A DNA stretch of 64,000 nucleotides from Spirodela intermedia. Lineage: Eukaryota > Streptophyta > Magnoliopsida > Alismatales > Araceae. Below are positions 1 through 64,000 of this stretch, in pieces. The DNA lies in contig LR746271.1 in the NCBI GenBank assembly GCA_902729315.2, forward strand, positions 4,608,001 to 4,672,000, written 5' to 3'. Under the pieces are notes generated by a model. The model saw only the letters and a list, made by a program, of their open reading frames with translations, was not told the DNA's origin and did not search any database. Numbering within the stretch: the stretch's first letter is position 1; the number at the start of each line of letters is the position of its first letter. The position numbers and the translations under genes are program-made.

Positions 1-1152
1 CACTAACAATTGTCTCCTTGATTTTTCAGGATATACCTAAGGATCATTGTTGTGACTCAGTCGTTGTATATTAAATCACGCAAATATAAAATTTATAAAA
101 CTAGAAAATACGATTTTTTGGATATTTAGAAGTATAAATATATCAATTATAATTCAATAAAAATTCCAAAAAATATCGGTAATTTTCCAGGTCAATCACA
201 GGGATGTAATATAATATCTGGTAATTATTCAGAATTTTTCTCAATGAATACGATTTTCTTACAAATTTTATACTAGGAAATAAAAAAGAAATATATTTAA
301 AATTCACGAAAAAAAAGGAAATAAGGGTGCGGGCGTCATGATGACGTCAGCGCCCGGCGAACGCGAATCAGGCGGAAACAGAGTTCCGCCTGGTGATTCT
401 TACGTAAGCGATTACGGACGATTTAATTGATCAAATTAAGATCTGTAAAAGCCGAAAGAATCGTAATTGAACGAAGTATAGTTTGGTAAATTAAAATCAC
501 ACAAAGTATCACTAAATGAAGCGTAAATTAAATTGAAAGCAGTAAAACAGAGTTCTAATGTCGCGACGGCGATGCGTCGGTGATGTACCGGAATCTTGAG
601 CATTCGGGAGGATCATCGTGCAGTGTCTACGGCCTCGAAGGCTCTCCTTGGACAAAGATGACGTGGGCAATCTCTAGATCTTCTCGCAAAGTCTAGAGAT
701 CAATGAAGTGGGTCGTCGAATCATCTCTGGCGGCTGTCACCCGGCGGAGAAGAAAAACAGCGACTTTGCGGCTCTCCGGCGGCTGTCACCCGACGGAGAG
801 GAGCTGGATGGAGGTGGGGCGCGTGTTAGGGAGCTTCATCTTCAGGTCCGCACAGCAAGAGGAGGCTCTTCATCGCATCTGGTACGCTCTCAGGAGGTGG
901 CGACTGGTCTCCCGGCGGATCGTCCTCTTCTCGACGATGGCTTGTTCGTCAATCAATCAGAGATGATTTACTCGATAGATTCGCGATCCTTTTATCGCGA
1001 ATCGTTTAGAAATTTTAGTAGCAATGCTCCGCGAATCACGTTGACGAGATTTTCGCCGATGATCTAGCGATTCTCGTTGCTTAATCCTTCACTGACGATC
1101 TGTAGGAAAGTCGCGATAATCAGATAAAAATATATGAATTTTGACTCTGGGA

Positions 1153-1163
1153 GGATTCGAACC
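1153..1163 (-). promoter_or_regulatory. B-box-like motif in LTR copy A
   Basis: On the minus strand (LTR sense) this reads GGTTCGAATCC, a match to the tRNA/SINE Pol III B box consensus GGTTCGANTCC. The same 11 bases occur in copies B (22101-22111), D (47329-47339) and C2 (60802-60812). No cloverleaf or convincing A box was found, so it may be a relic of a tRNA-derived segment or chance. Confidence 0.35.
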
Positions 1164-1204
1164 CGCACCGATAGCCTGCCTCTTCTGAAGAAGGTGTGGG
1201 TTTA

Positions 1205-1247
1205 GTCCTACATCAGTTGTACGCCGATTTTTCGAGCGAATAGATAG
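1205..1247 (+). promoter_or_regulatory. snRNA-type USE + TATA module, LTR copy A (degenerate)
   Basis: GTCCTACATCA (USE-like, two differences from RTCCCACATCG) is followed by 24 bp and then ATAGATAG, a damaged TATA box. The spacing equals that in the other copies. It lies antisense to the LTR and is probably weaker than copies C2 and D. Confidence 0.4.
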
Positions 1248-1783
1248 TAATGTTCGCTATGTGACCAAAGCCCCTTCTCTAGTGTGTACGACCACTCCTT
1301 GCCCTATAGCCGGCTGCCCGCTGGTGATGTGGAAGGGAAGTGGTGTACGCGTACCCTGTTGGTCCCAAAGCCGAGCTGCTCGAGCCCCCGCTCGCGGCTT
1401 ACTCCCCGACTGCACTTCCGACCCGCTTGCGCAGGCCCGGCGGGTCCTTCCTGTTTTTGCAATATTTTTATTTTTATTTGTTCTTCATTTATCTCAAAAG
1501 TAAGACTGTAAAAATCGTATAAAATCACATAATTACCCAAAAATTCACGTTAATCAATTAAAAACCAAAAATCATTCTTTAACACAAATATAAGTCTATT
1601 TATCATGAGTTAAGGCTAAAACTATATTATTTACTAATTATTAACTCATGATAATAAAGACTTATCAATCATCCTCAAATTTAGACTTTCTACCTCACAT
1701 TTCTATCTCACAACTTTTGAACTTAGCCCCTTGTCTTATTATTTAGATTTTGAAGTTTTCTTCCTCTTATTTGAATAATGTGG

Positions 1784-2232
1784 CATACACATACCCTGTC
1801 GGTCACCAAGCCAAGCCGCTCGAGCCCCTACTCGTGGCTTACTCCCCGATTGCGCTTCCGACCCGCTTCCGACCCGCTTGTGGGCCCGGCGGGTCCTTCC
1901 TATTTTTGCAATATTTTTATTTTTATTTGTTCTTCATTTATCTCAAAAGTAAGACTGTAAAAATCATATAAAATCACATAATTACCCAAAAATTCACGTT
2001 AATCAATTGAAAACCAAAAATCATTCTTTAACACAAATATAAGTCTATTTATCATGAGTTAAGGCTAAAACTATATTATTTACTAATTATTAACTCATGA
2101 TAATGAAGACTTATCAATCATCCTCAAATTTAGACTTTCTACCTCACATTTCTATCTCACAACTTTTGAACTTAGCCCCTTGTCTTATTATTTAGATTTT
2201 GAAGTTTTCTTCCTCTTATTTGAATAATGTGA
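1784..2232. repeat. Tandem duplication of LTR edge plus flank (449-bp period)
   Basis: This block repeats 1335-1783: the terminal part of solo LTR copy A, its ATCAT target duplication and about 105 bp of non-LTR flank ending TTGAATAATGTG. The two units are nearly identical. Because the unit spans the LTR/host junction, it arose after the LTR inserted, by local tandem duplication. Confidence 0.85.
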
Positions 2233-2480
2233 GCTATTGTTGGCTTGCTTTTAATGCTCTCTTCGAATTGTTTGTGACTGATCAACTAGGGAGAAGTGAG
2301 GATAACTCCTAAAATTTCAGCTTCAGACACATCAATATAAGATGATTAGTACCTACACAAATCGGTTTGCATTTTCAGTTTTCCATATTCGTTTATTCTC
2401 TGCATTAGGGACAATGCACATAATAGTTTGGGGGGTGCTGTGAATGTGAATCTGAAAATATATCAATTCATGATGCATGC
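2233..2480 (+). mobile_element. Probable gypsy 3' region relic
   Basis: The stretch around 2400-2445 contains GGGACAATGCACATA followed by AGTTTGGGGGGTG. This combination is typical of the region between integrase and the polypurine tract in plant Ty3/gypsy elements. No coding sequence or LTR border could be defined. Recognition is from motif memory only. Confidence 0.35.
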
Positions 2481-3008
2481 ATATTTATTTCATTCTATAT
2501 CTCGTGGCATGCATTCATCCTATTAATTTAAGCCCCATTTGAGAAACCTATCTCATCCTTGCTCTTAAAAGCATGAGGAACGAAGTTAGGCTCTTGTAGC
2601 AGATCAAAAGCATCTCTAAATGATATCAACCATGAATCTAGACACTTTTGATTAGTTTTTAAGTTACTAGGATATCTAGTAGGGTGAGGAACGGACATGA
2701 AAATCAAAGGGTAGAAGTACTATCATTGTGGAAAGGAGTGATGAGAGAATTGAGTGTAGCCATATCCCTGCTTGTTAGGTTGACCAGATCCTACTCATGT
2801 GTCTAGAATTGTCATTAGGTGGAGTCTTCATTTGAGAGAAGAAGTGGTCGTCTCTTCAAGTCCCAAGCACAGAATTACTTTCCTTTGAGCCACCTAAAGC
2901 TACATTTGGAAACCATGTGTACCAACTTCAAGTCACTAAGTACCAAATTTTCCCGTCCTCTATACCTATTATCCTTTATAAGAACTCATTTTTCATTTAT
3001 TTCTCATG
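2481..3008. other. No gene recognised
   Basis: AT-rich intergenic sequence without a convincing exon or repeat border. The short open frame at 2819-3079 has no recognisable similarity. Confidence 0.5.
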
Positions 3009-3432
3009 TTATAGTAATATTCTATTTACAACTAATAAATAATTTTCTCTCGCATGTACGACCACTTCTTGTCTCATAGTTGACTAGCCACTAGTGACAT
3101 GAAAAAAGAGTGGCACACATGTGTCCCCATCGGTCTTAGTTACTTGAGCTTTTGCTCGTGGCTCTTTCCGACTTTACTTCCAACCTACTTGTGGGCCCAG
3201 TTGGTTGACATGTCTTTCCCTTTTATTATATTTTTATTTTAATTTCTTTTTTATCTAAAAAATAAAGCTATAAAAATTATATAAATTTGTAAAAAATCAC
3301 ATAATTAGTTAAAAATTAATATTAATTAATTAAAAATTAATTTTCATCCTTTACTATAAATATAAATCTATTTATCATGAGTTAAGACTAAAACTATATT
3401 ATTTACTAGTTATTAACTCATGATAATGAATA
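3009..3432 (-). mobile_element. Old fragment of the same LTR family
   Basis: It aligns with the first ~420 bp of the LTR (minus strand), from CATGATAA-type terminal sequence at about 3420-3430 back to the region of the antisense TATA box near 3012, where homology stops. Many CpG sites of the young copies are TpG or CpA here, marking it as an old, decayed copy. The USE is not included. Confidence 0.7.
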
Positions 3433-3454
3433 ATTATTACTTACTATTTTATGG

Positions 3455-3960
3455 TACTCAGTCACCACCACTCCCGTTCTCATCGCCCACCTCATTATCG
3501 TCGTATTGTCTCCTTGTCGTCCGCCCCATCATCGCCACTCCTTTTCTCGCCAGCCACCTCGTCGTCGTCTCATCTCCTTGTCATCTGCCCCATCACCGTC
3601 ACTCCTTTTATCGCCAGCCACCCCGTCGTCGTCGTCCCGTCTCCTTGTCGTCCGCCGCATTACCGTCACTCCCCTTCTCGCCAGCCACCCTATCGCCGTC
3701 ATCTCGCCTCCTCGCCGGCTGCCCCGTCACCGTCGTCCCACCTCCTCGTCTATCCCGTTGCCGTCGTCCCACCTCCTCGTCTATCCCGTTGCCGTCGTCC
3801 TGCCTCCTCGCCGTCTGCCCCGTTGCCGTCGTCCTGCCTCCTCGCTGTCCGCCCGTCGCCATCACTCCGGCTCCTTGCTGCCCACCTCATCGCTGTTGCA
3901 AACCCTCTTCTTTTCTCTCCTGCTGCCGCCACGAAACCCCATTTCCCTCTTTCTTGCTGA
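3455..3960 (+). repeat. Pyrimidine-rich degenerate minisatellite
   Basis: The plus strand is almost purely C/T with interspersed CGTC, built from variants of a roughly 33-bp unit containing CCTCCTCG and CCGTTGCCGTCGTCC. Adjacent units at about 3737-3865 are nearly identical. Three plus-strand frames stay open at once, giving serine/proline/arginine-rich translations. That is a composition effect rather than evidence for a protein. Confidence 0.75.
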
Positions 3961-4071
3961 CGCCCTCATTCCGCCACCTTTTTCTCCCTCACGACGAGAA
4001 TGCCCCTCTCTCCCCCGCCGAAACCCTCTTCCTTCTCTCACCTGCCGTCGCCACGTACCCGCTCATTTTCT

Positions 4072-4195
4072 TTCTCTCTCTCTCCCACCGACGCCCTCTC
4101 TCTCTCTCTCCCCCCGCAGAAACCCTCTTTCTTCTCTCTCCCGCCATCGCCACGTACCGCCTCATTTCCTTTCTCTCTCTCTCTCTCTCTCTCCC
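4072..4195 (+). repeat. (CT)n microsatellite blocks
   Basis: Several CT runs (about 4072-4086, 4100-4112, 4172-4193) are separated by CCGCCGA-like spacers. They continue the pyrimidine-rich domain. Confidence 0.8.
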
Positions 4196-4240
4196 GCCGA
4201 CTCATTCCGCCTCTTTTTCCTCTCCCCACCTTTTTATTTA

Positions 4241-5967
4241 TTCACCTCATTATTTTATTCTAATATTCTTACTATTCCTCATTTACACCTTTTTCTCCTC
4301 TTATAATTTTGATTATTCAAATACTTTGCGTACTTTACCTACCGAGCTCAAACCACTCATTTTCTTGAATCATCACCTATTGAAAAATCCCCAACAAGGC
4401 TCCTAGATCTCAAGCCACTAGAATAAAAAAAATCATTCAAGAATCTTCTTTGGCAAGGTACGTTGATTTCAATTCTTTTTATGGAGTGATCATTATTTTT
4501 ATATCCTTGGTCCTTATAGGAATTGAGTGAACCATAAGATAGCCTAACACTCTTGATTGAAACTCTATCTGAATTCTTGAAAGTGCAGTTCTTCTCAGAT
4601 AATTCTTCTAAAATCAGTAGGATTAACCTACTCATACTTCTCCTTAACTTAGCCAAGGATAATCTTAAATCCCAACTTTCTTTTCGGTATTGATATTTCT
4701 CTTTAGTCCTGCATCATCTTCACTGAAAAGAGAAGTGCAAAGAAATTTCATGTAAACAGAGCCTATGATGGATTAGATTTCCATATGTCCCTATTTGCGA
4801 AGTATCTTTTCCTATAACATTTCTTGCTTCAAGGAACCTTCCTACCCTTGATTCAGTCATGTTTGATCCCACTAGAGGCCCCAATAACCAGAGACGTAAG
4901 AGTAAGTCAAAAGTCTCTCTTTCCTCCATGGCCTAGGGTCTATTTATCTGCAGATATTGACCTCTTTTAATTGACTCCAACAACATTAATTTCTTATTTT
5001 CTCTCCTGGAATAGCGAGGCATCTAGACAAGAAAAGGACCACAATTCGGAAGCCATGCTTGTGAAGTGACTTGGTACTTTTTTGTTGGAGAGACTGTAAG
5101 TCATCTTCCAATGCATCAGTTACATCACAGATTGATATCCCGAGGGGCAGATGCCTTGATAACCAGGTGTATGAAGATGAAGGGAGAGGTATAACATCAG
5201 TTGTTCTGCTGCAGTTGACCTGTGTATGCACAGCTAATTTTTGGATGGCTTTACTAGGTAACGATGGATTATAGATGAGAAAATTTATCCTAGGTGCCTG
5301 CTTTATCCCAACTGAAATCATCCCCTTATTTCAGAACTCTCCTTTTTCTGCATTTTGATGCCATTTGAAATGGTCAACAGATCGCAAGGAGTATAAGCAT
5401 CCCTCTCTTCAAGTACCTCTATAGAGGATAAGCCACCAGAGCCAACAGAAGGTCGTCTACCTGAGTAGGAGGTGAGTGGCATAACTAAGTGTGTGGCTCC
5501 TCCACTTTCTTCTTGTGCAACCAAGGAACGTTTGTTATATTTATATATATAAAGTTGATGGCTTTTCTATTCACTGTAGGATATCAAAGAAACGCCCGGT
5601 TCCCTTCATGGAGGAGTGAGAGCTATACGAAAGGTCGAATCTGAGTGGGTGTGGGCTCAGATATCTCTATCATTGATTTACATCCAACCCCATGGGGTCA
5701 TGGAAACTGTGAACGGAGCACTGTAGTAACAGTTGCATTGATTCGTCAAAGAAATCAGCATATTTGATGATTTCATCCTAAGTTGGCGGAGGCGGCGTTT
5801 TAGCAATTAGTTCATCTTCACGAGTCATTTCATGTACTTTTTTCCGTGTGTTAGCTCAGAATTTGGCAGTGATCGTTTGGTAAGTCAGCCTTAACAATGA
5901 GTCAGTTAATTAAAGGTATCAATGGAGATGGGTGCAGTGGTAACGGCTCCGTTGATGATGAATGTGG
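4241..5967. other. No confident gene
   Basis: Moderately AT-rich sequence with short minus-strand open frames (4720-4929, 4986-5321, 5318-5524). None shows a recognisable domain or a coherent splice pattern. It lies downstream of the GH3 gene. Confidence 0.4.
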
Positions 5968-6014
5968 CTCTCATGGACCCTCACATTGAAGGAGGATGTG
6001 AGGGTCCATGAGAG
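5968..6014. repeat. Perfect 19-bp inverted repeat (hairpin)
   Basis: The left arm CTCTCATGGACCCTCACAT (5968-5986) and right arm (5996-6014) are exact reverse complements around a 9-base loop. It lies about 530 bp downstream of the GH3 stop codon. It is too short for a typical plant miRNA precursor and may be a foldback-element remnant or an RNA 3'-end structure. Confidence 0.85.
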
Positions 6015-6546
6015 TAGTGGCTGTTCCGCTCCTTGAGGGGGCTCGTGGTGGTACGTTATTGTCATGCATGCTTGAGGTGATGTTGAAAAGTAGGGTGGCC
6101 GAAACACCAAGCTGGCGGGACAGCCGATGATAACAGCCGTGAGAGACATGAATGACCTCCTGTCAAATCGTCCAATCCGTCCACGCATCTCTCGCTTTCA
6201 CGAGAGTCGCCCCCAGCCCCCCCGTTAAGAAGAGTTGACGTTTCTCTGGCAGCGCAAGAGGAAGTCTTGACGCCGTCGTGTTCAAGCTGGCTGGAACCCC
6301 ATAAAGGCAGACACTAGGCGCAACCGACAGCCCCGAGGCGCCAGCTGTCCGTTTCGAGCCGAAAATAGCGAATTACGCGGTATAACAGCTTGCATGAGAG
6401 CCCCCACCCCCCGGTACGCAGCGCTAAGTGGGAACAACTGCTGCAGCGTCATCACAAGGCCTGGCTTGTCTCCGTACCGGTGACAGCTGGAAGGTACCGG
6501 TCCCCACTCGCCCTCCGGCGACGCACGCGACGGGGAGAAGGGCTTC

Positions 6547-9500
6547 TCAGGGCGCGTAGGCGGTGCTCCAGAACTGCCGTCGAGTGCCCCGGTCGAGGAT
6601 CCGGAGGAGAACCTGGTTGCTGGTGCACCGTGGTGTCTTGAACTGCCCCAAGGTTCCCCCAATGCCGACAAAGTAGTCCAGTATCTTCTTGAAGGTGCCC
6701 GTCTCCACCACCCGGAGCTCCAGCGGTCCGATGGAGCCATTGCGCCTCAACTCCACGTAGCCGCACTCGGTGAATGCCAGGTCCATCACTCGACAGCACT
6801 CCTGCAGCACATCTTCGTCCGCCTCCCCCTTCACCTCCCAGTAGACAACGTAGTGCCCTCGCTTCTGCGCGCCGTCTCCGACGATCGCGTGACTGGTAAA
6901 ATCGATCAGTTCTGACCTCGCTCGGGCCAGCAAGCGAGAGGCATTCTCCACGGCCAGCTGCAAGTCTTTCTCCGTGCTCCTGTCGACGTTCACGGTGAGG
7001 AAGACCTTCCTCCGGGAGACGAAGCTCAGTTGGGGGGCGCCCTTGTAGAAACCCCTTACCTCCACCACGTCTCCGAGCTTGTACCTGTACAGTCCTGCGA
7101 CATGGAGAAATCGAGATGAGTTGCTCAAGCATTGGATGATAATACCTGGATCATGGACTGTATGTGAGAGAGGCACAGGGGGGAGATACACATGCCATTA
7201 ACGTGAAAAAAGAGGTCGAGTGCAGATCACTGGATAATGACGTGTCTCTAGGGCTCATGCTGCTCGGGAAGACACCCACGCCATATGTCAGAGGCTCATC
7301 ACGCACAAAGGAACCTTCCACTAAGGCATTTAAAAGTGTTCAGTCTAAATCCTCAAATTAGTTTTCGGTGAGACGAAACGAGGAGATGCGTCGGCCAGGG
7401 GCCACGAGTGCTGGCTGTCACGTCTACATTAGTGAAGGCCGGGATGCGATTAAATACACAATGAACGAGGAGATTTGAGAATCATATCAGGCAACTGTGA
7501 GCAAGAAAGGTGCAAATCGGGATAGCAACACGGAAGTTGGGTAAAAATGATGTCGGAAAGAGAAGAAATGACGAGGGTGCATGAAACATCTTCTGGGAAC
7601 TTAAGGAATTCTTCTCTTGTACTGAGGCCGTTCGTTTCAAAATCCCTTATACGCTTGTCCTCACTGGAAGGACTCGCTAATAAGGCAATAAAGAATTCCC
7701 CTTAGTGTGGCCTATATGAAGTCAAACAAAGTCGAGGAGTCATGGCGCAGAGGGAGAGCAAAGAATCGATGACAGAAACAGGCGATCTCTCTCTCTCTCG
7801 GCCCCTCACCCACCGCCATCTACCCTTCGACATCCTCGTCGCCGCTAGTGTTAGGGGATGCATATCTAATGCACATTTTTTGAAGGTTGTCTGGGATGTC
7901 GATGGCAGAAAGAAACGGCTACCTTCGCCCATTTCCAAATCTTCAGATGGAGAGGTGCAGCCCAATTTCAGATTTTTCGTTCCCACTTTTGTTTCTGTGT
8001 GATATGAACTGTGGGGCGGTAAAACAGTGAATGACGGAGGAACGAGAATCGAACCTGTGAAGGTGGTGAGGACGAGCTCGTATTCCTGGCCCACCTTGAC
8101 CTTGCTCAGCGGCACTGGTTCCTCTTCCACGAAATCGTCGGCAACCCCAGGGTCCACGGCTCCTGATCCTTCAGTCCACCCCACTTGGTTCGCGTGCTGC
8201 TGCGGGTGCCTTCTCAGAGGTATGAACTCAAAGTAAGCGAGGGTAGGGATCACCGTGAAAGTGACCCTCTCAGGCGGATTGGATGGTTCCAGGTTCACAC
8301 CAATCCAGCTCTCAGAGGATCCATAATCGGCTCCCACAAGTGGGAGGCTTCCGGCGTAGTGCCCCAGTTTCTTCATATACGGCAGCATCGATCCGGTCAT
8401 GATGGAGTAGATATACTTGGCGTTGGGCCACAGCGCCGGGACTACGCCCTGCCAGTCTACCGCCTGGAGTTTCTTGCACGTGGATTCAATCCTGCGAGCG
8501 AGGGCCGGGTCGGGGGATACTACCTCGAGGACGGCCTTCCGGACGTTGGGGGAGGTGACTTTCACCTTGCTGAGGCCTCCGGTTTGAATGTCGTGGCAAA
8601 TCTCCGGCCACAGCTCCTCCAAGGCCGCGAAGGCCTGGACTATGCTGTAGGCAAAGGCGGAGGTGACGAACTCGACATGGTCACAGTGGACGAGGCCGAG
8701 GAGGAGGTGGCAGTAGGTAGTCTGTTTGTAGTCCCCGGCTAGGATCATCTCCCGCGGGCTGCAAGTGAAGGACTTGGTGGTTCTCTCCTTGATCTTGAAC
8801 TCCTCGCTTGCGTAGAAGTGGGTGGTGGCCGCGGCCACTGTGACGCCGCCTCTCGTCTGGTACCGCTCGCTGCGGTAGATGAATTCCAGAATCCTACCCC
8901 CTGCTCTGATGGGGAAGATCCTGGTCAACGCAACAGACAAGATAGATGATCAGATCGATTACGAGATGTGCGCTTGGACTTTCTAATGCTCTGGGTGGGG
9001 GGCGGGAAATGTTGCTTTTGGCCACAGACCTCGCTCTGTGGGCTGCTCCTAGCTTGAAGACCTGGAGGGTGGACTGCGCCATGAACCGCGTGAACGGGAC
9101 ATACTTCGGCCTTCCATCCGTTGTCCCAGAACTGCAGACAGGTAATCCGAAAACAGCCCTGTGAGTGCAGTGTAAATGGCACCACGGGGGCGGTAACCGG
9201 ATAGACCTACAGAACGCACAGCACTCGAAACCATTCTAGGACTGTTTAACGAAACCCTGGGACGGAATCGTCATCAAACAAGTGTTCCTATTTTTTCCTT
9301 CGCAGGCTCGCCGCAACCATAGACCTACGATCCTACAGTTACAATGGCAGCGCCGATGGTGGACAATAGATAGATATGACCGAATGAATAGAGGAGATTG
9401 AGATACCTGAGAGACATGGCGGCGATAGTATCCCTTGTGAGGATGGAGCTGGTGTCGCCGTCGACGATTCTCTGAAGATAAGGTTCAAAGTCTTCAGGGG

Positions 9501-9912
9501 AGGCGAGGGGCACCAGAGAGCTGTAGACTGTCTCTAGCTCCCCTAGCTCCAAGTCCTCACGGCGAAGGTCCTCCCCCAGCCACCTTCTCAGGTACTCCGT
9601 ACCTCGGTTGATCTCAATGATGCGCCTCAGCGTCTCTGTCTGCACGAAACCGGCCTTCTCCGCCACCCGGTCGAACCACCCCGTAATGTCGTCGTCCTGG
9701 GAGGTCGGTTCCCCCGTTCTCCCGTTCCCGTCACCAGCGAAAAATGCCTCTCTATGGCTGGTCATGCCGATCGTGGGTCGGCCGTCGTACTGGGCGGCCG
9801 GTTCCGCCGCTCCGTCGTGCACATCACCGGCTAAGGGTGCGTCACTCTGGCGCGTCGTGCACATCGCCATCGTCTGGGAGGATCGGTTCTGCCGCTGCCT
9901 GGTGCCCATCAC
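6547..9912 (-). CDS. GH3: GH3 acyl-acid amido synthetase, DFL2/GH3.10-like
   Basis: GH3 enzymes adenylate a plant hormone acid (jasmonate, auxin or benzoate) and transfer it to an amino acid, acting in the cytosol. Exons on the minus strand: 9912-9407, 9131-9030, 8920-8055, 7094-6547; all introns are GT-AG and phases join in frame (673 codons plus stop). ATP-binding motifs are present: SSGTTDGRPK (residues 169-178, split across the first intron), YGSSES (402-407) and YRYKLGDVV (494-502). Segments such as TTKSFTCSP, MTGSMLPY and FVEEEPVPLS resemble, from memory, the DFL2/GH3.10 branch of the JAR1 group, so a jasmonoyl- or related acyl-amido role is inferred. The family is usually ~590 aa. The first ~75 residues here are a repeat-derived extension, and Met50 (9765) is an alternative start giving 624 aa. 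No disabling lesion was seen. Confidence 0.88.
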
Positions 9913-9945
9913 TGGGGAACGGGGCGTCTCTCTGGTAGAGCGATT
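9720..9945 (-). repeat. Degenerate repeat encoding the GH3 N-terminus / 5' leader
   Basis: Motifs recur on the minus strand: GAxxxGD followed by GRTGEP or GAAEPA, then a Q/DD run. At least two occurrences are in the GH3 frame (around 9740 and 9820) and a third, around 9900, is in another frame (PSDGHQAAAEP). The units are imperfect and out of register. This explains why the protein is longer than its family at the N-terminus and makes the start codon uncertain. Confidence 0.55.
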
Positions 9946-9954
9946 CTCTAAGTG

Positions 9955-9985
9955 TCTCTGTCTCTCTCTCGCTCGCTCTCTCTTG
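9955..9985 (+). repeat. (CT)n tract upstream of GH3
   Basis: A TCTCTCTCTCGCTCGCTCTCTC-like run lies 45-75 bp upstream of the longest GH3 start. On the gene strand it is a GA-rich leader or promoter element, a common setting for GAGA-type sites in plant 5' regions. Confidence 0.6.
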
Positions 9986-10483
9986 TGCTTTCACACCCTC
10001 TTCCCGGCCCTTCTCTCGGTGATGTGCACCCAGGCACTTCGCTTCTATATTTGTAAGGAAAGAAGCCCACCAGTTGGGCGAAGGGAGGAGAGGAGGGGAA
10101 AAGAAAAATATCTTCCTGAACAAGCGGAGAAGCAAAGAGGAGGTCAATTCATGAGCCCCATTCACTCATCTCCCCGATTTCATTTCCTTTACTCATCCGA
10201 CCTACCGGACGATATTTTTTGGAACGGCAACTGCAAGTATTTTTTTTCGAGACACGCCGGCGATGTGGTTTAAACGACGGCTTAAGGATCCCGGGAGGAC
10301 CACCTCTCGTCCCGGGACCACGGCTCCTCTACTCCAGAATCGTACGATGCAATACAGACCTTACGAGGGCTTATCTGTTCTTCATGAATAGGCAAGGGAG
10401 CGAGAGCAGGGGACCATGAGAGGAAAGAGAGCGGACGAGAGAAACCCAGAGCAAGATGCATTCCCAACTCCTGAACCCTCCCT

Positions 10484-10637
10484 CTATCTCTCTCTCGCTC
10501 TCACTTTCTCTCTCTCTCTCTCTCTCCCCCTTCGCTCTACAGGCGCTGGCTCCCCGCACCGACGGAGTAGATGGTTAGGCGACCGTCACGCGGGACGTCC
10601 CAGAGAGAGAAAGAGAAAGAGAGAGAGAGAGAGAGAG
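10484..10637. repeat. Facing (CT)n and (AG)n tracts
   Basis: A CT-rich run (about 10484-10530) and an AG-rich run (about 10597-10637) flank roughly 65 bp of GC-rich sequence. As the tracts are complementary they form an imperfect long inverted repeat in the region upstream of GH3. Confidence 0.7.
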
Positions 10638-10699
10638 TCTATTAACCAGTTGGAATTTGGTTTCATTCGGTTAGGCTCCATTCAACATTTGGCGGTTTG

Positions 10700-13600
10700 A
10701 ATCTTGTCCCACCACAGAAAAAACTTTGCGCGCCGAGACCAGCGTTGGGCGGGGGCGTTCACCGGCTGGCGAGGGGAAGAGAGTCGGGAATGAAACGTAC
10801 CGTGCTCGTACACGTTTAGTGCTCGTAGAACGTTAGTCGTCGTTGAAGAGCCAACAATTAAAGTAACTCATCGGTTCTGTAAGAACGTGAGATTATCCCA
10901 GTACGTGCTCTTATCTCTCCCGATGGGAGTTTTAAAAAGCGAGCGCAACCACAAAACCATGTCTTGATGAAACTCCAAACTAATTGGCCTTCCGGCTCGT
11001 CGCTGACTGTCAACGATTTTAGGAGTTCTTTCATCTTAACCACTAGGTTTATTTATCCTAACATTCCTCAGGCTTACAAGTCTTTTCACTCGCCTTTTCC
11101 TACCTTCGACAAGTACATAAGAGAAACGATGTCTGTAGTTCAGAAACATGATCATCAGCTCCTACACCATGTTGCCACGCATAATCGTCAAGATCCACTA
11201 GCATCATTCATTGGACTACAAGATTCTGTTTCTGGCGGTGCTCACTCCAGCGCACATCCCCACACGACTGGTTACTATTTTTGGGTTATGCATGACGAGA
11301 ATAAAGATTTAGTGTCAACTTTATGCATATGACAGCCGGATTTTGCACCATATTATAGCATAAGACCTTCCAATCATGAGCTGGTTGATTATATGAGTTG
11401 GAAAATCTCATCGAATGTGGATTTCTCATAATCTTCATCTTTCCTCTATCTTAGTAGAGGCGTCTTATCAAAACAAGCTAGTGATATAAATTGCACGCCT
11501 GTCTGACCATGGCAAAAAGCTTGATCATTGCTAACATTATCAATATTTACACAAAGTCATACTGGCCATCTTTAAAAATCAAACATATTTTCTCTCTTAA
11601 ATTGATTAAGGTAACTCCAAAAAAGAGATCAAATGGGTGGAGTATTTATTTTGTCTAATGTGATGCATCGCGTTTCTCTAATTGATATACTACCTTTTTT
11701 TGTTAATGTACGCAATGAAAAATAACTAGGCATCTATCTCATATCACAATGATAAACTCTTGGACAATTTATATGTGATAATATAAACATGCCTCAATCA
11801 CCTTCCGTAAGAAAACATGTAACTGATCTACAAATAGGTGTCAAGATTATGAAATCCATTACATATCAAATTACACTCATCTTTCTCATCACGTTCAAAC
11901 CTTTCATTCAGTAAAGTTTCTCATATATTCTACCATATTTGTGTTAGAAGAATATTTTGTCCAAGTAAGCAATATGTAGGAGTGAAAGGGAGGACACATG
12001 ATATTCATTTATTTAATGGGCTTTAGAGTTATTTTTTACAATGTAGTTTCCAACAGAGTTCATCTCTATCCACACTTATCATAAGTACACCGCCTGTACT
12101 ATGGTTGATTATTGGCTCACATCTAATCTTCCTAAAGTCCTTTACGAGCTCACCACTAAATTTATGGCTTTAGAGTTGGCCATCGGATTCATGACTATAA
12201 AACTCTACGAACATGATTCATGATTAGTGGCAAATTTCGTAGCAGACTTTGTTGCAGCCATACATCAGACTATGGTAAAAAAATAACAACAAATAACAAT
12301 ATAAATTCTCATAGATATATTTAAAGAGTTTAGGTTTTACAAGTGTTGGTATTATGATTTAAAATAAACTTTTCAATAATAATAATTCACAATCAATAGA
12401 AATTATACAATCAAAATTTTCCTCTCGGTAGGCATCTTGCCAACATCTTCATTAATTTCTATAAGATAAGATACATGCAAATTATGAAGAAGAATATTCC
12501 CATATGGGTAAATATCGAGGGCTCTTAAAACTTTCTATTCACGAGTCCATCTATGAGAGCCTTCTGATGTTTTTAACTGCTATCAGTTATGAAAACCGTT
12601 GCCATTTTGTAGTGCTCTCCAATGCGCAGACTATATAGTTTATGTATGAGGCATATAAGTGCAATAATTCATGCTTCTTGTTCAACCTCACGAGGCAAGT
12701 GTTCTGAGCAATTTTGTGGAGGAAAAACGTCCTAAACCTGTGAAAATGTTCGCAGATATGTTTACAACATAACAGAATTCTTGCCTGCTTCAGTCAAAAT
12801 TACGTTTATGGAAAAGAAAATACCACTGTGTACAACTGTAATATCTGAAGTTAGAGCCATCCAAAGAAAGATAAATCTAACAATGAGTATCTTAGATCTA
12901 CACACTCATTCTAACCGTGATAAAAAATGGACTTGATTGCATGAACAGACAATTAATAAGACAGGTAATAAATTCCATAAATAAGTGGTTTTAGTAGAAA
13001 TGACGGGCAAACTTGTTAATCTTTTGGATGAATGAAAATTGAGGAAATATATAATCAAATAAGCGTACCGAAAGAAAGATATCTGTGTAAAACAAGGTCA
13101 GAATCAGCAGAAATGACAGGTAGGAGGGCTAATATCAGAAAATGAGAATCATCGAAATAAATCGAATCAGTACTGAAGTGGAACACCAACCGCGTCGAAA
13201 GGAAATATTGGTGCGTGCATTGAGAATAACATAGTAAGAACACGAAGAGTAATGCGGCGACTGACCGCTTATCACAAAGAGTAATGACAAGAACCTATCA
13301 CCTTCTGCCGTCTCAACAGGATCATCATCGCATTCTCGTTATAACACAGTCCTCACTGAGTAACAAGTGTCGGCGTCCCATTCTGTCTGTTCGTGGCACT
13401 GATTCCCCCAAGTATCTCCGCGTTCCGTGGGCGATCTTCTCATCTTGGCGTTCTCTCGAACTGCGGATTCACATGGGTCAGTCGCACGATCACGCAGAAC
13501 TGAACGAAGCAATCGGAGATTCTACCAGTTGCTAGACAGCTACCGGCCTTTACGGCAAATTCAGTGGCCTCACATTCCGTCTACGTATCCTCCCTAGTCC

Positions 13601-16130
13601 CCTAAGGCGTGCATCTTGGAAGACACATCGTCAAATTGACCGTTGTACACGCTTAGAACGTCAGAACAACGACCAGGCATCAGATGGCTTTGCGGCGAGG
13701 TATTTGTTTTGGGGAATGGGGACGGAAGATGGTGTCCTCGCGAATCAGATGGCTTCGCAGTATGTGGGATGTCAGCTGCGGGTAGCAGCGTGACGGAGAA
13801 TCCTTATGAGGCTTCTGAGTCGGCACATGGGAATCCATAAAAATAGTCCGTCTCCTCAGCTATTAATCCATCATAAACATGATGTTTGCAACTTATTTAC
13901 CCATTCTGCTCACCGTTGTTTCTTTCGAAAGTTCACTGGTTGAAAGTGCATGAAATAATTAGACCGAAAGCAATGTTTATGTAGTACACTGATGCTATTG
14001 TCTATATCTGATATGCGTGGAAATGGACGTACATGGAATGCCTGCGAATGTTGAATGCAATTCTACGGTAAAAGTTATGTTATTCCGTATGTCCTTTATG
14101 ACTCGCGGCGGATGCTGTTTTGTCTGAAGAAAGAGAAGATGGAAGGTGGGCTACGTGACGTGAACTTCATCCTCAGCTGCAGTCTTGAACATCATAGGGC
14201 ATGCTTCATGTGGTATTCGGAAGAGATCCTAGGTCATCAGCTTCTCTTGAAGGGGAGTTGAGCCATTACAACTACAAATTCTGTTATTCCTCGGCCATGC
14301 GAACGCAGTTCCAACTCATTGTGGGTACTTTTAAAGACAGACTAGGCATTTTCTTTATATGCCATTGGGGGACGAAAGGGTTGGGCGGAAACTTTAGAAC
14401 TCCATCAGCATTAAATAAGAGAGAAATCCAGACGGAATTCAGATTGGGATGGAGAGACTGGTGTTGAGGTCCCTTAATCCAAACATGACTCATATGGATG
14501 TGCAAAGTGTCGGAGAACCCAATTGAAAATATATATGATCCGATTTGAATTGTTTCTTGCAATCTCTTCGTCGTATCTTAACGTAGATGATCAAGTGACT
14601 TCTAGGATAGAGCAAAGTACTAGAAATAACATCATACATAGACATAAATAACATCATATACCCATATACATATGGATCATTTGAATATATATAGAGGGGG
14701 AGAGAGCAGCTGCTCGAATATGGCCGTCGTGATCCCCCAGATGTACCCCAAAGACACGAAACTCCCGACAGGGATGGAAGAGGAGACCAACAGCAGAATG
14801 TGGGGAATCGAAAGACTAAGATCTTGGTTACTCTCGTTTACTTTCTTGTAGTACGATGGGTGGACGAGGAAATATGTGACGTGTTAAAGGAAGATGAAGC
14901 ATTCCAAGGACACAAGGGAATTCTCTAGAGACTCTTTGGGCCTCCGGTCAGGTGGCATCTGATGCAGTATTGTGTCATTCTCAGCCGGGTCATCAGCTGA
15001 AAGGAAAGGGAGGAACTGGTCGAAAGAAACAGCTACAGTAGAACCAATCTCCGACAGAACAGCTCAACGAAGATGACGGCAGAAAATCAACTACAATAAC
15101 TGAAGAACAGCTCCGAGCACTCAACGTCCGCAACGATAACCAGAAACGCTCCGAAAAGAGCAATTTTTTTTACTATTAATTGCATTTATGGTTACTGCTT
15201 TAAACTATAAAAATATGCACGAGACTCAAAGACAAAGGACAGAATGCTTTTGTTTCAAGAAAGTTTATGATGAGTGATTCATCGTTGATCTTTTGATCCC
15301 ATTGTCCCGGCTCGGGTTGGTCGAGAGGACCCCATTACTCTCGGTCTGGAGCCTTTCTCTTCTCCCATTCATTTTTTTTTTTCTTGCTCTTTGTTTTCTG
15401 AGAGACCATCGGATACCCAGTTGTTGATATTCGGCAGATCTTAAACCGTGATAAGAATATTTTTTGACGTGATAAATCTCGGTGTCCTGTCAACGGTTTT
15501 CTTAAATTGCAGATCCTTTCGTTTCTTCAATTGCGGGTGTTTCTAGATAATTTCAAAGTCCACTCACATTCACTTTAATCTTCTGAGCGAATCTACTTGA
15601 TTTTATAGTCTTCACATTCTTTTCAAAACCATCCGCATCAGCATCGCTCTCCGCTAAGGCATTGTCTGCCGCCCAGGTGCCCTAGGCACGATCAACCTGT
15701 TGGAACTTCCGATTTGGCGAACGTCCCACTTCAGCACTAGGGAAATAGACCTACGCTCAGACCTCTCGCCCTAGTCTCTCCCCACTTCCCGGGCTCCATA
15801 TTGCTGTTCACAGCCTGTGGACGAAGCCTGCTTCTCTCCCATATTGTCGACGACCTCCAATCCGGGCAATTCACCCGGGATGGCGTGACCCTCTCGCTTT
15901 CTCCACCGTCGCGTCTGACGTACCTCCGTGAGGGAAACTCCCTAGAGGCAGAGTGACTCCGATAGTGGCACGCCGACCTCGCCCCCGCCGACAATGCCCG
16001 AAGTGGTCTTCGCTCTGGAGTCGTCCCATGAATCAGTACCACTATCTCCACAAGAAGCAGTTTGAGGAGTGTCGAAATATTTAAGGATTGGATACCACAT
16101 GCCAACCCTTAAATAGGATTGTCGAAATGG
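10700..16130. other. Long stretch without a recognisable gene
   Basis: Open frames at 10964-11332, 13284-13535 and 15737-16105 were read. None shows a known domain, convincing splice sites or codon periodicity that I can defend. Islands near 13.3-13.8 kb and 15.6-16.1 kb are GC-richer than the surroundings and could be degraded exons or unknown repeats. Confidence 0.45.
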
Positions 16131-17232
16131 TGGTAGACGAGGTCCAGATTGTCAAACTGTACCCATGCCAAGAAATAGGAGAATCACAAAATCTAGGAAA
16201 TGTCAATTTTACTGAATATTCGTCAACTAAATAAATGTCTTCTTTCAGTAGTTACAGTAGGTTTATGTTTCCAGCTCGGTGCCTTGGTTTCAAAACCACA
16301 CTTTAATCGTAGGAAGCATGGAAACTTTCTCCGAGAAAGGTGATCGTTTAAGATGTGTGAAGGTTGGACTAGAATAAGGGATAGGAGGCAGGGCTAGATG
16401 GAACATAGAGACAAGTATATACCAGCACTAAAAGATGTTTATGAGTGGTTCCTCATGGAGAAAGAACTGGGAACGAAATTTTCATTCAAAAGATTGCTTT
16501 TTTAATATCAAGTTCAGCCTCCGAATTATAGGAGTTACATGAGGCCTTTAAAGGGCTCTCTTAAATCTGTCCTAGAGATGCCAACCATTCTCATATTTAA
16601 TTGTCTGAAATTTCGGCCTTAAAAATAGTGAAAATGGTTAGGATCCACTCAGGTCTTTGATTAACTGTAAAACTCTAGAAACACCTGAAATAGTCAAACA
16701 TAAACTTGGACCCAATGAGTAGCAAAATAGATCCTTCTTATTTTATTCACAAACTCCAGCCATGTGCTTTTTTATAGTATAGACCTTGACTGTTGTGTGG
16801 TTGACCCTGATGTCCTCATCACACTTGGTGTTAATAATTTTCTTGTAGCATTCCTTTATTATGAATTACTTAATTGATTTTTCAGAGGTTGGCTCATTAA
16901 CTTATGTTCTCAAGAAATTTATTTAGTGTGAAGAGAGAATGTTTGCCAATTTTTAGGCATGTTTGAGGGTAGAACGGAGTTATAGGATGGGAAATGATCT
17001 ATGGGGTTTGAAGGTGGCATTAATATTTTGTCATTATTGTTGAATATGGGCACCTAGTTATTTTAGATGCTAGATTTTCGAACATGTTGGTTGGCTAATT
17101 TGGAAACTTTCTAAAGCAAAAAAGTCAAAGTTCATGATGTAAAGAGTGCTTTAACTGAAGTTTCCTCTATTGGGTTCTATTGAGACTAAATTCTTTCCTT
17201 CAAAATTAAAGAAATATGTATAATTATTGTAG
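16131..17232 (+). repeat. Inverted duplicate of a PreP intron segment
   Basis: It aligns, reverse-complemented, with 38090-39253 over its whole length with scattered substitutions (for example the shared segment GTAGCATTCCTTTATT). The counterpart lies inside a large intron of the minus-strand PreP pseudogene. One end abuts a gypsy LTR here (from 17236); the matching end abuts a copia LTR there (at about 38075). Confidence 0.8.
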
Positions 17233-17235
17233 ATT

Positions 17236-18984
17236 TTTTATATCTTTATTATCAAGAGTTAATAATTAATAAATAATATAGTTTTTAACCTTAAATCATG
17301 ATAAATAGAATTATATTTTTGTTAAAAGTGTGAAAGTGATTTTCAATTGATTAATGTAAATTTTTGGCTAATTATGTGATTTTATATGAATTTATATAAT
17401 TTTTCTAGTCTCATTTTTGAGATAAATAAAGAAAAATAAATTAAAATAAAAAAAATAGAAAAAGGAGGGACTTGTTGGCCAACCGGGCTATAAATAGGTC
17501 TGAAGTGCAATCGGGGGAAGTTGTGAGCAAGGGCTTGAGTAGTTATAGACTATTGGGGGCACACATGCACCACTCTCTTTTCACGTCACTAGTGGTTAGC
17601 TAATTGTGAGGCTAGGAGTGGTCATACACATGAGAGAAAAGGGCCCATTGCTTGAAAATATGATATTACTATATATTTACCCAAAACTTTGGCATACAAT
17701 CGATGTGAGACTAAACTTGTGTCACACCTTCCCCCCAAATAATTTAAAAGATTTTAATATCTAAACTACCCCTTAGTTATAATAGAGATAATACCCCTAT
17801 AATGTCACTGTATAAAGGTATTATAGTACTTACTTCAATTTCTCTCATGCAGACAGGTGATCGACACGAGTTCAAATCTATTAGAGTCAAAAATTGATAT
17901 TTTTATCTAATTAAATTACGACTTTCCTACAGATCGCCGATGAAAAATTAAGCCACTATAATTACTTGATCATTAACAAAAACCTAGTCGACATAATTCG
18001 TAGAACATTGTTACTAAAATTGTTGAATGATTCACGATAAAAAGATCATGAATCCATAAGTAAAACATTTATAATTAATCAATGAATAAACTATTGTCGG
18101 GAAAAGAACAATCTACTAGAAGACGAGTCATCACCTCTTGAGAATGTACTAAATGTAATAAAGAGCTTTCTCTTGCTATGTAGACTTGAAGATGAAGCTC
18201 CCTAACATGTGCCTCACTTCTATCTAGCTTCTCTCTATCGGATGATAGTCACTAGAGAGTCATAAAGTTGCTATTTTTTACTTCACTAAGTGACAACCAC
18301 CGAAGATGATTTGATGTCTATTTTGTTGATCTCTAGACTTCGCATGAAGATCTACAAATTACCCACATTGTTGTTGTCCAAAAAGAGCCTTCAAGGTTAT
18401 AAACACCATACGACAATCTTCTCGAACACTCATAATTCTAATACATCGTTAACGCATTACTGCTGCAATCTTAGAACTTTATTTTTCTACTTTTAACTTA
18501 ATTTTTATTTTATTAAGTAATAATTTATATGATTTAAATTTACTAAATTATCCTTCATTAAATTATGATTCTTTAGATTTTATAGATCTTAATTTGATCA
18601 ATTAAATCATTTGTAATCTCTTACATAAGAATCATCCGGTGGAACTCTATTTTCACCCGATTTACATTCGTTGGGTGATGACATCATTTTGATGTCTAGA
18701 CCCTTATTTTTCTTTTTCAGAAATTTTAAATATATTTTATTTTCATTTCTTATCTAAAATTTATAAAAAATCTTATTCTTTGAGTAAAATTTTAAAAAAT
18801 TACTTGATATTATATTACATCTCTATCATTGACTTAAAAATTTTGTCACAATTTTTAGAACTTTTATTGAATTATAATTGATATATTTTTTCAGAAATAC
18901 TTCTAAATATCTGAAAATTAGTATTTTCTAATTTTACAAATTTTAAATTTGCATGATTTGCTATAAAATGACCAAGTCACGTCA
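17236..18984 (+). mobile_element. Old gypsy LTR with adjoining primer-binding site
   Basis: A full-length but strongly decayed copy of the LTR family, with most CpG sites turned to TpG/CpA. It ends ..AAGTCACGTCA. It is followed at once by AATTTTGGGGCTGCTACTGGGGA, which resembles a mutated primer-binding site for tRNA-Asp (TGGCGCCGTTGCCGGGGA), the type used by Athila/Tat gypsy elements. It is therefore a 5' LTR rather than a solo LTR. Confidence 0.75.
17669..17711 (-). promoter_or_regulatory. snRNA-type USE + TATA module in old LTR
   Basis: On the minus strand GTCTCACATCG is followed by 24 bp and ATATATAG. The USE has one difference from RTCCCACATCG. Spacing is the same as in young copies despite heavy surrounding decay. 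Confidence 0.45.
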
Positions 18985-19955
18985 AATTTTGGGGCTGCTA
19001 CTGGGGATGTATTACATAATATTTAGCATTTTTCTATTTTTTTCTTAGAGTACACAAAAGATTGGTGTACACAATCTTTTTTCATAGAGTACACAATTTT
19101 TAGAACACAATTTTTAGAGTACACAATTTTTAGAACTTGTATTGAATTATAATTGATATATTTTTTCAGAAATACTTCTAAATATCTGAAAATTAGTATT
19201 TTCTAGTTTTAAAAATTTTAAATTTGCGTGATTTACTATAAAATGACTAAGTCACGTCAAATTTTAGGGCTGCTATTGGGGATGTATTACATAATATTTA
19301 GCATTTTTCTATTTTTTTCTTAGAGTACACAAAAGATTTTTCTATTACAAATTAGTATTTTTTTAGAACTCGTGTTTTATTTTCTTCTTAAAGAAAAACT
19401 TGAAAAAAAAAGAAACGAAATGCAGCAAGGCAAGGATTGGAGCGTACTGAAGGAGGGTGATTAAGAACATGTGTTTGCATTTTTTCATGCTCACATAGAA
19501 TAATAACTAAAAAAATAAATCAGAAAAACTACAACATCTATTTTCTAGTTTTCTATTAGGAACAATAGACTGTCAAAAATAGTCCAAAATTTGAAATTCT
19601 AGAGACCCTTTTCTCACATTTCAATCCTCTAGACATATATTACTGAAATTCAAAATTACAACTATAAAGAAGATAGTTTTGATTTATTTTGGACAAATTA
19701 ATTATTGCTAAAAACAGAACTGAAAATAGAAAGCAGAATTGTCAAAAGTATCTAATTTAAAAATTTCTTACATCATATTATATGCACTAAAAATTAAATC
19801 AATTAAATTGATTGATACCAAAAGATACTAGGAAGATTATTATTGAGTTAAAAGAATGATTTAGTGGCATGAAATGTTGGAATACTCCTTGGATACATGA
19901 TAGATAACATGAATTTGATTTTACATATTTTCACTTCATGATCTTCATGATTTAG
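18985..19955 (+). mobile_element. Truncated gypsy internal region with duplicated LTR end
   Basis: The last ~135 bp of the LTR plus primer-site-like sequence occurs twice (ending 18984 and 19259, period 275 bp). The sequence from about 19480 to 19955 matches the reverse complement of about 27220-27770, the internal region of the other gypsy element. No gag or pol frame survives. It ends where PreP intron sequence starts. Confidence 0.65.
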
Positions 19956-20012
19956 TAGCTGTGTGGTTTGACTTTTTCTGTACTTTCACTTAGATTCAAA
20001 AAATTTCTCTAG

Positions 20013-20996
20013 GATTTCTATAATTTGGTTGATGTGGCCCTAGACACTGTCTTCCTTCCTAAATGTGTTGAGGATTTTCAAATATTTCAATAGGAGGGAT
20101 GGCATTATGAGCTTAATGATCCCTTTGAGGAGATATCCTTTAAAGGTATCATATAATTGTTATAGTGCTATAGAATTCCCCCTTCCATGATATTGAAGGT
20201 TGTCTTGTTGATGACCATGCTTGATACTCAAGTGATGATTCTACTCTATCTTTACATTTTTAAAAGTTTATTACCTCAAATTTCAGGTGTGGTTTTAAAT
20301 GAAATGAAGGGGGCTTATTCAAAGCCTAATAATATACTTGGCAGAGTGTGTCAACAAGCAAGCTCCCTTGAAACCCTTTGTGAAATTGACATTAAGACTG
20401 CTTTTAAGGATCTAGTTAAATAGAAACGACATTGGTGGGAAATTCCAATTTACTTAATTCTTTTATGTACAAAAACTGATGGTTTCTTCTGGGTTAGTAT
20501 TCAGATGTACAAAAACTAATGACAAGGGTCTGGGGTTTGATGCATATCCATTATTTCATAGAATTATTATTTAACAATGAATTTATTTAACAAATTTGAT
20601 TCAATGTACATTGAATTTCTTATCTGCACCTAAATAGTTGTGGATTTTGGATCTGATCGAATTTTCAGTCTTTTTGGAGTTCGCTAGTCATTGGCCTATT
20701 GTATCTTTCAAGTGTTTTATACTAGCCTTCCATTCTAGATTATTCTATATCCAGAATATAGGTTTTTACATGTGCTCAGGATAATATTTTTTTCCATCTT
20801 TGAGAATTATAATATGAGGAATGAAACGTTATGTATTATTTTTCATTTTTCATTTCTTGCCTAGGTTTTTTATTTCTTGATATCATCTATAATAATGTTT
20901 AATGCCCTGTAGGCTCTCTTTCCTAATAATGCATATGGTGTTGACGGTGCTGGTGATCCCAAATTTATTCCCAAATTGACTTTCGAAGAATTCAAG
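20013..20996 (+). pseudogene. PREP: PreP fragment: exons 4-6
   Basis: Three exons of presequence protease (M16C peptidase that clears targeting peptides in mitochondria and plastids) are recognisable. Exon 4 is 20013-20145 (133 bp, FYNLVDV..KCVEDFQ..GWHYELNDP) with an in-frame TAG at 20091-20093. Exon 5 is 20287-20357 (NEMKGAYSKPNNILGR). Exon 6 is 20913-20996 (ALFPNNAYGVDGAGDP, ending TFEEFK). Exons 4 and 5 match the minus-strand copy in length exactly (133 and 71 bp). Exon 6 is absent from the minus-strand copy. Exon 5 ends CAA followed by GCAAGC, suggesting a GC-AG intron. No other coding part is attached, so this is a gene fragment. Confidence 0.85.
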
Positions 20997-22024
20997 GTCT
21001 GTTTTTTTTTGCAAAATTTTAATTTTAAAACATGTGATAATTTTTAATTCGAAGAATATATATTTGTGAACTTAGTAGCCTATTAGGGACCTAAGAGAAA
21101 GATGTGATAATATTTTATACTATAGTGCTATTTTATGAATAGTTAAAGTCTAGTTAACTTAGGATTACTGAGTGTGAATGGGATGATAAGAATAAACAGA
21201 TGGTTCAATCAATCCAAGAATGATTGCTAGAAAAGAAACCCAATTTGAAGAATAGTTTACAAAGATTGTCTCCTTTTCATTTTAAAATTTATCATTAAAC
21301 TTTGATCAATAATTCCACAAAAATGGCAAAAAGTTCTTTGGTAAAAGAAGCTAGTATGAGTTTTACTAAATGATAAATTACTCTCTTCCCATATAAACAC
21401 AGAAAATATTTCAAAAACTATTTTATTTGAAATGTGATGTAATAATTAGAGTACAAGTCATTATTCCAATGCAGCCATCATATGACTTTTATAGTAAAAA
21501 TAAAACTACCAATTAGTTCAAATTTTATGGTTTCAAAGAAACCTTTATAGATGTGGAAAGTTATCTTATTAAATTTAATTTATATTATTTATGCTCACTG
21601 ATAAGTCTTCATTATCATGAGTTAATAATTAGTAAATAATATAGTTTTAGCCTTAACTCATGATAAATAGACTTATATTTGTGTTAAAGCATGAAAAGTG
21701 GTTTTCAGTTGATTAACGTGAATTTTTGGGTAATTATGTGATTTTATACGATTTTTACAGTCTTAGTTTTGAGATAAATGAAGAACAAGAAATAAAAATA
21801 AAAATATTGCAAAATGGGCGGATCCGCCGGCCGGCCAGGCCCGCAAGCGGGTCGGAAGCGCAGTCGGGGGGGGAGTAGCCGCGAGCAGGGGCTCGAGCGG
21901 CTTGCTTGGATCGATAGGGGCACGTGTGCGCCACTCCCCTTCCACGTCACCGGTGGTCAGCCGGCTGTGGGGCAAGGAAGGGTCGTACACGCGAGAGGAC
22001 TTTGCCTAAAAAGCTAACTTTACT

Positions 22025-22065
22025 GTATATTCGCCTGAATAATCCGCCCACAACCGATGTGGGAC
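22025..22065 (-). promoter_or_regulatory. snRNA-type USE + TATA module, LTR copy B
   Basis: On the minus strand GTCCCACATCG, a perfect match to the plant USE consensus RTCCCACATCG, is followed by 24 bp and ATATAC. The spacing fits the Pol III class of plant snRNA promoters (about 24 bp) rather than the Pol II class (about 33-34 bp). Downstream GC-rich sequence runs to a T4 at 21811-21814. Confidence 0.55.
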
Positions 22066-22583
22066 TAAATCCACCTTGTAAGGGGCGGGCGACCGCCGCG
22101 GGTTCGAATCCTCCCAGAGTCAAAATTCATATATTTTTAACTGATTATCGCGACTTTCCTGCAGATCGCCGGTGAAGGATTAAGCAACCGGAATCGCTGG
22201 ATCATCGGCGAAAATCTCGTCAACGCGATTTGCGGAGCATTGCTACTAAAATTTCTGAACGATTCGCGATTAAAGGATCGCAATCCATCGAGTAAATCAT
22301 CTCCGATTGATCGACGAACAAGTTGTCATCGGGAAGAGGACGATCCGCCGGGAGACCAGTCGCCACCTCCTGAGAGCGTACCAGATGCGATGAAGAGCCT
22401 CCTCTTGCTGCGCGGACCTGAGGATGAAGCTCCCTAACACGCGCCTCACCTCCATCCAGCCCCTCTCCGTCGGGTGACAGCCGCCGGAGAGCCGCAAAGT
22501 CGCCGTTTTTCTGCTCCGCCGGGTGACAGCCGCCGGAGACGATTCGACGACCCACTTCATTGGTCTCTAGACTTCGCGAGAAG

Positions 22584-23012
22584 ATCTAGAGATTGCCCAC
22601 GTCGTCTTTGTCCAAGGAGAGCCTTCGAGGCCGTGGACACTGCACGACGAACCCTCCCGAACGCTCAGGATTCCGGTGCATCGCCGACGCGTCGCCGTCG
22701 CGACGCCGGAACTCTGTTTTCCTACTTTATCTAGAGATTGCCCACGTCGTCTTTGTCCAAGGAGAGCCTTCGAGGCCGTGGACACTGCACGACGACCCTC
22801 CCGAACGCTCAGGATTCCGGTGCATCGCCGACGCGTCGCCGTCGCGACGCCGGAACTTTGTTTTCCTACTTTATCTAGAGATTGCCCACGTCGTCTTTGT
22901 CCAAGGAGAGCCTTCGAGGCCGTGGACACTGCACGACGATCCTCCCGAACGCTCAGGATTCCGGTGCATCGCCGACGCATCGCCGTCGCGACGCCGGAAC
23001 TCTGTTTTCCTG
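22584..23012 (+). repeat. 144-bp minisatellite inside LTR copy B (3 units)
   Basis: Units start at 22584, 22729 and 22873 with ATCTAGAGATTGCCCACG and are nearly identical. Copy C has two units (61285, 61429); copies A and D have one. All frames over it stay open because the unit length is a multiple of three. Confidence 0.92.
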
Positions 23013-24466
23013 CTTTCAATTTAATTTACGCTTCATTTAGTGATACTTTGTTGATTTTAATTAACCAAACTATACTTCGTTCAATTACGATTCTTCCGGC
23101 TTTTACAGATCTTAATTTGATTAATTGAGTCGTCTGTAATCGCCTACGTAAGAATCGTCGGGCGGAACTCTGTTTCCGCTTGATTCGCGTTCGCCGGGCA
23201 CTGACGTCATCCTGACATCCGCACCCTTATTTCCTTTTTTTTTGTGAATTTTAAATATATTTCCTTTTTATTTCCTAGTATAAAATTCCTAAGAAAATCG
23301 TACTCATTGAGAAAAATTCTGAATAATTACCAGATATTATATTACATCCCTGTGATCGACCTGGAAAATTACCGCTTTTTTTGGAATTTTTATTGAATTA
23401 TAATTGATATATTTATTTAGAAATACTTCTAAATATCCGAAAATTTGTATTTTCTAGTTTTATAAATTTTATATTTGCGTGATTTAACATACAATGACTG
23501 AGTCACGTCACTCACCAACAACTAACCATTACTAATATTCAAATAAATATTCATTTAATTTATCATAAATGGGTTACATTTATTAGAAAAAAAATTTATA
23601 AGAGAGGACTAAAATGCAATGTAAATCAACTTAGTAGAATGATACAATGGTTTGTGACCTTTGAAGCACCATTGACTCCCCTCTTCCCCCCCCCCCCTTC
23701 TTGTCCCCCAAATAAATGTTTTATCCTTGAAAGCTCGATACAAAAGTGATGAAATTTTGGCTAAATTTGGGAAGCCTATATGATGGGTTTATTAACTAGA
23801 TGATTTCATGTACATAAACTATGCTTTTTTTGTGGAAATTATTTATGCATTAATAGAATATGGTGATACTGAAAAATTGTCTAAGAATTATATGGAGCAC
23901 TAGAAGGACATTTAGGGTATGATACCATAACACCTAGTAGAAGAATACTATTTTTTACTTCAATTAGAGAAGGAAGTAGAAGATCATGTACGAAGATGTA
24001 AATAGATCAAGTTAATAAAATGCAATGTCTAAACATTACTCTAGATAACAGTACCAATTCCAATTAAGCCTTGGGTTGACATTTAATTTCATATTGAGAT
24101 TGCAATTTACATAGCATTCCAATTAGGCGATGTCTACAACTTCAAAAGATCTCTTTAGACATAGACAACTTGGACATTCACTTGATCTCATTTGGAAGTC
24201 TAAAAAATGGTAGTAGAAGTTGAACTAATTAAAAAATGGTAAAATAAAGTTCTAGCATTGCAATGATGATGCAACGATGATCTGTCAGAATCCTAAGCAT
24301 TTGAGAGGATTGTTGTGCAGTATCCATTACCTTAAAAGCTCTCCTTAGACAAAGATGACATAGGCAATCTTTAGATCTTCTTACAAAGTCTAAAGATTGA
24401 TAATTATAAATTATTAATTGCATTTATATTTGAATATCTTATATATAGATTGATAATATAATTTAA

Positions 24467-25484
24467 TGTGTTACCAACTCATTATGATAATTATAATATT
24501 TTATCATTTATGTTCTAATGTATATTATTTTATTTATTTTATTTATATTATGAGACTAATCCTACTTGACTTTTATCAAGTTAAGTGGTGATTCTCTCAC
24601 ATTTTCTTATTAATTATTTGATTGTAAAGACTTAAGGTGAGTTCTTAATATGAGTTGAAAGTAATGGAAGAAGCCTAAGCTTTCAGCCTAATGAAAAATC
24701 TAAATCTTATGGAAAGAGCCAATCTAATATGTTTATAGGCCCAAGAGAGGGCATCACCTTGGGCTAACCCATTTAGATTTAAAAGGATTATCAAGAGATG
24801 TGATTTAGGCTACCCATCTTAGGGCATCTTAAAATGAGATTAAGAGAAAGATTAGACCGCCACCCTCATGAAATGATCTAAACTGTCCATGAAGAGAGTT
24901 GGTTATTAATTATAACCATCCATTGGAGGGGCCTAACTCTTGAGAGAATTAAGGCATTTCATCCCCCTCTTAAAGGGTGCTTTTTGGCTCTCTCTCTAGC
25001 AGTGGCTAGTCAAAGGAAACAAGAGAGAAATCAAGGCCTGGTTAATGACATTCTCATGCCCAAGATCATCATGGAGAAGTGATTACTTAGAGCTCATCAA
25101 GAACATCATAGATTGAGCATCATTCGGCCTAAGATTGACACACAATGTGGTCTGTTCAATATCTAGATTTGGGGTGTCTTTGTAATCCTCTTCATGGATA
25201 GATTAACTTTTAATTCAAACTAAGTTTACTATTTATTTTATTATTTCATTGTGTTAGATCTATTCTCTCTCTTTAACCCTATTTTTCATGACTCTTGTTT
25301 TCACCCTTTTACATTTAGTTCTACCCTTCACAATTGTAAATATATGTATATATAAAATAAAATATGTAGAATTCTTACTCTTATTACCCACGTTCTCTGA
25401 GGATAGACCCTTACTTATCCTAAATAAAAGAGTAAGGCTTTATAAATATTATTTGTATGAACTTATTTGTATCACAACGACATA
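24467..25484. mobile_element. Candidate insertion inside the 3' LTR
   Basis: This ~1 kb of unrelated sequence interrupts the LTR. It begins TGTGTTACC and is bounded on both sides by TTTAA (24462-24466, 25485-25489). It has no coding sequence and ends GACATA rather than the canonical CA. It could be a decayed solo LTR of another family. The AT-rich TTTAA match may be coincidence, and about 55 bp of further non-LTR sequence lies to its left. Confidence 0.3.
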
Positions 25485-26079
25485 TTTAACCTCTAAATCT
25501 AGTTCACTAGAGATCAATAAAATAGCTCGTCGAATCGTCTCTAGCGATTGTCACTCGACGAAGATGAGCTGAATGGAAGTGGCATGTGTCTTAGAGAGCT
25601 TCATCCTCAACTCTATGTAGCAAGAGGAGGCTCTTCATTACATCTAGTATACTCTCAAGAGGTGGCGACTCGTCTCACAGTAGATCATTCTCTTCCTAAT
25701 GACAACTTATTCCTCGATCAATTAGAAATGATTTACTCAATGGATTCACAAAACTTTTATTTCAAATTATTTAGAAATTTTAGTAACGATGCTTTGCAAA
25801 TCACGTTGTCAAGATTTTCTCTAATGATTGAATAATTATGATAACTTAATCATTCATCGATGATTTGTAGGAAAGTTGTGATTTAATCATATAAAAATAT
25901 GAGTTTTAACTCTAGTAGGATTTGAACACTTACTAATCACTCGCTTACATGAGAGAGTGAAATAAATATACAAATACTCTTATAAAGTGACATCATTAAG
26001 ATACTTCCTTGTAATAAATAAGGGGTATTTGAGGTACAAAAATCATAAAATTATTGAGGGAAGGTGTGACCCGAGTTAA

Positions 26080-26122
26080 GTCTCACATCCGTTATACGTA
26101 GAATTTTAGGATAAATATATAG
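26080..26122 (+). promoter_or_regulatory. USE + TATA module in decayed 3' LTR
   Basis: GTCTCACATCC, 24-bp spacer, ATATATAG. The element core and spacing are kept although the rest of the LTR is heavily mutated. Confidence 0.4.
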
Positions 26123-28418
26123 TAATATAAGATTTGAGAATCAATAAGTCCCTTTCTCACATGTGTACGACCACTCTTTATCCCATGCTCAATTGCCCAT
26201 TAGTGACATGCAAAGAGAGTGATGCATACATGCCCCTATCAGTCCATAGCTATTCGAACCCCTACTCGTGGCTCCACCCTAACTACACTTCCAACCCACT
26301 TGCAGGGTTTGTTGGTTGGCAAGTTCATCCCTTTTTCTATCTTTTTATTTTATTTTATTTTTTCTTTATTTATCTCAAAAATAAGATTATAAAAACTATA
26401 TTAATTCACATAAAATCACATTAACCAACTAAAAACTACTTTTCACAATTTAACATAAATATAAGTCTATTTATCATGAGTTAAGGATAAAACTATATTA
26501 TTTATTAATTATTAACTCATGATAATGAAGACTTATCACACCCCTCAAATTGAATTATTGCTAGTTCCTTTGTAATGAAATTATGAAAATTAATAAAAAT
26601 TTAAAATTTCAAACATCATATTTCAATGTATAAAAATATAATTAGAAATGATAAACCTCTAGACACTTTGAACTCTTATATCAAATATTTAAGAATGATA
26701 TCAAGCACTTAAATGTTTAAACACTCCTTGGAATAATAATTTAGACTTTATTTCTTCTATTCACATTTTTATCACTTCTTCACTCATAGATATAATTCAC
26801 AAGATGTTTCAATTATCATTATTCATCCCAGAATAATATTGATCCTATATTTTTTTTCCATAGCTTGATTTTTGAAGTTTGTATTATGTTTCTTCTAAAT
26901 TTTTTTTATATATAGTAGATAAGTAGATTTTCTTGTAGACAAATTTCGATAATAAGAATGATGTCTCACACCCTTCATGTGTACTCTTCATTTTTATGGC
27001 TTTTACATTATTTGTTTACTTTATAATAAGTGTTTTTTTATAGAAAATTTTTGAGAATAAGAATGATGTCTCACATCCTCTATGTGTACTCTTTGTTTTC
27101 AAATTTTTCACATTACTCTTTTTTTGAAAATAAATTCTAAAATAAATTATTTCTCTTGACTAGCCCTATAGATCAAGGTGTAAAAATCTCTATTAAACTG
27201 AAATGATCAATCAAATTTTCACATCAAGTAAATATTATCCACTAAGATCATGAAGTAAAAATCTATAAAATCAAATCCATATTATCTATTATGTATCCAA
27301 GGAGTATTTCAATATTTTATGCTACTAAATTATTCTTTTAACTCAATAATAATCATCCTAATATCTTTTGATATCAATCAATTTAATTCATTTAATTTTC
27401 GTGCATGCAATATGATGTAATTTTTTTTTAAATTAGATAGTTTTGATAGTTCTGCTTTTTGTTTTCAGTTCTATTTTTAGCAGCAATGAATTTGTCAAAA
27501 ATAAATCAAAACTATCCTCTTTATAGATATAATTTTGAATTCAACAAAATATTTCTAGGGGATTGAAATGTGAGAAAAGGGTCTTTAGAATTTTAATTTT
27601 TTGGGTTTTTTTGAAAATCTATAAATTATTTTTTGCTATTCCTAACAAAACACTAGAAAACAAATGCTATAGTTTTTCTGAATTTTATTTTTTTTCTAGT
27701 TGCTTTTATAAGTGATCATGAAAAAAAATGCAAGAAAAATGTTCTTAATCATCCTACAACATAAATTGAGACTTAATACTTAACCTCACAACTTAAAAAT
27801 GGCATTGTCCTCAATGACATAGAAAAATCAGAACAAAATATGTAGAAAATATCATTTTCAAGTGAACCATGTATAAATGCAAAGTTAAACACTAAAAATG
27901 TTGTCATAAATGATAAAGCTCAAAAAGACATCACCTAAGCCTCATTTTTAATTTTCCACTTCATCTTACACTCCTGCATTTTTTTCTAAGGAAGAAAAAA
28001 AAAGAAAAAACATAAGTACAGAAATAAATACTACGAAATTCTAAAAAGAAAAAACTTAAGAAAAAATAGAATGAAATAAAAACCATGGGTTGCCTCCCAT
28101 GCAGCACTAAAATTAATGTCTCTAGCTGAACACATTAATCTTACTCTTAAATTTTTTTTAATAATATATTTTTTCTGCAAGGCATTCATAATCTATGTAA
28201 TGGTTAAGCCACTATCTATTTACCTTAAAGTTATGATCACTTTTAGGATCTTTAACACCCCCATGATCATATGTCTCTTCCACCACATGAGGTCCTATCT
28301 ATTTTTCTTTTAATTTTTTTGGGAATAATTTCAGCCTAGAACTATATAACCACACTTTTTGGCCAACATCAATTTTTTTTTGCAAATGTATTTATCATGA
28401 AAGGTTTTAGTTTTTTCT

Positions 28419-28860
28419 TTATATTATTCTATGATTTTCATAAGCTTCATTCCTCAACTCCTCTAATTTATGTAGCTGAAAAATTCTATGTTCACTAGTT
28501 GATTTTTCATCCATACATAATTTTGTTATAGCCCATAATGTTTTATGTTTTATTTCTACAAGAAGATGACATGATTTTCCAAAAATGAGACAAAATGGGG
28601 ATATACCTATGGAATTTTTATAAGTTGTTCTATAAGCCCATAATACATCTTGTAATTTCATTGGCCAGGTTTTTTATCTGGTCTAACTATTTTTCTCAAA
28701 ATTCTCTAAAGTTTTCTATTTGCTACTTCAACTTGCCCATTTGTTTGGGGATGATATGAAGTGGCTATTCTATGGTGTACTTCATTCTTTTTCAATAGTT
28801 TCCTTAAATATTTATGTAAATTGTGTTCTTCCATCACTAATAATCACTCTAGGATATTCA
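28419..28860 (-). pseudogene. Gypsy integrase remnant
   Basis: In two frames on the minus strand: VIISDGRTQF, then HHRIATSYHPQTNGQVEVAN (integrase core), then LQDVLWAYRTTYKNSIG and FGKSCHLLVEI with LEELRNEAYEN (C-terminal part, 28661-28419). These match the Athila-type integrase pattern known from plants. A frameshift and stops lie between the parts. Confidence 0.8.
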
Positions 28861-28999
28861 AATATCAAATTTTGAATTTTAAATATTACTTGGGTCTTTT
28901 CATGAAAAATTATTCTTTTAATTAGGATTATAAGAATTAGAAGAAAACTCCCTATTTCTATTTGAACGTGGGCTACTTGTACTTGTTTTTACATAAGCT

Positions 29000-29830
29000 G
29001 AAATAATTTATCTAAATTATAGTATTGAAAATTAGAATGATCATTTTCACCATATGTAGGACAAGTATTATTTGAATTAAATTGAGAGTTTGGAGGCTTT
29101 CTAATATTATCAATAAAGAAATCAAGTTTTTCTAAACTTTGATTAATCTAAATAACATCATTTCTTAAATTAAAATAATCTTGATGATGTAATTCATAAA
29201 TCCTCTCTTCTTATCCGTATTATATAACTCAAAAGAGGCTTGATCTCTAGAATTTTCACTTAAATTCTCGTAAAGGCTATAAATCTCACGAAGGATTTTC
29301 TTTATAAAAACTACTTCACATATAGAAGCAACTATATTTTATGTTATTTTAATAATCCATCATAAAAAAGAAATTTAATATTTTGAGTTACTACTTGGGT
29401 ATAATATTGAATTTTCCATATATGTTTTCTCATATTTTGAGTTTTTTTAAGAGATAAATTTTTGAAGAAAGACCTATTTTATATCTTTTCAATTAGTTAA
29501 TTCTCTATCTCATGCGAATAGCTAATAACTAACCTTGTCTCTAAGTGTATGAGAAAATAATTTCATCTTAATAACTTCTCGTATAACTTGAGAGAGATTA
29601 ACTAAATCACAAACCACATGAATTTTTTTTAAATGTTGAGGAAATTCCTTTAAAGGTAATCTATGAAAATTAGAGAGCATTTAGAAAGTTTTTGAATTTA
29701 TTTCGAATTTAACTATAGGTTCTAATGGGAGTCTAATTTTAGATGCTCATTGAAATGAATTAGATATATAATGATTTTTCATGGCCATAAGGTTGTTCTC
29801 AATTTGACCTAACTTCCTTTAGGATCCATC
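29000..29830 (-). pseudogene. Gypsy gag remnant
   Basis: Conceptual translation gives pieces such as FPQHLKKIHVVCDL, EVIKMKLFSHTLRDKV and WKDIKQVFLQKF-like sequence. These resemble the retrotransposon gag domain of plant Athila/Tat elements (F..L....WL...W..L...F..KF). Stops and frameshifts are numerous. Confidence 0.55.
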
Positions 29831-30130
29831 AAAATTAATTTTTCTTTCAAAATTTTAGTTTTAGATGAAATAGTGAAAGAATTTTTTAACCTTGGGTGTA
29901 AGGATCTTCTATTACATATAAAAATTAATAAATTCCAGAACTGTTTTTAATAACTATTGCCCTCCTTTAGTCTGCTTCAATCCTTGTCTTGCTACTTTTC
30001 ATTCTCTTTTTTCTTTTTTTTAATTTTTCTACAAGAAAAAAAAACAAGAGTGAAATATTTTTAGTATACTCTAAGAGAATACTAATCACATAAACTTATA
30101 TAATACATCCCAAACAATATCATCAAAATT

Positions 30131-32021
30131 TGATGTGACTTTTCTTTTGTTATATAATAAATCACATAAATTTAAAATTTATAAAACTAGAAAATACTAA
30201 TTTTTGAATTTTTAAAAATATTTAAAAATAAATAAACAAATTATAATTCAATAAAAGGTTCTAAAAAATAGTGAGAAATTTCTAAGTTGAGCACAAGGAT
30301 TAAGTTATGATTTTTAGAGTAAATAATGACTACAAAATATATTTAAAAATTAACTAAAAAGAGAAATAAGGGTGTAGATGTCAAGATGACATTAGTGCCT
30401 TGTGTAATACGATTTGGGTGAAAATAAGGTTCAACCCATTAATTCTTACATAAGCGATTACAAACAATTTAGTAGGTTAAATTAAGATTTTTTAAAAATC
30501 AAAAGAATCATAATTGAATGAAGAAGATATTAAAAACTTTAAATCATAAAAAATATTATTAAATTAAGTGAAAATTAAGTTTAAAGTAGAGAAGACTGAG
30601 TTCCAACCTCGCGATAACAATTGCTGAAATTTTGTATGTTCAAGAGGATCATCAACCAATGTCTATGGCCCCAAAAAAATCTCCTTGGACATAGATGACC
30701 TAGGCATTCACTAGATCTTCTTTCAAAGTTCAAAAAATGATAATAAAAGTTAAATTAGTGAAAAATGATAAAATAGAGTTCTAATGTCATAATAGTGATA
30801 CGTCAACAATGGATCGAAATCCTGAGCTTTAGAAGGATTGTTGTGCAATGTTTATAATCTGAAAGGCTCTCCTTAGATAAGGACAACATGAACAATTTCT
30901 TAATCTTCTTACAAAATCTAGAAATCAATGAAGTGAGTCATTGAATCATCTTTAATGGGTGTCACCCAATGGAGCAAAAAAATGATGATTTTATAGCTCT
31001 CCAGCAGCTATCATTCAATGAAGATGAGTTGGATGAAGGTGCAACGTGTTTTAGGGAGCTTCACCTTGAAGTCCACACAACAAGAGGAGGCTCTTCTAAA
31101 TATTTGGTATGCTCTCAAGAGGTGATGACTCATTTGCTAACAAATCATCTTCTTCTCAATGACGGCTTATTTGTTGATCAATCATAGATAATTTACTCAT
31201 TGAATTTGTGATCTTTTTATCTAAAATCATTCAAAAATTTTAGTAACAATACTCCATAAATTTCATTAATAAGATTTTCGCTAATGATTGAGTAATTTTG
31301 ACAACTTAATCTTTTACCAATAATTTGTAAGAAAATCATGATTTAATTAGATAAAAATATGAGTTTTGACCATAATAAGATTCAAACCCTCGTTGGTCAC
31401 CCACTTATATAAGAAAGTAAAATAAGTATGCAAATATTCTTATAAAGTGACATTATATAAGTATATACTTGTAATAAGTAAGAGGTAATTTAGGTATTAA
31501 AAATCATAAATTTTTTTAGAGAAGTCGTGACTACCAACTTAGTCCTACATCAATTATATATTGAATTTTAAAATGAATATATAGTAATACGAGATTTAGT
31601 AATCAATGTGTCTTATTTTCACATGTACAACTACTCTTTACCCCACACCCAATTAGTCACTAGTGATGTAAAAGGAAAGTGATACACAAGTGTCTTATAC
31701 TAGTTTATCTTTAGCCACTTGAGCCTTTACTCACGACTCTTCTCTACTATGTTTCTAACTTACTTGTGGGCCCAATTGGCCAGCAAGTTCCTTTATTTTT
31801 CTACCTTTTTATTTTATTTTATTTTTCTTAATTTATCTCAAAAAAATGATTATAAAATTTATATAAATTTATATAAAATCACATAATTAACCAAAAATTC
31901 AGATTAACTAACTAAAAATCATTTTTCATAATTTAGCACAAATATAAGTCTATTTATCATGATTTAAAGCTAAAATATTATTATTAATTAATTATTAACT
32001 CATGATAATGAAGATTTATCA
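30131..32021 (-). mobile_element. Decayed 5' LTR of the gypsy element
   Basis: Full-length LTR on the minus strand, ending AAGTCACATCA next to the internal region. Its outer end (TGATAAATCTTCATT on the minus strand) lies 92 bp from the PreP stop codon. The flanks AAATT and ATAGG do not match, as expected when the other flank belongs to a truncated 3' LTR. CpG content is largely lost. Confidence 0.8.
31542..31584 (+). promoter_or_regulatory. USE + TATA module in decayed 5' LTR
   Basis: GTCCTACATCA, 24-bp spacer, ATATATAG; antisense to the LTR as in the other copies. Confidence 0.4.
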
Positions 32022-32582
32022 ATAGGCCAATGTTTAAGGTTAAATAGGTTGCTATAGTTCTACTGTTAAAGAGAGAACAAGTGAGAGAAACATAACATGA
32101 GCCATGCTTGTGGTCACAAAACCTTCTTGACTTTAAAGAACCCGCCCTTCTCCTCATTTGCCTTGGCCACATCATCAATAGATGCCACAGCTACCACAAC
32201 TCCTTTATCTTTCACTACCTCAATGGCATCTGCAAACTCCCTAAAGTGCTTCATGCTGCAAGGTGAGACATCTAGTGAGATCCTAGTTCCCAAGGCAATG
32301 CCATTCCCTAGTTGGAGCCTAACTTACCTAGTTGACAAGATTTCTTCATGCCTAATCTGCCTCTCCTCCTCTGTGATGCCCAGCAAGTGCCTCATAAGAC
32401 TGAAAACTCAAAGCATAATGTAATCATCATTAGACAAGCTGTGCATTTGATGCATGCAATAGAAAGATTTGAGAAGATAATGGCACTAATACTCATTGCT
32501 TCCCATGACAATTGCTGTCCACATGTGTAGAAATATGAGATTTTCAACCTACAAAACCAAAGATCACAACCACACCTAGATG

Positions 32583-32948
32583 GGCTGCTCATGTGATTTA
32601 TCACATGGTTTAAACAGCTCGGTTTCTGGGCGATTATCATCCATTACTTTTCCGTCTATCTGAATCATATGATGTAGCCTACTATGTCACCTGAGAACTC
32701 ATAACTAGTAGTGGCAAAGGGTTCTGTGTTTCTCAAGATAGGAGGACGACTCCAGTTATGAGATTGGCTGTTCATGCGATTTATCACATGGTTTAAGCAG
32801 CTCGGTTTCTAGGCGATTATCATCCAATAGTTTTCCGTCCATCTAAATCATATGATGTAGCCTATTACTCACTTGATAACTCATAACTGGCAGTGCAAAG
32901 GGTTTTGTGTTTTGCCTCTTATGAGATGCTTTCCCCTCTTGTTTAAAC
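32583..32948. repeat. 183-bp tandem duplication in a PreP intron
   Basis: Two units, 32583-32765 and 32766-32948, share long matching stretches (GCGATTATCATCCA, GATGTAGCCTA) with moderate divergence. They lie in the intron between the exons 33202-33022 and 32399-32328. Confidence 0.75.
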
Positions 32949-35589
32949 AATCTTGAGACTTTAAAGCCAGATAGGTGATAACTAAAGACTTCCATCAAGT
33001 GTGTGCAGAAGAAACTATCACCTGCTATAACCCTTGGCCTTAGGTAGCTGATATGGATCCACATCTCCAATGGCCTTGATGATTGCCTTGGTGAGAGTAT
33101 TGTCATCCAGCTCTAGCTCACGGAGAAAATTTGCAGTTGCATCGTACACATCAACTGTCTTTAACAAGTTTAGATCACGTGAGGACATATCTGAGAAAAC
33201 TCCTACAAAAAAAAAAACAATGGGAAATGAGGGGAAGATAACCTAATAAATTGAGTAAAGTAGAAAAGAAATTCATTTGCTTGCAAAGGAAAATGGCAAT
33301 CACATACCAGAGTCAGTGTCAAGAGTAGAATAAGTGCTGTATGCACCCCCACTAACTTGGATACGATCCCACAACTAGGTGTTGTCAATGTACTTTGAAA
33401 TGACATATGAATTGCCGTGGAGCTGATATCCAGCCTCATAAATGTTGGCAGCTTTTCCAACATAATTAACCTGAAAGTGCAGGAGGAAAAACATATCATA
33501 TCTAATAAATTTTATCATGGGCACCGCTGAGATTTCGAAATGAATGGAACCTAAGTGGGAACAACGATGGCTTCCTTCATGGGTGAAAGAAGAGAACTCC
33601 AGGTGGTAGTCCCAGGGGATGGTACGCTTGGAATGGCATCAATGAACTCAGCAAGGTATTTGCTTGACTCTGTAAGTATCTTCCCATCTGCTGTCATATT
33701 GACTATGCAACCTTCCCTCGAGAGAAGACAACTACGTATCGCATCCAGTGAAGAAGAAATTGCGGGCCATTCTTTATCAACCCTCTTCTCAAGGTCTCGT
33801 AAGAACTCTAAATAACTAGGCAAATAAGAGGGGAAACATGGGGAAACATCATAAGCATCATTTCCAAGAAAATGATAGCCACATGCCAAGAAAATGGCTT
33901 TTCATTTCACCAACTAATCATCTTCTCAGATGTATGATCTCTAAGATAAAATGATTTAAAATAAATCACTTAATTTCATTAAAATATCAGTGAATACACT
34001 ATTCTTTGCGGATTATACTTCTAAAGTCAGTCTACCTCTGCAGAGGGTAAGTCATAGCTCAAGGTTTCTCAACCCGAATGGACACATTTACAAATAGTGG
34101 TAGACAAATAATAAATTGATAAACAAAAGGAAGTATAGAGAGTTCTACAGCATGAGAGTACAGCAGCCTATATCTCGGCATATGTCAACATCCAATATGC
34201 CAAGCTTTTGTCTCAGAACAACTGTTGTGGAGGAAAATATCTTCTTTGTGTTACAAAACTATAATCAAAGGGAAACTAGCACCATTACACATGCATAGAC
34301 ATGATTGTAAAACCCAAGCAAAGATATAAGCTAACCTAATTTCACCCAGCTGCTCAGATATCCATCTCGCAGCATTCAACTTTGCATCCATCCTTGTAGC
34401 TGCAATTGCATCACCACTACCTCTTAGACAACTCTACAAATCCAAAAATTAGTTCTTGTAAGATATAATAGAAGTTGAGAAAGCTTCTGACTACCCAAAA
34501 GTATGTTAGAGATTACCTCCATTCCTGCTTTACTTTGGGAAACTAATTGCTCGAAACGCTGTTGGTCTGTGAACTGAACATCCTGTAGGATACATCTGAT
34601 CTGCAAGATCCAAACAATACTGACATTTTAAGAAGATGGAAACTGTACAGTGGTGGTTTACATTCAAAATCAAAAGAGCATAAAATGACGAAACAAGTCA
34701 ACACAGTTAATCATATCTTTAATTGAACTAAATTGAAAAGGATAGAGGTAAAACAACAGAGTCAGAAAATAATGGCCCAAAATCACTAGCACCAGATGCC
34801 TTCAAGAATCATCAAGCAATTTAACCCTTTCTAGATCATGAAAGTCCTACACATATTAGTGAGCAGGATCCACCACATATGATAGATAATAGTTCTTGTC
34901 ATCTAGCAGCTGCCGGATGTCTATCTTGACAATAGTTTCCAGACCCACCTAGACAGAAACCTACCCAATTGTCCACAAATGATAGAAAAGGTCCTAAGAA
35001 GTGAAGCTTTTCAACAAATGATTTTTAACCTGAGCATCACAGCTTTTAGAGTAAACAGAAAAGATGGATCTTTTACAGTCCAAAGAGTTACACACGAAAA
35101 GTTAGACACATGAAAAGTCTCAACATGGGCATTTGGGCTGGCCAAATGAAATTTTATATTGATGTTTAAAGGATGGGCATCTCTTATTTTTGCAAATCAT
35201 GAGAATGAAAACATCATTTTATAGATTGACAGGTATTTTAATTTACTTGTTAATCTGGAAAAGATAATCCCATAGGTTTGTTGCTATAGAAACGCCTAAT
35301 TAGGTAAACTTCCTCAAGGTAAATTTATCAAGAGTAGACACCATGAAAGGGTATCGACTATGTTTCGATTGCTTAAATGAAATAATGTTCTCCATTTCTT
35401 CTATGAGTTCAAAATGTGGCAGGAAGATTTTAATTGAAATTTATCAAAACAAACCCATACTTGAAAAGTAGTTTCATAACTGCCATTTGTTTGAGGTCTC
35501 AGTAGGTGCTACAGCTACAAGTCTACGAACACCTTACAACATATTGTTTATTCCATTTTCTACACTTGTTAGGAGAATTAGCACACATT

Positions 35590-38075
35590 CTTATCAAAAC
35601 AAGGTTATTTTCCTACAGAATGTTGAATGCATCCAAAGTGTTTTGAGGTGAAGCTCTCCTAATAGCAGCACATCTGATAAATCATCTTCCCACTAGAACC
35701 CTATATTTCCAAAGTCCTATGGAGAAGTTAGTTTCGTTTTCCCCCAAAATCATCTTCATTCCTCATTAAAGCCTCACATATTTGGGTATGTTTCATTTAT
35801 CTAAGATCTCTCAAATGTGTTCATTACATATTCAACAACTCAAAAGGGTTATTGCTGTTATCATCCACTCACTTGAAAATTCTTTACAACTATGAATATT
35901 ACCTTTCATAAATCTGAGTTTTATTTCCAAAAATATTCTCTAGAAATGTCTCTGTCATTTCCACCTTTAAGTGATCTCACTACATATGGAGTTTCTCCTC
36001 CTCTAGATAAAATCATTCTACTAAGTCATATATTTAATTAGAGTTCACCTTTACTTGGTCTCTTCTTGAAAATCTCAGATTTGGTCAAGTTTATTCTAGG
36101 ACATGATACCTCCAAATTCTAGATCAACCTAAGAACCCAAACTTGTCTTAACCATATCTTTTTCTACAGAAAATACTAAGAGTGGCCAGTTCAATGACCT
36201 TTCTATTGCCCTTGAAAAACCCTCATAGGACTATACAAAACACCTATTATACCCTTCAACCAACTTTATTTCCTAACATAGCATTTCTCTCATTTATAGA
36301 ACCTTGCTACCATGGATGGTATTACTATTCCAATTAATGTTTCAGAAGCTCTCTCCAAGAAAGAGTGGAACAAATCATAAATGATGAAATGGGTGATCTT
36401 AAGAAAAACAACATATGGGAACTTGTAAAATTGGATGTAAGTGAGTCTACTCTATAAAATGTAAAGCTGATGGATCAATAGAAAGGTACAAAGGCATACT
36501 TGTAGCTAAAGGATATGCACGAGTTTATGGAATAGACTACCATGAAACATTTTCTCATATGGCAAATATGAACATAATCAAAATTATTCTATCTTTGGTA
36601 GTTATTTTAGTTGGGATATCTAATAATATAATGTAAAGAATGCCTTTCTTCATGGGAATCTTACTGCTGAAGTGTATATGTATCATCCACCTAGTTATGA
36701 AGGACAATTATCACCTAACATTGTTTGCAGACTCAAGAAGTTGTTCTATGGATTGAAACAATCTCATGTGCATGGTTTAGGAGATTTTTTGCAGTCATAC
36801 AGAAATTTGGTTATTGTCCTAGCAATGCTGATTATTCTTTATTTTTTAAACATATTTCACTACGGGGAGTTACTATACTTTTGGTTTATGTTGTTGATAT
36901 CACAATTACAAGAAGTGATGCCATTGAACAAGAAAATTTGAGCAAATATCTTGCCATAGAGTTTGACATCAAAACGTTGGGTCGTCTTAAATATTTTATG
37001 GGCATTGAGGTGGCCCATTCTTCTAAGAGTATCTTCATTTCTCAATGAAAGTATATAGTAGTAAAGGATATTGAAAAGTTTACATGTAAATCAGCCAGCA
37101 CTCCTCTTGATCCTAGCCACAAACTTTGTTTTGGCAAAGGGGAGAACTTATTGATCAAGAGATGTATCAACATCTCATTGGATAGTTAATATATCTCATA
37201 CACACTATAGTTGACATTTCTTATGTAGTTAGCCTCCTAAGTCAATTCATGCGTCAACTAAATGAATTTCATCTTCATGCCACTTATCGGGTGCTACACT
37301 ACTTGAAGGTAACTCTTGAAAAGGTATTTTCTTCAAATATGGTGGTAACATATCAACTGAGATAAATATAGATGCCAACTATGCTGGTTTTACCTTAGAT
37401 CACCAATCAACTTTGAGTCTTCTGATGTTTCTAGGAGGAATTTAGTTACTTGGTGCAGCAAGAAACAAAATGTTGTTGCTCATTCAAGTGCAGAATTAGA
37501 ATTCAAAGCACTTGTGCATCAAATATGTGAACTGCTTTGGGTGAAGATTTTACTCATTGACCTAAAGATTCCTCTTTTAGGTTCTATGAAGCTCTAATGT
37601 GAGAATAAATATGCAACCAACCTTGTGTATAATCCGATCCAACATGATCGCAAAAAGTATTTAGAGATCAATCGTCATCTTATTAAGGAAAAATTTGAGT
37701 TTACAATAATTTTTATTTCCTACATCTCCACTCAACATCAATTGACTGATTTACTGTTGATGGGTGTCTTTAGCACTCAACTACAACAAATGGTCCAAAC
37801 TAGGAATGGATGATATCCACTCACCAACTTGAGGGGGAGTATTGAAATATTGTATTTGGCTGAGGGAGAGTATATCACATGCTTCACTTAACGAAATATG
37901 TGTATATCACATATTGTATTTGGTGTAAGGTTCTGTGTCTAGAACCTTCCCCATAGGTCTGTTACAAAAAATAGATCTCTTATCATGAAGTATAATATTT
38001 AGAAAACGATTTTCTTCCCTCATATTTGATAGAAGTTATGTTTTTCCTCCCTTCCATGAGAAGGTCTCTTGTTCA
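35590..38075 (+). mobile_element. Truncated Ty1/copia element in a PreP intron
   Basis: It aligns with the reverse complement of the copia element at 43.4-46.0 kb from the integrase C-terminal region through reverse transcriptase and RNase H to the 3' LTR (about 37840-38075, preceded by the polypurine run TTGAGGGGGAG). The reverse transcriptase frame is broken and the catalytic YVDD box reads YVVD (near 36885). The 5' LTR, gag and protease are absent. It is opposite in orientation to the PreP pseudogene. Confidence 0.8.
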
Positions 38076-38089
38076 CTCAAGACAAAAGA

Positions 38090-39253
38090 AACTGAAAGAA
38101 AATCCACAGTAATTATATAGATTTCATTAATTACATCAATAACTTGCAATAAGAAATTTAGTAATGATAAAGGAAAGAATTTAGTCCCAATAGAACCCAA
38201 CAAAGGAAACTTCAGTTCAAGCACTCTCTACATCATGAACTTTGACTTTTCTACTTCAGAAAGTTTCCAAACTAGCCAACCAACATGCACAGAAATCCAG
38301 CATCCAAAATAACCAGGTGCCTAGATTCAACAGCAATGACAAAATATTAATGCCACCTTCAAACCCCATAGATCATTCCCTATCCTGTAACACCGTTCTA
38401 CCCTCAAACATGCCTAAAAATTGGCAAACATTCTCTACTCACAATAGAGAAATTTCCTGAAAATAGAAATTAATGAGCAACCTCTGAAAAATCAATTAAG
38501 TAATTCACAATAAAGGAATGCTACAAGAAAATTATTAACAGCAAGTGTGATGAGGACATCGGGGTCAACCACGCAACAGTCAAGGTCTATACTATAAAAA
38601 AGCACATGGCTGGAGTTCGTGAATAAAATAAGAAGGATTTATTTTGCTACTCATTGGGTCCAAGTTTATGTTTGACTATTTCAGGTGTTTCTAGAGTTTT
38701 ATAGTTAATCAAAGACCTGTGTGGATCCTAACCATTTTCACTATTTTTAAGGCCAAAATTTCAAACAATTAATTATGAGAACAGTTGGCATCTCGAGGAC
38801 AGATTTAAGAGAGCCCTTTAAAGGCCTCATGTAACTCCTATAATTCAGAGGCTGAACTTGGTATTAAAAAAACAATCTTTTGAATGAAAATTTCATTCCT
38901 AGCTCTTTCTCCATGAGGAACCGCTCAGTTAATTTGCTATCAAACATCTTTTAGCACTGGTTTATACTTGTCTCTAAGTTCCATCTAGCCCTGCCTCCAA
39001 ATCCCTTATTCTAGTCCAACCTTCACACATCTTAAACGATCACCTTTCTTGGAGAAAGTTTCCATGCTTCCTAGGATTAAAGTGTGGTTTTGAAACCAAG
39101 GCACCTAGCTGGAAACATAAACCTAGTGTAACTACTCAAAGAAGACATTTATTTAGGTGACGAATGTTCAGTTAAATTGACATTTCCTAGCTTTTGTGAT
39201 TCTCCTATTTCCTGGCATGGGTACAGTTTGACAATCTAGACCTCGTCTGCCAG
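38090..39253 (-). repeat. PreP intron segment duplicated at 16131-17232
   Basis: The inverted counterpart of the 16-17 kb block. It is non-coding, within the intron between exons 40258-40070 and 34600-34517. Confidence 0.8.
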
Positions 39254-42200
39254 CATTAAAATAACTAATACTCATTACACCCCAACTACAATCAGCACCC
39301 CCTTGTGGTCTTTCCTCTAGCCACCCTTACAAAAAGTTTTCTTCCCATGTTCGGTAAGTGCCAGAGCTACTTGAGGAAATAAATTTCCAATGACCCAGAT
39401 GTCTTAACCAAATTTTCTCCATCTTTGACATTGTTTCCATTATTCTGTGCAATCTTGCACGCCCTTGATACTAGAGAAGCCAAATGATTTTCAAAGGCCA
39501 ATGAACTAGAGACAAATATAACAATAATATGTAATCGCATCCTATATATTATTCTATATTCCATAGATCTATAACAAATCAATGATTCGAATCATCTAAA
39601 AACACTGAATAAAAGATACCAAGCCATCCTTATTTAATCTATGCTTTTGAAGAGGGAATAACTTAAATGTAACAGGTCTTGGAGACCACTCTGAAAAAGA
39701 GCCAAAAAATAATAACAAACATTTGACTGGAAAACTACGACCAACATTAAATTTGATCAGTTTACCAGGAAAAATCAAAGCGACTTATTCCATAAAAGAA
39801 ATGATTCTAGATCATAAAAGATCATTTAGAACGATTTTTTGGGTTTCTGCGGTTTTCCACTAATCTTTTCCTTACTACCACTCGTTTATCCTCATATTAT
39901 GACACCAGGTTCCTACACCTATCTTGGTGTTTACAAGATAAACAACTGTGACAAAGATCATTTAGACAGTCATTACACACTAGAGATATGAAATTCATTC
40001 CTGTACTTTATAAAGTTAAAAAAAACCTGACAATAATAGAGAACAATATTAATAATTGTAACTAATACTAGGCTAAATAGATCCTCCACCCGTTCCCCCA
40101 TCGCTTTACCATGGACAATGACATGAAAGCATGGATCTGCTTTCTCTCTCACAGATGATGTGAAAGGGTAAATTGATATGCCCCCAGTCTTTCTTCCAAC
40201 AAGCTGGTTCAGCTGAACGAAGTCAAGATCTCTTGTTCCCATTTCAAGCAAAGATTGACTGGAAAACACCATTAAGCATCAAGCATTAAGTACAATGATA
40301 TTTTGAGTACAAGATCAAAATTAATAGAATGATATTTTGAGAGTACAATGCAAATGGAAAACACTTGGAGTTTAACTCTTCTCGGAAAATAGTAGCATTA
40401 ACTGAAACATTTCTCACCAAAATAATGGTATCAGTTGAAGAAGATCTTGCCTTAAATGGCACAAATCAAATACAACCTCTAAGTATAAAACATCATTTGT
40501 AAAAAGATCATGTTGCAAAACTTTCACTCCATTGACTTCTGCAATTTGGAGTCACCAAAAATGTGACAGCATGTTAATAACCCTAGTCAGAATCAAATCC
40601 TTGGTAATAGGAATGCATAAGCACGAGAAAGGAACTAAAAGTATTTATAACATCAACTCCAAAATCGTGACAATAAGTTCTGCATTATCATCTCCTATTT
40701 TCTCAAGAAGAGATGGACAAACATTTATTTACAATCATATCTTCAAGCACTAAGGTTGGAACCAGCAACTTTATTTTAGCTCAGTCGGAATTTGTACAAG
40801 TTTCCTGGGGATATCATCAAGAGAAAGATTGGGAACACATTTCAAAGCCTCTGGTGGGTCTGGTGTTTCCTGCCTCAAACGCAGCTCTCGAGTACCACAT
40901 ACAAGCTCCACAAGATCCTCTTGTGTCATACTTGATTTCACCTTTTCAAGGATTTGTCTTTCAACTGCCTTATCTTGAGATTCTTTATTAGGATCAGGCT
41001 GAGAAAGAAAAACATCTAAGAAGCATACAAACCAAACTGAGATGTTTATTCTTAAATTATTCATGAGTCTATATACCTGCATTTCAATTGTAACACAATG
41101 AGCGTTATTAAGGATCAATTTCTCTATTAATGGACAAAAGACAGCCTTAGAACCTTCTGCAACTATCTAGGCTTTCAAAGACTATAAGGGCTTCTCATAT
41201 TTTAAAGGTTCAAAAGGATCCTTGTCATACATCCAATTTGCCTACAAAAAAAAATAACAAGATGAAATTTGAAGTAGAAGAATACGATTTATATTGCACA
41301 TCATGCCTAAAGAGAATTTCTTACAATGGAACGAAGCATCAAAGATAGGCCTCGGGGGAATGACCCTGTATTATTTTCCAAATCTACAGCTTCAGAACCA
41401 AACCCTTCTGCTGCTAAATTTTTCAGTGTGCTCATGATTAGTTCCTCTACTTTTTGAACGTCATCCTCAGATACACCTTTCAACCTAGTGCTGAACTGAG
41501 GTTGAAGTAATTCATCTTCCACTCCATTGCCAACAATTGCATCTCTTAGTCTACTTTCAAGTAAGATCCTTCTAAGTGGAGAAGCTGGTGTTCCCAATAA
41601 AAGGTGATCCAGAAAGCAGAGTGCGAGTTCAGTTTCCAAATCTAATGTCTTAGTAGATAGCACCCAACTCAGGTAGACCATGTGTTTTTTTTATTGTCAT
41701 CACCATCACTAACAGGATATTTCACTATTACCCTTACTGGCGTTAAAAAGAGCTTTTGAGGTTCAATTCTCGACTCATTAGAAACAGGGCTCTTATCATA
41801 CTGATCAAGATAGGCTGCATAAGATAGAAAAAATATCAAGGCCGTCATTAGCTGCCAAAAATCTGTACATCAATCAATAAATGCTAGTGAGATAACTCCC
41901 ATTACTAAGTATTCTACTGCCACAATTCTGGCATGGATTAAATTTATTTATTATCATCCAATAAATGCTCATCTAAGCATTAGAATATTCCCTTGCAATA
42001 TAAGAATATTGTAGACACAAAACATCAGGATGATAGTACATGGAGAACACACCAACAAGTTAATCCTGGTTTTTTAGGACACTTCATGGCCTCTTGATCT
42101 GCTTTTCGTTTTCAGAATATGAAAATAAATGAATTGATACCTATAACTCAATATTTTCTCGTTATCAAAACATGCTCCATTTACAGAAAAAAATTGCGCT

Positions 42201-43377
42201 CATCATATAACTAATTTTGTGCCCACTAGCATAACTTTCATCTTCTAGATTTAAGGATGTTCCTATAGGACTCAATAAAATCTCTCTTCGGCTTTATCAA
42301 ATTCAGTGGAGTGGTACACAGAGTGCCATCAATAAAAAGTGATTCTATATGTTTATCAATTTGTGTGTTAACCATCACAGAGAACTGACGTTAAACAAAG
42401 CCAAGATCAGTTCCTCCAGTTCGTATAAAGACAACCTAGAATATGAGAGATTGTATGAATCAAAGGAAAGCATTCGATTATATGAATCAACAAACCGATA
42501 GGACATACCACTCAAAATGCGAAAACATTCATTCGAATCATCATCTCCATAGAACCATATCTTTGCATTGCTTGGGTGGTAATATTTATGAGTCCTATAC
42601 GACAGCAAAAGTTTTTGAGAGTGAGTAACCTTAGAATTCAACTTGGACATCATAATTTAGGCATCTGGAAATTTGCTTCAGGTCAGATCTAGTTAGTAAG
42701 ATACATAAACCCGTGGAACCATTTAAACTCCTCAATCAGAAGTCATTTTCAAGTTGCAACTATAAAGTATTGATTAGCGGGAGTAAAATCACATATATCA
42801 GCAAACATTCAGCTACATTTCGACGGAGTGAGCAATAAACTCTTGAAACCAAATTTCTTCTAGTTGTCATGAGTAGCTCTGATTGTGAACATTTCTAGTT
42901 CCCAAACAATCAAACAACAATGTTGTACAGATATGCTAATTCAGCAAGCTCAAACAAACATCACCTGATGAGAAGAGAAAAAATAGAAGCAAGATTAAGA
43001 GAGTTGAGAGATTGATTAAGCTTCGTGCTCTCAAATGTCTTGGAAGTGAATTAAAAATGAAATGACCCAGGACAGGGTACGAATCTTGATTTAGGAAACC
43101 AATTTTGCAAAGTAATATAAGATCATGCAAAATAAGCATCCTCCCCTTGGAAACGCCTACCCATGTTTTTGTGATGTAATTGCTGCTGAGAAATTGTGGA
43201 TTCTTCCTAAGACATACAAGCAATGCTGTGACTAAATAAACCAAGTGCAATGTCATCAACGTGGTCCATGAGTCAGCATCCAAGGCATGGTTATAGATCA
43301 CGGATGGTGAAGAAGATATTTGTGCATAACTGACCGCCCAACCCAAGCTTGGCAGACAGAAGAACATTTTTGAAGAA

Positions 43378-46218
43378 TGTTAGACCTTGTGGAAGGGAAA
43401 AAGGAACTTCTGTTCACAACATATGAGGGAAAAAAGAAATAACTTCAAGATTAGTTTACATTGAGACAAGGGTCTATTATTTATAATAGATCAATGAGAG
43501 AAGGTTCTAGACATAGAACCTCACATTCCCAGACACACAAGTGATGTTCATGTGCTTCTTTAAGTGAAGCATGTGATACACCTCACCCAACTGCTAACGC
43601 AGTATTTACACTATATTTCAACACTCCCCTTAAGCTGGTGAGTGGATATCATCTATTCCCGGATTGGAAAGCATTTGTTCTAGTTGAGTCTTAGAGACAC
43701 CTTTTGTTAGCAAATCAAGTAGTTGATGTTGAGCAGAGATGTAGGGAATACATATTTCTTTAGACTCCAAGTTTTCTTTGGTAATGTGATGGTCTATCTC
43801 CACTTGCTTTGTGTGATCATGCTGAATGGGATTATGCACAAGATTAATTGTAGATTTATTGTCACAATAGAACTTCATAGGACAAGAAATAAGAATCTTT
43901 TAGGTTAATGAGTAAAATCTTCACCCAAAGTAGTTCACATATTCTATGTTCAAATGCCCTGAATGTTGATTCTGCACTAGAGCGAGCAACAACATTCTGT
44001 TTTTTTACTATTTCAAGTAATCAAATTTCTTCTTAGAAACATCATAAGACCTGAAGGTGACCGACAATTTAAAGGAGAACTAACATAGTTTGCATCAATA
44101 TACACCTCAATTGTTAGGTTACCACCACATTTGAAGAGAATGCCTTTTCTAGGGGTTCCCTTTAAGTAGTGTAACACCTGATATACAACATGAAGATGAG
44201 ATTTAGTTGACTTATGCATGAACTAACTTAAGAGACCAAGTACATAAGAGATCTCATGCCTAGTGTGTGTGAGATATAGCAATCGTCCAATAAGTTGTTG
44301 ATACATTTTGCAATCAATATACTCCCCTTCACGAACACTAAGTTTGTGGTTAGGATTAAGGGGGGTGATAGCTGGTTTGCAGGCAGATTTTTCAGTATCT
44401 TTTAGAAGATCTGCCACATACTTTCGTTGAGAGATGAATATGCCCTTAGAAGAATGAGCCACCTCAATGCCTAGAAAATATTTAAAATAATCCAAAGTTT
44501 TGATATCAAATTTGTTGACAAGATACTTGCTCAAATTTCCTTGTTCAATGTCATTACTTTCAGTAATTATAATGTCGTCAACATACACTAGGAGTATAGA
44601 AACTCCCCCTGATGAAGTATGTTTGAAAAATAATGTGTGTGAAGAAAATCAAATTTTTGTATGATAGTAGAAAATCTCCCAAACCATGTGCATGGAGATT
44701 GTTTCAGTCTATAAAAAGACTTTCTTAGTCTGCAAATAATGTTAGAAGATAAATTTCCTCCATAACTAGGTGGATAATACATATATACTCCATTAATAAG
44801 GTCTCCATGAAGAAAGACATTTTTCACATTATATTGCTGGATATTCCAACTAAAAATAGCAGTCAATGGCAAAATAATTTTGACTATGTTCATTTTTGTC
44901 ACAAGAGAAAAAATTTCATGGTATTCAATTCTATAAACTTGTGTATATCCTTTAGGTACGAGTATGGCCTTGTACCTTTCAACTGATCTATTAGGATTGT
45001 ATTTTATAGAATAAATTCATTTACAGTCAACTGCCCATTTATCCTTAAGGCGAGGTACAAGCTCCCATGTATTGTTTCTTTCAAGAACATGCATCTCATC
45101 ATCCATGACTTATTTTTACTCTTTCTTAGAGAGAGCTTCTAAAATATTAACTGAAATGGTAATATTATCGAAGGTAGCAAGGAAGGTTTTATAAAATGAA
45201 GAAACTTTATGATAAGAAATAAAGTTCACTGAAGGTTAAAATAGGTATTTTGTACAAGCTTGTGAAGATTTTCTGAGGGCAATAGGAAGGTCATTGGATT
45301 GGGGACATAGAATTTCCTGCAATGATAAATGTGGTTTCTTAGTCATTGGTTAAGGCTAGTTTGGAGTCTTGGGCTGATCCAGAATTTGAGGTCCTGGAAC
45401 AAACTGACCAAATCTGATTTTTTTAGGAAGTGGATCAGGAAGAGATGGACTTTGGTCAGGCACATGAATTTGTAGAATAATTTGACCTAGAGGAGAAGAA
45501 ACTCTTTCTGGAGAAAAATCAAGTAAAGGCAGAAATGGCAAATATGTGTCTTGAGAGGTTTTCTAGAAATAAAATATAGATTCATGAAAGGTAACATCCA
45601 TCGTTGTAAGGAATTTTTGAGTTGGTGGATGACAACAGCAATACCCTTTTTAAGTTGTTAAATATTTAAAAAACATATATTTGAAGGATCTTAGATCTAA
45701 TTTATCTTTAGTTGGATTATGATTATGAATGAATGAAACACATCTGAATATGCGAGGCTCTAATGAGATATGGAGATGATTAAGAGGGAAATAAGAAGCT
45801 AACTTCTCCATAGGACTTAAGAAATCTAAGGTTCTAGTGGGAAGATGATTTATTAGATGAGTTTTTGTTAAGAGAGGTTCACCCCAAAAAATTTTGGGTG
45901 CACTCGCTTGAAACAAGAGTGAACGTGCAATCTCCAAGAGGTGTCAATTTTTTCTTTCTGCCAATCCGTATTGCTGAGGAGTGTAGACACATGAAGACTC
46001 AAGTATGATACCCTTAGCTTGAAGAAAAGAATTCAGATCATTGCTAAAGTATTCCTTAGAATTATTTAACCTGAATTTCATTATAGGATTATCAAATTGG
46101 GTTTTAATAACTGCACAAAAACGTTTCAATACAATTGAAACTTGTGATTTCTGCTTAAGAAGAAAGACTCACATGCAATAGGTGCAATCATCTACAAAGG
46201 TAACAAACTATTTATTAC
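43378..46218 (-). mobile_element. Ty1/copia element truncated in integrase
   Basis: On the minus strand: integrase core (46218-45944, with ESSCVYTPQQYGLAERKN), integrase C-terminus (45937-45650), linker, reverse transcriptase (45100-44223; YVDDI intact at 44588-44574, then FDIKTLDYFKYFLGIEVAHS), RNase H (44219-43630, ending DDIHSPA), polypurine tract and 3' LTR (43623-43378, TGTTGAAA to TAACA). Stops and frameshifts are present. The 5' part is missing because a gypsy LTR begins at 46219 in mid-integrase. Confidence 0.85.
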
Positions 46219-47382
46219 TGACATGACTCAGTCGTTGTATATTAAATCACGCAAATATAAAATTTATAAAACTAGAAAATACAAATTTTTGGATATTTAG
46301 AAGTATTTCTAAATAAATATATCAATTATAATTCAATAAAAATTCAAAAAATAGCGGTAATTTTCCAGGTTGATCACAGGGATGTAATATAATATCTGGT
46401 AATTATTCAGAATTTTTCTCAATGAGTATGATTTTCTTACGAACTTTATACTAGGAAATAAAAAGGAAATATATTTAAAATTCACAAAAAAAAGGAAATA
46501 AGGGTGCAGATGTCAGGATGACGTCAGCGCCCGGCGAACGCGAATCAGGCGGAAATAGAGTTCCGCCCGGCAATTCTTACGTAGGCGATTACAGACGACT
46601 CAATTAATCAAATTAAGATATGTAAAAGACGGAAGAATCGTAATTGAACGAAGTATAGTTTGGTAAATTAAAATCAACAAAGTATCACTAAATGAAGCGT
46701 AAATTAAATTAAAAGTAGGAAAATAGAGTTCCGGCGTCGTGACGGCGATGCGTCGGCAATGCACTGGAATCCTGAGTGTTCGGGAGGATCGTCGTGCAGT
46801 GTCCACGGCCTCGAAGGCTCTCCTTGGACAAAGACGACGTGGGCAATCTCTAGATCTTCTCGCGAAGTCTAGAGATCAATGAAGTGGGTTGTCGAATCGT
46901 CTCCGGCGGCTGTCACCCGGCGGAGCAGAAAAATGGCGACTTTGCGGCTCTCCGACGACTATCACCCGACGGAGAGGAGCTGGATGGAGGTGGGGCGCAT
47001 GTTAGGGAGCTTCATCCTCAGGTCCGCGCAGCAAGAGGAGGCTCTTCATCGCATCTGGTACGCTCTCAGGAGGTGGCGACTGGTCTCCCGGCGGATCGTC
47101 CTCTTCCCGACGACGGCTTGTTCGTCGATCAATCGGAGATGATTTACTCGATGGATTCGCGATCCTTTTATCGCGAATCGTTCAGCAATTTTAGTAGCAA
47201 TGCTCCGCAAATCGCATTGACGAGATTTTCGCCAATGATCCAGTGATTCTCGTTGCTTAATCCTTCACCGACGATCTGCAGGAAAGTCACGATAATCAGA
47301 TAAAAATATATGAATTTTGACTCTGGGAGGATTCGAACCCGTGCCGGTCGCCCCTGCCTCTTCTGAGGAAGGTGTGGGTTTA

Positions 47383-47425
47383 GTCCCACATCAGTTGTAC
47401 GCCGAGTTTTAATGCGAATATATAC
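47383..47425 (+). promoter_or_regulatory. snRNA-type USE + TATA module, LTR copy D
   Basis: GTCCCACATCA (one mismatch to RTCCCACATCG), 24-bp spacer, ATATATAC. This is a well-preserved example of the antisense module. Confidence 0.55.
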
Positions 47426-47444
47426 TAATGTTAGCTTTGTGAGC

Positions 47445-47640
47445 AAAGTCCCTTCTCTCGCGTGTTCGACCACTCCTTGTGCCACAGCCGGCTGGCCACC
47501 GGTGACGTGGAAGGGGAGTGGCGTACGCGTGCCTGTCGGTCTCAAAGCCAAGCCGCTCGAGCCCTTGCTCGCGGCTTACTCCCCGACTGTGCTTCCGACC
47601 CGCTTGCGGGCACGGCTGGCCGGTGGGTCCCCTCATTTTT
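47445..47640 (+). ncRNA. Hypothetical Pol III transcript from LTR copy D
   Basis: Start is predicted about 25 bp past the TATA box at 47418; the end is the first T5 run (47636-47640). The ~195-nt body is GC-rich and has inverted repeats, e.g. CCGACCCGCTTGCGGGC-type arms near 47597-47612. Matching units: copy A 1265-1458, copy B 22003-21811 (minus), copy C2 60696-60509 (minus). It resembles no snRNA, U3, 7SL or MRP RNA that I can recognise. Prediction only. Confidence 0.25.
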
Positions 47641-50600
47641 ACAATATTTTTATTTTTATTTCTTGTTCTTCATTTATGTCAAAAGTAAGACTATAAAAAT
47701 CGTATAAAATCACATAATTACCCAAAAATTCACGTTAATCAATTGAAAACCAAAAATCATTCTTTAACACAAATATAAGTCTATTTATCATGAGTTAAGG
47801 CTAAAACTATATTATTTACTAATTATTAACTCATGATAATGAAGACTTATCAGTTTCTATTCAACCAAATCCATGAAAGCAGTCTTAATGTCGATTTCAC
47901 AAATGGTTTCAAGGGAGCTTGCTTGCTGACACACTCTACCAAGTATATTATCAGGTTCTAAATAAACCCCTTTCATTTCATTTAAAACCACACCTGAAAT
48001 TTGAAGTAATAAACTTTATAAAATGTAAATATAGAGTAGAATCATCACTCGGGTATTGAGCATGTTCATTCACAGGACAACCTTCAATATGATAGAAGGG
48101 GGGACTATACTGTGCAGTAACAATTATATGCTACCTTTAAAGGATATCTCCTCAGAGGGATCATTAAGCTCATAATGCCATCCCTCTTGTTGAAATGTTT
48201 GAAAGTCCTCCACACATTTAGGAAAGAAGACAGCATCAAGGTACACATCAACTAAATTGTAGAAATTCTGGAGAAAATTTTTGAATCTAAGTGAAAGTAC
48301 AGAAAAAGTCGAACCACACAACTGTAACAGAATTAGAGAAAAATATTGATAAGCACAATACCAGCATCCATATTCACCTTCAAATTTGTAGAAGCAACTA
48401 GAAAGCAAGTTCTGTCAGGATAGGTGAATGCATTCAAAAAAGTATGCAAGCTGCTTTTCAATAACTCAACAAAAGGCTCTTTCAAAGGGTACTTCTTTGA
48501 ACCACACAATACACTATGTTCCAGAATGTGAGGTATCCCAGTAGAGTCCTTCCTAGATTAAGCATGATATACAAAGTTAATGCTGCATCCTACTAATCTG
48601 ATTCGTGTAGGGAATCAAGATACTTTCAACACACGATTACAGTAGCAATGGAAAAGTTAACATGTTACATATCTGGTCACAAACAAAAGTTCACAAGTCT
48701 AACTTTCAGATATTAGAAGTTCATTACACATCAAGAGAATGAGAAAACATATATACCTGGTAATGCAGTAATCGAAATGTCAATACTACACATCAAAAAT
48801 AAGTGCAGACAAATAGCCTCATCATTGGTCATCAATGAAGAAATGCTCTTTTTCCATGAAAATACCTTTTCTGTGAAATTTCTTGCGAGAAAGATGTAAT
48901 TTTTTTAATTTTCAGGATGCTCACAAAACAGCCTAGTACAACATCTATGTAGTCTATAACACGAAATGCTCTGCTAAGCTAGTCATCCAATAGTCCCAAG
49001 ATCCTAGAGGTTTTCCTTTCCACTCAACGAAGGGCCATCTCCAACTCTCTCCGTATTTTTCAATGGAAATAGAGAACTCTTTCTACTGAACAAGGCTGTC
49101 CTCTGAGTATCTGACAGCTCCAAACATTCACAATAGTCCAAAGGCCTGCATTCTTCAGGTGGCATTCTCTTCAAAAAGGGCTAGACTTTTTGGATCAATA
49201 CTTTTTGGAGTGGCTTCTGTAGAGCTCATGAGAACATGTACTTAGATGACTAATGATCCAAAGGCTTCTATTAAGCATAGATAACAAGTTCTAGTCCTAT
49301 CCCTAGAAAAAACTCACCCATCACTACCTATTGCCCAGTGCTTACATTTACAGTGACTGTAAGTGATGGAGCATAAGAAGGCCTCCTCTTTCCCATTTCG
49401 ACCTCCACAAATGTATGTCACTGAAAATAATCTTTCTTCCACATTGAACGAGAACAGCTGGATTGGTAGAGAGGTAGACTTCCAACCCTCATTCTCAATT
49501 AGCCTCTCCATTTCAGGGGAAACACAAGTAATCTGTAATAGAAAAAAATAGATTTTAATGTAATAAAATTCATATCCATAAATTGATAGAGATGAGTGCT
49601 AACTAGAAACCCAAGTATTACAATAGAACGGTTCTATCTCAAGTTAATGATTTCATATTTATCAAGATAATTTATTTACAGTACTCTTTTCAATTTTTTA
49701 GTCTTTGTGCTGAATGTTATTTCTCTCTATATAGTTGGCAGAAACAACTTACCTTTCGTAGTGTTCCCTCCACTTATACTCACTTTTGATTCTAACAAAA
49801 ATAATTAGAGCATTCTTGTTAGCCAGAGCTAATATTAAAAAAAACTCCATGTTAATAACCATTCAATAACCCTCAGATTCAAGGTTAGGCAAAAGTAAAG
49901 AACAATGTAGTATCAGTAATCAATGGTTCTATCATGTATGTATTTTTTAATGTTTTCATTGTTTGATGAATCTTCACTAATCTAACTTTTTTATGGTCCT
50001 AGATGTCAAATTAAATATGAGAATGAACATCAATCTCTGATATCAAACAAGGTGTAACTATCAACATCAACATCATGTCCTCCACAGACCTAACTGAAGA
50101 TACATCACAGAAGGCAAGATCATGACTGCTGCTGATTGTCTCACAGTTTATTTTCAAGTGCAGGGCACTTTAGAGATTAATTTTGATAACTCTATCAAGA
50201 ACATCTACTAAATGCCGTAGGAGAACAAAGAACATAAGGACACAGATAATGTATATTCATCTGAAATGATGATGCACTTCCGCTCAATCAAAATAGGAAT
50301 CCATGTACTTTGTAGGCACATTGATCATAGAAAAAAAATGAGGTAGAACCTAAACTTAGACCATAGCAGACATTAATGTACATGACAAAATATTACATAA
50401 AAGAGGGGAAGGGGAGAAGAAAAAAAGAAAATCAGCAATCTAATCCTTACGGCGGAGTCTGGAAAACAATGCCAAAAACCTTGTTTTCATTGTCATTTGT
50501 TAATGACATAATTTCAGCACCTATTTTCAAGTGTTCATATAGAACTGCAGTTGACTTGCATTCATCTATGACTTCCTCTGATATCTTTTTAAACCCAAAC

Positions 50601-51948
50601 TTCTGAGCAATACTATTGCTTTCAGCTGCACCTGCTAAGGAAAAGAAAATAAAGGTAGGTGTTAATGAAAGGAGCACTATGGTATCCAAAAATAAAACCT
50701 CAATTTTCACAAATAAAAGAAAAAAAAATCTTTCAAATAAAAGAAGCAGTGCACCATTTTCTCAAACCATAAAGAACACCACAGACATGTTCACCTCAGA
50801 CCATCCACTCGCTGTTGATTTCAGACAATATAAAACTGTGCAAACACACTACCATGCCAAACACCCTTATATAGCACATCAACCAAGGGATCAAGTGGAA
50901 CTTATAATACAAAAATCTAAGGGTTTCACAAGAATTTTTTCAACTTTCATCTGGCATCACATTATCATGGAGCCAGAATCATGAATGCTATCTGCTCTGA
51001 TCATGTACGTTGCAATGGTCTAGATAAACACCAATACCCATACGTGGGAATGACTTCATCTGATCAGATTGAAGCCTCTAGCCTTGATGATTACAAGCTT
51101 GGTAGTAGAGAACTCTATTGATGTAACCTCAAGCATAACAATCAGGGACCTAAAATATAAGAACCTCGTAGCATGGTTCTTACAGTCTATCAGTGCTAGT
51201 GTGAGAAATGTGTAACTTCATCCAATGGTGCCTCTTGGAGTAGGCCAGTTGAGGCTAAGATGACGAACTTCAGACTGTGCGGATAAAGGGTAGACGAAGA
51301 GGAGAAGAATGGAGAGAAGAAAATACCAGGAACCGCCGTCCCACCGCTTGCCGTTGACCTGCTGCCATCGTCCGCTCGATCCATGAGACCGGCAGGGCAG
51401 GAGCTGTGCTATGCGGAGTCGCTTCTATGGAGATAATCACTACTTACAGTGACCGTCGCTGTCAAAACTATATTAGCTTCTAGCACCCGCTCTGATTCAC
51501 CGGCAAATGTTGGCTTCCTCCCCTTGCTTGCCGGAATGGACTCCCCAAATGATTGCCTCCTACTGTTTGGCTCCAGCGCACCGCCAGACAGCACTGACCA
51601 CAGCGTCCGGCAGAGCTGGGCCGACCCTCAAAGTCAGCAAACGATTTGTTCATATCTCTGGCCGCGTGCCGTGAGGTGGCTGACTCTGTCGCCGATTGCA
51701 GTAGTCGTCGGTAAAACAGCACGTTGCATTGACCAAGACAAGTTACTACTCCTTCAAAATACTTGTGAAGGATACTGGGAAAAGGCTACGAAATCCAAGA
51801 AGGTATTGTCGATAAAGTCAAAGAGAGAACTTTTCTCCACAGCTTCATGAACACCTTTCCATCTCCATCTCCATCCCCACCTCCAACACCGGTGACCCAC
51901 AGCATGGCTTTCTCCGAGAAGTAGAGAAGAAAGGAAAGAAGAAAATAC

Positions 51949-52018
51949 CAGGAACCGCCGCCGCAGCCGCCGTCCCACCTCTCGTCGTCGACCCGCCGCC
52001 ATCATCCACTCGATCTAT
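51949..52018 (-). pseudogene. PREP: Second copy of PreP exon 1
   Basis: It repeats the exon-1 sequence of 51326-51384 (..DRVDDGGGSTTRGGTA..AVP, then a GTATTTTC donor) about 620 bp further upstream. The initiating ATG of the other copies reads ATA here. It indicates a local duplication of the PreP 5' end. Confidence 0.65.
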
Positions 52019-52149
52019 GCGACCAACAAGGCAAGAGCTGTGCTCTGAGGGAACGCTCCCGCGTTGGTTCTTCGTCTGATATTGACTTTCCTCCCCACGC
52101 TCGCCGGAATACACTGATCGTCCTGCATGGCAGTGCTGACTATCAAACT

Positions 52150-53350
52150 CAGCGTAACCTCAGCTTGCATCCAGTGAGTAATTCAACGGTCACGTGGTTT
52201 AAGTAGGAAAGTTGATAATCTGCCACGTCATTAATAATTATTTAACTGCTGAATAATATGCTTTTTTCAAGAAGGTCAACGTCATATGTCATTTAAGATG
52301 AGATTGGGCAGAAAAAAAAATCTCAAAACCTTTAAGAACACGTCTCAATGCGAGTTTGACTTTTATGAAGCGGTGCCATACTAAGTAACATTAGATAAAA
52401 ATTATTGCCAGCCCAATATTTTAGAAATGATTTTTTCTAAATATAAAAAAAAGGTGGAGGACAACATGCACAAAGTCCTTTAAATATTTAAAAATAAATA
52501 TAAATAGTGTCAAATGAGAGAAGATAAGTCATGAAAGAAGAAAAGGAAAACGTTGAATAGATGAGGCATAATATAATACATCATCTTTCAATCTACAACT
52601 AAAGATATAGAGAACATTTGAATCTATAATTATCACAATAATGCCTCTCAATCTACAAGGATCACAACGACTCCTTTGAATCTACCAAGCTGCGTAATTT
52701 GCCAAAGCCAAGTTAACACTCAAAGTCAATGCTTGATTGTATTCATTTATTCAGCTGTGCCCCCCAAAGGGTGTTGATTCATTGCCAATTGATGTAGTAC
52801 TTGGTCCAATCCACACAACTAAGTCATTAAAAGGTGATGCCATCAGGTAGGAAAGTCAATAAAAGGCGATGTTAGTAACAATTTACTACTCTAATTAATG
52901 GCATTTGCACAGTATAATGGCATTAACTCTAATTAATCCAAAGTGGGGTATTAATTGATAAGCCAATGATATGCTATTTTCAAGAAAATCAAAGTCATAA
53001 AGCATGGAAGATGAGAACGGGGAGAACCTTTTTCCCCTAAATATTTTTAAAAACTCCTCATTTCAAGTATAACTTGTTTGAATAAGTGTGCTATTAAGCA
53101 ATATTAGATAAAAATGACGCTACAATAAAGTTCTGAATGTTGAAAACCTAATAATTTAGAGTCTTTTTTCTATTATTAAAATTAATTTGAAGAAATAAAT
53201 ATATAAAGTTTTTTTTTATGTTTAAATATTAATTTAAATATTTGTGATAAATGGCATACATTATGTCATCAAGAAGAAAAATGAAACTTTGAATCTATGA
53301 GACATAATATAATAATATATCTTTGACCGTAAAATTAAAGATTAGGCAAC
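52150..53350. repeat. Diverged ~650-750-bp tandem repeat, no gene
   Basis: Shared landmarks occur twice in order: GTAGGAAAGT (52204, 52849), ATATGCT..TTTTCAAGAA (52257, 52971), ACATTAGATAAAAAT or ATATTAGATAAAAAT (52388, 53100), GAGGCATAATATAATA or GAGACATAATATAATA (52562, 53299). Spacing varies, so the units have many indels. AT-rich and non-coding. Confidence 0.5.
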
Positions 53351-53819
53351 CTTTGAATTGCGATTCAAACTATGTATTTCCTTTTGCTAAGTTCTTCATC
53401 GACACAAGAGCCCAGATATCCAATTATCGTTTCATTGAGAAGTATCATCCATCAACTTTGGACCCTCTATTCAAATATTTTATAAGTACAATCATCTTTG
53501 CATTCTCCCTATGCATGAAAATCTTCAATTGTCTTCTCCTAGAGCATTGATTGTGGAGGCACAATCTTTGAGGGTCCAAAAGATTGAACTTTTTCTCTCA
53601 TATCTTTTTCAAATCGGATCTGAAATCTAAAAACATTAAAACTCTTTAAATTGCACCATAAATCTAAACGAAATGGATCTATTTAAAATAAGGTATGAAT
53701 CTTAAATTGGCTGTTGTCTGTCTGCTTTGCTGTAGATCCCATTTCTTGGCCTAATAGCCTGTGAAATCATACAAACTAGCATCTCGCATGAACGCCAAGT
53801 GCTAATATATCATTTATCT

Positions 53820-54545
53820 CTTTGACGGGTGATTGTGAGAATGAAAACAAGAACGAGAACGAGAAATAGGTGGGGAAGATGGATGACTCACTTCATCTAT
53901 GCCATTGATCTTGATAATCCCAAGAAAAAGAAGAGCACCATGAGCCACACAGCTGCCTGATCTCAAGGATAGAAGAAGATGAACAAGAAGAACGAGGATG
54001 AGAAGAGGAGCTAGGCGAATCATCCATTCGCATCGCTCTCATCTGATCAAACCTGAGAAGAAGAAGAAGAAGAAGAAGAAGAAGAAGATGATGATGAGCT
54101 CTATCACGTCGACGCACAGCATCTTTTCCGGCCTACTTGGTCCTACAAAGATGAACAAGAGGAGAGGTAGAACGGAACAAGAGGACTGACGAGAAGAAGA
54201 ATGATCGAAAGAAAAACGAGGAGAAGAAGAACGATGAAAAGAAGAATGATGGAAAGTAGAATGATGGAAAGGATAACGACGGGAAGAAAAATAATGGAAA
54301 GGAAAACGACAGCAAGAAGAACAACAAAAGGAAGAACGATGAGCAGAAGAACCACGATCTTCCCTGCGCAGAAAGAGAGGAAAGGAAGAGGAAGAAAAGA
54401 GAAGAACCGATAAGATCATCAACGCCAATCACCTCTGATCACAAGGGAAGGAGCAGAAAAGAAAGAGAGGAAGAAGAATGTTAAGAGAAGAAGAAGAAGA
54501 AGAAGAAGAAGAACGTGAAGAGAAGAACAAAGCTAGAAGAAAAAA
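53820..54545 (+). repeat. Purine-rich tract with (GAA)n arrays
   Basis: The plus strand is dominated by G and A for about 700 bp, with uninterrupted GAA runs at 54055-54088 and 54486-54513 and a degenerate GGAAAG(A/G)AAAACGAC-like unit between. Several frames are open on both strands, a composition effect. The strand asymmetry could favour triplex structures. Confidence 0.75.
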
Positions 54546-56663
54546 ATAAACCATTCATGCCGAAATGATGGTGATCAAGGATGCCTACAAAACAAATATT
54601 CATAAATTGGATAACTTCGCTCCACTTTTCCTATTTAATTTTTTAAGTATTTAGGTTTCCTTAGAACCTGAAAAGCTTATCTGTTATTTCCACCTAGAAC
54701 TGTGAAATCTTCAAGAGAGATGTAGAAAAGCGTTTGTCCTTTTGCCTCCTCTATTCGTGAATGTAGAACATGATTATAAGGTGGGATCCTTAGTTGCCTA
54801 GAGTTGCTAACTCCAGTGGGATGGTGGCTAAAGTTTCAATTGAGTGTGTAAAACATTAATGAATTAGTGGAACCAAAAGGCAGTTCATGGAGAGTGGATG
54901 CAAGTCAAGAGGACCAAACCACTATAAAAATTTGATGTGATCTTTAGTGACAATTATCGTGCAGAATAATATTGTCTATAAATTCAAGATTTGATGACAA
55001 ATATGACATAATCAATTCATCCCCCTACTTTTGATAACAAGCTACCATTTAAATGCCAACAAAACATGATTCAATGTTGTGGTTCATTGTGTTTGATTAC
55101 ATTTAATACTTGGTATGACATAGAGATTCATCAGTCCACATGAGAGTAGTTGAGGTCTAATTTGAATTGCCTTTTGGAGAAACACTTTGGTTGACGATAG
55201 TTGTAAAATTTTCCATAAGGCTTCTTGAATCATTTATGTTCAACTAATGTACTAGTGAGAATTGCTTGAACTTAAAGTTTGATCCTTTAAGAGTGGAGTA
55301 CCTCAAGTGAGCCAAACATTGATAAACTATTTCAAACCAACATTTGATAACCTATTTACAAGATTTATAAATGAATAATGAGGTATTGAAACAATATATT
55401 GGGAGTTTTATTGGTATTCACTTTGATAACATACACTTGAAAGTGTTGAGATATGACTTTGGTGTTGACAAATATATTGAAATTATGTTCAAAATGAACA
55501 ATTGTATAAATAATACTGAGTTCCAAATTGAAATCTAAATCCTTTGATCTAGTTTGTTGTTATAGAAACATATTTTTCAGATCTATATTGAAGAAATCAT
55601 ATGTCACAAAGCATCATTAGAGATATCAACATTAAGATGACATGTGGTGCTGCCAATCAGCACATTTGATGTGTGGCATAGGTGGAATAAAGGGATAAGT
55701 GATATATTTGAATTTCTCAAGCAGTGTGTGACAAAATCAGATTTCTCAAGGGACATGTGACAACTATTTTAAGAAAACTCTAGTATGGAATAGTCCATAG
55801 TAATATAATGCGTGGCACCATTGATCAGTAAATATGACCCATGGTTTAGTCAAACCATTTAGTTGCAATCTCACTTTGGAAAAATCCAACAATGACAATG
55901 AATCTCTAATTGAGATAGTCAAATCCAACATAAAGTAGAAGAATCAATGATAGGACAATTGACATGTATTTCGCTAGGACAACATATTCTGACACATTAG
56001 AAGCCTAAGGACACCTTAGATGACCACAAACTAATAGTCAAACTATCAAGCTAGAATTATCTGACCATGCAACTTGTGAGTCAACCTATAGCTTGACTAG
56101 AATATCTCTAACCTAGTAGATCTTGCTCATTTAAAATCCGATTGTCAACTTTTTGAGGTATATAAAATGTCTCTTTGATGAGTTTAAATGACTACAAAAC
56201 TTCTTGTCCCATCATGTGAAATCTTTTGCGAATTTAGACCTTCCTCCTCCACTTCACACTTGTTCGTCCAAAAGGTATCTTTCTTTAAAGCATGCAGAGA
56301 GAGATTGTCTAATTCTCGTTCTATATGTGAAAGCACTTGAGGGAATGATGGTAACATGGGTATAAAGATATCTGATGCCTTTGTGTCTAGCATGGGGAAT
56401 AGATGTTAAATGTTTGTCATGTAAGAAAGGTCTAGTGATCTTGTGAATTTCAGCTATATTATGAGAGAAAGAATAATAGAACAAAGGTTCATACCATTGA
56501 AGAGTGAACATGGGCTGAGGAAAGACTAAACCACTATAAAGCATATCTACCATCATGGAAGAAACTATGCAAACCCACATAGATAATATGTTGACCCACT
56601 AGTCTAATATGTTGACCACAATAACTCAGATTTAGCAAAAGACCCTTAAACCTTAAATATCCT
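54546..56663. other. No gene recognised
   Basis: AT-rich intergenic DNA. Minus-strand open frames near 56184-56580 show no known domain. Confidence 0.5.
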
Positions 56664-57798
56664 TAGAATATATATTTGTGAACTTAGTAGCCTATTAGGG
56701 ACCCAAGAGAAAGATGTGATAATATTTTATACTATAGTGCTATTTTAGGAATAGTTAAAGTCTAGTTAACTTAGGATTACTCAGTGTGAATGGGATGATA
56801 AGAATAAATAGATGGTTCAATCCATCCAAGAATGATTGCTAGAAAAGAAACCCAATTTGAAGAATAGTTTACAAAGATTGTCTCCTTTTCATTTTAAAAT
56901 TTATCTCTAAACTTTGATCAATAATTCCACAAAAATGGCAAAACGTTCTTTGGTAAAGGAAGCTACTATGAGTTTTACTAAATGATAAATTACTCTCTTC
57001 CCATATAAACACATCAAATATTTCAAAAACTATTTTATTTGAAATGTGATGTAATAATTAGAGTGCAAGTCATTATTCCAATGCAGCCATCATATGACTT
57101 TTATAGTAAAAATAAAACTACCAATTAGTTCAAATTTTATGGTTTCAAAGAAACCTTTACAGATGTGGAAAACTATCTTATTAAATTTAATTTATATTAT
57201 TTATGCTCACCAACAACTAACCATTACTAATATTCAAATAAATATTCATTTAATTCATTATAAATGGGTTACATTTATTAGAAAATCTTTTTATAAGAGA
57301 GGACTCAAATGCAATGTAAATCAACTTAGTAGAATGATACAATGGTTTGTGACCTTTGAAGCACCACTGACTCCCCTCTCCCCCCCCCAAATAAATATTT
57401 TATCCTTGAAAGCTCGATACAAAAGTGATGAAATTTTGGCTAAATTTGGGAAGCCTATATGATGGGTTTATTAACTAGATGATTTCATGTACATAAACTA
57501 TGCTTTTTTTGTTGAAATTATTTATGCATTAATAGAAATATGGTGATATTGAAAAATTGTCTAAGAATTATATGGAGCACTAGAAGGACATTTAGGGTAT
57601 GATACCATAACAACTAGTAGAAGAATACTATTTTTCACTTCAATTAGAGAAGGAAGTAGAAGATCATGTACGAAGATGTAAATAGATCAAGTTAATAAAA
57701 TGCAATGTCTAAACATTACTCTAGATAACAGTACCAATTCCAATTAGGCCTTGGGTTGACATTTAATTTCATATTGAGATTGCAACTTACATAGCATA
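56664..57798. repeat. Segmental duplicate (empty site) of 21054-24116
   Basis: Nearly identical to the flanks of LTR copy B and uninterrupted across the single CTCAC at 57206-57210. It includes a shorter poly-C run at about 57381. It documents the pre-insertion state. Confidence 0.92.
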
Positions 57799-59640
57799 AT
57801 GCAGACTTTGTTGTCACTATTGTGGTTTTCTTCCTAAGATGACTCATTGTCTTGTGAGATAAAAAATGATGCATTGAAAGTAACTAATTGATTTTTTAGG
57901 AAGTTCATTCATTTGCATGGAGTCGCAAAGTCTATTTTCATTGATTGAGATGTAATCTTTAGAAGAAATTTAATACGTTACTTGAAATTTAGTAGCACAT
58001 CGCCCCCAATGAGATGGCCAAACAAAAGGTGTAAATTGTATTAACTCAAGCAAAATTCACATCCAAATGTGTCGTAATTTACTCAGAAAATTAACCTTAA
58101 TTCTTAAGTGGTTACATCTTTCTTCCAAACTTATTTTAGATTTGGTCAATCCGCCAAAACATCAATAGACAACTATTGTAGATGACAATATGAGAAATCA
58201 TATTAAAGTAATTTATGAAATAGTGAAGTTCACATTTTTCATATGATAACAATGATTAAAATGGAGTATAAGGTAACCAAAAACAATTTTATTTTTATGC
58301 AGGTAGTTTATTCACTTTTAATAAGAAAGTATAGATGATGTAGGTGGTAATTTCTTTTAGTAGGTGGAGAACAAACTTTTGCAGACATAAAAGTTATGGT
58401 GAAAATTTTAAGCTCAAGAAATTTATGTAAGATTCATTACACTGGTTATGTCCCTGTTAACAACTATAAATGAACAGATTTAAAACTTAAATTCTGTTTC
58501 TTATGACTACTACTATGTAGAGCCATGTAATAATGCACAAGACCACTTTTTAGTACAACAGATTCATGTAGAAAACCACTTAAAGAAATAAGAAAGACAC
58601 AAAATTTGTAACTAAGACAATTCAAAAACCTAAAAGCTTAGAGTACAAAGGATTTAAGACCTATAAAAAGGTTGAAAATCCAAATTTAGTTAACAAGCCT
58701 AAATTGCATAGACGACATGTGTAACTTCCTTTCAACATTTTTGGTTCCATTGTTAGTTGATCTGAATTTTAGGAGAAGTGTAACTAATTTTGACTTGTCT
58801 TAAAGATCTATAAACAACAAGATCAGCAAAGTTAGTTGTAATATCATTTTTACTCTCCTTATAGTTTTTTTCTCTACTTTCAGATTCTAATATCCCCTTT
58901 AGGTTAAAGCAGGGGTTCATGTGATCCTTTTATATTCAAGGGTCATCTAAATCTTTAGTTGTAGACTCAAATATCTTGAATTCTAGAATTTCTCCTAGAT
59001 TCAAAGTTTAAGTTTTCTTCTTTCATGACTTTGAACTTCCTGAAAATAGCCTATTGTTGGGTTGTCAGATAATACCCTACTTTGAATTTAGTAAACTTAT
59101 GTGAAGATCCTAAACAAATATTTTGAAGAGTTGTGAATCATTCTTGACATGGCATTTTATCGACTTTCTTATCTAATGATGTGACCTTTTAATGATTGGC
59201 TGGGTATATCAACCTAAGTACTTTTGCAATCGGTGACGACTAGTCAGCTACCTTGTCAGCCACAGTCAAGAGGTGTGGCGACTTTTAGCATCAACTCTGC
59301 CCTACCAGACATGATGGCACTATAGATTCAAATAATTTATGTGGATTGAAGGGAGTCATTGTGAGGATTGTAGCTTCAAGAGTTGTCCAATTTTTTTCTT
59401 GTAGACATAAAGATATAATTTTATAATTTATCATAGATTCAAAGCTTGATTTTCCTTTTTAGTGAATTATGTGTGTCAGTTTGCACAATATTTTTATATA
59501 AATTTGTAAATATTAAAATGACTTTATATATCTTTTGTCTTCATCATTCATTTTCATTTTATCAAAAATCGACTCTAAATAATTGGACTTACAACTCACA
59601 AAACCTTATTAGTTAGATCATATCTTAGATCATGGGCCGA
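57799..59640. other. No gene recognised
   Basis: AT-rich sequence without long frames, LTR similarity or RNA genes that I can identify. Confidence 0.5.
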
Positions 59641-59649
59641 CTTTGAGAG

Positions 59650-59791
59650 CCAATGCTCCCATGCAGGATGATGAGGTCAGCGCGAGCCGACGTTGTGCTG
59701 GAGCGAAACAGTGGGCGGCGAACAGCCAATATCAGCCGGAGAACCAGAGCGGGGACTAGACGTTCGTATGGTTTCCACAACGAAGGTCGTG
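59650..59791 (+). promoter_or_regulatory. PreP 5' flank, separated from its gene by an LTR
   Basis: This GC-richer stretch matches, in inverted orientation, sequence just upstream of the minus-strand PreP exon 1 (about 51460-51600; shared pieces include GAAACAGTGGGCGGC-like and CAGAGCGGG). The homology continues at 62066, on the other side of LTR copy C. It is therefore the interrupted 5' flank or promoter of the plus-strand PreP copy. Confidence 0.6.
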
Positions 59792-60297
59792 TGATAAGTC
59801 TTCATTATCATGAGTTAATAATTAGTAAATAATATAGTTTTAGCCTTAACTCATGATAAATAGACTTATATTTGTGTTAAAGCATGAAAAGTGGTTTTCA
59901 GTTGATTAACGTGAATTTTTGGGTAATTATGTGATTTTATACGATTTTTACAGTCTTAGTTTTGAGATAAAACGAAGAACAAGAAATAAAAATAAAAATA
60001 TTGCAAAATGGGGGGATCCGCCGGCCAGCCGAGCCCGCAAGCGGGTCGGAAGCGCAGTCGGGGAGTAGCCGCGAGCAGGGGCTCGAGCGGCTTGCTCGGA
60101 TCGATAGGGGCACGTGTGCGCCACTCCCCTTCCACGTCACCGGTGGTAAGCCGGCTGTGGGGCAAGGAGTGGTCGTACACGCGAGAGGACTTTGCCTAGA
60201 AAGCTAACTTTACTATATAATCGCCCGAATAATCCGCGCACAACCAATGTGGGACTAAATCCACCTTGTTCAGGGGCGGGCGACCGCCGCGGGTTCT
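59792..60297 (+). repeat. Tandem partial copy of the LTR 5' end
   Basis: Nearly identical to 60298-60805. The junction falls within the B-box-like motif (GGGTTC joined to TGATAAG). Since one TCGTG pair encloses both copies, the duplication arose within the element or was present at insertion. Confidence 0.85.
60213..60255 (-). promoter_or_regulatory. USE + TATA module in the partial LTR copy
   Basis: On the minus strand GTCCCACATTG, 24-bp spacer, TTATATAG; one USE change. Confidence 0.4.
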
Positions 60298-60715
60298 GAT
60301 AAGTCTTCATTATCATGAGTTAATAATTAGTAAATAATATAGTTTTAGCCTTAACTCATGATAAATAGACTTATATTTGTGTTAAAGCATGAAAAGTGGT
60401 TTTCAGTTGATTAACGTGAATTTTTGGGTAATTATGTGATTTTATACGATTTTTACAGTGTTAGTTTTGAGATAAATGAAGAACAAGAAATAAAAATAAA
60501 AATAATGCAAAATGGGGGGACCCGCCGGCCAGCCGGGCCCGCAAGCGGGTCGGAAGCGCAGTCGGGGAGTAGCCGCGAGCAGGGGCTCGAGCAGCTTGCT
60601 TGGATCGACAGGGACACGTGTGCGCCATTCCCCTTCCACGTCACCGGTGGTCAGCCGGCTGTGGGGCAAGGAGTGGTCGTACACGCGAGAGGACTTTGCC
60701 TAGAAACTAACTTTA

Positions 60716-60758
60716 CTATATATTCGCCCGAATAATCCGCGCACAACCGATGTGGGAC
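60716..60758 (-). promoter_or_regulatory. snRNA-type USE + TATA module, LTR copy C2
   Basis: On the minus strand GTCCCACATCG (perfect), 24-bp spacer, ATATATAG. This is the best-preserved example. The downstream T4 is at 60512-60509. Confidence 0.6.
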
Positions 60759-61284
60759 TAAACCCGCGTCACACCTTGTTTAGGGCCGGGCGACCGCCGC
60801 GGGTTCGAATCCTCCCAGAGTCAAAATTCATATATTTTTAACTGATTATCGCGACTTTCCTGCAGATCGCCGGTGAAGGATTAAGCAACTGGAATCGCTG
60901 GATCATCGGCGAAAATCTCGTCAACGCGATTCGCGGAGCATTGCTACTAAAATTTCTGAACGATTCGCGATAAAAGGATCGCAATCCATCGAGTAAATCA
61001 TCTCCGATTGATCGACGAACAAGCCGTCGTCGGGAAGAGGACGATCCGCCGGGAGACCAGTCGCCACCTCCTGAGAGCGTACCAGATGCGATGAAGAGCC
61101 TCCTCTTGCTGCGCGGACCTGAGGATGAAGCTCCCTAACACGCGCCTCACCTCCATCCAGCCCCTCTCCGTCGGGTGACAGCCGCCGGAGAGCCGCAAAG
61201 TCGCCGTTTTTCCGCTCCGCCGGGTGACAGCCGCCGGAGACGATTCGACGACCCACTTCATTGGTCTCTAGACTTCGCGAGAAG

Positions 61285-61572
61285 ATCTAGAGATTGCCCA
61301 CGTCGTCTTTGTCCAAGGAGAGCCTTCGAGGCCGTGGACACTGCACGACGACCCTCCCGAACGCTCAGGATTCCGGTGCATCGCCGACGCGTCGCCGTCG
61401 CGACGCCGGAACTCTGTTTTCCTGCTTTATCTAGAGATTGCCCACGTCGTCTTTGTCCAAGGAGAGCCTTTGAGGCCGTGGACACTGCACGACGATCCTC
61501 CCGAACGATCAGGATTCCGGTGCATCGCCGACGCATCGCCGTCGCGACGCCGGAACTCTATTTTCCTGCTTT
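61285..61572 (+). repeat. 144-bp minisatellite in LTR copy C (2 units)
   Basis: Units begin at 61285 and 61429 and are nearly identical to those at 22584-23012. Confidence 0.9.
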
Positions 61573-62127
61573 CAATTTAATTTACGCTTCATTTAGTGAT
61601 ACTTTGTTGATTTTTATTTACCAAACTATACTTCGTTCAACTACGATTCTTCCGGCTTTTACATATCTTAATTTGATTAATTGAGTCGTCTGTAATCGCC
61701 TACGTAAGAATCGCCGGGCAGAACTCTATTTCCGCCTGATTCGCGTTCGCCGGGCGCTGACATCATCCTGACGTCCTCACCCTTATTTCCTTTTTTTTGT
61801 GAATTTTAAATATATTTCCTTTTTATTTCCTAGTATAAAATTCGTAAGAAAATTGTACTCATTGAGAAAAATTCTGAATAATTACCAGATATTATATTAC
61901 ATCTCTGTGATCGACCTGGAAAATTACCACTATTTTTGAGATTTTTATTGAATTATAATTGATCTATTTATTTTGAAATACTTCTAAATATCCAAAAATT
62001 CGTATTTTCTAGTTTTATAAATTTTAAATTTGCGTGATTTAACATACAACGACTGAGTCACGTCATCGTGCAAAAGTGATAGCTCAGTAGAGATTCCTCA
62101 AAGCACAGTTCCTGCCTTGCCGGTCCT

Positions 62128-63214
62128 ATGGATCGAGCTGACGATGGCGGCAGGTCAACGGCGAGAGGCGAGACGGCGGTTGCAGCGACAGTTCCTGGTA
62201 TCTTCTTCTTTCCTCTATTCTCCTCTTCGTCTACCCTTTACCCTCGTCTGAAAGTGCGTCTTCTTAGACTTAACTGATCTGCTTCCAAGAGGCATCAGTG
62301 AATGAAGTTACACATTTCTCACACTAGTAATCATAGAATCATGCTGCAAGCTTTTTGTTATTCTGCTCGTGATTGTTCCTATACTAACTACTCTTGTGAA
62401 GCTTGAAAAATAGCTATTTAAAGCTTGAAATCATCAAGGCTAGACTAAACATGGGGATCAATGGTATGACTAGAAGCGTCAATTTGATCAGAATAAAATC
62501 ATTCCCATGTATGGGTATCAGTGTTTATCAAGACCATTACAACAGATGTGATCAGACCAGACAACATTCATGATTCTAGCTTCATAAAAGTTTGATGCCT
62601 GACGAAAGTTGAAAAAACTCATGTGAAACCCTTAGATTGTGTATTCGAAGTCCCAGCTGATCCCCTTGGTGTTCTTTATGGTTTGGGAAAATGGTGCACT
62701 GCTTCTTCTACTAGAAAGATTTTTTTCTATTTTCTTTGATTGTTGTCAGTAAAATTTCTGATAGCCACTAATGAGGTCTGACTTTAGATTAAGAGCCCAA
62801 AAATGTGGTTAAAAAATTGATAAAATTAATGAAGATGATCCAAAGGGAAAGAGGTTATAAATAAGATCTGAAAGAGTTCAAATAATCTCTGAAAAATTAT
62901 TTTCGAATTTAGTGTAGGGGAATAATCAAGCAAATCACCATATGAATTTCATTCTGGCCATTTAAATTGAGGTTTTATATTTGGACACCATCATACTCTT
63001 TCCATTAACACCGATTTTTCTTCTCTTTGGTTGGTGCAGATGAAACCAATAGTATTGCTCAGAAGCCTGGGTTTGAAAAGATATCCAAGCAAGTCATAGA
63101 TGAATGCAAGTCAATTGCAGTTTTATACAAACACTTGAAAACAGACGCTGAAATTATGTCATTAAAAAATGGCAATGAGAACAAGGTTTTTGGCATTGTT
63201 TTCCAGACTCTACC
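62128..63214 (+). pseudogene. PREP: PreP 5' end: exons 1 and 2, second copy
   Basis: Exon 1 is 62128-62197, ATG at 62128, splitting after CCTG at a GTATCT donor. Exon 2 is 63040-63214 (175 bp, the same length as in the minus copy), encoding NSIAQKPGFEKIS, QVIDECKS and NENKVFGIVFQTLP before GTAAGG. Phases join (G|AT), and no stop occurs in these two exons. 62066-63960 is an inverted duplicate of about 50000-51430. The expected transit peptide is much longer in the family, so either an upstream exon is missing or the copy is defective. LTR copy C ends 62 bp before the ATG. The gene continues beyond the window, so calling it a pseudogene is provisional. Confidence 0.65.
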
Positions 63215-64000
63215 GTAAGGATTATAATGCTGTTTTTCTTTTTTTATTCCTCCCTTTCCCTCTTTTATGTAATATTTAGTCGTGTGCATGAATGTCTACT
63301 ATGGTGCAAGTTTAGGATAGGTTTGTATTTTATATGAATTTTTTTTCTGTGATCAATGTACCTACAATGTACATGCATCTATATTTTGATTGATCGGAAA
63401 TGCTTGATCATTTTAGATGAATATACACATTTCTGTGTCTTTATGCTTATTGTTCTCTATAACTTAGCTTATTAATCTGTGATTTTTTGGTTATAACAAG
63501 TATGACATTGATGTAGAAATAATGAAGAGTCTAGTAAAGCAGTACGAGTTCCTGATAGTTATCAACATTGAACTCTTACAATAATCTGTGATGCCATCAA
63601 CAGCTGCCATGATCTTGCCCTCTATGATGCAAACGAACCCACCAGTGATGAAGATTTTGAGGAACACTGATGTAGGTTGTGGTGATTGGCGAAAAGAAGT
63701 TATGAAGCAGTTGAGGGAATCACATAAGTTAAGAACTGTATCTTTATTTGGGTCTGTGGAGGACTTGATGTCGATAGTTGTACTTCATTTGGGTCTTCAT
63801 AAGATAATCTAACTTTGCAGTTTGATTGCTATCGGATATTTATCTCTGCGGAAATGAGGATATGAGATTGATCTCCATTCTCATATCCAATTTGGCCATT
63901 AATAAGTTAAGTTACGTTAGTGAAGACCCATCAAAATAATGAAATAGTGCAAAAACACATGCGTAACAGAACCTGTGGTTACTAATAGTAGATAGCACTT
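63215..64000 (+). other. PreP intron sequence of the second copy
   Basis: It aligns with the intron downstream of exon 2 in the minus-strand copy (e.g. CATGATCTTGCC and GGTCTGTGGAGGAC). About 110 bp at roughly 63650-63765 are extra here. The open frame at 63588-63812 spans this intron and is not considered a gene. Confidence 0.6.

Follow-up and report, generated by a model that had tools for sequence, protein, structure and literature searches.

Abundant long terminal repeats (LTRs) of an Athila-type Ty3/gypsy retrotransposon in Spirodela intermedia carry, on their antisense strand, a plant snRNA upstream sequence element (USE) followed by a TATA box at a spacing typical of the Pol III-type small RNA genes of the same genome. 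We read this pair as an antisense type-3, i.e., gene-external and snRNA-type, Pol III promoter, an interpretation to which we assign a probability of roughly 0.5, with activity and function inferred from sequence. Among the explanations weighed below it is the likeliest, and the observation behind it is stronger than the initial annotation of this DNA could show.

USE–TATA modules and their host element

The window, i.e., the whole 64-kb stretch of DNA analyzed, contains eight USE–TATA modules, all of which were found where the initial annotation had placed them and antisense to the LTR. In one of them, the USE GTCCCACATCG (60748–60758, minus strand) is an exact match to the plant snRNA element RTCCCACATCG, and the TATA box TATATA (60717–60722, minus strand) starts 25 bp past it. 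A second module (60213–60255, minus strand; USE at 60245–60255 with one mismatch, TATATA at 60214–60219) lies in a tandem partial copy of the LTR. The remaining six are located at 22024–22065 (minus; exact USE, TATACA) within a solo LTR, at 17669–17711 (minus) and 47383–47425 (plus), both with one USE mismatch and TATATA, at 26080–26122 and 31542–31584 (both plus; two USE mismatches, TATATA), and at 1205–1247 (plus; two USE mismatches, TAGATA). The match to RTCCCACATCG originally claimed for the modules is exact in two of the eight and loose in the other six, three with one mismatch and three with two, and TATATA occurs in six. Their spacing, given earlier as exactly 24 bp, is indeed constant, but the best TATA match follows the USE at 25 bp in all eight modules and at 24 bp only if the preceding A is joined to the box. 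A relaxed scan of the window (USE with up to two mismatches, TATA box with up to one, spacing of 23–27 bp) returned nine places, eight of which are the modules above, whereas 20 single-base shuffles within 500-bp blocks averaged 1.45. The eight modules are homologous copies of one LTR family, not independent ones.

Before the LTR at 60297–62065 (plus strand; TGATAAG...CACGTCA) lies an incomplete second copy of this LTR end, arranged in tandem and likewise equipped with a module (59792–60296, plus strand). Both are included in a solo LTR (59792–62065) bounded by the 5-bp target site duplication (TSD) TCGTG at 59787–59791 and 62066–62070. The solo LTR at 21599–23510 has the TSD CTCAC, and its unoccupied duplicate site lies at 57206–57210; TG...CA ends with 5-bp TSDs are therefore present in two window copies. 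Copies with an LTR at both ends were found on genome contigs C11 and C13, the latter being shorter. In both, TGGCGCCGTTGCCGGGGA, which we take to be the Athila-type primer-binding site, directly follows the 5' LTR, GGGGGGTG immediately precedes the 3' LTR, and the LTR sense strand contains long open frames. Pfam detects gag, reverse transcriptase, RNase H and integrase domains between the LTRs of the C11 copy, together with an aspartyl protease match below cut-off (21.5 of 28.2 bits). Judged by these features, the element is an Athila-type Ty3/gypsy retrotransposon with gag and pol. Since the LTR sense strand begins with TGATAAG, and since the primer-binding site and long frame of the C11 and C13 copies run opposite to the module, the USE–TATA pair is antisense; the gypsy assignment and the orientation first proposed are both borne out, the former by the gag/pol domains of the C11 copy.

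Several further features were recorded alongside. A 144-bp unit within the LTR forms a tandem array of three units in one LTR copy and of two units in a second (22584–23016, 61285–61572), a tandem duplication of ~449 bp at 1340–2231 covers the LTR end plus flank, and LTR-end matches recur in pairs ~5,717 bp apart on C2 (about 8.48–8.83 Mb), which suggests segmental duplication. The window also contains a marginal Rfam match to 5.8S rRNA (53290–53431, minus strand; 44 bits at a cut-off of 42) and, at 7702–9987, 40771–41687 and 44223–45013 (minus strand), GH3 gene fragments, M16 peptidase exons and copia-type reverse transcriptase (RVT_2) fragments.

Spacing class and genome-wide abundance

The USE–TATA spacing was calibrated on snRNA and 7SL genes of the same genome. 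U6 has nine matches over the cut-off; two of eight examined upstream regions contain a USE, with the TATA box at 27 (TATAAT) and 23 bp and the gene start at 51 bp in both cases. A USE is also present in one of two U3 genes scoring above the cut-off, with TATAGA at 23 bp and the start at 52 bp, and in both 7SL matches (one mismatch each), with TATAGA at 29 bp and the start at 52 bp; the U3 and 7SL spacings were counted by hand to TATAGA, automated one-mismatch scoring having given 21 and 27. For U2, four of the five best matches (of nine over the cut-off) carry a USE (exact in one, with a single mismatch in three) at distances of 31, 30, 33 and 30 bp to the TATA box and 64, 63, 66 and 63 bp to the start. 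The ranges of the Pol III class and of U2 almost meet for the TATA box (23–29 against 30–33 bp, with 7SL at 29 and U2 at 30), but not for the start (51–52 against 63–66 bp). By comparison with these genes, the LTR spacing of 25 bp belongs to the Pol III class, which upholds the earlier view of the spacing as a plant Pol III signature. The identical 11-base USE is also found upstream of two U6 genes and one U3 gene here, which we count in favor of the Pol III reading. RGCCCR, a monocot-specific upstream motif, is present in none of 35 LTR copies and in one of eight snRNA/7SL genes, six of which have only 53–67 bp of upstream sequence. The two 7SL matches are arranged tail to tail, ~355 bp apart (C10:6466838–6467806).

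Genome-wide, the pattern TCCCACATCG-N20-28-TATATA has 896 exact matches (411 + 485), compared with none for the reversed-pattern control, and the first 30 matches listed, all on C1 and C2, lie within this LTR without exception (blastn). At Pol II spacing, the pattern RTCCCACATCG-N29-34-TATAWA, which uses a slightly different box, has 11 matches (two overlapping), including one U2 gene, and its control has one. The 30-base stretch at the LTR 5' end occurs 3,253 times when up to three mismatches are allowed. Searches for snRNA genes by USE–TATA pattern are flooded with LTR matches in this genome.

A pattern built to avoid the main family gave 46 matches, 17 of which were fetched. By eye, 16 of these are LTRs of the two lineages described in the next section, 15 belonging to lineage B (with L097 being a truncated copy) and one, L092, to lineage A. 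Rfam at gathering score has no match in the 17 loci, and a known RNA downstream was dropped as a candidate for them. The remaining locus, L089 (C3:2334006–2334456), resembles neither LTR lineage, and its USE–TATA pair makes it a possible unannotated Pol III gene. Among potential relatives in IMG/VR, 13 stretches matched the RT-query pattern and none was confirmed; the motif-scan matches, among those listed, are taken for chance.

Preservation between and within LTR lineages

For comparison among copies, 60 stretches were hand-picked among the best-matching places listed, out of 1,511 matches to a sampling pattern located ~70–150 bp from the USE and 40–120 bp from the TATA box. A USE-like anchor, defined by up to four mismatches to the USE and therefore leaning towards it, was found in 59 of the 60 (L143 was dropped, as was L057 from a set of 30). 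The 59 comprise 35 stretches of lineage A and 24 of lineage B, whose spacer and sense downstream region are unrelated to those of lineage A. TATAWA stands at 25 bp in 29 of the 35 lineage-A stretches and in 24 of 29 further lineage-A copies, at 25 or 26 bp in 21 of the 24 lineage-B stretches and at 24/26 bp in one more of these. Between the lineages (64 A and 24 B rows), the mean match amounts to 0.82 for the USE, 0.83 for the TATA box and 0.87 for the TTTA before the USE, compared with 0.32 or 0.30, depending on the anchor, for the spacer, for which 0.25 is expected from composition. Past the TATA box, the match is 0.43 at 1–16 bp and 0.31 at 17–38 bp. Anchoring on the USE favors the USE in this comparison, and a free MAFFT alignment served as counter-check. 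It placed the USE of all 59 copies in one column, where the match is 0.82. Outside the sampling anchor, the median is 0.46 and five of 220 windows score higher than the USE; with the anchor included, the number rises to 29 of 279, which we count against the Pol III reading. The preservation of USE and TATA box that the initial annotation proposed to check is supported between lineages in the copies sampled. In this one genome, to which the preservation tests apply, we read the retention of USE and TATA box, while the spacer diverged to near background, as a footprint. Together with the antisense polarity of the lineage-B TATA box described below, this retention is the strongest of the results.

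The same retention might reflect the ordinary core promoter from which Pol II transcribes the LTR sense strand, with the near-palindromic TATA box and the block CGATGTGGGACTAAA representing the start and beginning of R and with the likeness to a USE being coincidental. R has to be preserved for strand transfer in LTR elements, the block follows the sense TATA box at ~30 bp, the distance at which a start is expected, and the near-palindromic box of lineage A reads TATAWA in the sense direction in 28 of 35 and 21 of 29 copies, compared with 31 of 35 and 24 of 29 in the antisense direction. In lineage B, however, TATAWA is antisense in 22 of 24 copies and sense in two of 24, which disfavors a sense Pol II promoter as the sole cause of preservation, and an exact 11-bp USE, spaced as in the genome's own Pol III genes, is unexpected of a start site. 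On balance, we consider this explanation unlikely.

Within lineage A (44 rows), conservation is 0.861 for the USE and 0.719 for the spacer. Before base-class matching, 419 of 994 windows over 1.1 kb of LTR, in a comparison that left out L001 and two partial copies, are better conserved than the USE. Once columns are matched by class (CpG, other C/G, A/T), the USE is equalled or surpassed by 57 of 303 local 11-bp windows and the TATA box by 140 of 323 local windows. The spacer length is altered in two of 44 copies, and many other 25-bp tiles are equally well kept. Selection visible inside one lineage was accordingly not found, and the proposed comparison of USE and TATA box with flanking LTR shows no clear excess inside lineage A. 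The statement that spacing and core survive the loss of most CpGs from a copy is not supported as worded and constitutes weak evidence, because the USE lies only slightly above its class-matched surroundings and the spacer length is unexceptional.

On the sense strand, GGTTCGAATCC at 60808–60818 (plus), followed by TTTTT at 60834–60838, is a tRNA-type B-box sequence. With up to three mismatches, a B box occurs on the sense strand of all 35 lineage-A stretches, mostly 53–70 or 151–166 bp and once 24 bp past the USE block, and its distance to the TATA box differs by ~105–110 bp between subfamilies. The fetched part of 22 of the 24 lineage-B stretches (L136 counted as B) contains none within three mismatches, and the other two have loose matches at +15 and +152. 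By eye, GTGTGATCYAGYRGTA, which to us resembles a tRNA A box, recurs ~40 bp past the USE block on the sense strand of lineage B (L101–L160). An antisense USE–TATA pair combined with a sense B box throughout lineage A would fit a module that binds snRNA/Pol III factors mainly as a landing site, be it a boundary, open chromatin or a silencing shelter, and yields little RNA. The general lack of B boxes in lineage B speaks against such a role, as does the finding that the lineage-A B box is no better conserved than its surroundings (158 of 303 class-matched local windows are as good), and we rate it as quite improbable.

We find it highly doubtful that an snRNA-type promoter was once captured and is now neutral, being kept merely through the youth of its copies. 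The unremarkable conservation within lineage A would suit such a relic, as would the proportion of sampled copies in which an exact USE and TATAWA are left (13 of 29 and nine of 35 in the lineage-A sets, six of 24 in lineage B). Between lineages, however, spacer and flanks are near background, whereas USE and TATA box are not. A tRNA-type Pol III gene on the LTR sense strand, composed of TATA, CAA, B box and T-run, appears barely credible, since GGTTCGAATCC, CAACC at 60744–60748 and the TTTTT behind the B box agree with it, but no good A box was seen, ARAGORN reports no tRNA in the window, the B box shifts by the ~105–110 bp mentioned above, and the USE is left unexplained.

Predicted antisense RNA and comparison with known systems

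If the module acts as an antisense Pol III promoter, transcription would start at 60695–60696 (minus strand), 51 or 52 bases past the USE as in U6, U3 and 7SL here, and produce an RNA of ~185–200 nt (60498–60696, minus strand) that ends at the T4 of 60509–60512 or the T5 of 60498–60502. A downstream T-run, the terminator expected of a type-3 Pol III promoter, is present in the LTR copies. The first T5 past the predicted start lies at a median of 194 nt and at 179–213 nt in 43 of 44 lineage-A rows, and no T4 occurs within the first 170 nt in 37 of 44 (the counts use 44 of 47 rows, three having no anchor, and L001 is the window copy at 60297 again). Selection against early T4 was not found, with 10 T4 against nine A4 in the first 170 nt of the 44 rows. 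Among the 17 fetched loci, 11 have no T4 before 247–286 nt; L084 has a T4 at 42 and a T5 at 279, L096 a T4 at 7 and a T5 at 261, and the first T4 is at 9 in L085, at 83 in the truncated copy L097, at 126 in L089, which is not an LTR, and at 182 in the lineage-A copy L092.

An imperfect hairpin (60615–60687, minus strand) is predicted ~10–80 nt from the RNA start, with support that is modest and strand-neutral, the sense strand folding here too. Folding z-scores are −0.92 antisense and +0.26 sense for the 193-nt stretch and range from about −4 to +1 on both strands for the 91-nt hairpin piece (40 shuffles each; anchor in 42 of 47 A-set rows and six of 17 others). Paired changes number 25 against 16.8 in shuffles for the antisense and 25 against 16.3 for the sense strand, with relatedness uncontrolled. 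A strongly selected RNA structure was dropped as a candidate on these figures, both strands scoring alike in the paired changes. An Rfam scan of the window at gathering score revealed no known RNA family downstream of the module.

In plant snRNA genes, SNAPc binds the USE and TFIIIB/TBP binds the TATA box. On the LTR, SNAPc and TFIIIB/TBP might likewise occupy the USE and TATA box, and Pol III would then start 51–52 bases past the USE, transcribe back across U3 and terminate in the T-runs of the LTR's AT-rich end. The product would be an antisense U3 RNA of ~190 nt, or about 250–290 nt in lineage B, complementary to the U3 at the 3' end of the element's genomic RNA, and we propose antisense control of the element as its possible use. 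More speculatively, and with the odds clearly against it, the LTRs of this gag/pol retrotransposon could encode a Pol III antisense hairpin RNA as a small-RNA gene regulating either the RNA of the element itself or the host, in the manner of a plant equivalent to the U3 miRNA cassette of foamy viruses. An active module would be the first type-3 Pol III promoter in an LTR known to us, placed antisense and within a lineage accounting for several per cent of the genome. It would connect the biology of LTRs with SNAPc/Pol III and with control by antisense or small RNAs, and provide hundreds of dispersed Pol III starts open to co-option as small-RNA genes.

We know of no described LTR with an snRNA-type promoter, and a literature search covering few subscription papers found none, neither in Athila nor in other LTRs; searching by motif yielded primers and unrelated papers only. 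LTRs of other plants may also carry GTCCCACATCGG. The Athila lineage, which accounts for 7.23% of the S. intermedia 8410 assembly (PMC7645714), has the same primer-binding site, gag and pol domains and 5-bp target duplications as the present element. Published Pol III promoters in LTRs are of 5S type (Cassandra, Ajax) or tRNA type (Helenus) and reside in short non-autonomous elements, with Cassandra being called the sole validated case (PMC10886601). The initial annotation rightly named Cassandra as a known parallel, but it is not the only one, the Helenus and Ajax TRIMs having been published as well (same source). Like the present LTR, these TRIMp3 elements have Pol III-type promoter sequence inside a retrotransposon LTR. 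Their promoters are gene-internal and 5S- or tRNA-derived, whereas the one proposed here would be gene-external, type-3 and antisense; nor is the present element short and non-autonomous, the C11 copy having gag and pol domains. Scans of the window for 5S (Rfam, gathering score) and tRNA (ARAGORN) found neither, and lineage A has a lone B box.

Plant U6, U3 and 7SL promoters share the USE, the TATA box and the 23–29 bp class with the LTR module, which differs in lying within an LTR, in its hundreds of copies and in that no known RNA family follows it in the window. Outside snRNA genes, USE promoters occur at the plant telomerase RNA (PMC6765143) and, as a USE-type promoter, at interface-induced MIRNA loci of Cuscuta campestris (PMC10226582). 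The latter resemble the LTR module in combining a USE promoter with a hairpin downstream, but the Cuscuta miRNAs have been measured, whereas the LTR hairpin is predicted with modest support. Of dicot 70-bp promoters with USE and TATA box, most but not all are functional, changes outside the two elements are tolerated, and USE point mutants can be dead, with the last USE base being essential in some cases (PMC12268498). Many LTR copies have a USE that ends in ACATCA or ACATTG, which counts against the Pol III reading. Foamy viruses are animal retroviruses, whereas the present element is a plant LTR retrotransposon. The promoter of foamy virus miRNAs is not known to be of the plant USE kind. Pol III-directed miRNAs are encoded in the U3 of bovine foamy virus (PMC7693620) and reportedly in the LTR of simian foamy virus (PMC7104284), and the feature that the LTR module would have in common with them is a Pol III-directed hairpin RNA produced from an LTR.
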